NCBI RefSeq assembly: GCF_008933165.1
Contig: NZ_WBVQ01000001.1
Location: 1,178,001 to 1,242,000 of the forward strand
DNA: 64,000 nt
Direction of reading: 5' to 3'
Origin: Phaeocystidibacter marisrubri
Lineage (GTDB): Bacteria; Bacteroidota; Bacteroidia; Flavobacteriales; Schleiferiaceae
Shown here: positions 1 to 64,000 of the stretch, in pieces
Layout: each line of letters begins with the position of its first letter
Position numbering within the stretch: the first letter of the stretch is position 1
The notes under the pieces: model-generated
What the model saw: only the letters and a program-made list of their open reading frames with translations
What the model was told of the DNA's origin: nothing
The model's database searches: none
Program-made: the position numbers and the translations under genes

Positions 1-585
1 CATCTTCACTCCTCCTTCAAACAATCTCAACCAAAATTCATAATCTTCTGGAACGCCAACTTTGTAATCTCCAAAACGCTCTATTGCACTCTTTCTATAA
101 CAAGCCGAAGGATTAACAATTGGGGAATCTCTGTATCGATGGGCATACATCAACTTATGCGTCATCAAACCATTGCACCAATCTACATATAGCTTATAAC
201 CATCTTGACGAAAGTCGGCGTCGGTGAGTTCCACCTTCGTACAAACAACGTCGAACTCGGGATGTGCCTCCAAAAACTCCAATTGGGCTTTCAATCGATC
301 TGGGCTGCACAAGTCATCCGAATCCATTCTTGCGATATATTTTGTGGAACAATGCTGTAAACCCACATTTGCTGCTTCCGCAATTCCACGATTTTCGTCC
401 AAATGAATCACCTTCACTCTTGAATCGCGAATGGAATTTGTGTATTCCTCCGTCCCATCGGTTGAACCATCATTCACAAGAATGAGTTCCAAATCGACAC
501 CTTCACTCCGCAATACGGAATTGACAGCATCGGGTAAATACTGCCGAGAATTATACGTGCAAAGAAGAACGGAGAGTTCGGGCAT
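1..585 (-). CDS. Family 2 glycosyltransferase, partial (C-terminus outside window)
   Basis: The minus-strand frame opens with ATG at 585 and runs off the window start, giving 195 residues. It begins MPELSVLLCTYNSRQYLPDA, a typical GT-A nucleotide-sugar fold start, followed by a VNDGSTDGT loop, an ARMDSDD metal-binding DXD region and a PEDYEFWLRL acceptor region. These are hallmarks of family 2 transferases that build cell-surface glycans. Acceptor and sugar cannot be told. A weak TACCTTCA -7-like element lies on the minus strand about 20 bases before the start. The next gene downstream is not visible. Confidence 0.9.
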   Translation of the reverse strand, partial: MPELSVLLCTYNSRQYLPDAVNSVLRSEGVDLELILVNDGSTDGTEEYTNSIRDSRVKVIHLDENRGIAEAANVGLQHCSTKYIARMDSDDLCSPDRLKAQLEFLEAHPEFDVVCTKVELTDADFRQDGYKLYVDWCNGLMTHKLMYAHRYRDSPIVNPSACYRKSAIERFGDYKVGVPEDYEFWLRLFEGGVKM

Positions 586-689
586 ATTTTAAAGGAATTC
601 CTGTGAAGGTACGTTCATGGCGGATTTTAACACTCGATCCAGTATTTTTTTTAGGGATCGCTGAGGGTAATATGTGATATTATACTTAC

Positions 690-808
690 ATTGAACATCA
701 AGTGTAAAGCGAGTGCTATTTATAGCGCAACCGCACCGATGTACCGCGAGTGCATGAACAACAACCAAAGGTGCAAGAGTCCCCGTCTGAACAGCGGGGA
801 CTTTTTTT
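690..808 (+). ncRNA. Candidate small RNA ending in an orphan terminator
   Basis: Both flanking genes lie on the minus strand, yet this gap ends in a strong plus-strand intrinsic terminator with no plus-strand gene before it. The preceding bases are not coding in any convincing way. They contain a short GCTAT/ATAGC hairpin and two copies of GCGAGTGC about 38 bases apart. The 5' end is a guess because no clear TAnnTTTG box is present. The function is unknown. It could also be a leftover of a lost gene. Confidence 0.35.
778..808 (+). terminator. Intrinsic terminator, plus strand, orphan
   Basis: AGTCCCCG pairs perfectly with CGGGGACT across a 9-base loop, followed by seven T on the plus strand. 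The T tract overlaps the stop codon of the minus-strand permease. Read on the minus strand the hairpin has no T tail, so it should act only on plus-strand transcripts. Confidence 0.8.
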
Positions 809-2066
809 ATTCTGCCCTTAGAGCATCTACTGGTTTCACTCTCACCGCTCTCGTCGCTGGTAGCAATCCTGCAATCACTCCAAAGAGCACCAAAATACCC
901 ATTGCCATCAATACGGTTGGAAGACTTACAGAAGGATGAAGGAACGTGGGTATGCTATCCCCGATTTGTGTATCGATCAATGCCATCAACCAAGTTCCAA
1001 ACATAATCCCCAGAAATCCAGCAATCAGTGTGAGAATGAGGGACTCACTCATAATTTGAACGATGATGGACCTCGGTGTTGCTCCAAGTGCTCTTCTAAC
1101 CCCCAATTCTTGCGTGCGTTCTTTTACCACTACAAGCATGATATTACTCACACCAATTGCGCCTGCCATCAAACTGAAGATGCTCACGAATAGCGACAAT
1201 CCCTTGATTCCCATGAAGAGACCCTGCAATTTTACATACTCTGTTTGCATACTCCACGATCCGAATGCGCGTGTATCCTCTGGATGTATGGTATGATTGA
1301 CCGCTAGAACTTTTTTGACTTCGGCTTGAACATCCTCCATATTCACGTGATCATGCCCTAACATACTAATCCATCCAACAACGTCTCCGTAATTGAAGGC
1401 TCTTTGGAAAGTTGTGAAAGGAACGAATATAGACTTCTGATCTTCCTCTGCTCGCTCCCCGGTTAAGAGCGTTTCATAAACCCCTACGACGGTAAAATAC
1501 ACTCCATTAATCTGGATACTATTACCAATGATTTCTTCATTTCTATCGTACATCATATCGGCAACACGCTTGCCAATGATGCAGATTTTTCGCTTCTCCA
1601 AGAGATCCGATTGATTCATCCAACGCCCTTGAGAAATGGCCTTGGGTTCAATTTCCATGTACTCAGGAATATCCCCATAAACGGTGAACGCTCCCGTCTT
1701 ATCCTTGTGAATCACGTTGTTTGTTCCGCGATATCCCCCCAATTGATTGCGGGGACAAATCAGTTTGAGGTCGGGGATTTTATTATACAGGATCTGAATG
1801 TCATCGTTTCGCATATTGAAATACCGACCGCGCTGAAATCCTTTATACGGCATATTCGTGCGTTGCGTCCACAGAAAAGTACTGTTGCTCGCAAAGTTCC
1901 CCATATCCTGCATGATTCCATTTTGAAGCCCCTGACCCGAAGCCATCATGATAATGAGAAGTGCAATACCCCAGGCTACACCAAACCCCGTAAGAATGGT
2001 TCTAGCTCTATTCTTACTCAGCGTTTGCCAAATCTCCGTCCATCTGTCTATATCAAAGAAACTCAT
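807..2066 (-). CDS. MacB-type ABC transporter permease (FtsX domain)
   Basis: A 419-residue permease of the MacB/FtsX type. One N-terminal membrane helix (about residues 22-43) is followed by a long periplasmic MacB-PCD domain (about 50-275), then three C-terminal helices (about 285-310, 340-362, 383-405). The segment VSNIMLVVVKERTQELGVRR is the usual cytoplasmic coupling region after the first FtsX helix. It overlaps the previous permease by four bases (ATGA) and closes a three-gene operon with a second permease and an ATPase. MacB-type systems export peptides, toxins or lipoproteins by mechanotransmission. The substrate here is not known. Confidence 0.93.
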   Translation of the reverse strand: MSFFDIDRWTEIWQTLSKNRARTILTGFGVAWGIALLIIMMASGQGLQNGIMQDMGNFASNSTFLWTQRTNMPYKGFQRGRYFNMRNDDIQILYNKIPDLKLICPRNQLGGYRGTNNVIHKDKTGAFTVYGDIPEYMEIEPKAISQGRWMNQSDLLEKRKICIIGKRVADMMYDRNEEIIGNSIQINGVYFTVVGVYETLLTGERAEEDQKSIFVPFTTFQRAFNYGDVVGWISMLGHDHVNMEDVQAEVKKVLAVNHTIHPEDTRAFGSWSMQTEYVKLQGLFMGIKGLSLFVSIFSLMAGAIGVSNIMLVVVKERTQELGVRRALGATPRSIIVQIMSESLILTLIAGFLGIMFGTWLMALIDTQIGDSIPTFLHPSVSLPTVLMAMGILVLFGVIAGLLPATRAVRVKPVDALRAE

Positions 2067-3292
2067 GCGTCTTTCAGTGCTTCAATGGGTTGAATTTTGG
2101 CTGCTCTTCGTGCTGGAATCAATCCGGCAAATGCGCCTGTAATCACGAGGATAATCGTAGTAATAATGGCGGTATTGAAATCGATATTGGGATTTTTGAG
2201 GAAGTCACTTTCCAGACTAGAACCCAGAGATTCTACTAATAGAACTGCCAGGAGAAGCCCTAAGTAACCCGCAGCCGCCGTAATAAATACCGATTCTTGG
2301 ATAATCATAGAAATGATGGAAAACGGCGTTGCCCCAATGGCCTTACGAATACCGATTTCTTTGGTGCGCTCCTTCACCACCACCAGCATAATGTTACTCA
2401 CCCCCACAATTCCGGCAATGATGGTCATAATGCCAATTAACCAAACAAAGGCCTTGATCCCCAAAATGGTATTGAAGATGTTTTGAAATTGCTCTTGAAG
2501 ATTCCGGATGTGAATAGCTCGTTGATCTTCTGGGTGAATTCCGTGCTTGTTTCCCAAATCCGCTCTCAATGCGGAAGCTACCTTCCTACTTGACTCCAGA
2601 GTGGAATCACTTAGGTTTACAATAATGTGTCCGACTCTTGTGCCACCATTGAATACTTGTTGAGCAGTGGTTAAGGGGACAAAGAAATTCTCTTCTTCCC
2701 TTTCGCTACTTGGATCGGTAAAGATGCCCACAATCTGAAAAGAAACACCATTCAATTCTATCTGCTTTCCCAAAGGGTCTTCTTCTCCAAAAAACTGGGG
2801 CAAGAGTTTTCTCCCCATGATCACCACCTTGCGCTTCTCATCGATATCCGTTTGATTGATGTATCGACCACTCTCCATGTGAGTTCCCTCCAAAACTTGA
2901 TAGCCGGGATGCACCCCCATCATTACATGCGTACCGTATTGATTCTTGTAATTCACTAGGGTTCCCCATTGGAAATACCTACCTGAATACGTTGAAATAT
3001 CATCGCCGTATTCCTGGGTTACAAAATCTATGTCGTCATCTTTAAGTGTAATCCTCCGCCCTACATTCATGCCTTCATAGGGAATGCTGGTGACGTCCGA
3101 TGAAATCCACAGACTGTTGAAGGAATCATCGCCAAAACTGCTCTGTACCCCATTCGACAAACCATTCCCGGCAGCCAAAAGAATACACAACATGAAAATT
3201 CCCCAGGTAACAGAAAACCCAGTCAGAATGGTTCGGAGAGGATTTTTTTGAATCGTCTCAAAGATTTCCTGCCATTTGTCCCAGTCAAACAT
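2063..3292 (-). CDS. MacB-type ABC transporter permease (FtsX domain)
   Basis: A 409-residue paralogue of the permease that follows it, with the same plan: one N-terminal helix, a periplasmic MacB-PCD domain, and an FtsX domain carrying VSNIMLVVVKERTKEIGIRK. The two permeases probably form a heterodimer with the ATPase encoded one base upstream. Two fused or paired permeases with one small ATPase is a common Bacteroidota arrangement. The divergent MarR-family gene suggests drug or metabolite-responsive control, which is inference. Confidence 0.93.
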   Translation of the reverse strand: MFDWDKWQEIFETIQKNPLRTILTGFSVTWGIFMLCILLAAGNGLSNGVQSSFGDDSFNSLWISSDVTSIPYEGMNVGRRITLKDDDIDFVTQEYGDDISTYSGRYFQWGTLVNYKNQYGTHVMMGVHPGYQVLEGTHMESGRYINQTDIDEKRKVVIMGRKLLPQFFGEEDPLGKQIELNGVSFQIVGIFTDPSSEREEENFFVPLTTAQQVFNGGTRVGHIIVNLSDSTLESSRKVASALRADLGNKHGIHPEDQRAIHIRNLQEQFQNIFNTILGIKAFVWLIGIMTIIAGIVGVSNIMLVVVKERTKEIGIRKAIGATPFSIISMIIQESVFITAAAGYLGLLLAVLLVESLGSSLESDFLKNPNIDFNTAIITTIILVITGAFAGLIPARRAAKIQPIEALKDA

Positions 3293-3293
3293 A

Positions 3294-3983
3294 CTACTCA
3301 GCGTTTACTGTAGATTCTGCCCCTCGCACGACCAGACCATCTTTCAAACGGATAATGCGCTCCGTCATGTCAGCAATGTCATTCTCATGCGTAACAATCA
3401 CCACCGTCATTCCCTCAGCGTGAATTTCCTTGAACAAGTCCATTACTTCATAAGAAGTATCAGTATCCAACGCCCCTGTAGGTTCATCAGCGAGTAGTAC
3501 CTTGGGTTGGGTGATCAATGCACGGGCAATAGCTACGCGTTGTTTCTGACCACCGGAAAGCTGGCTAGGCAGGTGATGAGCCCAATCGCTCAGTCCCACT
3601 TTCTCAAGGTATTGCATGGCCAGTTCATTTCGCTTCTTGCGCTTCACTCCTTGATAATAAAGGGGCATTGCCACGTTCTCTTGAGCTGTTTTGTAGTTGA
3701 TCAAGTTAAAACTCTGGAACACGAAACCGAGAAACTTATTGCGATAATTCGCCGCCTTCTTCTCCGACAAATCCTTGATCAGTACCCCATCTAAGGAATA
3801 CTCTCCTTCATCATAGGCATCTAGCATGCCCAGTATATTTAGAAGGGTAGATTTTCCAGAACCTGAAGATCCCATAATAGAGACCAACTCGCCTTCTGAA
3901 ATCGATAAATCTATGCCCTTTAACACATGTAAAGGCTGATTACCAGTGTGGTAATACTTATGAAGTTGTGAAATCTTAATCAT
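3294..3983 (-). CDS. ABC transporter ATP-binding protein (MacB/LolD family)
   Basis: This 229-residue ATPase has all the expected motifs: Walker [10 protein letters not shown] (about 38-46), Q-loop FVFQSFNLI, signature [15 protein letters not shown], Walker [13 protein letters not shown] and the H-loop VIVTHEND. Length and motifs fit the LolD/MacB group that powers FtsX-type permeases. It is first in the operon, with the two permeases behind it, spaced by one base and then overlapping by four. Confidence 0.95.
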
Positions 3984-4243
3984 AATACGTGGTGCACCTT
4001 AGACCAAAGGTGTGTTCAATAGCAGAAGTGTGAAGGTAGCGAAAATATAATGTCCTAGGCGGTGTTCAAAAAAGGTCGACAATTTATTGAAACAGTTATT
4101 TATGTAACTAAACGACAGGGGTTCAGCGACTTAGGAAATAATGGCAAAAATCTTCTGAAACCCGCCCCAACGCTACTATACAAGCCGTCGTTATGAAGGA
4201 AAGAAATGACAAGATGTGCACAACACATCCCTGAATCCATCGT

Positions 4244-4251
4244 TACTTTTG
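4244..4251 (+). promoter_or_regulatory. Promoter -7 box of the marR gene
   Basis: TACTTTTG matches the Bacteroidota -7 consensus TAnnTTTG, 29 bases before the ATG at 4281. No clear -33 TTG is seen. An in-frame ATG at 4206 lies upstream of the box, so translation from there is unlikely. The gap between the divergent ABC operon and marR also has an imperfect inverted repeat (GGGGTTCAG near 4110, CTGAAACCC near 4156) that could be a MarR operator. Confidence 0.5.
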
Positions 4252-4280
4252 CAGTATCAACAACAACACAAAACCAAAAA

Positions 4281-4754
4281 ATGAGTCACGAACAAGTAAT
4301 TGGAAATCTCTTCATGAATTTATCCAAAGATTACGTAGCCCAAGTTACAGACCGACTGTCTCACTTAGACATTGAACGTCACTTCTACGCTCTCTACGTA
4401 CTCGATCAAAGCACCGAAACACTTACACAATCTAAATTAGCCGAAGAGCTTCAGGTAGACAAAGTTGCCGTAGTTCGTTTGGTGGATTACTTGACCGAAG
4501 CAGGATATGTTCGTCGCCAAGTAGATAAGCAAGACCGCAGAAAGCAACACGTAATGCTCCTTCCAAAAGCGGAAGAAGTTCTTCCTGAAATCAGAGAAGC
4601 ATTCAGTGAGGCGAATCAGAGTATACTGAATGTACTAGACGAAAGCGAGAGAAAGGATTTCATCCGACTAGCCGCTAAGATTCGAGGATTCTACGAAGAG
4701 AACCCAATGAATCACGTCAAAGTGAATATGAATTACAAACGCGTCAAAGCCTGA
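4281..4754 (+). CDS. MarR-family transcriptional regulator
   Basis: A 157-residue protein starting MSHEQVIGNLFMNLSKDY. The winged-helix core is clear: LTQSKLAEELQVDKVAVVRL (recognition helix region), then a wing with YVRRQVDKQDRRKQHVMLL, which is the DxRxxxxxL signature of MarR wings. The start at 4281 was chosen because it follows an A-rich stretch and a -7 promoter box, while the longer frame would begin upstream of that box. The gene is divergent from the MacB-type ABC operon about 300 bases away, which suggests it controls that exporter. The ligand is unknown. Confidence 0.9.
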   Translation: MSHEQVIGNLFMNLSKDYVAQVTDRLSHLDIERHFYALYVLDQSTETLTQSKLAEELQVDKVAVVRLVDYLTEAGYVRRQVDKQDRRKQHVMLLPKAEEVLPEIREAFSEANQSILNVLDESERKDFIRLAAKIRGFYEENPMNHVKVNMNYKRVKA

Positions 4755-4768
4755 CGCGTTTTTCTTTT
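4739..4768 (+). terminator. Intrinsic terminator overlapping marR stop codon
   Basis: ACGCGTCA and TGACGCGT pair around the loop AAGCC and are followed by a T-rich run. The right arm includes the TGA stop of the marR gene, so the last codons and the terminator share sequence. Confidence 0.75.
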
Positions 4769-4781
4769 TCCTGTTTTGGAA

Positions 4782-5411
4782 TTAGAAAATGGGCTTATTC
4801 CAGCGCTGTTTCTTTACACGAGTAAAGAACAGCGCATGGATTCCCCAAGCAATTAAGCCGCCAAGAAGACTTCCGGCAAACACATCTACCAAAAAGTGCT
4901 GATTCAAGTACATTCGGCTATACCCCACTCCAAAGGCGAGCACAAATAGCGCCACCGACCATCCTCTCTTATTGATCCAAAAGGCCATCAAGCCATAAAG
5001 CGCAAAGGCCGCGGTGGTATGTCCACTCGGGAAGCTCCTACTCGTGTGCTGTTCCAAGTCTGGAATAATGCGCAACATCCCTTCTTCAAAATATCCCCAA
5101 GGGCGAGCTACACCCGCGAAGAACACCCCTTTCAAAAAGGCAATGATGAGAAGAACGGCCACACCTGCAGCAGCAAATGAAACAGTGATGCGCATTGACA
5201 TTCTCATGGCAGCCAATGCTAACACTACTACCACAAAGGCGAGCCCATCTCCCAAATGCGTCAAATAGCGGAAGATGAAATCGTTGGACCCCACATGCCA
5301 TTGATCCATGGTCAAGTGGATATCCCCTTTCTCAATTTGTACAATGAAAGTCAGGCAAACCAGTGCGAGAAGCACAGTGAGACCCAAAAAGGTTTTACCG
5401 CCTTTTGGCAT
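4782..5411 (-). CDS. PAP2-family membrane phosphatase
   Basis: A 209-residue multi-spanning protein with all three phosphatase signature parts: KGVFFAGVARP (about 94-104), SFPSGH (126-131) and SRMYLNQHFLVD (165-176). These supply the phosphate-binding Lys/Arg, the Ser-Gly-His and the catalytic His-Asp of the type 2 phosphatidic acid phosphatase superfamily. Likely substrates are phosphatidate or undecaprenyl pyrophosphate at the inner membrane. The sequence does not decide between them. It lies three bases after a START-like gene on the same strand, so the two are probably cotranscribed. Confidence 0.9.
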   Translation of the reverse strand: MPKGGKTFLGLTVLLALVCLTFIVQIEKGDIHLTMDQWHVGSNDFIFRYLTHLGDGLAFVVVVLALAAMRMSMRITVSFAAAGVAVLLIIAFLKGVFFAGVARPWGYFEEGMLRIIPDLEQHTSRSFPSGHTTAAFALYGLMAFWINKRGWSVALFVLAFGVGYSRMYLNQHFLVDVFAGSLLGGLIAWGIHALFFTRVKKQRWNKPIF

Positions 5412-5414
5412 GAC

Positions 5415-5804
5415 TTAAGATCCGATAGTGTGGAGCAAATCGTTGATTTGGCTTTGCCAGAGAAGTTTGCTCTCCTCTAACTCGTCCTCAGCCGCAAAGT
5501 CGGTCACCATAAGCGAGGTATCCTTGGTCAATTCATCCACCACGATACGGAACTCGAAATAGTTCTTGTTGCCCTCATCAACATCATTTTGCCAGCGGAA
5601 CTGGATGTAGCGATCTTGCTTTTTGCGGAGCAATTTTGCCACCTCTTCTGAATCGCCCCAGAAAAAAGTAAACACTTCTCCTCTAGAATTGACATCATCG
5701 CAAAACCATTCACTCAAACCACTAGGAGTAGAGAGGTACGGATAAAGCATTGCAGGTGACGCTTTTACTGGATATTCTAGCTCGTATTTTACTTTTTCTT
5801 CCAT
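5415..5804 (-). CDS. START-like (SRPBCC) domain protein
   Basis: A 129-residue protein starting MEEKVKYELEYPVKASPAML. The order of short strands, the GLSEWFCDDV stretch and the long C-terminal helix (EESKLLWQSQINDLL) fit the AHSA1/START-like helix-grip fold seen in a small conserved Bacteroidota family. Such folds bind hydrophobic ligands, but the ligand and role of this group are unknown. A frame start 30 bases further upstream is possible, but the ATG at 5804 fits the family N-terminus better. It sits just upstream of the PAP2 gene. Confidence 0.8.
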   Translation of the reverse strand: MEEKVKYELEYPVKASPAMLYPYLSTPSGLSEWFCDDVNSRGEVFTFFWGDSEEVAKLLRKKQDRYIQFRWQNDVDEGNKNYFEFRIVVDELTKDTSLMVTDFAAEDELEESKLLWQSQINDLLHTIGS

Positions 5805-5885
5805 GATGAGGTCTTTAATTTGGACGGGTCGCAATATAGAAATTTATCGCTGACATCTTTTTGTTTCAAAAACATCATTTACCCC

Positions 5886-5915
5886 TTGCCAAATAAGAAA
5901 TGCCGTTTATATTTG
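5886..5915 (+). promoter_or_regulatory. Promoter of the CAU tRNA
   Basis: A TTG (-33-type) at 5886-5888 and the box TATATTTG at 5908-5915 are 19 bases apart, a good match to Bacteroidota vegetative promoters. It faces the tRNA about 70 bases downstream. Confidence 0.7.
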
Positions 5916-5985
5916 CACCCGCAAAACGGTACAGCTTCACAGCAAATCGTATGGCAAGCCGCAGGAATAACCACTCTGCAATAAT

Positions 5986-6059
5986 GGCGAGGTAGCTCAG
6001 TTGGTTAGAGCGCAGGATTCATAACCCTGAGGTCACGGGTTCAACTCCCGTCCTCGCTA
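5986..6059 (+). tRNA. tRNA with CAU anticodon (probably elongator tRNA-Met)
   Basis: A full cloverleaf can be drawn in 74 bases: acceptor GGCGAGG with CCTCGCT (first pair G-U), a D arm in TAGCTCAGTTGGTTAGAGC, the anticodon loop TTCATAA, and a T arm ACGGG-TTCAACT-CCCGT. The discriminator base is A. CCA is not encoded. The anticodon stem lacks the three G-C pairs of initiators, so an elongator Met tRNA is the best call. A lysidine-modified Ile tRNA cannot be excluded by eye. The innermost anticodon-stem pair is an A-C mismatch. Confidence 0.93.
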
Positions 6060-6063
6060 CTAG

Positions 6064-6094
6064 AAAAAAGGTCTCCAAATTGGAGACCTTTTTT
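6064..6094. terminator. Bidirectional terminator after the tRNA
   Basis: GGTCTCC and GGAGACC form a tight hairpin with A and T runs on both sides. It serves the tRNA on the plus strand and the convergent secreted-protein gene on the minus strand. Confidence 0.85.
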
Positions 6095-6115
6095 GTTTTC
6101 TACTAGTGGGTTCTA

Positions 6116-6745
6116 TCACCGTACAAACCGCACCACCCGCTCCTTCTCCTCTTCATCTTTCCACTTCACCACATACATACCTCTAGGTAAGGTTGAAATC
6201 GAAAAGCGATTCTCACTGATGCATGTAATGGGCATGGAAACGCCCGACAAGGAATACAAGAGAACTTCACCTCGTGAGGATTTGCAGGGAAGAATGAGCT
6301 CGTTTGACACTACAGAGGGTTCACAGTATGATTCTGTCCTTTCGTTGATGGATACACTTGGACTCAAGTGGAAATAGAAAGTATCAGTGATATCTACAGA
6401 TGTACTCCCCGTACAGGGTGCATCGTTGATGAGTGCGAATACACGAATCACACCTACATCGCTGCTGATGTATCGAGGAAGTGCAAAGGTGGTATCGTAG
6501 GCATAAAACATTGGATTAAGGCCACACGCCGTATAATACATATTGAATAAAAGGGTATCGGCTTCGTGATTGGAAGTGGTCATACTATCAATTTCTCCAT
6601 AGGTATGAAACCATCCCGAGATTTGTCCCGATAGCGTAGAATCCGAAGCTCTGTAAGCGAAGCTAACCGCATCCAAAGGCCGAAAACTCTGTGACTGAAC
6701 ACCGAAAGACAGAAAAATGAAGAGCCAAAATAGTAGTGCTTTCAT
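6116..6745 (-). CDS. Secreted protein with likely type IX sorting tail
   Basis: A 209-residue protein beginning MKALLFWLFIFLSFGVQSQS, a classic signal peptide, which fixes the start at 6745 rather than an upstream in-frame ATG. The C-terminus (about the last 75 residues) has the pattern of a T9SS type A sorting domain: GEVLLYSLSGV, then LPRGMYVVKWKDEE and a basic end. Such tails direct proteins through the type IX secretion system to the surface. The central part is cysteine-containing and not recognised. Confidence 0.7.
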   Translation of the reverse strand: MKALLFWLFIFLSFGVQSQSFRPLDAVSFAYRASDSTLSGQISGWFHTYGEIDSMTTSNHEADTLLFNMYYTACGLNPMFYAYDTTFALPRYISSDVGVIRVFALINDAPCTGSTSVDITDTFYFHLSPSVSINERTESYCEPSVVSNELILPCKSSRGEVLLYSLSGVSMPITCISENRFSISTLPRGMYVVKWKDEEEKERVVRFVR

Positions 6746-6865
6746 GGGAGAGATTTTATCAAATGTGGTGATTCCGTTAGATCTTCTTGCATCTAATTGA
6801 GTATTCGAATCTGTGAGAACTAACGGCAATGCCCTATCTTCCCCTTTCAAACTACTCTACGCTCA

Positions 6866-7285
6866 ATGATGAATTTTGCCCTTCGCTCAACTAATCACCG
6901 CTTGGTATACGTAGCTCTTTTGCTGTGGACCGCCTTTTATGGATCGTATTCAACGGGACTTATCTTTCAGGTTTTCAAATTGATGTACACTGATATTTCA
7001 ACCTATATCAATTTAGTCATCGTTGTCCTCTGTTTAGTTCAACTCAAGAAGCTAAACAACGCCGTTAGAATCTCCATCTTAATGGCTCAAATCACTGCTA
7101 TCGCCTATGGAATGATCCAGAACTTGGACGATTTCATCGACGCCATAACGAATTTTGAGAATCCACTTTTCATGGTTTTGAGTAGTATTCCCCTATTATT
7201 TGTTATAGCTATTGTCGGAATGAATCCAAAGAAAATCGACAACAACAAGGCCTTTGAAGACCGGGAAGACCTACTTGATTTATGA
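6866..7285 (+). CDS. Hypothetical membrane protein
   Basis: A 139-residue protein with about four hydrophobic segments (near 13-33, 44-60, 67-84 and 100-117) and a charged, acidic C-terminal tail. The family is not recognised. Translation may start at either of two adjacent ATG codons. The stop overlaps the next gene by four bases (ATGA), so the two are translationally coupled and probably work together in the inner membrane. Confidence 0.65.
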   Translation: MMNFALRSTNHRLVYVALLLWTAFYGSYSTGLIFQVFKLMYTDISTYINLVIVVLCLVQLKKLNNAVRISILMAQITAIAYGMIQNLDDFIDAITNFENPLFMVLSSIPLLFVIAIVGMNPKKIDNNKAFEDREDLLDL

Positions 7286-8061
7286 ATCCCCATAGAATCT
7301 CTAAAGCCCTCTTGATCTTAGCAATTGTAGTTTACACCTCTAGAATTGCAGATCCTTTAAGTGAGTTAACTCGTCTTTTCATTGGTGATACGCGAATTCT
7401 GTGGAATGCCATTCCCATCTTGTGCATGATAACGTTATTGTACGAGTACAGCTTTCGCCTTAAGGTATTTACCACATTCGTTTTAGCCGTCCCTATTTAT
7501 ACCTCGTTTGAATACGCCACAGAGATAAAGTCAACATCCATCATTTCTACCATTTCTACCCTTACACAACTGGGAGGAACACAAGCAATCATTGCCTTGC
7601 TGGCTGTTTGGATCTATAGAGATTCTGGGAGTTCCAAATCCATTTATTGGAACGCCACATCCATTGCCGTATTTACGGCTCATTTGGCGTTCATCTATTT
7701 CTGGATTGATGTTCTATCTGCTCGCCTACACTACACCGAATTCACTTTTTGGCCGATTTACGCCATACCGCTGCTCTTTTACTTGGTACTGAATTCGAAG
7801 AGAATTGGGCGAAAATGGATGTATGCGGGACTGATCCTATCCGCATTTCTGCTGGCATTAAGTCCACTGATTGTCAATACCACATTCTTTAGCGATCAAC
7901 ACAATGCAACAATAGAGTCGCCTGGATTGATACTTTCGTTCTTCATTTTTCCTGTTTCATTAGGGTATCTGGCGATCATTTGGATAGAAGTGATCCTACT
8001 TGCTCTCACCTTTCTCAACTTGCATCTGTGGTGCGAGAAACATAGACTAAATTTGGAATAG
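7282..8061 (+). CDS. Hypothetical polytopic membrane protein
   Basis: A 259-residue protein that is largely hydrophobic, with about seven or eight likely membrane helices and short loops. No catalytic motif or known family is recognised. It is coupled to the preceding membrane gene by an ATGA overlap and followed 32 bases later by a lipoprotein gene, so it belongs to a lineage-specific envelope gene run. Confidence 0.65.
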   Translation: MNPHRISKALLILAIVVYTSRIADPLSELTRLFIGDTRILWNAIPILCMITLLYEYSFRLKVFTTFVLAVPIYTSFEYATEIKSTSIISTISTLTQLGGTQAIIALLAVWIYRDSGSSKSIYWNATSIAVFTAHLAFIYFWIDVLSARLHYTEFTFWPIYAIPLLFYLVLNSKRIGRKWMYAGLILSAFLLALSPLIVNTTFFSDQHNATIESPGLILSFFIFPVSLGYLAIIWIEVILLALTFLNLHLWCEKHRLNLE

Positions 8062-8093
8062 AGATTGTATAATAATCGGTCAATCTTCATCCT

Positions 8094-8684
8094 ATGAAAA
8101 TCAAAACTGTACTACTAGCATTGGCACTCATTTCTTTCGCGGATGTCATTCTAGTAGCCTGCTGTGACTGCGATTCTGAGCCCGCTGGGTTATACAAAAT
8201 CTGCGACATCAACATTGCCAACCTCGATAACTCCGATCTTCAAATAACTGTAGCTTCAGATACGGTACCCAAAGAAGCCTATGCCCTTGAACTCAACCTT
8301 AATATCACCACGAATGAACAATGTGCTAAATCAATGACATTGTTTTCGGGGGCTTACGCCACTAGTTGTGAATGTGCAATAGATTACTACACCGATAATC
8401 CTATAGTAGACCTCCGTGTTGTTTCGACAAATGACATCAATCCCAATCTTCCCGCAGGAACAGATTTATCAAACTATTTCTACCTATTCGACGGGTTTGA
8501 ATACATCCCCTCTAGCACTATTATTGGGAACTATGTGATTGATGATTATCGCACTGTCATCACGCATCAACTTCGCTTAATGGAATATCCAGAGGCTAGT
8601 GGAATGCAAACCTTTGTGGTGACTATTGAACTTGAAGACGGAACTGTGCACTCCTCTCAAGCACCAACCATCTATCTAAAATGA
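8094..8684 (+). CDS. Putative lipoprotein
   Basis: A 196-residue protein whose N-terminus is a lipoprotein signal: hydrophobic core ALALISFADVIL, then LVAC at about residues 20-23, which fits a lipobox. A Cys-rich CCDCDSEP segment follows. Further Cys pairs (SCECA, about residue 103) suggest disulfides or metal binding in the periplasm. Unknown family. The stop overlaps the next gene, a beta-barrel candidate, by four bases, which suggests a lipoprotein and barrel partnership. Confidence 0.6.
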   Translation: MKIKTVLLALALISFADVILVACCDCDSEPAGLYKICDINIANLDNSDLQITVASDTVPKEAYALELNLNITTNEQCAKSMTLFSGAYATSCECAIDYYTDNPIVDLRVVSTNDINPNLPAGTDLSNYFYLFDGFEYIPSSTIIGNYVIDDYRTVITHQLRLMEYPEASGMQTFVVTIELEDGTVHSSQAPTIYLK

Positions 8685-9499
8685 AACGAGGATTCATCAC
8701 TTTATTCAGTGTTGTCAGCCTCTTTCTTCATGGACAAGAGGATGATTACTTCACGCCGGAATACTTGCCGAGTTACATTGAAATGACCGGTTCCTTTGAA
8801 ATGGGTTACACTACTTCATCGTATCCCATTTTAGAAGATTATTCAACCGATGGAGCTGCTGGGTTTTATACCGATGGGATCACCTATGGAGCTAGAATAC
8901 AAATTCGATTAGCCCAAGCTCGCGAGTGGTATGGAGGCCTTTCATTTCAATCACTCTCCACACCTCTTGGCAACAATAGACGCCTCGCAGTGACGGCTAG
9001 CATAGAAGCGGCCTACCCCGGATATACAGTTCGAGAAATCACTGTAACCCCTAAAACAGAGAACGGTTTAACCGATATTAATTCCTACAATTCTGCCTAC
9101 TCCTTTAACTTTTACGCTGGCTACGGATTTCGCAAAGACCGAATTTGCATAGGGCTAGAAGGTGGACTTCAATTCACGGCTTCTCAAGGAATGTGGATAG
9201 ATGCCGTGTTGAAAGAGCAAAACACAAATAATGAGTTCCGATTGGAACAGTATGGAACCTCTGAAAGCAGCCCCATTGCCTTTGGGCCCGGAATTGGCGT
9301 TGACCTGTCCTATCGCATTAATAGGCTTCTCGAAGTTTACGGTCATGCGCAGTTTGCTTTCACATGGTACCATTTCACATACGAGGAGTACTTCACAGAC
9401 ATTTTCAACAATTCCTACACTTACTACGAAAACGAATACTCGGGACAAGTAAATTTCTACAACATCATGGCCGGTGTGCGTTATTGCATAGGCCGTTGA
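8681..9499 (+). CDS. Outer-membrane beta-barrel protein candidate
   Basis: A 272-residue protein with a short signal peptide (MKRGFITLFSVVSLFLHGQ). It then shows many alternating aromatic and polar strands such as YSFNFYAGYGFRKDRICIGL and FYNIMAGVRYCIGR, the latter at the C-terminus with an aromatic strand end. This pattern fits an outer-membrane beta-barrel of the OmpA/PorT type. Unknown ligand. It is translationally coupled to the lipoprotein gene before it. Confidence 0.65.
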   Translation: MKRGFITLFSVVSLFLHGQEDDYFTPEYLPSYIEMTGSFEMGYTTSSYPILEDYSTDGAAGFYTDGITYGARIQIRLAQAREWYGGLSFQSLSTPLGNNRRLAVTASIEAAYPGYTVREITVTPKTENGLTDINSYNSAYSFNFYAGYGFRKDRICIGLEGGLQFTASQGMWIDAVLKEQNTNNEFRLEQYGTSESSPIAFGPGIGVDLSYRINRLLEVYGHAQFAFTWYHFTYEEYFTDIFNNSYTYYENEYSGQVNFYNIMAGVRYCIGR

Positions 9500-9575
9500 T
9501 GACGTATAATATGCAGTTGGTGAACTGAAACGTGCATTTGGTTAAATACCAAAAGTGTGAATTGTATATTGAGAG

Positions 9576-9583
9576 TACCTTTG
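9576..9583 (+). promoter_or_regulatory. Promoter -7 box
   Basis: TACCTTTG matches TAnnTTTG and lies 28 bases before the ATG at 9611. This supports the shorter start of the following gene. No well-spaced -33 TTG is visible. Confidence 0.4.
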
Positions 9584-9610
9584 AGGTGCTACCACCTCCT
9601 ACTTAACGGT

Positions 9611-10072
9611 ATGACTAATTCACACCTACAATCCGCAGAAATCATTCTGTTGGCCTTAGCTGGTATTTCCATTCTGGCTTTTTGGCTAGAACTACCTCAC
9701 AGTCCAATGGCGATGATGGTCAGCGTTGGATTAGTTGCAATTTTCTATTTCTACTTGAGCATCTTTCTCTTTAGAGGGAGTCAACCTTTTAGTAAGCGAG
9801 CGTCACCGAAAGAGTCGCCAAGTGTTTTGGCCACAATCGGCACCATTTTAGGTGGAGCTGGCCTAGGACTTGTAGTTGCTGGCTTTGGATTGGAAGTGGT
9901 GAATTGGATGGATGCCACTGGTATTTCAACAGCTGGATGCATTCTCATAATGGTTGGCGGACTTGCTATTCGAGTGGGTTATAATCACGATAGAAATGTA
10001 ATACGCCCCATTCTACTTCGCCTTTCTTTCGGCCTTTCATTGGGCATATTTACCCTCTTTTATTTTACGTGA
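9611..10072 (+). CDS. Hypothetical four-helix membrane protein
   Basis: A 153-residue protein beginning MTNSHLQSAEIILLALAGIS. It has four hydrophobic segments (about 9-27, 33-52, 75-95, 103-120) and a further one at the C-terminus, with glycine-rich helix faces (GGAGLGLVVAGFGLE). No family recognised. An upstream in-frame start at 9557 would overlap the promoter box, so 9611 is preferred. Confidence 0.55.
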   Translation: MTNSHLQSAEIILLALAGISILAFWLELPHSPMAMMVSVGLVAIFYFYLSIFLFRGSQPFSKRASPKESPSVLATIGTILGGAGLGLVVAGFGLEVVNWMDATGISTAGCILIMVGGLAIRVGYNHDRNVIRPILLRLSFGLSLGIFTLFYFT

Positions 10073-10089
10073 TTGACTAGCTTTACGAG

Positions 10090-11004
10090 ATGAAAGCATT
10101 TCTCGTAAGCCTATTCGTCGTTTTGTGTCCATGGAACGCACAGTCTCAAGATGTTCAGATTGAAAACGAACTAGGCACCTTCCATGCCCACTGGAAGCGC
10201 GCTGCTGGTGGTGCTGTAGTGGTGATCATCCCAGGTTCAGGCACTGTAGATCGCTTTGGGAATTCGGGTTCCGTGAAGGGGAACAACCTACTCTACTTGA
10301 GCGACTCCCTTCAATTGAGAGGTATCAGCGTTCTCAGCACAGATAAACTCTCGGCCAGTGAATCTAAGCCGATCAACATCGATAGCCTTACCTACGATAG
10401 CTTTGTCGCGCTGGCTAACGAATGGGTTGATGTAGCGAAAGACTCTGGCTATTCCAAGATTTATGTATTGGGACATTCACAAGGTTCGCTTACCGCGCTC
10501 ATACTCGGCAATCAACGAGATGATTTAGCTGGAGTCATCAGTCTTTGTGGCGCTGGTCAGCCGATTCAAGAAATATTGAAAGTACAATTGGCTGCGCAAT
10601 TCCCACCCGAGCAAATGGATGGAATTCGCCTCGCATTAGACAGTGTTGCCATGGGAGAAAGCCCTAAATCCCCATCTCCATTCCTCAACGGTTTATTCAA
10701 CCCCTCCCAATATCCCTTTTTGAAGAGTTGGATGGATTACGACCCGTGCATCTTTGCAGCCCAGATCAACTGCCCCCTCCTCATCCTATCTGGTGAAAAC
10801 GACATTCAAGTACCAGTTTCCGAAGGTGAATTACTTCACAATTGCAATCCCGCTTCTCAGAACATCGTCATACCTGGTATGGGCCACATGTTGAAGAAAT
10901 CCGTAAAACTCAGAGTTCTTGCTCTCCAACACTATGGAAATGCCGAGCTTCCAGTTATTCACGAACTACCAGAAACCATCGAGGCGTTCATTGAATCAAA
11001 TTAG
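10090..11004 (+). CDS. Secreted alpha/beta hydrolase
   Basis: A 304-residue protein with a signal peptide ending near residue 19 (NAQSQ). The alpha/beta hydrolase fold is shown by the oxyanion region VVVIIPGSG (about 43-51), the nucleophile elbow GHSQG with Ser130, an acid in LSGENDIQVP (about 236-245) and the His in GMGHML. It resembles Bacteroidota periplasmic esterases or acyl hydrolases. The substrate is unknown. Its stop codon overlaps, by two bases, the stop of the convergent phoH gene. Confidence 0.85.
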   Translation: MKAFLVSLFVVLCPWNAQSQDVQIENELGTFHAHWKRAAGGAVVVIIPGSGTVDRFGNSGSVKGNNLLYLSDSLQLRGISVLSTDKLSASESKPINIDSLTYDSFVALANEWVDVAKDSGYSKIYVLGHSQGSLTALILGNQRDDLAGVISLCGAGQPIQEILKVQLAAQFPPEQMDGIRLALDSVAMGESPKSPSPFLNGLFNPSQYPFLKSWMDYDPCIFAAQINCPLLILSGENDIQVPVSEGELLHNCNPASQNIVIPGMGHMLKKSVKLRVLALQHYGNAELPVIHELPETIEAFIESN

Positions 11005-12365
11005 AGGAGGTCGTTTGCTAGGTTAGCCAACTCACTTCTCTCTCCCTTCTCCAAGGCGATGTGGGCATATAGTGGATTCCCTTGAAGCTTATCCACCAAA
11101 TAACTCAATCCATTGGACTGCTCATCTAAGTACGGCGTGTCAATTTGGTTGACATCTCCCGTAAAGATGAATTTTGAATTTTCACCTGCTCTAGTGATAA
11201 TCGTCTTTATTTCATGAGGGGTAAGGTTCTGGGCCTCATCAACGATGAAAATTACATTGGATAAACTTCTTCCACGGATATAGGCGAGTGGAGTCACTAG
11301 AATCTTCTCGCTATTCACCATATCCTCAATCTGCTTGTATTGGCGATCGCGCTCTGAGAATTGATTCTTGATGTACTTTAAATTGTCCCACAGAGGCTGC
11401 ATATATGGGTTCACCTTCTGTTCCGCATCGCCTGGCAAGAAGCCAATATCACGATTGCTAAGAGGAACAATAGGCCGAGCTAGATAGATTTGCTTAAAAT
11501 TCCGTCGTTGTTCCAAACTTCCCGCAAGTGCCAAAAGCGTCTTCCCGGTACCTGCCACACCCGTTAGCGAAACCAGCTTGATATTGTCGTCCATAATGGC
11601 ATGGAGAGCAAAAGTTTGTTCCGCGTTACGTGGCTTGATGCCGTAAAACGACTTCTTTTCGATGTGTTCTAAAGCATCTCGATGTGCATTAAAGAAAGCC
11701 AAAGAAGAGCTTCTTGTCCCCTTCAGAATGTAAAACTTATTTGAAATAGGTTTAATCTTCTTGGTCAGCTTCACCAAGGCATCCTTATCAATATGACCAT
11801 CCGCGTAGAGCTTATCAATCACTTTTTGAGGAAACGGAGAAATCTGCTCCTTACCCGTGTAGATATTTGAAATGTCTTGAATTTTACCTGTTTGGTAATC
11901 TTCCGCCACCAACCCTAGCGCCTTGGCCTTAAGGCGTAAGTTGATGTCTTTTGTGACGAGTACAATCTTCTTGGTAGGCTCATCGGATTCCAACTTCAGC
12001 GCAGCGTTTAGGATGCGGTGATCCATCTTATGAGCCGCAAACACCTTTTGGGCATCCACTTTATCGCCGCTTACGCTCATAATCACCTTGAACCTTCCCC
12101 GCTTTGGACCATTGAGGTTGATCCACTCGTTCACCTTATTAGTTCCCGCCTTTTTATCTAGGAAACGGATAAACTCACGAGCTTCAAAATTCTTCGTGTC
12201 ATTTCCCTTCTTGAACTCGTCTAGCTCTTCCAACACGGTGATTGGAATAGCCACATCGTGTTCGTCGAAGTTCATAATAGCGTTGTGATCAAAGAGGATC
12301 ACAGACGTGTCTAACACAAAGATTTTCTTTGAGGTCTTTCGGCTTTTGGAAGTTGATGTTGGCAT
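11001..12365 (-). CDS. PIN-PhoH ATPase
   Basis: A 454-residue protein with two domains. The N-terminal PIN-type nuclease domain (about 14-150) begins KIFVLDTSVILFDHNAI with its first acidic residue. The C-terminal PhoH ATPase/helicase domain (about 240-450) has Walker A GVAGTGKT and Walker B FIVDEAQNLTPHE. The PhoH2/YlaK type combines RNA unwinding with sequence-specific RNase activity. The cellular substrate in Bacteroidota is not established. A TACCTTTT -7-like box lies about 20 bases before the start on the minus strand. Confidence 0.93.
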   Translation of the reverse strand: MPTSTSKSRKTSKKIFVLDTSVILFDHNAIMNFDEHDVAIPITVLEELDEFKKGNDTKNFEAREFIRFLDKKAGTNKVNEWINLNGPKRGRFKVIMSVSGDKVDAQKVFAAHKMDHRILNAALKLESDEPTKKIVLVTKDINLRLKAKALGLVAEDYQTGKIQDISNIYTGKEQISPFPQKVIDKLYADGHIDKDALVKLTKKIKPISNKFYILKGTRSSSLAFFNAHRDALEHIEKKSFYGIKPRNAEQTFALHAIMDDNIKLVSLTGVAGTGKTLLALAGSLEQRRNFKQIYLARPIVPLSNRDIGFLPGDAEQKVNPYMQPLWDNLKYIKNQFSERDRQYKQIEDMVNSEKILVTPLAYIRGRSLSNVIFIVDEAQNLTPHEIKTIITRAGENSKFIFTGDVNQIDTPYLDEQSNGLSYLVDKLQGNPLYAHIALEKGERSELANLANDLL

Positions 12366-12563
12366 ATCAAATAATGGTTTCTAAAAAGGTAGAGAACCGT
12401 TCCACAAATCAGAAACTCGACAAAAGGAACTATCAACAATATGAGGCCGGATTCTGTTGGTAACTTGAAGTCGAGCGTACTCCTACGTTTCGTAACTTTA
12501 AAGTTCGTGTTCAAACTAAAGTGACAGACTTTCGTCTACAGGCGAAAACCAATATCTCCTATC

Positions 12564-13205
12564 TTGAAATCACTAGACACCACCGCGGTAACTCAAATTT
12601 TCCCACAGTTTACCGACCAAAACCTACTTAAAGAACTCAGTGAAAACGGCTACATCCAACGATACCACTCCGGTGATTATATCATGGATAAAGGAATGCC
12701 TGTAGAGTTCGTTCCGCTATTAATATCAGGCTCCATGCGCATTATGCGTAGAGACGACGAAGACCGTGAGTTGCTCTTGTATTATTTGAGAGCCGGCGAA
12801 ACCTGTGCTAGCAGTCTAACGTGTTGCATGGACAAATCCATCAGTGAAGTTGAAGCTGTGGCTGAAGAAGACACAGAGGTGCTCGCTATCCCTTCTAACT
12901 TGGTAGATGTGTGGATGGAGAAATACCCTCAATGGAAGGCCTACGTGATGCAGACCTACCACGATCGATTTCAAGAATTGATGGAAACGATAGACGCGAT
13001 TGCTTTTCATCAATTGGATGAGAGAATGTTGAGGTATTTCAATGAGCGCATTGAGAATCAAAATGGAGATCGTGTGATTAAGGCTTCCCATCAAGAGATT
13101 GCCACAGATTTACACTCCAGTAGAGAGGTGATTAGCCGATTGCTGAAACAGATGGAGAAGGAAGGAATGGTAGCGCTAGGCCGCAACCGGGTTGAAGTGC
13201 TCTAA
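12564..13205 (+). CDS. Crp/Fnr-family regulator with a CX5CC motif
   Basis: A 213-residue regulator. The cyclic-nucleotide-binding-like beta-roll spans about 20-120 and the Crp-type winged helix about 165-213, with the recognition helix in HSSREVISRLLKQMEKEG. The frame starts with TTG; no in-frame ATG lies just upstream, and the next one is inside the beta-roll. The protein has only three cysteines, all in GETCASSLTCCM (81, 87, 88), placed where many Crp proteins bind their effector. With a persulfide dioxygenase-like gene downstream, a thiol-based sulfur sensor is a fair inference. A 25-bp repeat array starts six bases after its stop codon. Confidence 0.88.
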   Translation: MKSLDTTAVTQIFPQFTDQNLLKELSENGYIQRYHSGDYIMDKGMPVEFVPLLISGSMRIMRRDDEDRELLLYYLRAGETCASSLTCCMDKSISEVEAVAEEDTEVLAIPSNLVDVWMEKYPQWKAYVMQTYHDRFQELMETIDAIAFHQLDERMLRYFNERIENQNGDRVIKASHQEIATDLHSSREVISRLLKQMEKEGMVALGRNRVEVL

Positions 13206-13210
13206 GGCCT

Positions 13211-13575
13211 CTGCGAAGCCCATGCCATCAGCAACCTGCGAAGCCCTTGCCACCAGCAAACTGCGAAGCCCTTGCCATCAGCAACCTGCGAAGCCCTTGC
13301 CACCGGCAACCTGCGAAGCCCTTGCCACCGGCAACCTGCGAAGCCCTTGCCACCAGCAACCTGCGAAGCCCTTGCCACCAGCAACCTGCGTAGCCCTTGC
13401 CACCAGCAACCTGCGAAGCCCTTGCCACCGGCAACCTGCGAAGCCCTTGCCACCGGCAACCTGCGAAGCCCTTGCCACCAGCAACCTGCGAAGCCCTTGC
13501 CACCAGCAACCTGCGTAGCCCTTGCCATCAGCAACCTGCGAAGCCCTTGCCACCGGCAACCTGCGAAGCCCCCAT
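13211..13575 (+). repeat. 25-bp tandem repeat array, 15 copies
   Basis: CTGCG(A/T)AGCCC recurs at exact 25-base steps from 13211 to 13561: 14 full units and one partial. Units vary at few positions: CACCGG, CACCAG or CATCAG in the middle, and GAAG or GTAG near the start. CCGG units contain the small hairpin TTGCC-ACC-GGCAA. Units 4-8 (13286-13410) and 9-13 (13411-13535) are the same five variants in the same order, differing at one base, so a 125-bp block was duplicated. All six frames are open because of the composition and period. This is not evidence of coding. There are no spacers, so it is not CRISPR. Confidence 0.95.
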
Positions 13576-13621
13576 CCAACCAACTGTGACTCCCATCACC
13601 TTTCCCCCATTTTCAACTTCG

Positions 13622-13629
13622 CATCTTTG
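13622..13629 (+). promoter_or_regulatory. Possible -7 box for the MBL-rhodanese gene
   Basis: CATCTTTG differs from TAnnTTTG at the first position and lies 53 bases before the ATG at 13683, just after the repeat array. It would give the gene its own promoter independent of the regulator gene. Confidence 0.3.
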
Positions 13630-13682
13630 TACCATCAAAACGACAAAGTTGAACCGAGCGCCGAGCTCATCAATCAAAAAAT

Positions 13683-15095
13683 ATGAACGTAGAACAGATA
13701 TATACCAATTGTCTTGCTGAAGCGGCGTACTACATTACGTCCAATGGTGAAGCAGCTGTCATTGATCCACTGCGCGAATCTGAACCTTATCTCGAGCGTC
13801 TGGAGAGGGATGGTGTGAAATTGAAATACATTTTTGAGACCCACTACCATGCTGATTTCGTTTCAGGTCACTTAGATCTTGCTAAGAAAACCGGCGCAAC
13901 CATTGTATATGGCCCTAATGCAAATCCTGTATTTGAAGCGCATGAAGCAGTGGATAATGAGGAGTTCACTATTGGCGACGTGAGAATTCGAGTACTTCAC
14001 ACTCCGGGACACACACAAGAATCTTCCACTTTTCTTCTCATTGATGAAAACGACGAGGAACGCGCCATTTTCACTGGAGACACCTTGTTCTTGGGGGATG
14101 TTGGTCGACCAGACCTCGCCATCAAAACCGATTTGACTCAAGAGGATCTTGCAGGAATGCTCTTCGATTCTCTTCGCAATAAGATCATGACACTTCCCGA
14201 TAGCATTACGGTTTACCCTGGACATGGTGCGGGATCTAGCTGTGGAAAGAACTTGAGTTCTGATACGGTAGATATATTGGGAAATCAAAAGCGAACCAAC
14301 TATGCCCTTCGCGAGAGTATGACCAAGGAAGAGTTCATCAAAGAAGTAACCGAAGGTCTTGCCCCTCCTCCACAGTATTTCCCAGAAAATGCCAAAATGA
14401 ACAAGTTTGGCTACGATTCTGTGGATGAAGTAATGGAAAGAGGAATGAAAGCCCTTACCCCTGCAGAGGTAGCATCAGAAATCGAAGCTGGAGCCTTGGT
14501 GCTCGACACCCGTTCAGCGGATGCCTTTGCAGCTTCACACATCCCGAACTCGATGTTCATTGGCATTGATGGCAACTTCGCCATGTGGGTCGGAGCATTG
14601 ATCACCAACCTCAAGCGCCGCATTGTCTTCTTGGCACCAGAAGGTCGCGAAGAAGAAGTGGTACGTCGACTTGCACGTGTGGGATACGACCATGCGGTGG
14701 GATACCTCAAAGGCGGGATGGAAGCTTGGACAGCGGCTGGCAAAGAAGATGCTAGCACAAAGTCTATTTCTGCCGTCACCTTTGAAGAGCGTTATGCAAA
14801 GGGTGAAACCAATGTTGTGGATGTTCGCAAAGAGGGAGAATACAACCGTCGACATATAGAAGGTGCACAATTGTGGCCATTAGACGACATTCTTCGTGAA
14901 ATGGGAACTCTTGACAGAGAAAAACAAATGTTTGTACACTGTGCAGGTGGTTACCGATCTATGATTGCAATGAGCATGTTAGAAGCGGAAGGTTACACCA
15001 ACCTGACCAATGTTGAAGGTGGATTCAAAGCAATTGAAGCGCTCAACCATGTTCCGTTGACAGATGAAGTTACGTGCGCAAGCACTGCACAATAG
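13683..15095 (+). CDS. MBL-fold hydrolase with two rhodanese domains (persulfide dioxygenase-like)
   Basis: A 470-residue fusion. The metallo-beta-lactamase domain (1-245) has THYHADFVSGH, HTPGHTQESS, FTGDTLFLGDVGRPDL and YPGHGAGSSCGK, the pattern of ETHE1-like persulfide dioxygenases. Two rhodanese domains follow. The first (about 255-360) has no Cys in its active loop region (IVFLAPEGREEEV), so it looks inactive. The second (about 370-460) keeps the catalytic loop CAGGYRS with Cys420. Known relatives oxidise persulfides to sulfite or thiosulfate in sulfide detoxification. The Crp-type regulator upstream fits that role. Confidence 0.9.
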   Translation: MNVEQIYTNCLAEAAYYITSNGEAAVIDPLRESEPYLERLERDGVKLKYIFETHYHADFVSGHLDLAKKTGATIVYGPNANPVFEAHEAVDNEEFTIGDVRIRVLHTPGHTQESSTFLLIDENDEERAIFTGDTLFLGDVGRPDLAIKTDLTQEDLAGMLFDSLRNKIMTLPDSITVYPGHGAGSSCGKNLSSDTVDILGNQKRTNYALRESMTKEEFIKEVTEGLAPPPQYFPENAKMNKFGYDSVDEVMERGMKALTPAEVASEIEAGALVLDTRSADAFAASHIPNSMFIGIDGNFAMWVGALITNLKRRIVFLAPEGREEEVVRRLARVGYDHAVGYLKGGMEAWTAAGKEDASTKSISAVTFEERYAKGETNVVDVRKEGEYNRRHIEGAQLWPLDDILREMGTLDREKQMFVHCAGGYRSMIAMSMLEAEGYTNLTNVEGGFKAIEALNHVPLTDEVTCASTAQ

Positions 15096-15121
15096 AGAGA
15101 GAGGTAAGTAGTGTGATTTTC

Positions 15122-15157
15122 AGAGAAGAGTTCAGAAATGAGCTCTTCTCTCTTTTT
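15122..15157 (+). terminator. Intrinsic terminator after the MBL-rhodanese gene
   Basis: AGAGAAGAG and CTCTTCTCT pair around a 12-base loop and are followed by CTTTTT. The T tract touches the stop of the convergent nnr gene. Confidence 0.7.
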
Positions 15158-16637
15158 AGAACAATGCGTCGATCAGATCACCAGCAACTACGGAATGTTC
15201 TCCCCTCCTGGCTGCCACTTCTTCTCCTGCACAACCGTGCAACCAAACCCCATAACGCGCAGCGCGTATTGGAGTAATTCCCTGCGCCAATAATCCCGCG
15301 ATAATTCCAGTAAGTACATCTCCTGTACCACCACTTGCCATGGCTGGATGTCCGGTTGAATTGAAATACACATTCCCGTCCGAATCGCAAACCGCCGTGT
15401 ACGCCCCTTTTAATACAACGATGCACTTCTTGTCTCCTGCCCACGCACTCGCCTCTTGAAGCAGCTCTAAAGGAGACTCTACTTCCCTACCAAGCATTCG
15501 TTCAAACTCTCCCTTATGTGGTGTTAAAATGGCGTTTTGAGGAATGAGATGCCAGGCCTGTGAAGTTCCGATTAAATGGAGGGCATCGGCATCCAATACC
15601 ACAGGAAGTTCAATTTCAGATAGGAGTTTTTCCAGTCCCTTAAAAACGGAATGCTCTCTTCCAAGACCTGGTCCTATTCCGATGGCAGAAATACGGGAAG
15701 ATACGGGAACATTGCTCACAGAGCGCTCAGAATGATCGGTCTGAACCATGGCTTCAGGAGCAGAAATTTGAAGTACATCTCGTCCGCATGAAGGAACATG
15801 TGCGGTTACCAAACCCGCACCACTTCTGAGTGCAGCCTTAGTAGCAAGGACGGCTGCGCCCATCATACCTTCATGTCCACCAACAATTAATGCATGTCCG
15901 TAATCGCCTTTATGCGAAAAGACTTTACGCATGGGACGAAAGCTCTCTACCTCCTCATCCATGGTCAGGAAATAAGTAGAATGCTCCTCTTCCATGGCCA
16001 GTTCATCCAGGCCAATATCGAGTACATGTACATCTCCAGTATAATCGCCCATGTCTGGTAAAAGGAAGCTCAATTTGGGAAACTGGAAAGTAAGGGTGTG
16101 AGATGCTCGAACGGCGGTATTCCAATTTACGGTCGTAAAATCAGCCGGAATTCCAGTGGGGATATCAATACTTATGACATGATCGTACCCTTCCTCAATT
16201 CCCTTAACCACATCTCGAATGATACCGCGCAAGGGTTTATCCAACCCAATACCTAAGATGGCATCAATGGCGATGGAATTCTCATTCACTCGAGGCATTT
16301 CCTTGAGTCCATTGATGTAATGAACATTTAACTCCACTTCATCCAAACGACTCAAATTGTGATCGAACTCAGCGGAACCTTTGCTTCGGTGAGCTACAAT
16401 AAAAGGCCTGCAGTTGTATCCAGCGTTATTGAGAAGTCGGGCTAAAGCGAGACCATCGCCACCGTTGTTTCCCATCCCACAGAAAATGTGAAACTCAACG
16501 TCCTTTTCGTAATAGTCTTCAATCCAATCCACGCAAGCAAGCGCTGCGCGTTCCATCAATTGAATAGAAGAAATAGGCTCTCTTTCTATAGTAGCGGCGT
16601 CAATTCGCTTGATTTGCTCGGCTGAGAATAGCTTCAT
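15156..16637 (-). CDS. nnr: Bifunctional NAD(P)H-hydrate epimerase/dehydratase
   Basis: A 493-residue two-domain repair enzyme. The N-terminal YjeF epimerase domain (about 1-215) has FCGMGNNGGDGLALAR. The C-terminal ribokinase-like dehydratase domain (about 225-490) has LTPHKGEFERM and the nucleotide-binding GHPAMASGGTGDVLTG. It repairs hydrated NADH and NADPH. It overlaps coaE by 38 bases at its start and is last in the ybbR-coaE-nnr transcript. Confidence 0.95.
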   Translation of the reverse strand: MKLFSAEQIKRIDAATIEREPISSIQLMERAALACVDWIEDYYEKDVEFHIFCGMGNNGGDGLALARLLNNAGYNCRPFIVAHRSKGSAEFDHNLSRLDEVELNVHYINGLKEMPRVNENSIAIDAILGIGLDKPLRGIIRDVVKGIEEGYDHVISIDIPTGIPADFTTVNWNTAVRASHTLTFQFPKLSFLLPDMGDYTGDVHVLDIGLDELAMEEEHSTYFLTMDEEVESFRPMRKVFSHKGDYGHALIVGGHEGMMGAAVLATKAALRSGAGLVTAHVPSCGRDVLQISAPEAMVQTDHSERSVSNVPVSSRISAIGIGPGLGREHSVFKGLEKLLSEIELPVVLDADALHLIGTSQAWHLIPQNAILTPHKGEFERMLGREVESPLELLQEASAWAGDKKCIVVLKGAYTAVCDSDGNVYFNSTGHPAMASGGTGDVLTGIIAGLLAQGITPIRAARYGVWLHGCAGEEVAARRGEHSVVAGDLIDALF

Positions 16638-17202
16638 GAATGGTTTGTACTTGTGGAATTAGCGTTGAATTACCATCGTTCAAGATAATGAAATCAGCGA
16701 GCTTCGACTTATGCTCGTCCGACCATTGTGATCGCATTCTGGCAACCACACTTTGTTCGTCCACGCCATCTCTATTCATTACCCTTTCGATGCGTACTTC
16801 TTCTGGAGCTGTGACCAAAATATTCGCATCGGAAGTTTTATATCCTCCCGTCTCAAAAAGAATGGCTGCTTCTCTCAAAACATAGGGCGAAGACTGCTCG
16901 TCCGCCCACCTCTCAAAGTCCTTAGCTACTGCAGGATGAACTACGCCATTCACAAATTGTCGATCTTCTTCCGATTCAAAAATTTTCTGAGCCAGCCAAC
17001 TGCGATTCAAAACACCATCTGGATACAATTCTTCACCAAAATATGCGATCAAATCCGACTTCACTTCGTCGTCTTCCACCATCAATCGTTTGGCATTAGA
17101 GTCTGCGTAATAGCACGGAATGCCAAAGGCTTCAAAAACCTTCGCAACGGTGCTTTTTCCACTTCCTATTCCACCGGTAATTCCAATTCGTAGAGGTTTC
17201 AT
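16600..17202 (-). CDS. coaE: Dephospho-CoA kinase
   Basis: A 200-residue protein with a P-loop at the very start, MKPLRIGITGGIGSGKSTVA, followed by the substrate region YYADSNAKRLM and the LVTAPEEVRIERVMNRDG stretch. It catalyses the last step of coenzyme A synthesis. Its ATG overlaps the stop of ybbR in an ATGA, and its 3' end overlaps nnr, so the three are translationally linked. Confidence 0.95.
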   Translation of the reverse strand: MKPLRIGITGGIGSGKSTVAKVFEAFGIPCYYADSNAKRLMVEDDEVKSDLIAYFGEELYPDGVLNRSWLAQKIFESEEDRQFVNGVVHPAVAKDFERWADEQSSPYVLREAAILFETGGYKTSDANILVTAPEEVRIERVMNRDGVDEQSVVARMRSQWSDEHKSKLADFIILNDGNSTLIPQVQTIHEAILSRANQAN

Positions 17203-18140
17203 CAGCGCTGTTCTATCAGTTCAACATATTTCGGACTCCAATCGAGCACTTCCACAAAATCGGGCACGTGATTCCAACGTATGGGAACAACGGCGTCTCC
17301 CTTTTCCAATCGCATATAGCTAGCGCTGAATAATCCTCCGTGCAGGCGTCCAAAATCAGAAACGGGAACACGACATTTAACGTTTACCACTTCTGGAACG
17401 GCCTTCCACTTCGTTGTGTAGTCGCTATTATTTAGGCTTACCTCTACCCATTTCACCGTGCTTTCCTCCACACGTTGTTGAACGGCTACAGATTTAGTAG
17501 AAGATTGTAAGCCTACAGGTAGATTTACGGGTAAAATTCTATTGACATCTCCATCTACAGCAGATTGGGTAATGGTAGGCAACTTCCAGTACCTCAGCGT
17601 ATCCAACACCTCAGAAGGACCAAACACATAGATAGAGTCTGGAGTGAGGATGGGTTTTTTATACCTGTAATACGGTGGTATAAAGTCGAGATCAAAATCT
17701 GCTCGAAGTTCAATTTTCACCTTGGCCAAGGAGCTTGTATTCACCCAAGTTGTATCTGCCAATCGAATCCAATCCACACTTCCAGGCTGGTAATTCTGTG
17801 TAGCTTGAATAAAGGAGGCTGACTTCAAATAGTAATGTTGATCATCGTAAGCTGTAAATCGATTAAAAGAAATTCGCACCGAATCTTGTTCAGTCCATTC
17901 TTCACGAAAGGCGTACAATGCCGGAGCAGAAATTCTAACATCCACTTCATTTAATGGCTCCACAAACATGATGTCTTGAGGGACATCCATCAACTTAAGG
18001 GGTACAGTAATAGTGGTTTGGATATTGGAATTTCCCAATTTCAACAACCCCCAAATGAACGCAGACAAAAGCAAAAACACCAAACGAGTAAGCCAGATAC
18101 TTCGCTTGTTCTTCCAATCCTTTTTGACGCGTTGATTCAT
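17202..18140 (-). CDS. YbbR-like domain protein
   Basis: A 312-residue protein starting MNQRVKKDWKNKRSIWLTRL, with one N-terminal membrane helix (about 18-38) and an extracytoplasmic region made of YbbR-like beta-strand repeats (for example LMDVPQDIMFVEPL and VNLPVGLQSSTKSV). The start at 18140 is preferred because the in-frame ATG at 18203 lies inside a transcription terminator. YbbR proteins in other bacteria bind or activate diadenylate cyclase. No such gene is present here. Confidence 0.82.
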   Translation of the reverse strand: MNQRVKKDWKNKRSIWLTRLVFLLLSAFIWGLLKLGNSNIQTTITVPLKLMDVPQDIMFVEPLNEVDVRISAPALYAFREEWTEQDSVRISFNRFTAYDDQHYYLKSASFIQATQNYQPGSVDWIRLADTTWVNTSSLAKVKIELRADFDLDFIPPYYRYKKPILTPDSIYVFGPSEVLDTLRYWKLPTITQSAVDGDVNRILPVNLPVGLQSSTKSVAVQQRVEESTVKWVEVSLNNSDYTTKWKAVPEVVNVKCRVPVSDFGRLHGGLFSASYMRLEKGDAVVPIRWNHVPDFVEVLDWSPKYVELIEQR

Positions 18141-18201
18141 AGATGAAAAGTAGCTAAAATAGTAGCCTCCTACAAGATTGTATCGCGGAGGTTCTGGGAA
18201 C

Positions 18202-18234
18202 AAAAAAACTCCCGCAAGCGAACTTACGGGAGTT
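18202..18234 (-). terminator. Intrinsic terminator after yajC
   Basis: On the minus strand ACTCCCG and CGGGAGT pair around a 12-base loop and are followed by seven T. It separates the yajC transcript from ybbR-coaE-nnr, although the genes are adjacent and co-oriented. Confidence 0.85.
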
Positions 18235-18256
18235 TGTATTCATAGAGAAGAGTGAT

Positions 18257-18598
18257 TTACTTCTTCTTCTTTCCGCCTTTTTCTTCTTTTGGCATATACT
18301 GAGCACTTAGCTCTTTGGAGATAGCCGATTTCTCAATTTTGAAACGGCCTCCATCTACTTCGAGAATGAGATAAGAATCCGCATCATTGAGATCTACAAC
18401 TTTGCCGTGAATACCACTGGTGGTAACCACTTTTGCTCCTTTTACAAGTTGTGAACGGAACTTCGTTTCTTCTTTTTGCTTCTTCGCCTGTGGACGAAGG
18501 AAGAAAAGCCAAAAAACGGCGATAATAGCGATTAATGGAAGGAATTGTGCAATACCTCCGCCTTCAGCTGCCTGAAGAAAAATGTTCAAATAGTTCAT
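18257..18598 (-). CDS. yajC: Preprotein translocase subunit YajC
   Basis: A 113-residue protein with one N-terminal membrane helix (QFLPLIAIIAVFWLFFLRPQ) followed by KKQKEE and the conserved KVVTTSGIHGKV segment of YajC. It associates with SecDF-YidC at the inner membrane. It ends in a basic lysine-rich tail (EKGGKKKK). It lies 20 bases after the DUF1573 gene. Confidence 0.95.
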   Translation of the reverse strand: MNYLNIFLQAAEGGGIAQFLPLIAIIAVFWLFFLRPQAKKQKEETKFRSQLVKGAKVVTTSGIHGKVVDLNDADSYLILEVDGGRFKIEKSAISKELSAQYMPKEEKGGKKKK

Positions 18599-18618
18599 TG
18601 AGTGTTTTTTAGAAATGC

Positions 18619-19113
18619 TTATTCAGCGGCTGGCTTTGGAGCTACAGTAGCTTCAATGTTCAATACCGTTGTATTCGGAACAGCGTTAGAAGTAATGGTA
18701 ACCTGCTTTTTAGGGTTCCCAACTTTTCCGGCACTGCTAAAGCTAACTTTGATAGATCCCGATTCGCCAGGAGCAATTGGAGTTCTTGGCCATTCTGGAA
18801 CCGTACAACCACAGCTACCGCGAGCATTGCTAATGATAAGAGGAGCATCTCCTGAATTGACGAATTCAAAAACGTGCTCAACTACATCACCATCCACGAT
18901 GTTACCGAAGTCCCACTTCATTTCATTGAACTGGAATTTAGGTGTACCGCTAGCGTTTACATCCGCTGCTGTTACTTGATTGCCACCTTCCTCCATGCTT
19001 TCATAAGACACAGAAGATGCATCGCTGCTATTATCAATTTTAGAAACGGCGCTGTCGCAAGAAGCAAGACCCATGGCCGCAACTACTGCAAGTGCACTAA
19101 TGCTAAGTTTCAT
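18619..19113 (-). CDS. DUF1573 lipoprotein
   Basis: A 164-residue protein beginning MKLSISALAVVAAMGLASCD, a lipoprotein signal with lipobox LASC. The rest is a DUF1573 immunoglobulin-like domain, with FQFNEMKWDFGNIVDGDVVEH and NARGSCGCTVPEWPRTPI, including the typical GSCGCT motif. The ATG at 19113 is chosen over one at 19140 because it starts the signal peptide. Function is unknown. The neighbourhood nusB-DUF1573-yajC is common in Bacteroidota. Confidence 0.9.
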   Translation of the reverse strand: MKLSISALAVVAAMGLASCDSAVSKIDNSSDASSVSYESMEEGGNQVTAADVNASGTPKFQFNEMKWDFGNIVDGDVVEHVFEFVNSGDAPLIISNARGSCGCTVPEWPRTPIAPGESGSIKVSFSSAGKVGNPKKQVTITSNAVPNTTVLNIEATVAPKPAAE

Positions 19114-19153
19114 ATTGCGTTTGTTTATTAGTGTTTCCACATCAAATATAAGG

Positions 19154-20176
19154 CTACATCAGCCCTCGACCAACTTTAACGATGCGGTTCTCATCTTTCA
19201 ATTGCAAAACGAGTTTGTCTAGAATACCGTTGATGAACTGACCGGACTTCGGCGTGCTGTATTCCTTGCTTAAGTCGATGTACTCATTAAGCGTCACTTT
19301 AACTGGAATTTGGTCGAAGTGAACCAACTCAGAAAGTGCCATTTTCATCAAGAGGATATCGATGGAAGCAATTCTATCGGTATCCCAGTTTTTCGTTTTG
19401 CCTGAAATCAACTTTTCGTTGTCGGCCGCTTCATTAACAGTGTAACGAAGAAGAAGTTTACCAAAACTGGCATCGTCATCATCTTTGTACAAGTCAACCG
19501 TAAGCTTGGCCGCATTCAAATCGTAGCCACCTGGAAGATCATTGAGTGTTTTAACCTCTCTTCCTTCTGGAATAGAAAGTTTTGAGTAAACAAACCCATT
19601 CACTTCTTGAAGTGATTTGATTGTCTTCACAACGAACATCTGCGCAGCATCTAGATCATCGGCCCAGTGCATGGACATATCCTCATACAACTGATGAAGG
19701 GTCTCATTCTTGGTGATGAATTCTGCGTAGAAAATCTTGAGAACCTGCTTGTCTTCCTTGAGTGAACTCTCGCCAGACTCCATGTAGCGTTCAAAGATTT
19801 CACTCTCTCTGAATTCAACAAAGATCTTTTGAAGGATTTCCATGTGATCTCCCCAATGCACCTTGTGATCTTCAAACTTGCGTTGAAGGGGTGCATTTTG
19901 AGCCAAGGCTTTAAGCACTCGGTTGTTCACAAACTTCAAATTCGGATTTAAGTCGAATTCAGTTGGACGGAACTTTTTGCGATTCTTTTCAATTCGCTCT
20001 TCAGCCATGCGAAGAATCTCAACGAATATTCTCAATTCGAAGAGATACAACTCATAAATGCGATTCAAACTCTTGTCGAGTTCTTTGAGATATAAGCTCA
20101 AATCGTTCTCTTCTCCTTGGCTAAAGCCGTAAAGCGACTGAAGAACTTTGATACGAATATGTCGGCGCGTAAGCAT
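19154..20176 (-). CDS. nusB: Transcription antitermination factor NusB (long Bacteroidota form)
   Basis: A 340-residue protein beginning MLTRRHIRIKVLQSLYGFSQ, the first helix of NusB. The C-terminal third contains the conserved core: NWDTDRIASIDILLMKMALSE and NEYIDLSKEYSTPKSGQFINGILDKL. The middle is a helical insertion, which makes it about twice the length of the E. coli protein, as is normal in Bacteroidota. NusB binds boxA RNA with NusE in antitermination of rRNA transcription. Confidence 0.93.
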   Translation of the reverse strand: MLTRRHIRIKVLQSLYGFSQGEENDLSLYLKELDKSLNRIYELYLFELRIFVEILRMAEERIEKNRKKFRPTEFDLNPNLKFVNNRVLKALAQNAPLQRKFEDHKVHWGDHMEILQKIFVEFRESEIFERYMESGESSLKEDKQVLKIFYAEFITKNETLHQLYEDMSMHWADDLDAAQMFVVKTIKSLQEVNGFVYSKLSIPEGREVKTLNDLPGGYDLNAAKLTVDLYKDDDDASFGKLLLRYTVNEAADNEKLISGKTKNWDTDRIASIDILLMKMALSELVHFDQIPVKVTLNEYIDLSKEYSTPKSGQFINGILDKLVLQLKDENRIVKVGRGLM

Positions 20177-20200
20177 GCGTCGGCTTGGTTTAGTACGCTA

Positions 20201-21298
20201 TTAGGCGCGTTGTTGTTCACGTTTCTTAGCTACACGCTCTTCGGCAACTTTAAGTGCCGCTTGGTGTGTAGTGATACCATGCGTTTCCGCCTCTGTCAAG
20301 ATGGTCAGCGTAGTATTGTAAATGTCCTCCGTTCTTCTCAATGCCTCTGCTCTGTCGTACTTGGCAATTTCAGAGTAAACATTGATCAAACCGCCCGCAT
20401 TAATCAAGAAATCTGGGGCGTATACGATTCCTTTCTCACGCAACATCGTTCCGTGACGGAGTTCGTCTGCCAATTGGTTGTTGGCTGCACCGGCAATAAC
20501 TTCTGCTTTAAGGCGACCAATGGTTTCGTCATTCACCGTTGCGCCCAATGCACATGGAGCGTAGATGTCCATATCGAGATCAAACAAGTTCTCGCGAACG
20601 ATAGTTGCATTGTACGTTTTGGAGATGCGCTCAAGTGTGTCTTCGTGAATGTCGTTGATCATCACTTGTGCACCAGAGTCAGAAAGGTGCTTCACAAGAG
20701 TTTCACCTACATGACCTACCCCTTGTACAAATACTTTCTTTCCTTCAAGATTGTCGGTTCCCCAACGGTATTTCGCAGCAGCTTTCATTCCCATGAAAAC
20801 ACCGTATGCTGTAACTGGAGATGGATCACCACTTCCTCCCATCGATTCAGGAATACCTGTAACGTGGTCGGTTTTCGACTTCACCATTTCCATATCGTGG
20901 GTATTGATACCTACGTCTTCTGCCGTAATGTAACGACCAGAAAGACTGTCTACGTACTCACCGAATTTCTTCATGAGTTCGTCTGACTTATCCTTACGGC
21001 TATCACCAATAATTACCGCTTTACCACCTCCTAGGTTCAAACCAGAGATAGAAGCTTTATAAGTCATTCCACGTGATAAGCGAAGTACGTCGCGTAGGGC
21101 TTCCGCGTCGTTTGCGTAATTCCACATTCTTGTTCCACCAAGTGCAGGGCCAAGTACCGTGCTGTGAACACCAATGATAGCTTTGAGGCCGGTTTCTTCG
21201 TCATGGCAAAAAACTACTTGCTCATGACCCATAAAAGCTGGATTCTGGAAGATGCCTGGCATCTCAGCAATAGCTTTTGAAGATTCTTTAACGATCAT
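20201..21298 (-). CDS. Leucine dehydrogenase (Glu/Leu/Phe/Val family)
   Basis: A 365-residue amino-acid dehydrogenase. The substrate domain has GPALGGTRMW and the catalytic-lysine region KASISGLNLGGGKAVI. The NAD-binding domain has FVQGVGHVGETLVKHL (GxGxxG-like). Length and motifs fit leucine dehydrogenase, which reversibly deaminates branched-chain amino acids. Phenylalanine or valine preference cannot be excluded. It lies 24 bases upstream of nusB and is divergent from the ABC exporter. Confidence 0.88.
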   Translation of the reverse strand: MIVKESSKAIAEMPGIFQNPAFMGHEQVVFCHDEETGLKAIIGVHSTVLGPALGGTRMWNYANDAEALRDVLRLSRGMTYKASISGLNLGGGKAVIIGDSRKDKSDELMKKFGEYVDSLSGRYITAEDVGINTHDMEMVKSKTDHVTGIPESMGGSGDPSPVTAYGVFMGMKAAAKYRWGTDNLEGKKVFVQGVGHVGETLVKHLSDSGAQVMINDIHEDTLERISKTYNATIVRENLFDLDMDIYAPCALGATVNDETIGRLKAEVIAGAANNQLADELRHGTMLREKGIVYAPDFLINAGGLINVYSEIAKYDRAEALRRTEDIYNTTLTILTEAETHGITTHQAALKVAEERVAKKREQQRA

Positions 21299-21397
21299 GT
21301 CGTCTTGGGTATAAGATTCAACTCAGGGTTTACTCGCACAGCCGACCTTTCTTTTCGATGTCTTGACATAAACTAATGCAGACGTCAGGCGTTGTTG

Positions 21398-21405
21398 TAA
21401 CTTTG
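21398..21405 (+). promoter_or_regulatory. Promoter -7 box of the ABC exporter
   Basis: TAACTTTG matches TAnnTTTG, 79 bases before the ATG at 21485. The -33 region is unclear. Confidence 0.45.
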
Positions 21406-21484
21406 AACCGAAGTGGAAAAGAACGGTTGTGTTTGTTTCACTTTTTAGCGCTGCGAAGGTAGCAATTTTCACCACGAACGACGT

Positions 21485-23263
21485 ATGAAAGCACTAGCTC
21501 ATCTCAATAAATATTTCTTAAAGTACAAGTGGCTACTCCTTTTGGGGATCGTATTTGTCTTTGCCTCTGTCATTTTCCAAATTTTTCCTGCTCAATATAT
21601 TCGGAAATCTTTGGACGAAATAAATGTGGTGGTAGACCAAATGCAAGCTGGTGATCATGCTGATTGGAGCGAAGTGACCGATTCTCTGATCAATTATGGA
21701 CTCCTCATTATTGGTACAGCGCTAGCCAGTGGTTTTTTCACTTTCTTGATGCGACAGACGCTTATCGTTATGTCTCGTCACATTGAATACGACTTGAAAA
21801 ATGAGGTTTACAAGCACTATCAAGAATTGAGCTTGGCCTTTTATAAGCGCAACAGTACGGGTGACTTGATGAATAGAATCTCAGAAGACGTGAGTAGAGT
21901 TCGAATGTACATCGGTCCAGGTGTGATGTATACCATTCGAACCTTAATCATGACGGTCATCGTCATCTGGATTATGCTCGACATCAACGTAAAACTTACC
22001 CTTCTTACTCTCGCTCCTCTTCCAGTATTGGTTTACGTGATCTACAAGGTGAGCGACATGATCAACAAGCGAAGCCTAAAGGTTCAATCCAAATTGAGCG
22101 ATATCAGTACGTTTGTCCAAGAGAGCTTTTCTGGAATTCGAGTGATCAAAGCTTACAACAGAGAAGATCAACAATTGGAAGACTTTACGGAAGAAGCCAA
22201 TGAATACCACCGCTTGAACGAACGACTATACCGAGTGAATGCGCTCTTCATGCCCGTTATGATGTTGTTGATTGGACTGAGTACCGTTATTACAGTATAT
22301 GTTGGGGGTATGCAGGCCATAGATGGAACCATTACTGTAGGGAACATCGGTGAGTTTGTATACTACGTGTTTATGCTAACATGGCCAGTTGCTTCCATTG
22401 GTTGGGTGACGAGCATTGTGCAAAGAGCTGCCGCATCTCAAGAGCGAATCAATGAATTCCTCTCTACCCTACCTGAGATTATCAATCCAGAACCAAAGGA
22501 AATGGCCTTTGAAGGAAGCATTGCATTTAACAACGTTGGATTTGTATATCCCGATAGTGGAATTAGAGCACTGAACAATGTGAGTTTCTCAGTAGAAGCC
22601 GGACAAACTTTAGCCATTGTCGGAAAGACAGGTTCTGGAAAATCTACAATTGCCACACTTATTGGTCGATTATTTGATGCGACTGAAGGTGATATTATGA
22701 TAGATGGTAAGAATATCAAAGAAGTAAACCTCGATGCACTGCGCGCCCAATTGGGATACGTTCCACAAGAAGGCTTCTTGTTCTCAGACACGATTGGGAA
22801 CAACATTGCTTTTGGTACCGATGGAGCTTCACACGACCGTATTATTGAAGCCGCGACCAATGCACACGTTCACCACAACATTGTAGATTTCCCTAATGGA
22901 TATGAAACACGTGTAGGCGAGCGAGGCATCACCCTCAGCGGGGGACAGAAGCAGCGAGTTTCCATCGCTCGAGCCATTATTAAAGATCCACGTATTCTCA
23001 TTTTTGACGACAGCCTTTCTGCCGTGGATACCGAAACCGAAGACATCATTCTCAACAGTTTGCAGAAAATGATGAATAAAAGCACAACGGTAATTATTTC
23101 TCACCGGATCTCCAGTGTGAAACATGCTGACCATATTATTGTGCTCGATAAAGGCGAAGTGATAGAACAAGGCACTCACGATCAACTCATTACTACAGAA
23201 GGCGCCTACAAATCTATGTATGACCAACAGCTTCAAGAAGAGGCTGAGAAGACCGTAGAATAG
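21485..23263 (+). CDS. ABC exporter, fused permease and ATPase (MsbA-like)
   Basis: A 592-residue half-transporter. Six membrane helices fill about 1-315 and the ATPase domain about 335-590, with Walker A GKTGSGKST, Q-loop YVPQEGFLF, signature [15 protein letters not shown], and H-loop VIISHRISS. The residue after Walker B is Asp rather than the usual Glu (ILIFDDSLSAVD), as seen in the weaker site of some paired exporters. It may pair with another half-transporter encoded elsewhere, or work as a homodimer. The substrate could be a lipid or a drug. Confidence 0.93.
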   Translation: MKALAHLNKYFLKYKWLLLLGIVFVFASVIFQIFPAQYIRKSLDEINVVVDQMQAGDHADWSEVTDSLINYGLLIIGTALASGFFTFLMRQTLIVMSRHIEYDLKNEVYKHYQELSLAFYKRNSTGDLMNRISEDVSRVRMYIGPGVMYTIRTLIMTVIVIWIMLDINVKLTLLTLAPLPVLVYVIYKVSDMINKRSLKVQSKLSDISTFVQESFSGIRVIKAYNREDQQLEDFTEEANEYHRLNERLYRVNALFMPVMMLLIGLSTVITVYVGGMQAIDGTITVGNIGEFVYYVFMLTWPVASIGWVTSIVQRAAASQERINEFLSTLPEIINPEPKEMAFEGSIAFNNVGFVYPDSGIRALNNVSFSVEAGQTLAIVGKTGSGKSTIATLIGRLFDATEGDIMIDGKNIKEVNLDALRAQLGYVPQEGFLFSDTIGNNIAFGTDGASHDRIIEAATNAHVHHNIVDFPNGYETRVGERGITLSGGQKQRVSIARAIIKDPRILIFDDSLSAVDTETEDIILNSLQKMMNKSTTVIISHRISSVKHADHIIVLDKGEVIEQGTHDQLITTEGAYKSMYDQQLQEEAEKTVE

Positions 23264-23364
23264 CCGCTACTCCACGTATAACGCGGAGTTCGAAGGGTTT
23301 AATTGAATAGGATTTGTGAAATCTTTTATTAGATTTGGTATCTAACCTATTTGAATTAGCCTAG

Positions 23365-23745
23365 ATGAATCCCAAAAAGTTGAACGGGAAGGAGGAGATT
23401 TTCTCCAAGGTAATGAGGGCTGGTCGCCGAACATATTTCTTTGATGTTCGCGCCACACGTGCAGATGACTATTATCTGACCATTACAGAAAGTAAAAAGC
23501 AAGTCAACGAAGACGGTTCGGAGATCTATAAGAAGCACAAAATCTATTTGTACAAAGAAGATTTTGCTCAGTTCAACGACCTGTTGAAGGAAGTCACCGA
23601 TTTCATTATTGACCACAAAGGTGAAGAGGTTATTTCAGAATCTCACGACCCCAATTACAACATAGAAGACAACGACTCTACTCCACTTCGTGAAACCGAA
23701 GAAACCGTGAAGCAATTCTCGGATGTGAGGTTTGAGGATATTTGA
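23365..23745 (+). CDS. PUR-family DNA/RNA-binding protein (DUF3276)
   Basis: A 126-residue protein with a single PUR repeat: EEIFSKVMRAGRRTYFFDVRATRADDYYLTITESKK forms the four-strand part, followed by the helix KEDFAQFNDLLKEVTDFI. It matches the small PUR-alpha-like family of Bacteroidota and spirochaetes, which binds single-stranded nucleic acid. The C-terminal tail is acidic. It stands alone between a plus-strand exporter and the minus-strand accessory cluster. Confidence 0.92.
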   Translation: MNPKKLNGKEEIFSKVMRAGRRTYFFDVRATRADDYYLTITESKKQVNEDGSEIYKKHKIYLYKEDFAQFNDLLKEVTDFIIDHKGEEVISESHDPNYNIEDNDSTPLRETEETVKQFSDVRFEDI

Positions 23746-23767
23746 GGGTATAACAAGTACGTGGTAC

Positions 23768-24337
23768 CTACGTGCTGCGTACTATATGGTATTTCTCCAA
23801 CCAATTGTCAAAATGATCTAGCTTGTACTGCCATACTCCTTGGCTGAACATGGCATACCCTATAATGAAGGCCAATATTCCTCCAATGATAGGGAGGATA
23901 AGCAGTGATAGTATTCCATAAATCGTTAGTCCTATTGAGACCATAACGATAGTAATTCCAAGAGATACCCACTTTAAATCCGTTCCGAAAAACAACCCCA
24001 ATTCATCTAAGATAATGGCCGCGAGCGGAAAATAATCCAATTGTTTCTTCAAGGCCGTCTGCTGGCGATCATCTATGAGGCGCTTGGCAATAGACTCTTG
24101 ATTTAGGATGATATTCAGATATTTTTGATTCAATTCAGCATTGGACTTGCTCTGCGCCAACAGAATATCGTAATACTTCTTAGTCGACGCAGACAAAACG
24201 AGATAAGCGGCCAAAATCCGCTCTCTATCATCAATGGAATCCGCTTTTGTAAACGCTTTCTTGAAGCGTTTAAACATCTTCAACTTGCTCGATTCAGGCT
24301 GAACGGAGAGCACCGTATAATGATTGGTAAGACTCAT
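23768..24337 (-). CDS. Membrane protein with degenerate J-like domain
   Basis: A 189-residue protein. The first 60 residues resemble a DnaJ domain: HYTVLSVQPESS at the start, then a basic helix, then AAYLVLSASTKKYYDILL, which aligns with the usual helix ending in YD. The HPD motif needed to stimulate DnaK is missing and the loop is shortened. Two or three hydrophobic segments follow (about 108-165), then an amphipathic end. If real, it is a J-like membrane protein that cannot activate Hsp70 in the usual way. It is preceded by a 42-residue PspC-like gene. Confidence 0.5.
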   Translation of the reverse strand: MSLTNHYTVLSVQPESSKLKMFKRFKKAFTKADSIDDRERILAAYLVLSASTKKYYDILLAQSKSNAELNQKYLNIILNQESIAKRLIDDRQQTALKKQLDYFPLAAIILDELGLFFGTDLKWVSLGITIVMVSIGLTIYGILSLLILPIIGGILAFIIGYAMFSQGVWQYKLDHFDNWLEKYHIVRST

Positions 24338-24364
24338 CCAATCTTCTTTATTTCGAGAATATCT

Positions 24365-24493
24365 TCACCAAAGAATGAGGTATAGACCTAAACCTACTCC
24401 AAAAAAGAGAAAGGCTATTACAAATGCAATTCTAATGGTTCCTACTCCCCAACCCAATTTTAGGGAAAGCCACTCACAAACTCCTAGTATCAT
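24365..24493 (-). CDS. PspC-domain mini-protein
   Basis: A 42-residue frame on the minus strand, ATG at 24493 to TGA at 24365. Its sequence matches the core of a PspC domain: GVCEWLSLKLGWGVGTIRIA, then a hydrophobic run ending GLGLYLILW. PspC proteins have a short amphipathic start, a segment ending in an R-x-A helix, and one membrane helix. They respond to envelope stress in Psp systems. It lies 27 bases before the J-like membrane gene and is likely cotranscribed. It is short for a PspC domain, so the N-terminus may be trimmed. Confidence 0.6.
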   Translation of the reverse strand: MILGVCEWLSLKLGWGVGTIRIAFVIAFLFFGVGLGLYLILW

Positions 24494-24602
24494 AATATCA
24501 TTTTATTGAGGGTATTGAATCTACGCTTAATATCAAAATAAGGTGTTTGTAAACCATAGACATTGATAACATGATCACTTCTAATCGCAGAAACGTCAGC
24601 TT

Positions 24603-26675
24603 TTAAAGGATTCCTGATTCTCTCAGCAATTCCTCTTGATACATCACCATGTGAAACTTGTGGAGCAAAAAGCCCTTGGAATATACCATTACATAGGTAT
24701 CCATGGCACCAAAAAGCAGGTTGAGATTATTGTAATTATACGCACGCTTGCCATAATATTCAAGGTTCTGCCGAGCATAACTCTCTAAGAGTTGCCTTGA
24801 TTCTTCATCTATCACATCTTCGAAGAATTTATCTTTGAGTAGTTCTAGAATTCGTAGCTTGAGGTCGACCTCCCGAATACTAAAATCCTGGAATTTCTGA
24901 AACACCTCTGCATAAGGGAGTGCTTCATTAATAAATTCAATTTCTTTTCGAATCGAATTGTAGAAGTCTTCACTCTCTGTGAATAACTGATTAAACGCTA
25001 TCCAGTTCTGATATAATCTTCGAAGCTCTCCACCCTTTCCAAGCGATTGCTCTATGGAATGAAAATACTGAAAAATGGCAGCATCGTTTTCATTGATTGC
25101 CTTTGTCAGACTTGCCATTTCAGCCTTCAATTCCTCAAATAACTTCCTAATCTCATGATGCTTGTAAGGCCTGCCGTCATACGAGAATCGCTTAACCTCA
25201 ATGCGCTTGGCATACATGTCCTTAAGAAGCGTCATGTCCCCTTCTAGTGCGATTTCCGTATAGATTAAGTCTACCTTTTCATCCGAGAACAGCTCCTTCA
25301 ACGACGGCAGTGCTGCATTCGAAGGTTCTATATTTAGGTCAATGTCTACTGGCTTTTTGGCGTCGTAGTAGGAATTAAATACGGGGGGTAAGGTGTACTT
25401 CTCGGCTAGTTTTGCATAGTCGGCCTCGAAGTCTTCGGCAGATTGCACAACAGTCGCTGAATCATAGTTAATCTGAGCGAACAACTTCTCAGTTAAAGCA
25501 ACCTGAAGAGACTCCGCTCCTCTCAGAATTTCCATTGCCATCATTGAGCTCAAGGATGGTGTCCCAGCCTGCTGACTCTCAATATTGGCAATGCGATCTT
25601 CTAGCTTAGGATGAGAAGCCCACTTGTTGTCAATTTCTAACTTCGACTTATTGAACTTCATTATATCGTGTATTCCTACTTGAGGAAGACCATTCTTAAA
25701 CTCTAAGCCGCTTTTTTCTGCCATTGTTGTCAATACAAAACGCTGCAACGGATAGATATTGGAACTGACGACTGATTCATTGATTTTTTGTGTATAGAAC
25801 TGAATAACGTGATCCAATGAGGTAGTAGTCAACCCAAATCTCAATAGTGATTCTCGAAGAGGTTCCTTTCCACATACCGCAACCGAAACAGCGTCTGCAT
25901 GAAATTCCATTTCTCGGGCAAGTGCAAAGTGACTCTTGTTTACCATCGAATACAACAATCTAAGCTGCGCTCTAATAGTCTCTATCATGGATTCCGCTGT
26001 CCATCTTGCCAGTTGCGCTATAAGTGAGTTCTCTTCTAGATCTTCATAACCATCTAGCTTATAAGACTCTTCCGACAACATCTTGCCAACCACCGTATTC
26101 ATACGATTCACAAAGCCACCAATCTTCATAGACTTTTGTGAGAAATGACCGAACTCATGCGCCAAAACCGCCTTGAGCTCACTGTAGTTCGTGGTATTTA
26201 TGAGCCCCATTCCTATTACCAAATTCTTTTTCGAAGGAAAGAAGAGTGACCAGAAATTTACGGTTGAGAATACACTCGCGTTCACTTCATGGGAGAGATA
26301 TACAGATCTTGGAAATTGAGTTCCAACTTTCTCTACAATCTCTTCTAGAAGATTAAACAGCCGTGGTTGATCCTCCTTGGTTACTTCGATATACATCGAA
26401 GTGTTCACCTTATCCACTTTGAAAAGAAAGCGGATCATAAAATAAAGCAAACTAAATCCTATCAATACAATGGCGAGCCCTATGAAGATTTTAACGATGC
26501 TGAAATTATAATAGTCTAGTGCCAACATTACCCCAGCATAGGCACATCCTATGGCTAATGCTGCAGAAATTAGAAGTAACAGTCCGTAACACAGAATAAA
26601 GAAGATTATAGACAACACGGCTTTCGCAACTTGCTTGCGGTAGTTTGCCGAGGGGGGAATGTAAACGGTTTCCAT
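24603..26675 (-). CDS. M48-family membrane metallopeptidase
   Basis: A 690-residue protein. Two N-terminal membrane helices (about 16-52, 62-88) precede an M48 zinc peptidase domain with HEFGH in LKAVLAHEFGHFSQKSMKIG (about 168-187) and the third ligand in FALAREMEFHADAVS. A long helical C-terminal region (about 430-690) follows. M48 members such as HtpX act in membrane-protein quality control. The substrate here is unknown. The bases just before the ATG (CGCTCTCT) are also found before the start at 28467 in this cluster. Confidence 0.9.
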   Translation of the reverse strand: METVYIPPSANYRKQVAKAVLSIIFFILCYGLLLLISAALAIGCAYAGVMLALDYYNFSIVKIFIGLAIVLIGFSLLYFMIRFLFKVDKVNTSMYIEVTKEDQPRLFNLLEEIVEKVGTQFPRSVYLSHEVNASVFSTVNFWSLFFPSKKNLVIGMGLINTTNYSELKAVLAHEFGHFSQKSMKIGGFVNRMNTVVGKMLSEESYKLDGYEDLEENSLIAQLARWTAESMIETIRAQLRLLYSMVNKSHFALAREMEFHADAVSVAVCGKEPLRESLLRFGLTTTSLDHVIQFYTQKINESVVSSNIYPLQRFVLTTMAEKSGLEFKNGLPQVGIHDIMKFNKSKLEIDNKWASHPKLEDRIANIESQQAGTPSLSSMMAMEILRGAESLQVALTEKLFAQINYDSATVVQSAEDFEADYAKLAEKYTLPPVFNSYYDAKKPVDIDLNIEPSNAALPSLKELFSDEKVDLIYTEIALEGDMTLLKDMYAKRIEVKRFSYDGRPYKHHEIRKLFEELKAEMASLTKAINENDAAIFQYFHSIEQSLGKGGELRRLYQNWIAFNQLFTESEDFYNSIRKEIEFINEALPYAEVFQKFQDFSIREVDLKLRILELLKDKFFEDVIDEESRQLLESYARQNLEYYGKRAYNYNNLNLLFGAMDTYVMVYSKGFLLHKFHMVMYQEELLRESGIL

Positions 26676-26723
26676 AGAGAGCGCTCTAATTTACTTTAAC
26701 AATAGTCGTGAAATTGTAGGTTG

Positions 26724-27426
26724 CTACCACGCCAGTACCGACACTCCAGGTGAATACTGCACTTTATCCGGGGAGCCCGATAGCAAAGGGTTGAATCTGG
26801 AATAGTCCAATCTCAAATTATCAATTTTGACCCTGAATATAGGCCATTCTGCATGATGAATTGCATAGCTATGAAGTGTTGATCCACTATCTTGAAAGAG
26901 CGCATATCGCTCGGTTAACCTCAAATCTAATGGTGACTTTTCTGCACACTTATCCCCGACAGAATAGTCAACCCTTAGCTCTTCTGAATATGGAGTATTC
27001 CGAGATTGGAAGCTTCCTTCTCTTCGCATCATTGCTGAGTATCGATAAGGCAGGTGAGAAAGACTCCTCGCTATAACACAAGACGAGCGCTTCCCCCCCT
27101 TCTATGCTCAGGAAATAAACACCAGGCGTTCCTTTGTAACTAACGTAAGTCCGGATATTGATTTCATGAAAGTTTGAGATGGGCGAAAATGGAGGTAAGT
27201 GAGCGGGACGAATCTTCTCCATGGTAAAAGCAACCACGGAAACCCAGGCTTGACCATCCATCGTATCAATCTGCAAATTAGATGGAACCCAACTCCTCAA
27301 TTCGTCATAGCCCACCTTCCAATGGAGAAACAAGGCTCTGTTCCACTCCTGATAATATTTCCATTTCCCAAGTGGTAGGTGTTGATCTCGGTGAGAAGTA
27401 ACAGCGAGAATGTCTTTGGGTTTCAT
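26724..27426 (-). pseudogene. DUF2071 (YqjF-like) gene, frameshifted at a C7 tract
   Basis: The first frame begins MKPKDILAVTSHRDQHLPLG and reads through the DUF2071 pattern (LFLHWKVGYDELRSWVPSNL, then NGQAW-like DGQAWVSVVAF, then NIRTYVSY). The family pattern is lost just after YFLSIEGG and resumes in another frame with ARSLSHLPYRYSAM and LTERYALFQDSG. The break falls on seven C on the plus strand (27093-27099). Removing one base restores a full 233-residue protein to the stop at 26724. Either the gene is broken, or phase-variable by slippage, or the base count is a sequencing error. The function of YqjF-like proteins is unknown. Confidence 0.8.
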
Positions 27427-27467
27427 TCTGGAATAATCTGAATGCTAAAGTGATTGAATGAGTTCGT

Positions 27468-28022
27468 CTAACTCCTCAAAATAATGCTGATCTGTCCACA
27501 GCAAAATCTGAAGATCACCTTTTTTAACTTCACATGAACCACTTCATTTCGCCAGAGCGGAAGGTCCAATATCGAAGATAATCTACTTGTAAACTCTTTA
27601 GAAGCGCGATTAGATCGTACGATATAGGAATGTCCATTTATCTGAAATTTCCGGAAACTCAAATGGAAAAGAAAAAGGGATTTAAAGAATTCATAAAGAG
27701 AAAACGGATGTATTTCGAATCTCAACTGATCACTCTGGCTCAACTTAGTAGACCATTCGATCATTCGGTATTCACGACTCGGAGCAAAGGACGGATTCAA
27801 TTCATGTCCAAGGCGATAGAGCACCTTCCAAGTTCGATTTCCTGTAATTGTTCCCTTTACGAAATAGCTAAAGGCATTGTAACGGCCAGCTACACTCCCC
27901 TTGCGACTTAGAATAAAAACTTCTACTTGTTGACAAAAGTGTTCATTTCTCTGGTAGAAAGGAGAACTTAACTCGCTCGGTGCCGCATGGGGCTTGACAA
28001 TGAACTCTGACGCAATTCCCAT
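27468..28022 (-). CDS. Hypothetical protein, C-terminus possibly shifted at an A6 tract
   Basis: A 184-residue protein not recognised as a known family. It is rich in aromatic and basic residues in the middle (EIHPFSLYEFFKSLFLFHLS). The end as read is VIFRFCCGQISIILRS, which looks poor. One extra A in the A6 run (T6 on the plus strand at 27520-27525) would instead give KGDLQILLWTDQHYFEELDE and a stop at 27445, just before the DUF2071 gene. That alternative is more protein-like, so the gene may carry a frameshift. It starts seven bases after the upstream gene. Confidence 0.55.
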   Translation of the reverse strand: MGIASEFIVKPHAAPSELSSPFYQRNEHFCQQVEVFILSRKGSVAGRYNAFSYFVKGTITGNRTWKVLYRLGHELNPSFAPSREYRMIEWSTKLSQSDQLRFEIHPFSLYEFFKSLFLFHLSFRKFQINGHSYIVRSNRASKEFTSRLSSILDLPLWRNEVVHVKLKKVIFRFCCGQISIILRS

Positions 28023-28029
28023 CCGATAT

Positions 28030-28467
28030 TCAATTCGTTTCAGAAATAGACGAATGCGATACGATTATCTCCCAGTGCCTTTTGAGTGTATTCAGTTTTA
28101 CGTACAAATCATCCCATACTTCAGCCCTAATAGAGATTCTTACAGGATAGGGCCCATTGGTTCCCTCTAAGACCATTTTCAACTCATCTGAAGTGCATGA
28201 AATATCAACAAGCTCACTCCATGCATGGAACTCTTCTGATTTTCCAAAAGCGAAGCTATAGGTGTAAAAGTCTATTCCTTCATCCTTTATAACTAAGTCC
28301 ACCAAGATTTTGTCATAGAGGATTTTCCATAAACCTTGAAGTACCACTACTACAGTAAATATGACAATCTCCTCCGTGTACTTAAGATCGAACACTGCGA
28401 GGCAAACTAGTAATCCAATTAGGACAAAGAGATAAATCCGGAAACTTTTGCGATAGGAACGTATCAT
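28030..28467 (-). CDS. Hypothetical membrane protein with a C-terminal soluble domain
   Basis: A 145-residue protein with two hydrophobic segments (about 9-25, 34-49) and a soluble region (50-145) with alternating strands ending in a helix, WDDLYVKLNTLKRHW. This resembles the layout of small bacterial PH-like membrane proteins (YcxB type), a weak match by eye only. Function unknown. It lies between the transglutaminase-like gene and the possibly frameshifted gene. Confidence 0.6.
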   Translation of the reverse strand: MIRSYRKSFRIYLFVLIGLLVCLAVFDLKYTEEIVIFTVVVVLQGLWKILYDKILVDLVIKDEGIDFYTYSFAFGKSEEFHAWSELVDISCTSDELKMVLEGTNGPYPVRISIRAEVWDDLYVKLNTLKRHWEIIVSHSSISETN

Positions 28468-28516
28468 AGAGAGCGATTTTGCGAAAGAAAGTTATGAAAA
28501 TCCACGGGGAACTCGC

Positions 28517-29074
28517 TCAGAGAGAAAGCGCTCCAATACACTCTTCGCGTATACTCCAGATTTCATCAAAAGTGTAGGGCAACTGACTATTTATGAGCCA
28601 TTTCCTTAGAAAGGATTGGTGCTTTTCAACCTTGTATTCCACCACTTGAACAGGATGAATCACTTCTTCCACCAAAATATCTTCCGAAAATCTATCAAAG
28701 TTAGATGTAGAACTCGTCAAGTCTAAACACTCTCCATTCACACGCAAAAAGCAATGAGCTTCTGGAATGTAATCGAGATGGTACCGATCAAGAATTGTAG
28801 ATACACCCTTTGTATTCTGGCCCCTCATTTTATACATCGCCAAAATCAGTTCTACCTGTGGAACCTCATTTTCATCAGCAACGCTCTTTAAGAAGGCATG
28901 CTTGGAACTACAACTCCCACACCCTTCTATAAGTACGAGTTTGAAGTTGGATCTATTTGCATTTCTACCATAGGGAAGTCCTTTAACGTGTAGAAGTAAG
29001 TCTTCCCATGTCGCAATGCCAGTGTTAAGCACCAATTGCGTGAACTCTTGTGAAGAGTTCAATACAGTCTTCAT
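28517..29074 (-). CDS. Transglutaminase-like protein
   Basis: A 185-residue protein whose motifs fit a papain-like transglutaminase fold: GCGSCSSKHAFLKSVADEN (Cys nucleophile, about residue 52-55), then PEAHCFLRVNGE (His) and LDLTSS (Asp). The spacing and context of C, H and D match small bacterial members of this group, in which GxCSxKH precedes the active helix. Substrate unknown. It directly abuts the preceding secreted-protein gene with no gap. Confidence 0.6.
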   Translation of the reverse strand: MKTVLNSSQEFTQLVLNTGIATWEDLLLHVKGLPYGRNANRSNFKLVLIEGCGSCSSKHAFLKSVADENEVPQVELILAMYKMRGQNTKGVSTILDRYHLDYIPEAHCFLRVNGECLDLTSSTSNFDRFSEDILVEEVIHPVQVVEYKVEKHQSFLRKWLINSQLPYTFDEIWSIREECIGALSL

Positions 29075-29548
29075 TTAACAACCACAGTAATAATGTATCA
29101 CCGTACAGTCTTCTTTTTGTAAGATGGAATACGAACAGCCTGCCCCATCTGGTGCAAAACGCGTTTCACTGAGCCATTCATTATCATTGTCGTAGAACAG
29201 GGTATTGATCAAATCCTGTGCGGTAGACAAGTCCATTTTAGGAAAACGAATCCACTCTTCCCCTCCTCCTTCTTCCATACAATTGCGGGTAGAGAAGTAA
29301 ATCCCACCTTCAAACTCTTGACGATAAGCACAAGGTGGGCCCGGAGTATTTTCGATGTAGTCAACGGAATCTCTTTCTCCTACCTTGGCATAGTAATGCT
29401 GTAGATAGAGAAAACCTCGAGTATGCATGTATTGGCACTCTTCTTCCAATTCCCGTATCAGAGTCGTGTCTGGCTCAACAGGCACAAACTGTTGTGAGAA
29501 TACAAAAGGAGAAAAGCAAATTGAAAAGAAAAGGAAGAAATGCTTCAT
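29075..29548 (-). CDS. Secreted hypothetical protein
   Basis: A 157-residue protein with a signal peptide (MKHFFLFFSICFSPFVFSQQ). The mature part is acidic and Cys-rich (ECQYM, PPCAYRQE, FSTRNCMEE, AGCSYS, DCTVIHYYCGC), which suggests disulfide bonds in the periplasm or outside the cell. Family unknown. It is the first gene of the minus-strand accessory run. Confidence 0.6.
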   Translation of the reverse strand: MKHFFLFFSICFSPFVFSQQFVPVEPDTTLIRELEEECQYMHTRGFLYLQHYYAKVGERDSVDYIENTPGPPCAYRQEFEGGIYFSTRNCMEEGGGEEWIRFPKMDLSTAQDLINTLFYDNDNEWLSETRFAPDGAGCSYSILQKEDCTVIHYYCGC

Positions 29549-29606
29549 TTCCGTGGTATTGAAAATGTCAGTGTAGCAGAAATGAAGATATGAAAATATA
29601 GGTTGA

Positions 29607-30236
29607 TTATGGGATTCCCAGGTACTTATGTGTTTGAAGACTCACTTGCCATCTCGGATTCTTCATCACGAACTCCGTAATGAGTGGCATTACCTCATCT
29701 CTTCTACTCCATTCGGGTTGAAGGTAAAGAAGACAACTATCGTTCACTTTAGCAGCGTGTTCTTCGGCCCATTTTAAATCGTGTTTGTTGTACACAATTA
29801 CTTTAAGTTCATTGGCCGCGGCATAGAACTCGTCTTTGGGAGGCATCGTCTTCTTTGGACTCAAGCAAACCCAATCCCATGAGCCCGACAATGGATAGGC
29901 ACCCGAAGTTTCAACGTGAATGGAAATTCCCTTGGCGTGCAAGGCATCGGTGAGGGGAACCATATTCCACATAAAGGGTTCACCACCTGTCACCACAATG
30001 GTTTTAGAATACTCAGCGGCTCCATCTACAATGTCTTCTACCCTAGTTGGAGGATGGAGATCAGCATTCCACGATTCTTTCACGTCACACCAGTGGCAAC
30101 CTACGTCGCAACCGCCTACACGGATAAAATAGGCCGCCCGTCCAGTATGAGCTCCTTCTCCTTGAATGGTATAGAAAGCCTCCATCAAAGGGAGCATTTG
30201 TCCAGCTTCTACTAATGCGCTTTGGTGATCATCCAT
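29607..30236 (-). CDS. queE: 7-carboxy-7-deazaguanine synthase
   Basis: A 209-residue radical SAM protein starting MDDHQSALVEAGQMLPLMEA. The TIQGEGAHTG segment binds substrate and GGCDVGCHWCD gives the cluster ligands Cys43, Cys47 and Cys50 (CX3CX2C). QueE makes the 7-deazaguanine core for queuosine tRNA modification. The start at 30236 is chosen because the only other start, 30251, would overlap the -7 promoter box. That box is followed so closely by the ATG that the transcript may lack a leader. Confidence 0.93.
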   Translation of the reverse strand: MDDHQSALVEAGQMLPLMEAFYTIQGEGAHTGRAAYFIRVGGCDVGCHWCDVKESWNADLHPPTRVEDIVDGAAEYSKTIVVTGGEPFMWNMVPLTDALHAKGISIHVETSGAYPLSGSWDWVCLSPKKTMPPKDEFYAAANELKVIVYNKHDLKWAEEHAAKVNDSCLLYLQPEWSRRDEVMPLITEFVMKNPRWQVSLQTHKYLGIP

Positions 30237-30240
30237 GGTG

Positions 30241-30248
30241 CAAAGGTA
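30241..30248 (-). promoter_or_regulatory. Promoter -7 box of queE, near-leaderless
   Basis: On the minus strand TACCTTTG is followed by CACC and the ATG of queE. In Bacteroidota transcription starts a few bases after this box, so the mRNA would begin at or beside the start codon. The tsaD promoter has the same arrangement. Confidence 0.55.
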
Positions 30249-30427
30249 CATTGTATCTGTGGGGTGAGCACAGTATTATTCCACTCTAAAGTATAGGTTA
30301 CTTGTTAACATTCTAGCAACCTAAATGATATCCATCTTTTACCAAAGCAAAACAGTGCTCTAACCCCAAAACATTGAAATGTCCGTCTCTTTGTCCTGTC
30401 AACAAAACCAATAACAATCCAGAACTG

Positions 30428-30760
30428 ATGACATTCAAATTGACGCTCTCTACGCTTGCACTTTCCATGCTGATCGCCTCATCAGCCATTGCTAACCCTG
30501 TAAAGCCTGTTCCAACCGACGTAACGCCAATGCCTGAAGAAATTGCGGAAGTGGTTTCACTCACTCAATCTTCCAACGTTTATGGCAGAGCAAAGATCAA
30601 GTTTCACATTGATGAAACTGGTCATCTTGTACTAGAAGAGGTACACGCTTCTAATGTTGAATTGTACCACCACATTTGGAAGACAGTTCGCGGTATGGAA
30701 ATTCAAGACACTACGGTTGTGGTAGGTCAACAAAATTCACTTACAATCATCCTCAACTAA
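30428..30760 (+). CDS. Small secreted protein
   Basis: A 110-residue protein starting MTFKLTLSTLALSMLIASSA, a clear signal peptide with cleavage near ASSAIA-NP. The mature part (VYGRAKIKFHIDETGHLVLE, then MEIQDTTVVVGQQNSLTIIL) resembles the end domain of TonB/energy-coupling or secretin-like proteins but is too short to be sure. It stands alone, convergent to folD. Confidence 0.6.
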   Translation: MTFKLTLSTLALSMLIASSAIANPVKPVPTDVTPMPEEIAEVVSLTQSSNVYGRAKIKFHIDETGHLVLEEVHASNVELYHHIWKTVRGMEIQDTTVVVGQQNSLTIILN

Positions 30761-30780
30761 GTCAAGCGACTTAGTTTTCA
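30755..30780. terminator. Hairpin holding both convergent stop codons
   Basis: AACTAAGTC pairs with GACTTAGTT around the loop AAGC, followed by TTTT on the plus side. The TAA of the secreted-protein gene is in the left arm and the TAA of folD in the right arm. It should act mainly on the plus-strand transcript. Confidence 0.6.
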
Positions 30781-31646
30781 CCTCTAGCGGCTTGAAGTGT
30801 ATTTTGAAGTAAAGCGACACGGGTCATCAATCCCACTCCTCCTGGAACTGGAGTTAGATGAGAAGCTACAGCACTCACTCCGTCAAAATCTACATCACCT
30901 GTTAGACGATAGCCTCTCTCACGAGATGCGTCGTCTACACGGTTGATGCCAACATCGATTACAACAGCTCCTGGTTTTACCATATCTGCTGTAATGAAGT
31001 TTGCCTTTCCGATTGCTGCAATTAGAATATCGGCACGAAGACACTCCGTTTTTAGATCTACAGTTCTACTGTGTGTAAGCGTTACTGTAGCATTTCCCGG
31101 ATTTGCATTGCGCGCCATAAGGATGCTCATTGGAGAGCCAACTATGTTAGATCTACCAACAACAACACAGTGCTTTCCAATGGTTTCTATGTTGTAATGC
31201 TCCAACATCATGAGAATACCGTGTGGAGTTGCTGGAAGGTACGTTGGCAAGTTTAAGGCCATTCTCCCCACGTTTTCCGGGTGGAATCCGTCTACATCTT
31301 TTTTAGGATCGATGGCCAGGGTAACCGTCTTCTCATCAATGTGATTGGGAAGCGGAAGTTGAACGATAAAGCCGTCCAAACCCTCATCAGCATTAAGCTC
31401 AGCAACTTTTGCCAACAAGTCTTCTTGAGAAATATCAGAAGGCAGCTTAATGAGCGAAGATTTCATCCCCACCTGTTCGCAATCCTTCACTTTACCGTTT
31501 ACATAGGCAACACTGGCCGGATTATCTCCCACCAAAACAGCTGCAAGATGCGGCGGACGATTGCCTCGGGCCACCCATTCTTGTACTTCAAGTGCGATTT
31601 TCTCCTTGTACGCTCTCGCTGTTACCTTTCCATCTAGTAAAGTCAT
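30771..31646 (-). CDS. folD: Methylenetetrahydrofolate dehydrogenase/cyclohydrolase
   Basis: A 291-residue enzyme with the FolD motifs: YVNGKVKDCEQVGM (catalytic Lys region), DGFIVQLPLP, the NADP-binding VVGRSNIVGSPM, and PVPGGVGLMTRVALLQNT at the end. It interconverts methylene- and formyl-tetrahydrofolate in one-carbon metabolism. It lies ten bases after ffh and is likely cotranscribed with it. Confidence 0.96.
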   Translation of the reverse strand: MTLLDGKVTARAYKEKIALEVQEWVARGNRPPHLAAVLVGDNPASVAYVNGKVKDCEQVGMKSSLIKLPSDISQEDLLAKVAELNADEGLDGFIVQLPLPNHIDEKTVTLAIDPKKDVDGFHPENVGRMALNLPTYLPATPHGILMMLEHYNIETIGKHCVVVGRSNIVGSPMSILMARNANPGNATVTLTHSRTVDLKTECLRADILIAAIGKANFITADMVKPGAVVIDVGINRVDDASRERGYRLTGDVDFDGVSAVASHLTPVPGGVGLMTRVALLQNTLQAARGEN

Positions 31647-31656
31647 GCTATCATTA

Positions 31657-32988
31657 TTAGCGCATTCCGCGCATCATGTTCATCATATTGCGCTTGCCGC
31701 CTTTGCTCTGCATCATCTTCATCATCTTGCTCATATCATCAAACTGCTTGAGCAAGCGGTTCACTTCAGTGATATCTCTACCTGAACCAAAAGCAATGCG
31801 CTTACGACGTGATCCATTGATCAATTTTGGATCATTGCGTTCGTCTGGAGTCATCGAGTGGATCATGGCTTCAATGTGCTTAAAGGCATCGTCATCAATA
31901 TCGATGTCACGCATCATCTTACCCATTCCAGGAATCATTCCGAGAAGGTCTTTCATATTACCCATCTTCTTGATCTGCTGGATTTGATCCAAGAAATCGT
32001 CAAAACCAAATTGGTTCTTCGCGATTTTCTTCTGCATATCACGTGCTTTCTTCTCGTCGAACTGCTCTTGTGCACGCTCTACAAGGGAAACCACGTCACC
32101 CATCCCAAGAATACGATCGGCCATACGATCTGGGTGGAACACATCCAGTGCTTCCATCTTCTCGCCAGTACCGACAAACTTGATAGGTTTATTTACAACG
32201 GCTTTAATCGTCAATGCTGCACCACCACGGGTGTCACCGTCGAGCTTGGTGAGAACTACTCCGTCAAAGTCGAGAAGGTCATTAAAGGCTTTTGCCGTAT
32301 TCACCGCATCTTGACCGGTCATGGAATCCACCACGAACAATGTCTCGTTTGGCTCAATAGCATTGTGAACGGCCTTAATCTCCTTCATCATCTCTTCGTC
32401 AATCGCAAGGCGACCAGCGGTATCGACAATTACAACGTTATGGCCATTGGCTTTGGCGTGAGCAATTGCTGCTTTAGAGATTTCAACGGGATCCTTGCTC
32501 TCCTTGTTCGAGAATACATCTACCCCAATTTGCTCCCCAAGTACGTGAAGCTGATCAATTGCAGCAGGACGGTATACGTCACAAGCAACTAAAAGTACCT
32601 TCTTGGTCTTCTTGCGCTTGAGGTAATTTGCAAGTTTAGCTGAGAACGTCGTTTTACCAGAACCTTGTAAACCCGACATCAATACAACTGCAGGCTTTCC
32701 ATCAATAGAAAAATTAGCAGCCGTACCGCCCATGAGTGAAGCCATTTCATCGCGAACGATTTTGGTCATCAACTGACCTGGCTTCAAGCTCACCAATACG
32801 TCAGACCCCATGGCCTTTTTCTTCACCGTATCCGTGAACTGCTTGGCAATCTTATAGCTAACGTCGGCATCTACCAATGCACGGCGAATCTCCTTCACCG
32901 ACTCTGCGACGTTAATTTCAGTAATCTTATTTCGTCCTTTCAGTACGTGAAAGGCACCATCTAAGCGATCGCTAAGACTTTCAAACAT
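31657..32988 (-). CDS. ffh: Signal recognition particle protein Ffh
   Basis: A 443-residue GTPase. The N domain (1-90) is followed by the G domain (about 95-295) with GLQGSGKTTFSAKL, DTAGRL and TKLDGDTRGGAAL, then the methionine-rich M domain (about 300-443) ending KRNMMNMMRGMR. It binds signal sequences and the SRP RNA during membrane targeting. A TATCTTTG box lies 27 bases upstream on the minus strand. Confidence 0.97.
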   Translation of the reverse strand: MFESLSDRLDGAFHVLKGRNKITEINVAESVKEIRRALVDADVSYKIAKQFTDTVKKKAMGSDVLVSLKPGQLMTKIVRDEMASLMGGTAANFSIDGKPAVVLMSGLQGSGKTTFSAKLANYLKRKKTKKVLLVACDVYRPAAIDQLHVLGEQIGVDVFSNKESKDPVEISKAAIAHAKANGHNVVIVDTAGRLAIDEEMMKEIKAVHNAIEPNETLFVVDSMTGQDAVNTAKAFNDLLDFDGVVLTKLDGDTRGGAALTIKAVVNKPIKFVGTGEKMEALDVFHPDRMADRILGMGDVVSLVERAQEQFDEKKARDMQKKIAKNQFGFDDFLDQIQQIKKMGNMKDLLGMIPGMGKMMRDIDIDDDAFKHIEAMIHSMTPDERNDPKLINGSRRKRIAFGSGRDITEVNRLLKQFDDMSKMMKMMQSKGGKRNMMNMMRGMR

Positions 32989-33014
32989 ATCTATTGCTTT
33001 GCAGTAATGAGGGG

Positions 33015-33022
33015 CAAAGATA
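33015..33022 (-). promoter_or_regulatory. Promoter -7 box of ffh
   Basis: TATCTTTG on the minus strand, 26 bases before the ATG of ffh at 32988. No -33 TTG is clear at the expected distance. Confidence 0.45.
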
Positions 33023-33069
33023 AATACTAGAGGTGAGAGATGAGAGATGAGCCGTGCTGAATTGTAATT

Positions 33070-33195
33070 AGGGATGAGGGATGAGGGATAAGGGATCAGA
33101 GATCAAGGGTAAGGGATCAGAGATCAAGGATCAGGGATCAAGGATAAGGGATCAGAGATCAAGGATAAGGGATCTGAGATCAAGGATAAGGGATG
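33070..33195 (+). repeat. 7-bp tandem repeat array, 18 units
   Basis: Eighteen contiguous heptamers of the form AGGGAT(C/G/A), with variants AGAGATC and AAGGATA. Most follow a three-unit order (AGGGATC, AGAGATC, AAGGATA), so the array also has a 21-base period. The plus strand is almost all purine and A/T. Looser copies precede it from about 33031. It lies between ffh and argS. Confidence 0.9.
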
Positions 33196-33377
33196 ACACA
33201 CTTAAGTGAACACTCCTGAACACTTCCTTGTAAACATTTGAAAGAAGTGTTTTGACTTATTCAAGCTGAAGATTAGAAAAATCCAAACATCAGCTCGGTC
33301 TTAGTAGAAATTATCAGAACCTCACCGCTTAGAAAAAAGCACTAAACCTCTCTATTGAAACATGTAGACTCAGCTCC

Positions 33378-33575
33378 TTAATTGAATCTTCTCGTCAAAA
33401 AGAACAAATCATTGGTTCTTATGCTAGCATCCCGAGCAACATCAGCGAAGGAGCTGAGCGTGAATCCAATACATCCTTCCTTATCTTCCTTACCTATTCA
33501 TCAAGTTCGTGCGCAGAACTACACACTCAACTCACTTTCATCTCAAAGATCCATCCAGAACTCTCACTTCCCACT
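33378..33575 (+). pseudogene. Remnant of a four-helix-bundle (S23-like) protein gene
   Basis: In one plus-strand frame the sequence reads EQIIGSYASIPSNISEGAER, then SFLIFLTYSSSSCAELHTQL. This matches the core of the small four-helix-bundle family (often called S23 ribosomal or rRNA-IVP-like proteins), where SIPSNIAEG is the best conserved part. No start codon, N-terminal helix or clean end is found, and the frame is open only from 33333 to 33617. It is a decayed gene, perhaps a former mobile or IVS-linked unit. The rest of the 593-base gap has only the heptamer array and the ffh promoter. Confidence 0.6.
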
Positions 33576-33581
33576 CCCATC

Positions 33582-35360
33582 CTACATTCTTTCCGGCACT
33601 TCAATCCCCAACACGCCTAGCCCGCGTTCAATGATACCTCCTACGGCCTCGGCAAGAGCAAGACGGAAGGCGGCGAGCGCTGGAGTTTCGGCATTCAAAA
33701 TGCTGGTACTTTGATAGAATCCGTTGAATTGCTTGGTGAGATCATATACGTAATTCGCAACAATAGCTGGACTGAACTCATTGGCAGCTTGAGAGATGAT
33801 CTCTGGGAATCGTCCCATTTCCTTGACCAATTCACGCTCCCGCTCCTCGAGTTCGTGGTTGGAAAAATCCACCTCAGGTAAGTCTGTGGCCTTGCGTTTT
33901 AGCGATTGAATTCTGGCATAAGTGTATTGGATGAATGGTCCTGTGTTTCCCGTAAAATCAATCGATTCTTCTGGGTTGAACATCATTCTTCTCTTCGGAT
34001 CTACACGGAGAATGTAGTACTTCAAGGCCCCCATACCAATCTTGCGGTATAGATCCTTACGCTCTTCTTCACCTAGTCCGTCAAGCTTGCCGAGTTCTTC
34101 TGCAATTTTCTCTGCTGTGGATTCCATTTCATCCATTAGGTCATCGGCATCTACTACCGTTCCCTCACGCGACTTCATTTTGCCCGAAGGAAGATCGACC
34201 ATACCGTACGACAAGTGGTAAAGTCGGTGAGCCCACTCATATCCCAACTTAGAAAGGATCAGGAACAACACTCTGAAATGATAATCCTGCTCATTTCCAA
34301 CCACGTATGTTAGGCTGTCAATATTGAAATCCTTGAAACGCTGAATAGCTGTTCCAATGTCTTGTGTCATGTATACGCTGGTTCCATCCTTACGGAGTAC
34401 CAACTTTTCATCCAAACCTTCATCGGTGAGGTCAATCCAAACAGAGCCGTCTTCTCTGCGGTAGAAAACTCCACTTTCCAAACCGCGCTCCACATCTGCC
34501 TTACCTAAAATATACGTTTCGCTTTCGTAGTAATTCTTGTCGAATCCAACGCCCAGTCTGTTGTATGTCTCTTCAAACCCAGCATACACCCAGCTGTTCA
34601 TTTTCTTCCACAGTCCTACTACATCTTCATCGCCAGCTTCCCACTTGCGGAGCATGTCCTGTGCTTCCAACATGAGGGGAGCCTTCGACTCGGCTTCTTT
34701 TTTCTCCATACCACCTTCCACTAAAGCAGCAACTTCAGCACGGTAGTGTTTGTCGAATTCAACGTAGTACTTCCCTACGAGCTTATCTCCTTTCAGTCCG
34801 CTTGATTCTGGAGTTTCCCCTTCTCCATACTTCACCCAAGCAATCATGCTTTTACAGATGTGAATCCCTCTGTCATTGATGATTTGAACCTTCACAACAT
34901 TTTTACCTGATGCGGCAATGATGCGCGACACAGAATACCCCAAGAGATTGTTTCTGATGTGTCCGAGGTGTAATGGCTTGTTGGTATTCGGTGAACTGTA
35001 CTCCACCATTGCCGCCGGGGAATTCTCATCTGGAGTAGTAAAACCCCAATGCTCATGCTTTGCAATGGTTTCGAATAAATCCGACCATTGAGATTCTCCG
35101 ATGACCAAGTTTAGAAAACCCTTCACCACATTAAAACGAGCAACTTCCGGCAAGCGCTCTTGAAGAGCAGCACCAATTTCATTGGCGGTGTCTTCCGGTT
35201 TCTTCTTGCTGGCTCTAAGGAATGGGAAAACAACGAGGGTGAGATCACCTTCAAATTCCTTTCGAGTTTCTTGGAAATCAATAGTAGAAACTTCCAAGTT
35301 GTACAACTCTTGCAATACTTCTTGAGTAGCAAGAGCTAGTTTCGATTGTAAATCGCTCAT
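33582..35360 (-). CDS. argS: Arginyl-tRNA synthetase
   Basis: A 592-residue class I synthetase. Visible are the N-terminal add-1 domain (1-110), the HIGH-type motif in PLHLGHIRNN, the KMSKS-type loop GKMKSREGTVVDADDLM, and a DALR anticodon-binding domain (about 460-592) ending LGVLGIEVPERM. It charges tRNA-Arg. It is followed upstream by an arginase-family gene on the same strand, so arginine use and hydrolysis genes are adjacent. Confidence 0.96.
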   Translation of the reverse strand: MSDLQSKLALATQEVLQELYNLEVSTIDFQETRKEFEGDLTLVVFPFLRASKKKPEDTANEIGAALQERLPEVARFNVVKGFLNLVIGESQWSDLFETIAKHEHWGFTTPDENSPAAMVEYSSPNTNKPLHLGHIRNNLLGYSVSRIIAASGKNVVKVQIINDRGIHICKSMIAWVKYGEGETPESSGLKGDKLVGKYYVEFDKHYRAEVAALVEGGMEKKEAESKAPLMLEAQDMLRKWEAGDEDVVGLWKKMNSWVYAGFEETYNRLGVGFDKNYYESETYILGKADVERGLESGVFYRREDGSVWIDLTDEGLDEKLVLRKDGTSVYMTQDIGTAIQRFKDFNIDSLTYVVGNEQDYHFRVLFLILSKLGYEWAHRLYHLSYGMVDLPSGKMKSREGTVVDADDLMDEMESTAEKIAEELGKLDGLGEEERKDLYRKIGMGALKYYILRVDPKRRMMFNPEESIDFTGNTGPFIQYTYARIQSLKRKATDLPEVDFSNHELEERERELVKEMGRFPEIISQAANEFSPAIVANYVYDLTKQFNGFYQSTSILNAETPALAAFRLALAEAVGGIIERGLGVLGIEVPERM

Positions 35361-35388
35361 TTCAATTTTATTTGGCCTTTGGCCTACT

Positions 35389-36324
35389 CTATCTTTTTTC
35401 TAGTACTTCAACGGTGGCTTTCAAACATCTAAAAGCTGCTTCACCCATGGCATTTCCCTTGTCGTCCAAGAGCGGGTTCACTTCGGTGAACTCCATACAT
35501 ACCACTTTCTCTTCCGCTGCAAAAAGTTGAAGGAATTCCGTGGCTTCCGCCTCGGTAAGTCCGCCCGGGACAGGAGTTCCTGTTCCAATCGACACGCTAG
35601 GATCCATGCTATCTACATCAAAGGTCACATAGATAATGTCGCAATCTTTGAGTCGCTCCATGGCTGCTTCATACACCGCACGAACGCCTTTTTCGCGAAC
35701 CGCCTCGGTTCGGTGAACCGCCATGTTGTACTTGTCGATCAAGTGCAATTCAGGATCTTCCGAACTGCGCAGCGCAATAAACACGATATCTTCAGGCTTC
35801 ACACGCTGATGTCCGCCTTTCATCTGGTTCCAGCTAGTCAATGCCGTACCGCGCACTTCATTGATGGCCGATTCCAAATTATCTTCATGAATCGCGGTTG
35901 CCAAAGGCATACCGTGGACATTTCCAGAAGGAGATGTATACGGTGAATGAAGGTCGCTGTGTGCATCAATCCAAACAACACCCAAACGCTGGTCTGGATT
36001 CGCTTGTGAAATACCCGCAATAGTTCCACCTGCATTGCTGTGATCTCCTGTAATAATCAATGGGAAATCCCCATCATCCATCGTTTCAGCTACAATGGCC
36101 GCAATTCTGCGGTACATCTTAACCACGCCTTTGATTCGCTTGCCGTAAGGGTTGTCTACATGTTCGAACAATAGGTTGTTCGCTGTTTCCACCACTTCGG
36201 GTTTGTGACGCTTGAAAAAAGTAGGATCCACATGTAGCGAAGCAATTTTCATCGCTTCATAGCCGAGGCTTGCACCGCGTGTACCTGCGCCAATTTCAGA
36301 AGGAGCACTAATCAGTTGTATCAT
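35389..36324 (-). CDS. Arginase-family ureohydrolase
   Basis: A 311-residue enzyme. Manganese-site motifs are present: GDHSNAGG, WIDAHSDLHSPYTSPSGNVH and FDVDSMDPSVS. The last two give the usual DAHxD and DxDxxDP ligands. The length and start (MIQLISAPSEIGAG) fit arginase, which makes ornithine and urea, but agmatinase or formiminoglutamase activity is possible. A TATTTTTG box lies on the minus strand about 28 bases upstream. Confidence 0.9.
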   Translation of the reverse strand: MIQLISAPSEIGAGTRGASLGYEAMKIASLHVDPTFFKRHKPEVVETANNLLFEHVDNPYGKRIKGVVKMYRRIAAIVAETMDDGDFPLIITGDHSNAGGTIAGISQANPDQRLGVVWIDAHSDLHSPYTSPSGNVHGMPLATAIHEDNLESAINEVRGTALTSWNQMKGGHQRVKPEDIVFIALRSSEDPELHLIDKYNMAVHRTEAVREKGVRAVYEAAMERLKDCDIIYVTFDVDSMDPSVSIGTGTPVPGGLTEAEATEFLQLFAAEEKVVCMEFTEVNPLLDDKGNAMGEAAFRCLKATVEVLEKR

Positions 36325-36351
36325 TTGAGCCTTTTAGATGCATTTGAGCCG

Positions 36352-36359
36352 CAAAAATA
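36352..36359 (-). promoter_or_regulatory. Promoter -7 box of the arginase-family gene
   Basis: TATTTTTG on the minus strand, 27 bases before the ATG at 36324. It matches TAnnTTTG. Confidence 0.4.
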
Positions 36360-36464
36360 GGAAGAATGTAGGAGCTGACCACAGTGGATTTTTAGGGCTC
36401 GCTTATCTACAGTTCATTGTGCATAACCTACATCCATATTACCTTCATCACACGGCAATTATTT

Positions 36465-36472
36465 TACCTTTG
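36465..36472 (+). promoter_or_regulatory. Promoter -7 box of the ftsK operon
   Basis: TACCTTTG on the plus strand, 20 bases before the ATG of ftsK at 36493. No -33 TTG is seen 17-23 bases upstream. Confidence 0.45.
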
Positions 36473-36492
36473 ATGCGTTCCCAAATTCGCCT

Positions 36493-39000
36493 ATGGCAAA
36501 GAAGAAAACAAAAGAAAGCAAAGCGAAGAGCACTCCCAAAGTGCCTTTGTTAGAAAGTTGGAAAGCCGCTGCGAAAGATCGCAGTGTGCATGTGGTATTT
36601 GGATTGGCCCTGATATTCATCGGAGTGTTCATGACCATTGCCTTCATCTCGTTTTTGGGATCTTGGTCGAACGATCAAAGCGCATTCCAACAGTCCTTTC
36701 TCGAGCTAGTAGGCAATCCCGATTTCAAAGTACACAACGTACTGAGTAAAGTCGGAGCCTCTCTAGGACAAATTTTCGTGTACCGCTGGTTTGGCATTGC
36801 AGCGTTTGGAGTTCCTGTGCTGCTTACTTTCATCGGACTCCGAATCAGCTTTAAATATTCACCTTACCCACTTCTTAAAGTTTTCAGAGTTGTCATTTTC
36901 AGCTCGATCTGGCTTTCTGCTTTCATGGCCTACTTGGGCAATGTAAATCACAACGTATTTGCCGGAGGTGTTGGTTATTACACCGCACGCTACATGGATT
37001 CCCTCCTCGGGAACATCGGTAGCTTGCTCCTATTCATCTTTACCCTACTCGCATGGTTAATCCTTGTGATGAAGGTTACACCCGACACCATGGCAAATGG
37101 AGCAAAATCGCTCTTTGCCAGATTTAAACGCGAAGCGAAAGAGATTATTCCAGAGTCTAATTCCTCTGCCCCTGTTCAGTCTGTTGAAGTAGATGATGAA
37201 GATATAGAGGATGAAGATCTTGAAATAGAGGACGAATCTTCTGTTGAAATTGACTTTGACGAAGAGCCTGAACCGGAGAGGGTTCAACCGGAACCAGAGC
37301 CTGAACCCGAAACACCTGATGTTCCGGAAAGCGAAATTGAATTGGAACCTGTAGTGGAGGAAAAGACGGTAGCTGATTCAACAAAAAGTGATGAAGGACC
37401 AGAATTTGATGTTGAAGAAGCCGCAGCCGAAGAGGCACTTTCTGAGAAGGAAGTGAATAAAAAGGTGAAGGATTTTGGCGAGTATGATCCAAAGCTCGAC
37501 TTATCCCGCTTTAAACTCCCACCACTCGACCTACTGGTTGAACACGGAGATGGCAACATCAATATCGATCAAGCTGAACTTGAGGAACACAAGAACAACA
37601 TCGTTAACACGCTTCAGAACTACAAGATCAGCATTGCAAAGATCAAAGCTACCATTGGACCAACGGTTACTTTGTACGAGATTGTTCCAGAAGCTGGAGT
37701 TCGTATTTCAAGAATCAAAAACCTGGAAGACGATATCGCGTTGAGTTTGGCCGCATTGGGTATCCGAATCATTGCACCTATTCCTGGTCGCGGTACTATT
37801 GGTATTGAAGTGCCGAATAAGAATGCCAGCATCGTATCGATGAGAGCGGTTCTCACTTCAGAAAAATTCCAAAACAGCAAGTTTGAGCTTCCTATAGCAT
37901 TGGGTAAGACCATTTCTAATGAGACGTTTGTAACCGACCTTGCAAAGATGCCTCACCTCCTCATGGCAGGTGCAACAGGTCAAGGTAAGTCGGTGGGATT
38001 AAATGCCATTCTTGCCAGTATCCTTTACAAGAAGCATCCTTCGCAAGTGAAGTTCGTTTTGGTGGATCCGAAGAAGGTAGAATTGACGCTTTACAATAAG
38101 ATTGAACGTCATTATCTAGCAAAACTTCCAGATACAGAAGATGCGATTATCACGGATACCAGCAAGGTGATCAACACGCTGAACTCGCTTTGTATTGAAA
38201 TGGACAACCGTTACGAATTGCTGAAAGGCGCCATGGTTCGTAACATTAAGGAATACAACGCCAAGTTCATCCAGCGCAAGCTGAATCCAGAAGAGGGACA
38301 CAAATACTTGCCATACATCGTATTGGTTATTGACGAATTTGCGGACTTGATCATGACCGCAGGTAAGGAGGTTGAAACGCCTATTGCTCGTTTGGCTCAG
38401 CTTGCTCGTGCAATTGGAATTCACCTGATTGTCGCCACACAGCGTCCATCAGTTAACGTGATTACCGGTATCATAAAGGCAAACTTCCCTGCACGAATCG
38501 CCTTCCGCGTCACTTCTAAAATCGACTCTCGAACCATCTTGGATGCCGGTGGAGCCGATCAGCTAATTGGTAAAGGGGATATGTTGTTCTCTTCTGGCAA
38601 TGACCTTATCCGACTTCAATGTGCGTTCCTAGATACACCTGAAGTAGACGAAATCACTGAATACATTGGAAACCAACAGGCTTACCCCGAAGCTTATCTC
38701 TTACCGGAATACGTTGGCGAAGAAGGCGGTGGCGGCGGCGGTGCTTTGGCCGATGAAGACCGAGATGCCCTCTTTGAAGATGCCGCTCGAATTGTAGTGA
38801 TACACCAACAAGGTTCAGCATCCTTGCTTCAGAGAAAGCTCAAGTTGGGTTACAACCGCGCAGGTAGAATTGTAGACCAATTAGAGGCTGCGGGTATCAT
38901 TGGACCGTTTGAAGGTTCAAAAGCACGACAAGTTCTTGTTCCAGATGAAGTATCTTTGGAACAGAAATTGAATCCAGGCAATTCAACTTTAGATTCCTAA
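36493..39000 (+). CDS. ftsK: DNA translocase FtsK
   Basis: An 835-residue protein. Four N-terminal membrane helices (about 34-58, 95-118, 130-150, 175-196) anchor it at the septum. A Glu/Pro-rich linker (about 220-330) joins them to the motor, with Walker A GATGQGKSVGLNAI and Walker B IVLVIDEFADLIM, and to the C-terminal gamma winged helix (about 770-835) that reads DNA orientation. FtsK moves chromosomal DNA at the division site. It opens an operon of overlapping genes. Confidence 0.96.
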   Translation: MAKKKTKESKAKSTPKVPLLESWKAAAKDRSVHVVFGLALIFIGVFMTIAFISFLGSWSNDQSAFQQSFLELVGNPDFKVHNVLSKVGASLGQIFVYRWFGIAAFGVPVLLTFIGLRISFKYSPYPLLKVFRVVIFSSIWLSAFMAYLGNVNHNVFAGGVGYYTARYMDSLLGNIGSLLLFIFTLLAWLILVMKVTPDTMANGAKSLFARFKREAKEIIPESNSSAPVQSVEVDDEDIEDEDLEIEDESSVEIDFDEEPEPERVQPEPEPEPETPDVPESEIELEPVVEEKTVADSTKSDEGPEFDVEEAAAEEALSEKEVNKKVKDFGEYDPKLDLSRFKLPPLDLLVEHGDGNINIDQAELEEHKNNIVNTLQNYKISIAKIKATIGPTVTLYEIVPEAGVRISRIKNLEDDIALSLAALGIRIIAPIPGRGTIGIEVPNKNASIVSMRAVLTSEKFQNSKFELPIALGKTISNETFVTDLAKMPHLLMAGATGQGKSVGLNAILASILYKKHPSQVKFVLVDPKKVELTLYNKIERHYLAKLPDTEDAIITDTSKVINTLNSLCIEMDNRYELLKGAMVRNIKEYNAKFIQRKLNPEEGHKYLPYIVLVIDEFADLIMTAGKEVETPIARLAQLARAIGIHLIVATQRPSVNVITGIIKANFPARIAFRVTSKIDSRTILDAGGADQLIGKGDMLFSSGNDLIRLQCAFLDTPEVDEITEYIGNQQAYPEAYLLPEYVGEEGGGGGGALADEDRDALFEDAARIVVIHQQGSASLLQRKLKLGYNRAGRIVDQLEAAGIIGPFEGSKARQVLVPDEVSLEQKLNPGNSTLDS

Positions 39001-39005
39001 ACGCG

Positions 39006-39674
39006 ATGCGATATATTATAACTTCCTTAGCCCTAGCGCTAAGTACATTTACTTTTGGTCAAGCAACCAACACTCAAGCCAAGAGCTTACTTGAGGAAGT
39101 AAAGGCGAACCTCCTCTCCTACTCCGACCAATCTCTCACTTTTACGAATAAGATTGAATTTCCAACTGGAAATCCAGACAACCCAAGACAGGCTCGTGAA
39201 AGCACGGGTAAAGTGACTATTGTTGGAGAGAACTACAAGCTCGAAACTGCGGGACAAGTAGTCTACTTGAACGGCAATCGCGCCTATGTAGTGAACGAAG
39301 ACGACGAAGAAGTAGATGTGCGCATCTTGGAAGACAGCGACATGGCCTTCACTCCAAACGGGGTTCTGGCTCGCTTTGAAAGTGGATCTAGCCTTGCAAT
39401 GGCAGGTAAAGAAACCATTGACGGTAAAACGATACAGTACATCAAAGTTCGTCCGAACGGAAGCGAAGAAATCCGCGATATTGTGTTGGGGATTGATATG
39501 TCCACCAAACGCGTGTACTCTTACACCGAATACGACACCGACGACGTTATTAAGACCATCACGATTACTTCTTATTCGGTGAACTCTGGTATTAATGCTT
39601 CGGAAGTAACCTTCAACCGCGACGATTATTCTGGTTGGAGAATAAATGAGCCTCGCAGTCGCGGCCGTAGATGA
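39006..39674 (+). CDS. LolA-like outer-membrane lipoprotein carrier
   Basis: A 222-residue protein with a signal peptide (ITSLALALSTFTFGQ). The mature part is an all-beta LolA/LolB-type fold: QSLTFTNKIEFPTG, NYKLETAGQVVYLNGNRAYV, and TLITSYSVN-like strands near the end. LolA carries lipoproteins across the periplasm. It lies five bases after ftsK and overlaps the next gene, an LptF/G permease, by four, a linkage often seen in Bacteroidota. Confidence 0.88.
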   Translation: MRYIITSLALALSTFTFGQATNTQAKSLLEEVKANLLSYSDQSLTFTNKIEFPTGNPDNPRQARESTGKVTIVGENYKLETAGQVVYLNGNRAYVVNEDDEEVDVRILEDSDMAFTPNGVLARFESGSSLAMAGKETIDGKTIQYIKVRPNGSEEIRDIVLGIDMSTKRVYSYTEYDTDDVIKTITITSYSVNSGINASEVTFNRDDYSGWRINEPRSRGRR

Positions 39675-41116
39675 AACGCCTAGATCAATACGTATTATCC
39701 AGCTTTGTAAAAGTGTTTATACCCACCTTATTGGTGAGTATTTTCACTTTGATGATGCAGCTTCTGTGGAAGTACATTGATGACCTTGTTGGTAGAGGGA
39801 TTGAATGGTACTACATCGTGGAGCTGCTTTTCTTTTGGTCGGCACAGGTAGTACCTATGGCTCTTCCCATCGCCGTGCTCCTCAGTTCTATCATGACCTT
39901 TGGAGGTTTTGGAGAACACTACGAATTAGCCGCTATGCGCTCTTCTGGAGTATCGCTGTATCGCATCATGCGTCCGGTAATCGTCCTGATGTCGCTCATC
40001 GCCTTTGGAATGTTCTTCTTCTCCAACAACGTCATTCCTGTAGCCAATTTCAAAGGAGAAAATCTACTCATCAATATATCCCGACAAAAACCGGCGTTTA
40101 ACTTGACTCCTGGTGTTTTCTACGATGGGATTGATGGGTATTCCATCAAGATTGGTGGTAAGGATGAGAACAAGATTTACGACGTTTTCATTTATGATTT
40201 CTCTGAAGACACCCGAAAGCAGAACAAAGTAATCATGGCTCGCGAAGGCGTGATGCGTTTGATTGAGAATGAATCATGGCTCGAGTTTACACTCATTGAT
40301 GGGCATAGCTACGAAGAACTTCCTGCAAGCCGAAGAGACGACCGAGAAGACGGACTGCACTTGAAGTCGTCTTTTGATGAAACCATTCTCCGTATTTCCT
40401 TGGTGAGCTTAGCTCAGGGCAATCTGGGAGAGGTGAATCGCCGCAGACACTTCAGAATGATGAACGTGGATCAGTTGGTTGTTGCCTACGATTCACTGGT
40501 CGATCAACTCGCTGTTCGTCAGGATGCCATGGCCGAGGTGATGACACATAAGTACTGGTTTAATGAGGTGAATGTGGATTCTTCCTATGAATTATCACGT
40601 GGACCACATTTCTTGGAAACCGTTCCACCATCTCTTCGCAAACGCGCCATTGAGAACGGCAGACGCACGGCTCAAAACAACCGAAGTCAGTATGCTGATC
40701 AAAAGGATGAGTACGACTACCGCGAGGAATATATGGCACGTCATCTCATCGAATGGCACAAGAAGTTCGCTGTGAGCGTAGGCTGTTTGATTCTCTTCTT
40801 TGTGGGGGCACCATTTGGCGCAATCATTCGAAAAGGTGGAGTTGGTTTTCCATTTGTCATCAGTATTGTGATCTTCTTGATTTACCATGTCATGATCACC
40901 ACCTTCGAAAAATTCGGCAGACAAGGATCGCTTCCTGAATTCTGGGCCGTTTGGCTCCCCTCTCTCATTCTATTGCCTATTGGCATCTTCTTAACCGTAA
41001 AAGCAGCACGTGATTCTTCGGTATTAGACGCGGAGTCTTACCTTCGTCCGTTCCGTTGGATCGTTCAACGCCTCAAGGCTAGAAAGCAGAATGAAAGAGC
41101 TACTGATACTGTGTAA
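39671..41116 (+). CDS. LptF/LptG-family permease (YjgP/YjgQ)
   Basis: A 481-residue protein with the LptF/G plan: two or three helices at the N-terminus (about 13-120), a long periplasmic jellyroll region (about 130-360) and three helices near the C-terminus (FAVSVGCLILFFVGAPFGAI and after). It works with LptB and LptC to extract lipopolysaccharide from the inner membrane. The gene overlaps lolA upstream by four bases and the glycosyltransferase downstream by 26. Confidence 0.9.
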   Translation: MKRLDQYVLSSFVKVFIPTLLVSIFTLMMQLLWKYIDDLVGRGIEWYYIVELLFFWSAQVVPMALPIAVLLSSIMTFGGFGEHYELAAMRSSGVSLYRIMRPVIVLMSLIAFGMFFFSNNVIPVANFKGENLLINISRQKPAFNLTPGVFYDGIDGYSIKIGGKDENKIYDVFIYDFSEDTRKQNKVIMAREGVMRLIENESWLEFTLIDGHSYEELPASRRDDREDGLHLKSSFDETILRISLVSLAQGNLGEVNRRRHFRMMNVDQLVVAYDSLVDQLAVRQDAMAEVMTHKYWFNEVNVDSSYELSRGPHFLETVPPSLRKRAIENGRRTAQNNRSQYADQKDEYDYREEYMARHLIEWHKKFAVSVGCLILFFVGAPFGAIIRKGGVGFPFVISIVIFLIYHVMITTFEKFGRQGSLPEFWAVWLPSLILLPIGIFLTVKAARDSSVLDAESYLRPFRWIVQRLKARKQNERATDTV

Positions 41117-42272
41117 CAAGTTCCCCTTTCCTCCTCGTGATGGCAGCTCCATCGCTATGGCGAGCAATATTCGCGGACTCCTAAGTGCTGGTGCTAAATT
41201 GACCGTGATTGCACTCAACACGGATAAACACTATGTTGAGAATCCAGAATCACAGGTTCCCGAAGGAATTGAATGGCACATTCATCCCGTAAACACCACT
41301 CCATCTATCCTAGGTGCACTCTCGAACCTTTGCTTCTCGTCCCGTTCATACATGGTTTCGAGATTTGACATTGAAGAGGTACGAGAGATGGTGAAGCGCG
41401 CCATTAAAAAGCGAGAATATGACGCGGCTATAGTAGACGGCCTGTTTATGATGCCCTATGCTGATGAATTGAAATCAGCGGGTATACCTATCGTACTTCG
41501 CGCACACAATGTGGAACATCACATCTGGAATCGTCAAATTCAACAAGAAACTTCTCCACTCAAGAAGTGGTACCTCAACATACAAAACACACGACTGGAG
41601 AAATACGAAGTAGCAGCCTGTGGCCAGTCGGATAGCATCGTTGCCATCACCCAAGAAGACGCCAAGTGGTTTGCCAAATGTAGTACTCCTGTGCACGTAA
41701 TGCCTTGTGGAATTCAGCCGAATTCCTATCCCGAATACGGTTCCAAAGAACCCGATGTTTTTCACATTGGCGCCATGGATTGGATTCCCAATGTGGATGG
41801 TATTCGCTGGTTTGCCCAAAAAGTGTGGCCAGAAATCCTCAAGCGCGATGCTCAAGCCGTCTTCCATCTAGCCGGAAGAGATTCTGATACCCTCAACTTG
41901 CACCAACCTCAACGTGGATTCTTTGTGGAAGGTAGAGTTGAATCAGCATCCGACTTTTATGCCAAGCACGGAATCTTTGTGGTCCCACTCCTGGCAGGAT
42001 CTGGGATGCGAATCAAAGTGATGGAAGCCTTGGCATACGGCAAAGCCATTGTGGGAACCCGTGTAGCCGTTGAAGGTATTCCTATTGAAAACGGAGTGCA
42101 TGCGTACATTGCCGATCGACCAGAAGACTTTGCCATAGCTGTGATAAAACTCATCCAAGACGCGGGAGAAAGAGAAAGATTGGGACATGAAGCTCGCAAA
42201 CTTGCCATGCGTATCTTTGACGAGAATAAATTGGCCGAAGACCTATTGAATCGTCTTCCCACCCGAAAATGA
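41091..42272 (+). CDS. Family 4 glycosyltransferase
   Basis: A 393-residue GT-B enzyme. The start MKELLILCNKFPFPPRDGSS is the usual nucleotide-sugar-transferase opening, and the C-terminal part has DVFHIGAMDWIPNVDGIRWF, then AGSGMRIKVMEALAYGKAIV with the acidic donor-binding region. It probably adds a sugar to a surface polymer. It overlaps the LptF/G gene by 26 bases and the next GT2 gene by four, so it is tightly coupled. Confidence 0.9.
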   Translation: MKELLILCNKFPFPPRDGSSIAMASNIRGLLSAGAKLTVIALNTDKHYVENPESQVPEGIEWHIHPVNTTPSILGALSNLCFSSRSYMVSRFDIEEVREMVKRAIKKREYDAAIVDGLFMMPYADELKSAGIPIVLRAHNVEHHIWNRQIQQETSPLKKWYLNIQNTRLEKYEVAACGQSDSIVAITQEDAKWFAKCSTPVHVMPCGIQPNSYPEYGSKEPDVFHIGAMDWIPNVDGIRWFAQKVWPEILKRDAQAVFHLAGRDSDTLNLHQPQRGFFVEGRVESASDFYAKHGIFVVPLLAGSGMRIKVMEALAYGKAIVGTRVAVEGIPIENGVHAYIADRPEDFAIAVIKLIQDAGERERLGHEARKLAMRIFDENKLAEDLLNRLPTRK

Positions 42273-43447
42273 TAGTTCTCGAGTTTATATTCTGGATATC
42301 CGTATTCCTCATCTTGTGGACCTATTTAGGGTATCCATTCTTGCTCAAGGTGCTCGACCAAAAAAAGTCCCTCACTCCAGCTCTTCCTGATCATCTTCCT
42401 ACTGTAGATATCATTTTTGCAGCATACAATGAAGAGGTGGTTATTGAAGATAAGATTCACTCCATTTATCAAAGTGATTACCCACTTGACAAATTGAACA
42501 TCTATATCGGTTCCGACGCGAGTACGGATAGAACCGATGAAATCATTACAAAGTTGAGTGAAACATATTCCAATCTTCACTTGGTGCGAATGCCAGGAAG
42601 GACCGGAAAATCAGGAATTATCAATCACTTGGTTTCCATCTCTAAGTCGGATTTAATCTTAGGTACGGATGCCAACATCTACTTTGATCGCGGCATGATC
42701 ACCTCCATGGTGAAGTCCATATCCAATCCCGTTGTGAAACTCGTTGGTGGTAATATCGTGTACCGAGATTCATCGGTGGAGGGCATTGCAAAACAGGAAG
42801 AACAGTATCTGAACTACGAAAACCAGATAAAACTGCATGAATCCAACCTATGGGGCACAGCAATTGGCGTAGAAGGTGGATGTTACCTCATTGAGCGTGA
42901 TTCCTTCATCACCATCCCTCCCCTCACCTTCATGGAAGATTTCTTCATTACCATGAGCGTGCTCCAGCGTGGAGATAAGGCTGTATTTGATGCCAAAGCC
43001 CTCTGTACCGAAGACGTTTCTGTGGATCGCATTGAAGAATTCAAGCGCAAAGTGCGAATAAGCTTGGGGAATTTTCAAAACCTCCGACGATTTAAGGGAC
43101 TCATTTTTAGTCGCTTTTTTCCAGTAGGCTTTGCATTCCTGTCCCACAAAGTATTCCGTTGGTTTACCCCTATCTTCCTGATCGTATCGCTGTTATGTTC
43201 GGCCGTACTCGCCTATCAACCGGGATTAAACCTGTACGACCTATTATTCTTAGGTCAGCTCGGTCTCTTGCTTATTGTTGCAATAGACCTCATCCTACCC
43301 AGCACTATCGAAAGAAGTTCACCGATACGCTTCGTAGGTCATTTTTATTTGATGAACTTTGCCCTCCTGAAAGGGTTGATGATTTATTTACAAGGAGTTG
43401 AAAGCAATGTCTGGCAACCAACAAAGCGAGCACAAAAGCGCTCTTAA
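42269..43447 (+). CDS. Membrane family 2 glycosyltransferase
   Basis: A 392-residue processive-type GT2. An N-terminal helix (about 4-22) is followed by the GT-A domain with DIIFAAYNEEVVIEDKI, GSDASTDRTDE and LGTDANIYFDRG (DXD region), then the acceptor and QxxRW-like region ending with NFQNLRRFKG. Three to four C-terminal helices follow. It resembles enzymes making cell-surface polysaccharides. The polymer is unknown. Confidence 0.9.
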   Translation: MIVLEFIFWISVFLILWTYLGYPFLLKVLDQKKSLTPALPDHLPTVDIIFAAYNEEVVIEDKIHSIYQSDYPLDKLNIYIGSDASTDRTDEIITKLSETYSNLHLVRMPGRTGKSGIINHLVSISKSDLILGTDANIYFDRGMITSMVKSISNPVVKLVGGNIVYRDSSVEGIAKQEEQYLNYENQIKLHESNLWGTAIGVEGGCYLIERDSFITIPPLTFMEDFFITMSVLQRGDKAVFDAKALCTEDVSVDRIEEFKRKVRISLGNFQNLRRFKGLIFSRFFPVGFAFLSHKVFRWFTPIFLIVSLLCSAVLAYQPGLNLYDLLFLGQLGLLLIVAIDLILPSTIERSSPIRFVGHFYLMNFALLKGLMIYLQGVESNVWQPTKRAQKRS

Positions 43448-44561
43448 TACCATTGAAGAAGCCATTGAGGATATCCGCAATGGCAAAGTGGTAATCGTAG
43501 TGGATGATGAAGACCGTGAAAATGAAGGAGACTTCGTTGCCGCAGCGGAACTCGTTACTCCAGAAATGATAAACTTCATGGCCACTCATGGTCGTGGATT
43601 AATTTGTACCCCACTCATCGACAGTAGATGTGAGGAATTGGATCTCCATTTGATGGTGAATAAAAACACCGATCCAATGCACACCTCCTTCACTGTGAGC
43701 ATCGACCTCATTGGAAACGGTGTAACCACAGGGATTTCTGCCAGCGACCGTGCGAAAACGGTTAAGGCTCTTGTAGATCCAAATACCAAGCCGGAAGACC
43801 TTGGTAGACCGGGACACATCTTCCCACTTATCGCTAAACCAGGCGGCGTACTGCGCAGAACAGGGCACACCGAAGCTGCCATTGACCTCGCTCGACTAGC
43901 GGGCTTGGCACCTGCCGGAGTGATTGTGGAGATCATGAACGAAGACGGTACCATGGCTCGCCTTCCGCAACTTCTTGATATTGCGAAAGAGCACGATCTC
44001 AAGGTGGTATCTATCGAGGATTTGGTTGCCTACCGCATGCAGAAAGAATCGCTGATTACATTGCGCGAATCCTTCGACATCGACACCGAATTCGGGAAAT
44101 TCACGCTACACGCTTTTGAACAAACCACCAATGGACAAGTGCATTTGGCACTGACCAAAGGAGAATGGAGTAAAGATGAACCTCTAATGGTTCGCGTTCA
44201 CAGCGCAGGTGTGGGTAATGATATCTTCCACTTACTTACTCAATCTCCAGCTCATCAGCTGGAACGTGCAATGAAAGCCGTAGAGAAAGAAGGAAAAGGC
44301 GTAATCGTGTATATGAACCAACATCAGATGGCTGGTTCGTTACTCGACCGACTTCGCGAATACAGAACTTCACTAGAAGGCGGAGAAACTCCAGCGCGCA
44401 GTACTTCATTTACAAAGGATACACGCGATTACGGAATAGGCGCTCAGATTCTACATGAATTGGGCGTTTCTAAACTCCGCCTCCTCACCAATCATCCGAT
44501 TAAACGCGTTGGTATCATCGGGTATGGATTGGAAATCATTGAAAACGTTACTATGGATTAG
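43407..44561 (+). CDS. ribB: RibB with a degenerate GTP cyclohydrolase II domain
   Basis: A 384-residue protein from the ATG at 43407, which is preceded by AAGGAG (43392-43397), a rare Shine-Dalgarno-like sequence here. The first 205 residues form an active-looking 3,4-dihydroxy-2-butanone 4-phosphate synthase: DDEDRENEGDFVAAAE, THGRGLICTPL and RRTGHTEAAIDLARL. The rest aligns with GTP cyclohydrolase II but lost its key residues. The zinc cysteine cluster (GDxxxSxRCDCG) is replaced by NDIFHLLTQSPAHQ, and the RQEGRG loop by NQHQMAG. Only DYGIGAQILHELGV and the LRLLTNHP ending are kept. So only the DHBP-synthase step of riboflavin synthesis is likely. Confidence 0.92.
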   Translation: MSGNQQSEHKSALNTIEEAIEDIRNGKVVIVVDDEDRENEGDFVAAAELVTPEMINFMATHGRGLICTPLIDSRCEELDLHLMVNKNTDPMHTSFTVSIDLIGNGVTTGISASDRAKTVKALVDPNTKPEDLGRPGHIFPLIAKPGGVLRRTGHTEAAIDLARLAGLAPAGVIVEIMNEDGTMARLPQLLDIAKEHDLKVVSIEDLVAYRMQKESLITLRESFDIDTEFGKFTLHAFEQTTNGQVHLALTKGEWSKDEPLMVRVHSAGVGNDIFHLLTQSPAHQLERAMKAVEKEGKGVIVYMNQHQMAGSLLDRLREYRTSLEGGETPARSTSFTKDTRDYGIGAQILHELGVSKLRLLTNHPIKRVGIIGYGLEIIENVTMD

Positions 44562-47500
44562 GTTCTACCGCTGTAGAATCTACATTCTCTTCAGACGAAC
44601 GACCAGAGGGCTTGCGATCAGGTGTTCTAAACTTGACCAAGCCCTTTGCTGTATCTGAAACCGTCGTATCAGCTGGTAAAGTGGGTTCCGCATTCGGTAT
44701 GCTATCGTTCATTTCAACCGGTGGATGTCCGAAAAGTTTTTCTACCAATTCATCCCACGTTTCAAAATCCGCTTGATAGTACACACTCACCCCTTGGGTA
44801 TACGGAGACAAGTAATCTAACCCTGGGTTGTTCTGATTACTTCTATTGAAGGCTTTGGTTCGAATACGACCATCTTCCGTGATTTTGTATTCTACTTCAA
44901 CGTCACCCGTTACGGTTTGCTGTTGGGCTTGAGATGAATTTGTGTTCTGATCAAGTGGAATATCCACATTGCCGTTTACGACAATTCTATCATTGGCAAA
45001 TGACTTGGACACACTCACTTCAAACTCACTCCCCACAGCCGCATCGTTTCCGTACGTATTGTAGTTGAGAGATAGGTCGGCATAATCACCAAATACCGAT
45101 TTAGCTGCCCAGTTGGACATCACACTCGCCATTTGATCGATCGGTTGTGAAACGAGATCATCAGCAATGGAATTATCAGGATTCCAAAACGTGTTGGCGA
45201 CCAAAAGCGAGAAGGCATTGTCCATCATCTTATCCTGATCGCTCAATCGGTTTCGGATTTCCTCTTGCCATGCGGTGCTCACATTGGGCACCTCGATATT
45301 AAACGAAATATTGGGGTTCATCAATGCTCCTGTTAGGTGCATGATTAGATTTACTTTCACCCGCTGACCACCATATCCACTGGCGGCAGAAACCATTCCA
45401 CTTAAAGTTGTTCTCGTGGAGTATTCAGCGAATAAATCAATCTGTGCATCAAAAGGGTCTCCACTCCAATTCAACGTAGATCCTTTTCGGATTTGGAATT
45501 TTTTGGAGACAACATTTTGCAATCTAAACAGGTACTCTCCCTGAGTTACGGTATAGTTACCTAGAATGGCTAAATCACCCGAGCTGCTCAAGTTTATCTT
45601 GATGAGCCCAGCACCTTGTCCTTTGATCTCACCACCTACAGATTCATCCAGAATAAGTTGCACCTCCGCTTCAGGCTTCATATTGGCATTCACTGTAATA
45701 CTGAGTCCTCCCAAATCTTGAACCTTTCCTTTTCTAACAAAATTGAAGGCTGTGGTTGCCGTATCTATTGTTGGATCTACAAAGGTGATAAAGTCATTTT
45801 GCCCAATCTCGGTTGGAGAAGACAAAGGCAGTTTAATCGAAGTTCCTTCCTCCGCCTCTACGTCAATTTGTAGATTCATCTGATCGGTTGGTCCTACAAT
45901 TCGAACCGCACCAGAAGCGTATGCCTTGCCGAAGAAGTAATTGTTGTCGCCTTCTTCCGTATCTAGGCTCAGCAGTCGGTTAGCTTGAATGGCCAAATCG
46001 AACTTAATGTCACTCAAGTTCTTGTGATAGATTACCCCGGAAGCAATTCCCGTTGTCTGATCCTTGGTATCTCGCATAGGAACGCGATCCAAAAGAATTT
46101 TATCGGATGATAAATGAATGGTAGGACTACCTTCAAAGTTGTAATCGGTTCCCAAGAACGGAACGCTGAACGCAGCATTCGGAAGTCGGAGTTCCCCCGA
46201 TAGCGTTGGTTTCTCGAATGTCCCTGCCAAGTGGATATTTCCTTGAACCGCTCCCCTCAAATTATCTAGAATTCCCAGCAGATAAGAGTTGAAACAAGCC
46301 AATCGGAATCGATTCAAATCGATATCTACCAACAACGGAGAAGTACTATCTGGAGCGATGATACCCGAAACCGCCATGGTCTCTAGCGTTCCAAGGGTAA
46401 TATTACCGTCAATAAGGGTTTTATTCCTCACTACATCCCAATCGAGGTTGAAGTCGAGATTTCCCAAGTGCTGTTGATTGAGATGAAGACTATCCACACT
46501 CAAGTTACCCGCCATGCTCGGTGTTCCAAACAAATCGTTGAGAATCAAAATCCCTGTTGCCTGCCCATTGAACTCTGTCGATTCTTGACGAAGCAGATAG
46601 TTCACCAATTGAAGATCCAATCGGTGAAGGTTCAATCGAAGAACTTCGTATTCGTTATCAGAAATAAATCCGTTTATACTCAATGAACTAGTTCTCCCCT
46701 CAAAGTTATAGCCGGCAAACTCCATTCTACCAGGTTGAATGAGTAAGCGGTTAGTATTGTCGAGAATCAAGGTATCAGTTCCTACATTAAACCTCACTTT
46801 ATTCCATGAGAAAGCCACGGAATTTGGCGTCGGTTGCAACATATAGCCATTGAGCTTTAATCGAGAATCAATGGAATCTTTCAGTGTACCCTTGAAATCA
46901 ATGAGCGTACTATCCTTGAGAAAATCAGCTTTTAATTTGATGATATCCGTCTCCAATCCGTCGGCATTGAAAATGCTACGCACATTAGAGTTCATCACGT
47001 ATCTTCCGTGCGAACCATTGAGTCGAATGGCCGTTGTATCAAAGTACGTCCCATAAAGGTCTATTCCTGGCGCATCAATGTTTAACGACAACTGCCCATT
47101 CACTGAGTTGATACGTCCATCGATAGAGGTTCCTGTTGCCACCCTCAATCCCCTAGCGAGTAATGCAGAAATGATATCGGGTTTCTTCAGGGTTAGATTG
47201 AATTCAATATCCGTGTAAAGTGGTTCTTCCTCGTATGGGAATTGAGAACTCACGGAAGCTAGTGCGGCTAAGAAGGGCTTGTGAATTTGGAACAGCTTGT
47301 ATTCTCCTTCAATGTATCCATCTAAAATATCGGAATCAATTGCATTCCTAGTGATATTTCCTGCGTTGCTACTGGTGAGAACGAATTCATTGAAAGAATG
47401 AAGTCTTGCTCCTCTTCGGTACTTTACACTATCAATATTGATCTGCCCCTGCCACCACTCATCTTTGTACAAAAGAAAGTCGGCAACAATCTCTCCACTT

Positions 47501-49098
47501 AACCACGAAACTGTATCACCCACAAATCCGATTGTGTACAAATCTGTAGAATCAATAGTGGCCACGAAGTCGAGCGTGGCGGTATCGGTACTGAAGTCAA
47601 GGCCACCATCAAAATCCAACTTTACTCGTGGGTCATTGACATCAAATTCACCATTGAACTTCCTATTCGCCACATCTCCTTCAATAGAAATGTTGCGATA
47701 GTTGTAGGCCTTGTATTCAAACTCTGCCACATTCAAGTCCAACTGAGCCGATGCCTTTTTCGCGTTGAATCCCACGCCCTTTACCTGTCCTGCTGCGGTA
47801 ATGGTTCCCAAAGTTGGATCTTCTAACAATCCTCCAAGATCAAACCCCATCAAGCCCAATTCACCGGAATAGGAAGCGATGTCTGAATTCCCTAGATCTT
47901 TGAACGACATGTTTACGTTTGCATCCCCAAGGTTGGATTTGATCTCCCCTCGAGTAGAAAAACTCTCTAGCGTTCCTTCGTAGTGTCCAGACAAATCGAT
48001 GTAACTCATTTGGAGCAATACATCAGGCAATCCCCCTTCAATAAAAGGACTTACGTATGTATTGATGTCCGCACCATTCGTTTGACAATAGCCAATAAAT
48101 GCATCGAGATAGAGATCGCTCGGTTCGGTACAATCTACGATATGAACATTTCCGAAAAACTGAGTGGACCCCACAATAACATCCATGTTTGTGGCCGTAA
48201 GGTCATTCACCGATCCTTTAAAACTCCCATTTACAGTGAGTTCATCAAAAGATGGGTACTGAGGGATATAACTTTGGATTTCACTGGAGCTTATGACAGA
48301 ATTCTCGAACTGCCCTTCCATCACCACGGCATTCAAAAAGTCTGAAAACTCGCCAAGATCGCGGTACTTTAGTTTGGCAATTCCCTTAACCCTTGATTTG
48401 TCTGTAACAAAGTAGAGATCCTCCAGCGACATGTAGTTCGACTTAAACGCCGCCTTACCGCGGAACTCATGCAGATTAAATCGCCGATCATCTTTAAACG
48501 ACAATTGGTTGAAGTTGGCCTCCACGTACGAACCGTCCAATTCAAAATCGCTCACCATCACTGTGGCGTCGTAAAAATCCAATAGTGTGCATGAATCGCA
48601 GTTCACAGGGCGTTTCATGTAATCAAAATCAGAGATGTAGATGTTGTTAAAAGACAATTTGAAATCCTCCGAAGTAGTGTCTACCGGCGCATCACTGCTA
48701 AAGTGATCCAACCAATACATGAAGTTGAAAAGCGTATCCTCTTCGTATTTACGCATGTAGAACTTTCCGCCTTGAAGCGAAACATCTCCTGCATACAGGT
48801 GATTATTCGAAAAACCAGAGAACTCAAAACTGATTTCATCGGCATAAATCAAGGTGTCATTCCGATGATCTGGTGCATACACACCGTGAAGATGAATCAC
48901 ATTGGGAAACTGAAAATCGGCGGATCTCAATTGAACTTCTAGTCCAAATTCGCTCTTCAGATAGTTGACAGCGATGTTTGCCAAGGAAGTTTGCACTCCC
49001 GGAATCGAGAAAACGGCGCCTGTTAACACGATGAGTATCAGGAGTGAAATAATCACTCGCTTGATGAATTTCCAAATACCTCTTAGTACGGCGTTCAT
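44551..49098 (-). CDS. TamB-like AsmA-superfamily envelope protein
   Basis: A very large protein, 1515 residues from the ATG at 49098. It starts MNAVLRGIWKFIKRVIISLL, a basic and hydrophobic anchor, and the rest is one long run of beta-strand repeats as in the bridge-like TamB/AsmA family. The C-terminal DUF490/TamB domain is present (GNYTVTQGEYLFRLQNVVSK, GSTLNWSGDPFDAQIDLFAE). Such proteins span the periplasm and move phospholipids or help outer-membrane assembly. An in-frame ATG at 49143 is less likely. It ends with an 11-base overlap with the convergent ribB. Confidence 0.9.
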   Translation of the reverse strand: MNAVLRGIWKFIKRVIISLLILIVLTGAVFSIPGVQTSLANIAVNYLKSEFGLEVQLRSADFQFPNVIHLHGVYAPDHRNDTLIYADEISFEFSGFSNNHLYAGDVSLQGGKFYMRKYEEDTLFNFMYWLDHFSSDAPVDTTSEDFKLSFNNIYISDFDYMKRPVNCDSCTLLDFYDATVMVSDFELDGSYVEANFNQLSFKDDRRFNLHEFRGKAAFKSNYMSLEDLYFVTDKSRVKGIAKLKYRDLGEFSDFLNAVVMEGQFENSVISSSEIQSYIPQYPSFDELTVNGSFKGSVNDLTATNMDVIVGSTQFFGNVHIVDCTEPSDLYLDAFIGYCQTNGADINTYVSPFIEGGLPDVLLQMSYIDLSGHYEGTLESFSTRGEIKSNLGDANVNMSFKDLGNSDIASYSGELGLMGFDLGGLLEDPTLGTITAAGQVKGVGFNAKKASAQLDLNVAEFEYKAYNYRNISIEGDVANRKFNGEFDVNDPRVKLDFDGGLDFSTDTATLDFVATIDSTDLYTIGFVGDTVSWLSGEIVADFLLYKDEWWQGQINIDSVKYRRGARLHSFNEFVLTSSNAGNITRNAIDSDILDGYIEGEYKLFQIHKPFLAALASVSSQFPYEEEPLYTDIEFNLTLKKPDIISALLARGLRVATGTSIDGRINSVNGQLSLNIDAPGIDLYGTYFDTTAIRLNGSHGRYVMNSNVRSIFNADGLETDIIKLKADFLKDSTLIDFKGTLKDSIDSRLKLNGYMLQPTPNSVAFSWNKVRFNVGTDTLILDNTNRLLIQPGRMEFAGYNFEGRTSSLSINGFISDNEYEVLRLNLHRLDLQLVNYLLRQESTEFNGQATGILILNDLFGTPSMAGNLSVDSLHLNQQHLGNLDFNLDWDVVRNKTLIDGNITLGTLETMAVSGIIAPDSTSPLLVDIDLNRFRLACFNSYLLGILDNLRGAVQGNIHLAGTFEKPTLSGELRLPNAAFSVPFLGTDYNFEGSPTIHLSSDKILLDRVPMRDTKDQTTGIASGVIYHKNLSDIKFDLAIQANRLLSLDTEEGDNNYFFGKAYASGAVRIVGPTDQMNLQIDVEAEEGTSIKLPLSSPTEIGQNDFITFVDPTIDTATTAFNFVRKGKVQDLGGLSITVNANMKPEAEVQLILDESVGGEIKGQGAGLIKINLSSSGDLAILGNYTVTQGEYLFRLQNVVSKKFQIRKGSTLNWSGDPFDAQIDLFAEYSTRTTLSGMVSAASGYGGQRVKVNLIMHLTGALMNPNISFNIEVPNVSTAWQEEIRNRLSDQDKMMDNAFSLLVANTFWNPDNSIADDLVSQPIDQMASVMSNWAAKSVFGDYADLSLNYNTYGNDAAVGSEFEVSVSKSFANDRIVVNGNVDIPLDQNTNSSQAQQQTVTGDVEVEYKITEDGRIRTKAFNRSNQNNPGLDYLSPYTQGVSVYYQADFETWDELVEKLFGHPPVEMNDSIPNAEPTLPADTTVSDTAKGLVKFRTPDRKPSGRSSEENVDSTAVEPNP

Positions 49099-49131
49099 TG
49101 GCTTGGCGAAAGAACCGATTTCTTTGTAGCA

Positions 49132-49139
49132 CGAAGGTA
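49132..49139 (-). promoter_or_regulatory. Possible -7 box of the tamB-like gene
   Basis: TACCTTCG on the minus strand, 33 bases before the ATG at 49098. It differs from TAnnTTTG at one base. The same TACCTTCR form lies before other minus-strand genes near 605 and 4033. Confidence 0.35.
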
Positions 49140-49203
49140 ACAATTATCGATCCGAAATTGATTTGAGCCTCCCAAGTACTATACACATCCAACGTTGAAT
49201 ATC

Positions 49204-49211
49204 TACATTTG
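49204..49211 (+). promoter_or_regulatory. Promoter -7 box of tsaD, near-leaderless
   Basis: TACATTTG is followed by CACC and then the ATG at 49216, the same layout as queE. Transcription starting in the usual place would begin at or beside the start codon. Confidence 0.6.
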
Positions 49212-49215
49212 CACC

Positions 49216-50235
49216 ATGCCAAAAAAGGAATACATACTTGCCATCGAATCCTCTTGTGATGATACGGCTGCAGCAGTGTTGTCAGAGAGACGCATACTCT
49301 CCAACGTTGTAGCCAGTCAGAAAGTGCACGAAGAGTACGGTGGTGTAGTTCCAGAATTGGCCAGTAGAGCGCATCAAGCTCACATTGTTCCCGTGGTGAA
49401 CAGCGCTCTCACGGAGGCGGGAATCACCGCAGCAGATCTGTCAGCCATTGCTTTTACAGCGGGCCCTGGACTCCTAGGTTCTCTATTAGTAGGAACCAGT
49501 TTTGCCAAATCACTCAGTTTAGCTCTCTCCATACCGCTGATTGATGTCCACCACATGAGGGCTCATGTTCTCGCTCACCTCATTGAAGCAGAGGGCGTTA
49601 AAAATCCAGAATTTCCCTTTTTGTGCTTAACCGTAAGCGGCGGCCATACCCAGATTGTAAAAGTGAATTCTCCTTCTGATTTTGAAGTGATGGGAGAAAC
49701 GCTAGACGATGCTGCAGGAGAAGCCTTTGACAAAACTGCGAAACTCCTTGGTCTGTCCTATCCTGGCGGACCAGAAATTGATCGCAGAGCGGCGTTGGGT
49801 AATCCCAATGCCTTTGCCTTTTCTCGTCCTTCACTAGAAGGATACAACTTCAGCTTTAGTGGATTGAAAACCAGCGTGCTATACACCTTGCAAAAGGCGG
49901 TGGCAAAAGAACCTGACTTCATTCAAAAGAACATTGATGATATCTGCGCCAGCGTACAACACACTATCATCGAAATTCTGATGAAGAAATTGGTGGCTGC
50001 ATCAAAAGACACGGGTATCCATCGCATTGCGATAGCCGGCGGGGTTTCAGCGAATAAAGGTCTTCGCAATCGATTGAGCGAACTGGCTGAGAAGCGAAAA
50101 TGGGAACTGTTCTTACCTCCTTTTGAATTCACTACCGATAATGCAGCGATGATTGCCATTGCAGGATACTACAAGTGGAAAGAAGGTCACGTTGCAGATT
50201 TGAGTATTTCTGCCTCTGCTCGAATTAATTTATAA
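49216..50235 (+). CDS. tsaD: tRNA threonylcarbamoyladenosine transferase TsaD
   Basis: A 339-residue protein starting MPKKEYILAIESSCDDTAAA, the canonical first strand. The metal-binding HHMRAHVLAHL, SGGHTQIV and AGGVSANKGLRNRL motifs are intact. TsaD with TsaB and TsaE makes t6A at position 37 of ANN-decoding tRNAs, including Met, Ile and Thr. The start at 49216 is fixed by the family N-terminus. It is divergent from the tamB-like gene. Confidence 0.97.
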   Translation: MPKKEYILAIESSCDDTAAAVLSERRILSNVVASQKVHEEYGGVVPELASRAHQAHIVPVVNSALTEAGITAADLSAIAFTAGPGLLGSLLVGTSFAKSLSLALSIPLIDVHHMRAHVLAHLIEAEGVKNPEFPFLCLTVSGGHTQIVKVNSPSDFEVMGETLDDAAGEAFDKTAKLLGLSYPGGPEIDRRAALGNPNAFAFSRPSLEGYNFSFSGLKTSVLYTLQKAVAKEPDFIQKNIDDICASVQHTIIEILMKKLVAASKDTGIHRIAIAGGVSANKGLRNRLSELAEKRKWELFLPPFEFTTDNAAMIAIAGYYKWKEGHVADLSISASARINL

Positions 50236-50266
50236 GAGACTTAATCAGAAGTCTACTCACGTTTTA

Positions 50267-50274
50267 TAAGTTTG
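50267..50274 (+). promoter_or_regulatory. Promoter -7 box of the rimB-rimK operon
   Basis: TAAGTTTG on the plus strand, 19 bases before the ATG at 50294. It suggests that the protease-like and RimK genes have their own start separate from tsaD. Confidence 0.4.
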
Positions 50275-50293
50275 ACGAAACGTCTAGGCGAAT

Positions 50294-50746
50294 ATGAAAG
50301 CCAAATCCACAATTATAGGTCGCATTGACCAAATTGACTTGCCGGAGTTCGACATGTTCGATTTGGGATGTAAGATTGATACGGGTGCCGCCATCTCCGC
50401 TTTGCACTGTCACAGTGTGAAACTAGTAGAAAGAGATGGAGTTGAACATCTCTACTTCAAGCTTTTAGACAAGAAACACCCACAATACCAAGGAGAGTTC
50501 TACCACACGACTGATTTCCGCGAACGCAAAATAAAAAACAGTTTTGGTCAGGAACAAACGCGCTTTAGCCTAACCACTCAAGTAGTGCTCTTTGGAGAAA
50601 CCTACACCACAGAATTTACATTAGCCGATAGAGAGAAAATGCTCTTCCCTATTCTGATAGGAAGAAGCTTGCTGAAAAACCGATTCATCGTTGATGTCGC
50701 CAAATCCAATCTATCTGCCAAACAAAAAGCAAAAACTTCCCGATGA
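50294..50746 (+). CDS. Retropepsin-like ATP-dependent zinc-protease family protein (RimB-like)
   Basis: A 150-residue protein of the Zn_protease/retropepsin-like family. The motif [15 protein letters not shown] (about 27-41) holds the catalytic Asp-Thr-Gly, and [18 protein letters not shown] is the family C-terminal part. Members coupled to RimK are called RimB and cleave or regulate polyglutamate tails on ribosomal protein S6. It overlaps rimK by four bases, which supports that role. Confidence 0.85.
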
Positions 50747-51654
50747 ATTTAGTCATTCTCTCCGCCAACAAGAACTTATACAGCACGCGCCGCCTCGTTG
50801 AGGCCGCTGAAGCCAGAGGACACAACGTTAGTGTAATTAATCACACGAGAACGTATGTAGTCATGGAGTCGGGAAATTTGAACATCTACTATGGTGACCA
50901 TGTCATTCAAGAGGTGGATGCCATTATCCCGCGCATCGGTGCTTCTGTAACCTACTACGGTAGCGCGATGATTCGTCAATTTGAAATGCGTCAGGTATTT
51001 ACCACGGTAAGCAGTTTGGCTTTAGGTAGATCTAGAGACAAACTCAGAGCAACGCAGATTTTGGCCAAGCACGGTGTAGGTATACCGAAAACGGCCTTTG
51101 CCAAACAGCCAAATGATGTAGAATCACTGATTAAACAAGTTGGTGGTGCTCCTCTCATCGTGAAATTATTGGAAGGAACACAAGGTTTGGGTGTGGTACT
51201 CGCCGAAACGCGAAAAGCGGCAAAGAGTGTAATTGAGGCTTTCTACGGTCTCAATGCAAACATCCTAGTTCAAGAATTCATTGAAGAAGCAGGTGGAGCG
51301 GATATTCGTGCGATTGTAGTGGGCGGAAAAGTGGTAGCCGCTTACAAGCGTCAAGGAAAAGAAGGCGAATTTAGAAGTAATATCCACCGAGGAGGATCGG
51401 GAACCCCTATCAAGCTGAAGAAAGCAGAAAAGGACATGGCGGTAAAGGCTGCTCGTGCTCTAGGCCTGCATGTAGCGGGTGTCGACATGCTTCAGAGTGC
51501 ACGCGGACCGCTCATTCTTGAAGTTAATTCATCTCCGGGATTGCGTGGTGTAGAAACCACAACGAACATTGATGTGGCGAGCGAGATCATCAAATATGTA
51601 GAGGATAACTACACCAAATCTCCTGGTCACAAAAAAGATAAAGTGGGTGCCTAA
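50743..51654 (+). CDS. rimK: RimK-type alpha-L-glutamate ligase
   Basis: A 303-residue ATP-grasp protein. Typical parts are [20 protein letters not shown] at the start, [38 protein letters not shown] (ATP binding) and [18 protein letters not shown] (metal site). RimK adds glutamates to the C-terminus of ribosomal protein S6, or builds other glutamate peptides. It overlaps the protease-like gene upstream by four bases and rsmE by one, forming a translation-linked trio. Confidence 0.93.
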
Positions 51655-52367
51655 TGCAACTCTTCTACGGTCATAAGGATGGGAACTCCGCAGCGCTTAC
51701 TGCGGACGAGAGCAAACATGCGATCAAAGTGTTGAGGAAGTCGGCCGGCGACATCATTCACGTAATGGATGGTGCCGGCAACTTGTACTCAGGTCCTATC
51801 TCGAATGATCACCAGAAACACTGTACCATTCGCATTGAAGAAGAGGTGAACGACTGGAATCCGGTTCCCTACCAATTTCACCTCGCCATAGCGCCCACAA
51901 AGCACATGGATCGATTGGAATGGCTCATAGAAAAAGCTGTAGAAATTGGAATTACGCGCATTACTCCTCTTCTCAGCTTTCACTCCGAACGAAAAGTCTT
52001 GAAGCTAGAGCGATTGGAAAAGATATTGCTCAGTGCCTGTAAACAAAGCTTAAAAGGAACCCTTCCTCAGTTGGACCCTCTCACGAAGTTCACGGACTTC
52101 ATTGTCGAAAAGAGACCGGATCCCACATACATCGGTTACTGCGGAGAAGGAGAAAAGAAACTCCTCGTTTCAGAACTCATGACGAATGGACCTAGTGCAT
52201 GTGTCATCATTGGTCCGGAAGGGGATTTTTCTGCTGATGAATTCTCAATGGCTACATCGGCTGGTGTAGTACCAATCACCCTCGGAGATCAGCGTCTTCG
52301 CACGGAGACGGCGGGATTGACAGCTGTGCAAGCTGCCAATCTCATCCATCAATTAAAATCGCATTAA
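51654..52367 (+). CDS. rsmE: 16S rRNA (uracil1498-N3)-methyltransferase
   Basis: A 237-residue SPOUT methyltransferase. The N-terminal PUA-like part (1-70) is followed by the knot with VIIGPEGDFSADEF and ITLGDQRLRTETAGLTAVQA. It methylates U1498 of 16S rRNA. The start overlaps the rimK stop by one base (TAATG). Its 3' end overlaps by four bases the convergent hutH gene. Confidence 0.96.
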   Translation: MQLFYGHKDGNSAALTADESKHAIKVLRKSAGDIIHVMDGAGNLYSGPISNDHQKHCTIRIEEEVNDWNPVPYQFHLAIAPTKHMDRLEWLIEKAVEIGITRITPLLSFHSERKVLKLERLEKILLSACKQSLKGTLPQLDPLTKFTDFIVEKRPDPTYIGYCGEGEKKLLVSELMTNGPSACVIIGPEGDFSADEFSMATSAGVVPITLGDQRLRTETAGLTAVQAANLIHQLKSH

Positions 52368-53872
52368 GCGTAAATCAATTCAGGGTCAAATTGAAGTCCC
52401 TGAATGAATTCTGTAGCCGCAACAATATCGTTGTGAAGTATTCTATCCACTTCAACAAAGGGAACTTCACTTCGGAACATCTCCACAAATGAAGATAGAA
52501 ACTCACTGGTTTTCTCTTCTCTAAATGCCAAGGCTTGCGAGGCATTCATACATTCAATTGCCAAAACTCTCTCGGTATTCTCTATCACGCGGTAAGCTTT
52601 TGTGGCGGCATTTGCCCCCATGCTTACATGGTCTTCCTGACCATTCGATGATTCAATGCTGTCTACCGATGCCGGAGAGCACAACTGCTTCGATTGCGAA
52701 ACAATACTTGCGGCTGTATACTGAGGAATCATGAATCCGCTGTTCAAACCCGGTTGAGCAACCAAGAACGGTGGTAAACCTCGCTTACCGCCAATCAACT
52801 GGTAAACACGACGTTCAGAGATGTTTCCAATTTCGGCCATAGCAATTGCTAGGTGATCTAACGCCAGAGCGAGTGGTTGTCCGTGGAAATTTCCCGCTGA
52901 GATAATCGCATTGTCTTCTGGGAACACATTGGGGTTATCGGTTGCAGAATTGATTTCCGTTGTTAGCACATCCGTCACATAGCGAATGGCATCTTTTGAC
53001 GCGCCGTGTACCTGTGGCATACAGCGGAAAGAATACGGATCTTGAACATGCGTTTTTACGCGCTTGATCAACTCACTTCCCTCAAGAAAGTCGCGAATAT
53101 TTTGTGCGGTTTTCAACTGGCCACTATGAGGACGAATGAGATGTACTCTTTCATCAAATGGTTCTGGGCGACCATCGTAAGCCTCTAAACTCAAGGCCCC
53201 CACCAAGTCGGCTACATAAAGTAGTTTATGCGCTTGGATGAGCTCCCAAGTGCCATAGGCCGCCATGAACTGCGTTCCATTCAAGAGTGCCAAGCCTTCT
53301 TTACTTTGCAACACAATGGGTTCCATACCCAGAGCCGCTAATGCTTCTGCAGCCGGCATACGATCACCTTGATACATTACTTCACCTTTACCCAGAAGTG
53401 GTAGGGCTAAGTGCGCCAAAGGTGCCAAATCACCAGAAGCACCGAGCGATCCTTGTTGGTAAACTACAGGTAGAACATCTTCATTATAGAAATCAATGAG
53501 GCGCTTTACTGTGGAAAGTTGAGCTCCTGAATATCCATAGCTTAAGCTCTGTATCTTCAACAAAAGCATGATGCGAACGATGTCGCTTGGAACCTCTTCA
53601 CCCATACCACAAGCGTGACTCATCACGAGGTTCTCTTGAAGCTTAGACAAATCGTCTTTGGAGATGGTCACATTGTAAAGTGAGCCAAAGCCGGTATTGA
53701 TTCCGTAAATCGGGTCGGCGTCAACCGCCATCTTTTCATCTAGGTAGGCTCTCGCCTTCTCAATTCTTTCGATGGCACCATTTGTGAGTTCCAATGCCAT
53801 TTCTTCAAGCAAGATTCGCTCAATAAGGGGAATTGATAACGGCTCAGAGCCGATAGCAAACGATTCTCTCAT
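52364..53872 (-). CDS. hutH: Histidine ammonia-lyase
   Basis: A 502-residue enzyme starting MRESFAIGSEPLSIPLIERI. It has the MIO-forming triad Ala145-Ser146-Gly147 in GSLGASGDLAPLAHL, plus the aromatic ammonia-lyase layout of long helices. It converts histidine to urocanate. The ATG at 53872 is chosen over a TTG at 53893 because that TTG lies inside the -7 promoter box. No other hut genes are in the window, so the enzyme may be isolated. Tyrosine or phenylalanine activity cannot be ruled out by eye. Confidence 0.93.
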   Translation of the reverse strand: MRESFAIGSEPLSIPLIERILLEEMALELTNGAIERIEKARAYLDEKMAVDADPIYGINTGFGSLYNVTISKDDLSKLQENLVMSHACGMGEEVPSDIVRIMLLLKIQSLSYGYSGAQLSTVKRLIDFYNEDVLPVVYQQGSLGASGDLAPLAHLALPLLGKGEVMYQGDRMPAAEALAALGMEPIVLQSKEGLALLNGTQFMAAYGTWELIQAHKLLYVADLVGALSLEAYDGRPEPFDERVHLIRPHSGQLKTAQNIRDFLEGSELIKRVKTHVQDPYSFRCMPQVHGASKDAIRYVTDVLTTEINSATDNPNVFPEDNAIISAGNFHGQPLALALDHLAIAMAEIGNISERRVYQLIGGKRGLPPFLVAQPGLNSGFMIPQYTAASIVSQSKQLCSPASVDSIESSNGQEDHVSMGANAATKAYRVIENTERVLAIECMNASQALAFREEKTSEFLSSFVEMFRSEVPFVEVDRILHNDIVAATEFIQGLQFDPELIYA

Positions 53873-53890
53873 GGGTGTAGAAATTTGCGA

Positions 53891-53898
53891 CAAAGGTA
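53891..53898 (-). promoter_or_regulatory. Promoter -7 box of hutH
   Basis: TACCTTTG on the minus strand, 18 bases before the ATG at 53872. A TTG start at 53893 would begin inside it. Confidence 0.55.
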
Positions 53899-53997
53899 AA
53901 AGGTTAAATGGTATCCCTACTGCCCCACTCTTACATTCTTACCTTGTGTGGATGTGAGAAGAATTCATACTTTCGACTTTCCAACTGAAAGAACATT

Positions 53998-55830
53998 ATG
54001 GCCCAATCTAAAAAAGCAGAACCCAAAGCCGGGAAATCGATCTGGGAAAACAAGTGGTTTCCATACATCATCCTCACCTTGCTATGGGCAATTATCTACG
54101 CCATTGTATTCAATACGAAGCTCAACTTGGGTGGCGACAATGCCGTTTATTACATCTTAGGAGATGCTCTTTCGAGTAGTGAAGGATACACCAATATCCA
54201 CAACACCAACATGGTTCCCAACAACCACTTCCCTCCGGGTTACCCTGTTCTTCTCGCTTTTTTCATGCTAATTAGCAAGAAGATTGTGTTCTTGAAGTTT
54301 GTTAGTGGCTTATTCTTTTTGGGAACTATTCTCATTAGTTTTAGAATTTTTGAAATTCTATTAGAGAACAGAAAACTGGCATTTGTCATTGCCGCACTCG
54401 TGTTGCTCAATGGAAACTTACTCGAATACAGCAGTATTATGATGAGTGAGATTCCCTACCTGTTCTTTGGATCCCTCACGCTCCTCCTCTTCATGCTCTC
54501 TGAGCGAAACGACCACTTCCTCAAAGATTGGCGCTTTTGGGTCATGTTGGCGGTAGCCTCGTTCAGTTTTCACATTCGAACAGCGGGTATTGCACTCATA
54601 GGTGGACTCGTTCTCTACCTACTCGTGAACCGTAAATGGCTAAAGTTTGGTGTGTTCTCTATTGGATTTGGACTGCTTGGACTTCCTTGGTTCTTGCGCG
54701 GTCAGTCTCTGGGAGGCAGCTCCTACCTCAATCAACTTCTACAAGTTAATCCGTACCGTCCCGAAGATGGCATGGCGACGTTTGGCGATTTTATCACCCG
54801 CCTCACCTACAATATCACTCGATATTTTGAAGTTGAAATTCCGCGTTCCTTCTTTCCGAATAAAACCGTGGAATATCAATACTACATGCGTGAATTAACG
54901 GGAGTAGAAATCACAGAAGACCACGTTTCCCAAGGCTTCCTAATGATCGGAATCATCCTGTTTATTCTAATGGTGCTAGGCGTTTATAACATGAAGAAAT
55001 ATCGAAGCTTCGTAGCATTCTATCTGATTGGTTCGGCTACCATTCTTCTATTATGGCCTTATGTATGGTTTGGAACGCGTTTTATTCTCACCATCATTCC
55101 ATTTATGATTTTTGCGGCAGTTCTCGGTGTTCAAGCCATCCTTCAGAAAATCAATATAGATTCCAAACTCAACCCCATTGCCTACATCTTCTTGGGATTG
55201 TTCTTTGTGAAAGGAGTTAAGGCAGAGGCTGAGAAAACCGATGGAGAATTTCCTCCCAAGTATGCCGATTTTATCCGAATGTCTGAGTACGCCGATGCCT
55301 ATCTTCCCAAAGATGCCATTGTACTGAATAGAAAGCCTGGCTTGTTCTACATCAACGGACATCGGAAAACCACAAAATTCCCAGCGACATTTGACTACAA
55401 CGAAATGCGTGCAGCCCTCGATTCCAATGGTGTTACACACGTAATTGTAGATGCCATGGGATTTGCAGATGAAGGTCGATATCTAGTGCCTTTCATTCAG
55501 GCAAATTTGGAGAAATTCACACAAGTTCAGCACTTCCAAACCGGTGACTTACACACCTACCTCTTAGAATATCACAACGATAGAGGTTACGAAGGTGAGT
55601 GGGGTGGTCCTCATGAAAATGGACAAGTTCAAGTGAAGAATGGAAAAGGGCTTTACCGTTTCCCTGATGGTCGTATCTTTGACGGCCATTGGCAAAATAA
55701 TAAGAAAGAAGGCGAAGGCGTTCTGACGTTGAAAGATGGAACCTCTATCCACGGATTATGGACCAACGATACATTGGCAGAAACGCACTTCACCCTAACA
55801 GCAAACGGAGATACGCTTCGAACTGAATAA
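53998..55830 (+). CDS. GT-C membrane glycosyltransferase with C-terminal MORN repeats
   Basis: A 610-residue protein. The first 430 residues hold about ten membrane helices with the first loop GGDNAVYY, the kind of acidic motif used by dolichol-phosphate-sugar-dependent GT-C enzymes (PMT/ArnT group), and a basic HNTNMVPNNHFPPGYP loop. A periplasmic part (430-530) follows. The last 80 residues are MORN-like repeats: YEGEWGGPHENG, then NGKGLYRFPDGRIFDGHW and EGEGVLTLKDGTSIHGLW. MORN repeats usually bind lipids or proteins. A glycosyltransferase carrying them is unusual. Confidence 0.82.
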   Translation: MAQSKKAEPKAGKSIWENKWFPYIILTLLWAIIYAIVFNTKLNLGGDNAVYYILGDALSSSEGYTNIHNTNMVPNNHFPPGYPVLLAFFMLISKKIVFLKFVSGLFFLGTILISFRIFEILLENRKLAFVIAALVLLNGNLLEYSSIMMSEIPYLFFGSLTLLLFMLSERNDHFLKDWRFWVMLAVASFSFHIRTAGIALIGGLVLYLLVNRKWLKFGVFSIGFGLLGLPWFLRGQSLGGSSYLNQLLQVNPYRPEDGMATFGDFITRLTYNITRYFEVEIPRSFFPNKTVEYQYYMRELTGVEITEDHVSQGFLMIGIILFILMVLGVYNMKKYRSFVAFYLIGSATILLLWPYVWFGTRFILTIIPFMIFAAVLGVQAILQKINIDSKLNPIAYIFLGLFFVKGVKAEAEKTDGEFPPKYADFIRMSEYADAYLPKDAIVLNRKPGLFYINGHRKTTKFPATFDYNEMRAALDSNGVTHVIVDAMGFADEGRYLVPFIQANLEKFTQVQHFQTGDLHTYLLEYHNDRGYEGEWGGPHENGQVQVKNGKGLYRFPDGRIFDGHWQNNKKEGEGVLTLKDGTSIHGLWTNDTLAETHFTLTANGDTLRTE

Positions 55831-55874
55831 GCCAGAGCAAATCGTATTTTCGGAACCTATATTACAGCGCAAGC

Positions 55875-56603
55875 ATGATTTCAGACTTTAAGAAACTGTC
55901 TATCGTAATCCCTGCCTACAACGAAGGGCCTACCATTCACTTTATTCTAGACAGAGTTAAAGCCGTTGAACTTCCCAACAATATTGAGAAAGAGCTCATT
56001 ATTGTGAACGACTGTTCCAAGGATGATACCGAAGAAGCCATCTTGCGCTATCAGAAGAACAATCCAGATCTCAACATCCAATATCACAAGCACGAAGTGA
56101 ATATGGGTAAAGGGGCTGCTCTTCACACGGGTATTGCAAAAGCTTCGGGTGAGTATACCCTCATCCAAGATGCCGATTTGGAATACGATCCAAACGAGTA
56201 CATCGACTTGCTCAAGCCTATTTTAAATGGTGATGCAGACGTGGTCTATGGATCTCGCTTTATGGGAGGAAACCCACACCGAATTCTATTCTTCTGGCAC
56301 AGCATTGGAAATAAGATGCTCACCTTCCTATCGAATATGCTCACGAATTTGAACTTAACGGATATGGAAACGTGCTACAAGCTTTTCCGTACGGATATGG
56401 TTCAAAATCTGAACTTGAAGGAAAAGCGATTTGGGTTTGAACCTGAAGTGACGGCGAAAATCGCTCGTATTCCAAAAGTTCGAATCTATGAAGTAGGTAT
56501 TTCCTACTACGGCAGAACCTTTGAAGAAGGAAAGAAAATCAACTGGAAAGACGGCTTTAGAGCCATCTACTGTATAGTGAAGTACAACGTTTTCTCAAAA
56601 TAG
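55875..56603 (+). CDS. Polyprenyl-phosphate glycosyltransferase (Dpm1-like)
   Basis: A 242-residue GT-A family 2 enzyme without membrane helices: LSIVIPAYNEGPTIHFIL, VNDCSKDDTEEAIL, MGKGAALHTGIAKASGEY, IQDADLEYDPNE (DXD region) and YGSRFMGG, as in dolichol-phosphate mannosyl- or glucosyltransferases. It makes lipid-linked sugar donors. The gene lies 44 bases after the GT-C/MORN gene, so it could supply the donor for that membrane enzyme. Confidence 0.92.
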   Translation: MISDFKKLSIVIPAYNEGPTIHFILDRVKAVELPNNIEKELIIVNDCSKDDTEEAILRYQKNNPDLNIQYHKHEVNMGKGAALHTGIAKASGEYTLIQDADLEYDPNEYIDLLKPILNGDADVVYGSRFMGGNPHRILFFWHSIGNKMLTFLSNMLTNLNLTDMETCYKLFRTDMVQNLNLKEKRFGFEPEVTAKIARIPKVRIYEVGISYYGRTFEEGKKINWKDGFRAIYCIVKYNVFSK

Positions 56604-56623
56604 AGAAAACCATAGCATTCCAT

Positions 56624-56662
56624 AAAAAAGAGCGAGTAGGATTTCCCACTCGCTCTTTTTTT
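56624..56662. terminator. Bidirectional terminator between GT2 and copA
   Basis: AGAGCGAGT and ACTCGCTCT pair around a 10-base loop, with A6 before and T7 after. It can end both the plus-strand glycosyltransferase operon and the minus-strand copA gene. Confidence 0.85.
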
Positions 56663-56679
56663 ATGAAGTTGTAATTTCT

Positions 56680-58911
56680 CTATTTCGATTTGAATACGGT
56701 CCGCAACCTCAAGCTGTTGGTTACCACAGAGACAGATGAGAGCCCCATAGCGGCACCTGCAATCATTGGATTGAGCATGAATCCATACGCGGGATACAAT
56801 ACCCCCGCAGCAATAGGAATCCCGATCAAGTTGTAAATGAACGCCCAGAACAGATTCTGGCGAATGGTATTGACCGTTGCTCGAGAGAGGCGCAATGCAT
56901 CTGGAACACCGCTTAAATTATCTCTCATCAAAGTGATTCTAGCGGTATCCATGGCAATCTCTGTACCTCCACCCATTGCAATAGACACATCTGCCAGTGC
57001 AAGAGCTTGTGCATCATTCACACCATCTCCTACCATTGCCACATGTTTACCAGAATGCTGCAACGCCTCTACGTACTCGTATTTCTCATCTGGAGTGACT
57101 TCAGCTTTCACGTGATCGATCCCAACCTCTCTAGCAACAGCAGTTGCAGTAGCCATGTGATCTCCAGTGAGCAAGTGAACGGTAATTCCCTTGTTATTGA
57201 GTTGGCGAACGGCCTCAAAAGCTTCCTCCTTGATGGTATCTGAAATGCTGAAAAGTGCTTCCAAGGTTTGATCCTTAGAAAATGCAACAACAGATCTTCC
57301 GTACTCTCCTTGAACTACGGTCCATGCTTCTGCTTCATCCGTCCACTCTACCCCTTCTTGAATCAGCCAGCTTGGCTTACCCACGCGGTAAACGAAATCA
57401 TCCACTTTTGCGATGGCACCAGCTCCCGTAACACTTTCAAAACCATGCAAATCGGGTTTATCTGTATCCGGTTGATGCTCATTGCGAAGCCATCCGACTA
57501 TGGCTGAGGCCAAGGGATGTTCTGAAAGCTGTTCAATGGCTTCCAATGTGCTCCAGTGAATATTTGAATGAACCTTTAATACTTCCTTTACGGAAGGGTG
57601 ACCATGCGTAATGGTACCCGTTTTATCGAGAACGACATCAGTAACACGATGACCTTTCTCCAATGACTCTGCATCGCGAATCAAGATGCCATGACGCGCA
57701 CCGGCACCTACCCCCGCCATGATCGCGGTTGGAGTGGCCAAACCAAGTGCACATGGGCAAGCGATAACCAAGACTGTAATCGCAGCAAGCATTCCTCTAA
57801 TTACAGCGTCTTCGGCACCACTAAAGGCCCATACTGCAAAAGTGATAATGGCCAAGCCTAGAACCACAGGAACGAATATTCCTGCAATCTTATCCACCAG
57901 GCGTTGAACAGGTGCTTTACTACCTTGCGCTTCGCGCACACGCTGAACAATTCTGGCCAATACTGTTTCCGACCCCACTTCAGATGCGCGATAGGTAAGC
58001 GTTCCCTTCTGGTTAATGGTTCCCGCTACAACGCGTTCCCCTTCAAATTTAGCAACGGGCACAGGCTCGCCTGTAAGCATGGATTCATCTACATAACTCT
58101 CGCCTGCTTCCACATATCCATCTACCGCAATTCTTCCTCCCGGTTTTACGCGAAGGAGGTCGCCCACCATAACATTCTTAACGGCGACGATAATCTCGGC
58201 CTCACCTTCCACCACAACCACTTCATCGGGTTGTAAGTCCATCAGTCCTTTAATGGCATCGGAAGTTTGAGAAGTAGCCCTTGATTCGAGTAGTTTTCCA
58301 ATTAAAATAAAGGAAACGATAACGGCAGCTGCTTCAAAGTAAACATGGGGCTCCATTCCCCTGCTCTCTAGCCACTCGGGCATCAACGTATTGACAGCTG
58401 AGAAAACGAAGGCAACACCTGTACTTACAGCCACCAAGGTATCCATGTTTGCATAAAGGTGCTGAGCTTGCTTCCAAGCATTGACGAAGAAGGAACGTCC
58501 AAACCAGAAAAGCACAGGGATCGTCAAAATCATCATGGCCATATTGGACCACGATTGTTTCGGAATCAACATGCTCAGAGCAAAAACAGGAACCGAGAAG
58601 ATCAAAGATCCAATCGTCTTGGTTTTTAGCTCTTTGTAGTGATCTTCTTGAAGCTGACGAACGGTATCGTAAACCTCTTCTGCTCCCTTGTCTGAATCTT
58701 CGGGAATGATAAGGTCATATCCCACATCTTGAACCGATTTGCGGAGGTCATCTAGCGTCGCTGAATCATCGTATTCTACCTGTGCGGTATGATTCGCAAA
58801 ATTCACATTGGCAGAAACAATTCCTTTGGATGACTTCAACGCCTTTTCTACGTTCACTGCGCAAGCGGCACAGCTCATACCAGAAACGGGCAAAGTCTTT
58901 GAAGTACTCAT
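56680..58911 (-). CDS. copA: Copper-translocating P-type ATPase
   Basis: A 743-residue P1B ATPase. One N-terminal heavy-metal domain has [10 protein letters not shown] (Cys14, Cys17). The membrane metal path has CPC in [13 protein letters not shown]. The catalytic loop is [26 protein letters not shown] closes the P domain. It exports Cu(I) from the cytoplasm. A terminator separates it from the copZ gene upstream, so it may have its own promoter in the 100-base gap after the hairpin. Confidence 0.96.
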
Positions 58912-58957
58912 ATTAGGTGTTTCGTTGTTCTCTACTAAGTTCTATAAAGAAAAACAG

Positions 58958-58999
58958 AAAGGCACGAGAGATTGTTTAATTCAATCGTCTCGTGCCTTT
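58958..58999 (-). terminator. Intrinsic terminator between copZ and copA
   Basis: AAAGGCACGAGA and TCTCGTGCCTTT pair, with an inner ATTG/CAAT extension, followed on the minus strand by a T-rich run. It ends the transcript from moxR and copZ before copA. Confidence 0.75.
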
Positions 59000-59017
59000 C
59001 ATCAATATTATTAATCC

Positions 59018-59218
59018 TTATTGAAGTTCGTAACCCGCGTTCTTTACAGCATTGCGAAGTACACTTTCATCAATTTCAGTTTGAGATTCTATCTCTGCGG
59101 TCGCATCTTGGAGATTCACGTTTACTCCAAGAACACCGTTTACAGATTCCAATGCCTTGATCACTGCATCTTGACATCCGGTACATTTCATACCGCTAAC
59201 GGAATATTTAGCTTTCAT
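59018..59218 (-). CDS. copZ: Heavy-metal-binding chaperone (CopZ-like)
   Basis: A 66-residue protein with a ferredoxin-like HMA domain. Cys12 and Cys15 in SGMKCTGCQDAV bind copper. The rest (VNLQDATAEIESQTEIDESV, NAVKNAGYELQ) is the usual domain. It is probably a copper chaperone for CopA. It starts three bases after the moxR gene, so it may be transcribed with it rather than with copA. Confidence 0.9.
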   Translation of the reverse strand: MKAKYSVSGMKCTGCQDAVIKALESVNGVLGVNVNLQDATAEIESQTEIDESVLRNAVKNAGYELQ

Positions 59219-59221
59219 TCT

Positions 59222-60199
59222 CTAAGAAATTTCAGCGGCTGCGCCTAGGATTTTCTGAATGATTGAAGATTCGGTCATCCCCTCTGCTTCAGCCTTGTAG
59301 TTTTTAACAATTCGGTGACGAAGGATTGGTTCTGCCACGGCACGGACATCCTCCCTATCCGGTGAATACTTTCCACGAGTAGCAGCATAGGCTTTTGCAC
59401 CTAGCACCAAAAACTGTGAAGCTCTTGGTCCAGCTCCCCACGACAAATAGTCTTTCACAAATGCAGGAGCATCTGGATTATCTGGACGAGTATAGGAAGC
59501 AATTCTCACGGCGTATTCCATGACTTGATCACTTACAGGCACACGACGAATCAAGGCCTGAATATCCATGATTGTGCGTCCGTCTAGTATGTGTTCCAAT
59601 ACTGGCTTGTGGTCGCCTGTAGTGCCCTTTACGATGGCCACTTCTTCCGCAAAAGAGGGATAATCCACTTGAATATTGAACATAAATCTATCCAACTGAG
59701 CCTCGGGTAACGGATAGGTTCCCTCTTGTTCAATTGGGTTTTGAGTAGCGAGTACAAAGAACGGGTCCTCCATTTTGAAGGTCTGGCCAGAGCTCGTTAC
59801 CGATCTCTCCTGCATGGCTTCTAGTAAAGCCGATTGTGTTTTTGGAGGTGTTCGGTTGATTTCATCCGCCAATACGATATTCGCGAAAATAGGTCCACGA
59901 ATAAATTTGAAGTGACGGTTCTCATCCAAAATCTCCGCACCGATGATATCCGATGGCATCAAGTCGGGTGTGAACTGAATACGTGAAAACGTGAGACCTA
60001 GCACTTCAGAAATGGTATTCACCAGGAGCGTTTTCGCCAAACCGGGAACACCCACGAGCAAGCTGTGTCCCTTACAAAAGATGGAAAGAACTACTTGATC
60101 TACAACATCCTCTTGACCTACAATCACCTTGGCAATCTCCTTCTTCAAGTCACCGTATTGATGTACTAACTGGTCAATTGCTTGTATATCCTTACTCAT
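59222..60199 (-). CDS. MoxR-family AAA ATPase
   Basis: A 325-residue AAA+ protein. It has Walker A GVPGLAKT (about 50-57), Walker B LADEINRTPPKTQ (about 110-122), the arginine-finger region and the MoxR lid (about 230-325). MoxR proteins help mature enzyme complexes or respond to stress. No VWA-domain partner is visible here, but copZ follows three bases later. It overlaps the PPIase gene before it by four bases. Confidence 0.93.
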   Translation of the reverse strand: MSKDIQAIDQLVHQYGDLKKEIAKVIVGQEDVVDQVVLSIFCKGHSLLVGVPGLAKTLLVNTISEVLGLTFSRIQFTPDLMPSDIIGAEILDENRHFKFIRGPIFANIVLADEINRTPPKTQSALLEAMQERSVTSSGQTFKMEDPFFVLATQNPIEQEGTYPLPEAQLDRFMFNIQVDYPSFAEEVAIVKGTTGDHKPVLEHILDGRTIMDIQALIRRVPVSDQVMEYAVRIASYTRPDNPDAPAFVKDYLSWGAGPRASQFLVLGAKAYAATRGKYSPDREDVRAVAEPILRHRIVKNYKAEAEGMTESSIIQKILGAAAEIS

Positions 60200-61587
60200 T
60201 CTCCACGGTTTGATGTACCATCGTTATTCCAGTCACGCGAGAAGGTACAGTTGTAGTATTCGTTGTTAATGCGGATGTAGGTGTGGTTGATTTTCTCTTT
60301 CAACCAGCGGTCCATTTCTTTACCTTGCTTATGCTGAAGCGCCATGGCTTGAAGTCGGCCATAATCCTGCTGCATATTCGCTTGGTGAGGTTCTGTTCTC
60401 GAAACGACACGGATGATTCGGAATGCTTCTTTTTGCTCGTCATCGCGCCAAAGTACCGGTTCAGAAATGCCCCCCACGTTCACGCCTTGAATAGCATAGA
60501 ACACGCTGCGATCCAACGTCGAAACATCCCATTTTGTATCCCCAGTTTGAGGATTCATGAGCATTCCGCGATTGTATCGTGTTCCATCATCTTCAGAATA
60601 AAGATCAACGGCATCTTCAAATGAAACATCACCGCGAGAAATCTTCATTCGAATGCTGTCCATTGCATTCTTCGCTTCATTCAAGTTGACATCACTGATC
60701 TTGGGTTTGATCAAAATGTGACGTAAATCCAACTCTTCACCTCTCTTGGCAATGAGTTGTACAATATGATAGCCGTATACAGTGCGGAAGGGATCTGACA
60801 CTTCACCGGGCTGAAGGTTGAACGCCACCGCTTCAAATTCCTTAACAAACTGACCCCGCTTAATGCCTTCATACATCCCACCGTTCTTTTGTGAACCTGG
60901 GTCTTCAGAGTAAAGAATCGCCATAGTCGCGAAGCTTCTTCCTTCAAGAATACGTTGCTTGAAATCCTTGAGCTTATCGATTACATATTGCTCCTCCTCT
61001 TCATCAATAGCAGGATAGATAACAATCTGGGCCATCTCCACCTCACTGTTGATCAATGGAACAGAATCCTTTGGAATGGTGGCAAAGTACTCCTGTACTT
61101 CGGTAGGTGTCACTTCTACATTCTGCGTAATGCTATATTGCATACGCTGAGCAGTCAGTTGATTTCGCATGAGCGGTTTCATCTCCTCCCGGATTTCAGC
61201 CATCGACTTACCGTAGTAGGTTTCCAACTTCTTGATATCGCCCCCAAATTGCCCCAATAGCGCTTCCAAACGACGGTTTACATTGCTCTCTACCTCGTTA
61301 TCGTCTACAATTACACTATCCACTTCCGCATGGTGCAAAAGCAACTTCTCCATGAGTTGATCTTCCACCACATCACAGATTTCTAATGTTAATCCGTTCT
61401 GACGGTACTGAGCTTCAAGAGCTTCAAAGCTCCCCTCTACTTCACTCTTCAGAATGATATTGTTCCCCACAACGGCAACAATCCCTTCAGCTACGGTTCC
61501 ACCCACACCGGGCTGAGCAATCGCAGCAATAGATCCAAAAAGGAATACAGTGAAGAGGTTAATAAATTTCAAAGTCGTTCTTTTCAT
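60196..61587 (-). CDS. SurA-type peptidyl-prolyl isomerase
   Basis: A 463-residue protein. From the ATG at 61587 it has a signal peptide (FINLFTVFLFGSIAAIAQPG), an N-terminal SurA chaperone region (about 30-170), and two parvulin domains with FATMAILYSEDPGSQKNGGM and then DLRHILIKPKISD plus VSFEDAVDLYSEDDGTRYNRG. SurA helps outer-membrane proteins fold in the periplasm. The start is the second ATG of MTHMKR. It overlaps the lipoprotein gene before it by 29 bases. Confidence 0.9.
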   Translation of the reverse strand: MKRTTLKFINLFTVFLFGSIAAIAQPGVGGTVAEGIVAVVGNNIILKSEVEGSFEALEAQYRQNGLTLEICDVVEDQLMEKLLLHHAEVDSVIVDDNEVESNVNRRLEALLGQFGGDIKKLETYYGKSMAEIREEMKPLMRNQLTAQRMQYSITQNVEVTPTEVQEYFATIPKDSVPLINSEVEMAQIVIYPAIDEEEEQYVIDKLKDFKQRILEGRSFATMAILYSEDPGSQKNGGMYEGIKRGQFVKEFEAVAFNLQPGEVSDPFRTVYGYHIVQLIAKRGEELDLRHILIKPKISDVNLNEAKNAMDSIRMKISRGDVSFEDAVDLYSEDDGTRYNRGMLMNPQTGDTKWDVSTLDRSVFYAIQGVNVGGISEPVLWRDDEQKEAFRIIRVVSRTEPHQANMQQDYGRLQAMALQHKQGKEMDRWLKEKINHTYIRINNEYYNCTFSRDWNNDGTSNRGE

Positions 61588-62410
61588 ATGCGTCATTCAC
61601 TATTCGCTCTTCCATGGTAGCGATTAGTTCTTGTTTTCTCTTATTGAGGATGATGTTCTTGATGGTCGACTGAACATAAGGAAGTGGAGAAACATCATCC
61701 GCTATCTTATAATTCAGAATTTCAACGAAATAAATACTAGTACTATCGTTTAGCTCTACGTATTTATTGTGGTTCAAGAACTCTTGTTGATTGTACGTTT
61801 GAATGGGAATGAACTTGGACAGGTCGTTGTATCGAACCCAGCTGGTATCCCCAAAACTCGAAGTACGGGCATAATGGAATGCATAATCTTCCAACTCTAT
61901 GCGATCTTCAGGCTTATTACTCTTGAACCAACGTCGAACTTTGGCCAAATCCGGAGTCTCCGTATTCAGCACCAAATAGTTGAGCTTAAGAATATTCTCC
62001 TTAAGCTCAAACTCAGATTGATGAGCGTTGTAATACTCTAAAATTTGCTCCTTAGAAATAGCAGTGTCGAGATGCTCGTTCACAAAGCGCTCCTGATAGG
62101 TAAACTTCAGAAGATCATTTCGGTACTGTTGAACAAGCTCTTCAAAATCCTTCTCCTTATCGGCAAGGTTGAACTCTGCTTTCTTGATGATCAACTGTTC
62201 CTTGCCCCAGTTGTTGATGTACTTCTGTGCCCAAATCGCGCTGTCTTCTTTGGACAAACCCGAAGGCATCACTTCCTCCAAATCCTCTTGGTACAGTCGG
62301 GTGTCATACACACGAGCAACAACATCACCCTTGTCGTCTTCTCCAACGAGAAGTGAACAAGATGATAGTCCAATTGCCAATGCAAACCCTATGATTACTG
62401 CTCTCCTCAA
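61559..62410 (-). CDS. SurA-related periplasmic lipoprotein without a PPIase signature
   Basis: A 283-residue protein with a lipobox (LAIGLSSCSLLV, Cys about 18). The body resembles the helical chaperone part of SurA (YNAHQSEFELKENILKLNYL), but the parvulin active-site pattern (GGxLGW, GYHI) is absent. It may be a chaperone-only member. It overlaps both neighbours and sits between two full parvulin genes, so the three make an envelope-folding operon. Confidence 0.72.
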   Translation of the reverse strand: MRRAVIIGFALAIGLSSCSLLVGEDDKGDVVARVYDTRLYQEDLEEVMPSGLSKEDSAIWAQKYINNWGKEQLIIKKAEFNLADKEKDFEELVQQYRNDLLKFTYQERFVNEHLDTAISKEQILEYYNAHQSEFELKENILKLNYLVLNTETPDLAKVRRWFKSNKPEDRIELEDYAFHYARTSSFGDTSWVRYNDLSKFIPIQTYNQQEFLNHNKYVELNDSTSIYFVEILNYKIADDVSPLPYVQSTIKNIILNKRKQELIATMEERIVNDAYEKNDFEIY

Positions 62411-64000
62411 AGTTCCGATTCGAGATCTTTCATTACTTCCTCGTTCACTTCAACTTCGTATTTCTCACGAAGTTCCTCTACCCATTGAGTTTCGAGGTAT
62501 TTCTGATAATCACTGGTCACGATACCCTTGATTTCATTGAATTCACGTGGCCCTTCTGGAATGATATCGAAAACGCCAAAAGTGGTCCATCGAGCATCTT
62601 TCTCCCAAACACCATAAGCTCCTTCTTCTCCCTCTGCTTCCTCGTGCAATTCAGCGTTTTGATCAAAGGCTATCTTCATGGTATCGACACGAACGGTCAA
62701 TTCACTTGATTGATTGTACTTCTTCAATATATCTGATCCACTCATTCCATCTTCTAGATCTTCGAGAACGTCATCCGCAATATCCTCTGACGAAGCAGTG
62801 ACGCGGACTGCGTGGTAACGCGGACCTACAACATAGTTATCGGTGTGGTTCGAGTAAAACTCAGCCAATCCCGCACTGTCGGCAGCCGACTTATTCCAGA
62901 TTTTCTCTTGGGTGAGATCAAAGAGAAGAATTCCCTCACGGTACTCATTTACCAAATGGCGGAAGTATGGGTATTTCTCTGCGAGGTGTGCTTTTTCATA
63001 AGCGAGCAATTGGTTCTTGGCATAATCTTGCGACAGGCCGTACACGCGAGCTCGGTTGTCGTTAGAAGAACGTTTGCGCTGTTGAATTTCGTTGAGATGT
63101 TTTGCGAGCTCTCCTTGTGTAATCTCACGATCGGCGAAAGAATAAACCACTTCTTTGGAATCCAAAAATTCAGAGGCGTCCCAAGTGCCTTCATTGAACT
63201 CATCACCTACCGAGTTAATCACTTCCATCAAAGCCTCTTCGTGAACCGTAAACTCGTATTCTTTCTTTAGCTGCTGAATGAAAACGCGCTCTCCGAGGTT
63301 TGATCGTGAATCTCTTCCAATCTTTTGGATGAGTTCGTCTTTCATATTTTCGAATGGCTCCAACTCATAGCGATGAATGCGCTTTACGATGTGCCAACCA
63401 ATCTTTGTTTTGAACGGCACTGAGAGGTCGCCATCTTCTGCCAATCCAAATGAAATCTCCTCGAATTCGGGAAGCATTTCACGCATTCCAAAAGCAGGAA
63501 GTACCCCTCCTTTGGTCGCTGTAGTTTTATCATCGCTGTGTTGACGAGCCAAAGTGGCAAAATCTTCACCTGCTTCTAGTTTTGCATAGATCTCATTGAT
63601 CTTTCTTTCTGCTGCTGCCATTTCCTCTTCGGAAGCCCCTTCAGCCGCATACGCCAAGATGTGAGCGACTTCAATTTTTCCGCGAGAGTATCTGCGATCA
63701 GTAGCTTCAATAATGTGATATCCATACTCCGTTCTTACTGGCTTGCTGATTTCACCTGGCTCTAGTTCATAGGCCATTTTCTCGAATGGATACACCATGT
63801 TAAAGGCGGTGAACCATCCCAAATCTCCACCTTGACGGGCTGAGTAAGTATCTGTTGAAATGGCTTTTGCTGCACTTTCGAATGTGCGCTGACCGTCCAG
63901 AATCTGCTGGCGAATCGTCATCAGTTCATTGTATACCTTCAACGTATCTTCTGGAAGTGCATCTGGCGCGAGGTCTAACATAATGTGGCGAGCGCGAATG
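62407..64000 (-). CDS. Periplasmic peptidyl-prolyl isomerase (PpiD/SurA type), partial (N-terminus outside window)
   Basis: The frame enters from the window end with ARHIMLDLAPDA and stops at 62407, giving about 530 residues. It contains two parvulin domains: GGDLGWFTAFNMVYPFEKMA with YGYHIIEATDRR, and GGVLPAFGMREMLPEFEEIS with IGWHIVKRIHR. A long helical region with coiled character follows (about 300-480). Only the mature middle and end are visible, so a signal or membrane anchor cannot be judged. It overlaps the lipoprotein gene behind it by four bases. Confidence 0.9.
   Translation of the reverse strand, partial: IRARHIMLDLAPDALPEDTLKVYNELMTIRQQILDGQRTFESAAKAISTDTYSARQGGDLGWFTAFNMVYPFEKMAYELEPGEISKPVRTEYGYHIIEATDRRYSRGKIEVAHILAYAAEGASEEEMAAAERKINEIYAKLEAGEDFATLARQHSDDKTTATKGGVLPAFGMREMLPEFEEISFGLAEDGDLSVPFKTKIGWHIVKRIHRYELEPFENMKDELIQKIGRDSRSNLGERVFIQQLKKEYEFTVHEEALMEVINSVGDEFNEGTWDASEFLDSKEVVYSFADREITQGELAKHLNEIQQRKRSSNDNRARVYGLSQDYAKNQLLAYEKAHLAEKYPYFRHLVNEYREGILLFDLTQEKIWNKSAADSAGLAEFYSNHTDNYVVGPRYHAVRVTASSEDIADDVLEDLEDGMSGSDILKKYNQSSELTVRVDTMKIAFDQNAELHEEAEGEEGAYGVWEKDARWTTFGVFDIIPEGPREFNEIKGIVTSDYQKYLETQWVEELREKYEVEVNEEVMKDLESEL

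Follow-up and report, generated by a model that had tools for sequence, protein, structure and literature searches.

The 25-bp tandem array lying between a Crp/Fnr-type regulator gene and an MBL-rhodanese gene of Phaeocystidibacter marisrubri would, with chances that we place slightly above even, be a solo array without a gene, belonging to a non-coding satellite family that is dispersed through the genome. The arrays of this family are of the same type as those that flank a TIGR02436 four-helix-bundle gene in inverted orientation. In the sets examined, and in statistical terms, the combination of a TIGR02436 gene with inverted brackets of short repeats appears to be an element that recurs. 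Short intergenic tandem arrays are usually dismissed as slippage noise. If many of them were tied to TIGR02436, a widespread orphan gene family, two puzzles would meet, namely the role of these genes and the short intergenic repeat families of unrelated bacteria. The window considered here is the whole stretch of 64,000 nucleotides that was analysed, from the genome designated G000; G001 and G002 are two species of the same genus.

Organization of the array

The array occupies positions 13211–13571 of the + strand, with a period of 25, 14.4 copies and 94% matches according to TRF. It consists of 14 full units of 25 bp followed by an 11-base partial unit (13561–13571); the end at 13575 given by an earlier sequence-only reading takes in this partial unit and 4 flanking bases. 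The array itself is real, as that reading had held. Scanning of the window with the consensus, with at most 3 mismatches allowed, recovered 14 units, every one inside 13211–13560; 100 shuffled versions of the window yielded 0. Each 25-bp unit is the succession of an 11-nt monomer, CTGCGNAGCCC, and of a 14-nt monomer, TTGCCACCRGCAAC. The units follow one another head to tail without unique spacers, so that the array does not have the organization of a CRISPR.

The proposed duplication of a 125-bp block is confirmed by self-comparison. Five units at 13286–13410 (+ strand) recur at 13411–13535 (+ strand), the sole difference between the copies being C at 13403 and T at 13528, and the array matches itself at 97.3% at lag 125 vs 94.8% at lag 25. 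The TTGCC/GGCAA stems that had been pointed out in the CCGG units can indeed form. Reading frames are open on both strands and show no sign of coding. This openness follows from composition, as had been suggested, and a period of 25 is not divisible by 3; a coding repeat was rejected on both grounds.

A dispersed family of mini-hairpin arrays

One way proposed to interpret the array was to look for its unit elsewhere in the genome, in order to tell a dispersed family from a local minisatellite. The family is dispersed within G000, and a purely local minisatellite was rejected. Nine arrays were recognized, from A (the window array) to I, of which A–E were found by blastn and F–I by a core pattern, sampling, the monomer pattern and reading; two further short matches to the monomer pattern are located at C1:766400 and C1:888505. 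Unit lengths are 25, 25, 24, 25 and 23 in arrays A–E; F mixes lengths of about 12 and 24, G has units of about 46 as judged by reading, and the consensus units are unlike from array to array. The smallest parts of the arrays are monomers of 11–14 nt, written YT-stem-loop-stem'-CC and arranged head to tail. Two such monomers make up the 25-bp unit, the 125-bp block contains five of these dimers, and array B strings together over 40 mini-hairpin monomers head to tail. Between the nine arrays, exact 11-mers are shared in one orientation and none in the other. Only H and I form an inverted pair, the window array being single.

Related arrays adjoin unrelated genes. Arrays A, D, G and H start a few bases from a stop codon, and two ORFs (L046 5376–5738 and L047 6399–6788) end, with GLRR and a stop, inside arrays B and C. 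In G000, the monomer-pair pattern was counted 71 times and its reversed control 18 times, the corresponding counts being 28 vs 22 in G001 and 24 vs 27 in G002; among these three genomes, the monomer family is therefore particular to G000. Array G, at a spoT-type gene, and array E, before a presumed asnS, are absent at the matching positions of G001 and G002. Using blastn, the window array matched 0 of 39 other genomes, and neither plasmids nor phages yielded a match. Its exact two-core pattern was found in 6 records of genome_contigs, a count from which records of the same or a near genome were possibly left out, and in 0 of viral_contigs; one of the six, L030, is a 24-bp array of other sequence.

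The nine arrays contain 172 monomers, of which 77 are distinct. Both stem pairs are possible in 69 of these 77; when the right halves of the monomers were permuted 20,000 times, the mean was 51.2 and the highest count 62. The last piece of each array is omitted from this test and a few pieces are recut by fixed rules. The left arm is not GC in 19 distinct monomers, among which 12 pair (AC/GT, GT/AC, GA/TC, GG/CC) and 7 do not. The G000 family thus has the complementary stems of a mini-hairpin satellite, with the reservation that the monomers are related by descent, and thus not independent, and that correction of imperfect palindromes at the time of replication could mimic stem covariation. 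Many monomers have GNA or GNNA loops; GCGAAGC with such loops is described as a DNA mini-hairpin of unusual stability (PMC4686876). Single-unit DNA folds of the window array were no better than those of shuffled sequences (z -0.78, -0.39, -0.08), and the same holds for RNA folding of the entire array, with z +0.31 for the + strand and +3.59 for the - strand. The latter result does not bear out the suggestion that the array shapes an mRNA end. Since the window array gains no support from standard folding, the case for hairpins is carried by the family-wide covariation. Rfam gave 0 matches at gathering score in 11 loci.

A genome-wide excess of hairpins was considered and rejected. To this end, chains of stems of 4 or more were counted. 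Their number in sampled stretches is only somewhat above that in shuffled sequences (22 vs 16.0 in G000, 28 vs 18.4 in G001, 24 vs 17.4 in G002 and 33 vs 19.8 in G005). In four orthologous loci of G001, 7 chains were counted vs 0.8 after shuffling, five of the 7 in L146, and in four orthologous loci of G002 1 vs 0.6. Among hairpins with 3-nt loops, GNA/TNC loops account for 9/69 in G000, 3/28 in G002 and 7/81 in G005, which is about the shuffle level, and for 15/56 in G001, where the shuffled value is 1/37.

Inverted brackets at TIGR02436 genes

Arrays H and I face each other, in inverted orientation, across about 500 bases that contain a TIGR02436 four-helix-bundle gene. At the same place in G001, between genes resembling, by eye, S9 and M16 peptidases, a TIGR02436 gene (43% identity) is bracketed by inverted hairpin strings of other sequence. 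The hairpins of these brackets are separated by CTT, as in ACTCAC GCA GTGAGT ctt ACTAGC TCT GCTAGT ctt. Neither the gene nor the hairpin strings are present at that place in G002. A covariance model of the G001 strings gave matches under E 0.01 only in its source loci, L083 and L146, the best E values being 0.12 in G000 (array G), 0.06 in G002 and 0.11 in G005. Hairpin strings with unlike stems were also noticed in G001 at L086 14976–15067 and L083 19554–19975. The spacers of the G001 strings are AAGG or AAGGA in L086 and in part of L083, and CTT in another part of L083.

A profile search of seven genomes identified 17 TIGR02436 genes in six of them. For each gene, a bracket score was obtained by aligning the 300 bases upstream with the 300 downstream, the latter taken as reverse complement. 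This score is at least 28 for 10 of the 17 genes, L147 being included though cut by a contig end, vs 4 of 960 control ORFs, which were taken from G000, G001 and G002 only; the genes of these three genomes reach it in 8 cases out of 10. The remaining 7 of the 17 scored below 28. As judged by eye and with TRF, the bracket repeats are mostly of 7–14 bases and unlike from gene to gene. As a side observation, L151 (G000) and L153 (G010) have TIGR02436 genes at the same place in what are presumed, by eye, to be CoA-transferase subunit genes, with repeats that differ.

Similar brackets occur on plasmids. Using tblastn with one TIGR02436 protein, 14 plasmid records were retrieved and 10 loci examined; the four records left out were three of Riemerella with the same match statistics and one with a partial match of 39%. 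The homologues, whose family assignment is by tblastn and annotation, are mostly annotated as four helix bundle or S23 ribosomal protein, one being unannotated. Bracket scores of 42–63 were obtained at 9 of the 10 loci, from three phyla: Nostoc (3), Calothrix brevissima (2, near-identical and carried by two plasmids of one strain), Pseudanabaena, Geminocystis, Riemerella and Gemmatirosa. The tenth, on a plasmid of Calothrix sp. PCC 7716, scored 19. In a cyanobacterial control of 99 kb from two plasmids, 1 of 73 ORFs reached at least 42, and this ORF is the four-helix-bundle gene itself. Three of the plasmid genes are found between or beside partners, namely two ribonucleotide reductase genes, cas6 and cas4, and sufB; the locus between cas6 and cas4 (L168, Pseudanabaena galeata plasmid) carries long GCTAAAA-type arrays. 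Among solved structures, 2gsc is a relative by sequence (E 4.4e-11).

The window also contains a TIGR02436 gene fragment at 33333–33551 (+ strand; profile positions 3–78 of 109), with an AGGGATC-type array upstream, at 33070–33194 (+ strand, TRF). This AGGGATC-type array and the fragment (33019–33580) are missing at the matching site of G001 (L076). The bracket score of the fragment is 20, a value reached by 237 of the 960 controls.

No report linking TIGR02436 genes with short tandem repeats was found in the literature searched, to which most subscription journals did not belong, and this silence is weak evidence that the link is new. A paper on Flavobacterium columnare lists a TIGR02436-type gene, with no remark on repeats in the passages concerned (PMC5524665).

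Relationship of the window array to the brackets

The window array has the same monomers as a bracket array of the same genome. In terms of exact 11-mers, A has 4 in common with H and 5 with I, and B has 8 in common with each, in one orientation only. A profile built from the 21–28-base units of A–E was run against sequence from four genomes totalling about 1.7 Mb, in which the loci of B, D and E were not included, and against an equal amount of shuffled sequence. Matches at E<=1 were found only in arrays A, C, F and I of G000, with E 0.0099 for I; the profile did not reach array G, and blastn with the window array as query found neither H nor I at E<=0.001. The likeness between window array and bracket arrays is one of short, repetitive shared words. 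No TIGR02436 gene or remnant was detected at E<=0.05 beside the window array, which is why it is termed solo, nor beside arrays B–G. The features of bracket arrays that it does not display are an adjoining TIGR02436 gene and a paired, inverted orientation. From the shared words and monomers, we infer that the window array may be linked to the TIGR02436 brackets. A parallel is seen in G001, where 5 of 20 sampled stretches contain tandem pairs of GAGGGTTR, which are also present beside the TIGR02436 gene of L152; no such pairs were found in 20 stretches each of G000, G002 and G005.

Several steps may be envisaged for the formation of the window array. It would have been seeded just past the crp stop codon, as a gene-less relative of one bracket, either by descent from TIGR02436 elements or by spreading with them. 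Local lengthening, probably by slippage or unequal recombination, would then have produced the 25-bp dimers, and the observed duplication of the 125-bp block would have come later. As a guess, the TIGR02436 protein might bind or move arrays able to form hairpins.

A broader proposal may be put forward, to which we give tentative credit, well short of even chances. TIGR02436 genes would be small mobile elements, so far undescribed, bounded by inverted short-repeat arrays and distributed over several phyla. The protein would act on the hairpin-forming repeats, and the dispersed intergenic arrays of these bacteria, including that of the window and perhaps cyanobacterial STRRs, would be solo arrays that this system has left or spread. 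This proposal predicts that TIGR02436 genes are flanked by mirror-image arrays of short repeats, and that solo arrays located elsewhere have the same unit as these flanking arrays.

A simpler account, somewhat unlikely in our opinion and the first to be weighed, would be that of an ordinary minisatellite family growing by slippage, seeded by chance after gene ends, with H and I also flanking the TIGR02436 gene by chance. Consensus units specific to each array and the duplication of 125 bp are typical of slippage or unequal exchange, and the solo arrays have no TIGR02436 remnants, all of which fits this account. It is at odds, however, with the recurrence of inverted brackets at TIGR02436 genes, both in the seven-genome set and on plasmids, and with the presence in G001 of hairpin strings at the same two positions. 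Stem covariation would also not be expected from plain slippage, though palindrome correction by template switching could mimic it.

The crp and MBL-rhodanese genes

The gene upstream of the array (12564–13205, + strand) encodes a Crp/Fnr-family regulator (Pfam HTH_Crp_2, cNMP_binding). Its stop codon, at 13203–13205, is followed by 5 bases (13206–13210) and then by the array. The downstream gene (13683–15095, + strand) encodes a protein with an MBL fold and a rhodanese domain (Pfam Lactamase_B, Rhodanese). Between array and downstream gene, a Crp-type palindrome, GTGACTCCCATCAC (GTGA-N6-TCAC), is located at 13586–13599 (+ strand); it is outside the array, beginning 14 bases past its end, and may be the operator of the Crp/Fnr-type regulator. 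The box CATCTTTG at 13622–13629 (+ strand), upstream of the MBL-rhodanese gene, is promoter-like by sequence comparison, its function being putative. A GTGA-N6-TCAC word was likewise observed upstream in L037 and L039.

The layout of a regulator followed by its likely target, as recognized in the sequence-only reading, is upheld by the occurrence of palindrome and box in G001 and G002 as well. There, the intergenic stretch is of about 70 bases, contains no array, and the GTGA-N6-TCAC palindrome overlaps the stop codon of the regulator gene. The distance between palindrome and box is 22 nt in G000 and G001 and 21 in G002. Since this arrangement is kept at nearly the same spacing without the array, the array is dispensable for the crp-MBL layout. 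Its absence from G001 and G002 further indicates that it was inserted between stop codon and palindrome, or lost twice.

These observations bear on the possibility that the array is a regulatory or mRNA-end element of the gene pair, such as a protein-binding array, an attenuator or a terminator. Its location, starting 5 bases past the crp stop codon and ending 14 bases before the palindrome, would suit such a role. The arrangement kept in G001 and G002, the unrelated genes adjoined by related arrays and the RNA folding, no better than that of shuffles, all argue against it, and make this role quite improbable. Thus, the window array probably does not regulate its neighbours.

Comparison with known systems

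Very little weight can be given to the idea of a MITE with an internal minisatellite, of the BrickBuilt kind, or of a REP/RAYT element. Dispersed intergenic arrays of 23–25 bp do resemble BrickBuilt (PMC4596501), and Y1 tyrosine transposases (PF01797) have 3 matches in G001 and 1 in G002. However, G000 has 0 such matches, and no common leader, tail or terminal repeat was found in the 300-bp flanks of the nine arrays. These flanks have in common only words of 12–17 bases (E 0.18); the one long match is the common spacer of H and I, and the cut points of F and G are some tens of bases off. In G001, a Y1 transposase gene (G001:C1:16766–17110) is flanked on either side by tandem repeats of 206–207 bp with GGGCTTTAGCCC hairpins (L072 15989–17890). 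As for an assembly artefact, arrays of this sort can be collapsed or expanded when assembled from short reads, but the unlike units succeed one another in a fixed order, and five further arrays of the family, each with units and flanks of its own, were assembled separately, so that this explanation is hardly credible.

In the S23 elements, or intervening sequences of 23S rRNA, a gene is bounded by inverted repeats. The protein family is the same by name, TIGR02436 being called 'four helix bundle protein' and some plasmid homologues 'S23 ribosomal protein'. In contrast to these elements, the genes considered here lie between protein genes, and their inverted boundaries consist of short tandem repeats in arrays. 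STRRs are heptamer repeats of cyanobacteria, and heptamer arrays, among them AGGGAGT and ACAGGGA, are present at cyanobacterial four-helix-bundle loci. That these are STRRs, and that STRRs are linked to TIGR02436 genes, we infer; the unit of the window array is of 25 bp, whereas that of STRRs is of 7.

REP/RAYT elements are similar in being short extragenic palindromes, often downstream of genes and often with inverted neighbours (PMC3733652). REPs are palindromes of 20–40 bp (PMC3733652), whereas the G000 arrays are made of 11–14-nt mini-hairpins placed head to tail, and a REP/RAYT system would need a transposase, for which G000 has no Y1 match. BrickBuilt, in Porphyromonas gingivalis, corresponds to intergenic, dispersed and species-restricted tandem repeats of 23 nt, with 19 elements in one strain (PMC4596501). 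Most BrickBuilt arrays have a leader and/or a tail, with inverted ends, none of which is common to the arrays described here, and the abstract and section 5 of PMC4596501 mention neither a string of hairpin monomers nor a four-helix-bundle gene. The likeness resides in intergenic, dispersed and species-restricted arrays with variants specific to each element (PMC4596501), and BrickBuilt is the nearest described bacterial array family that was found.
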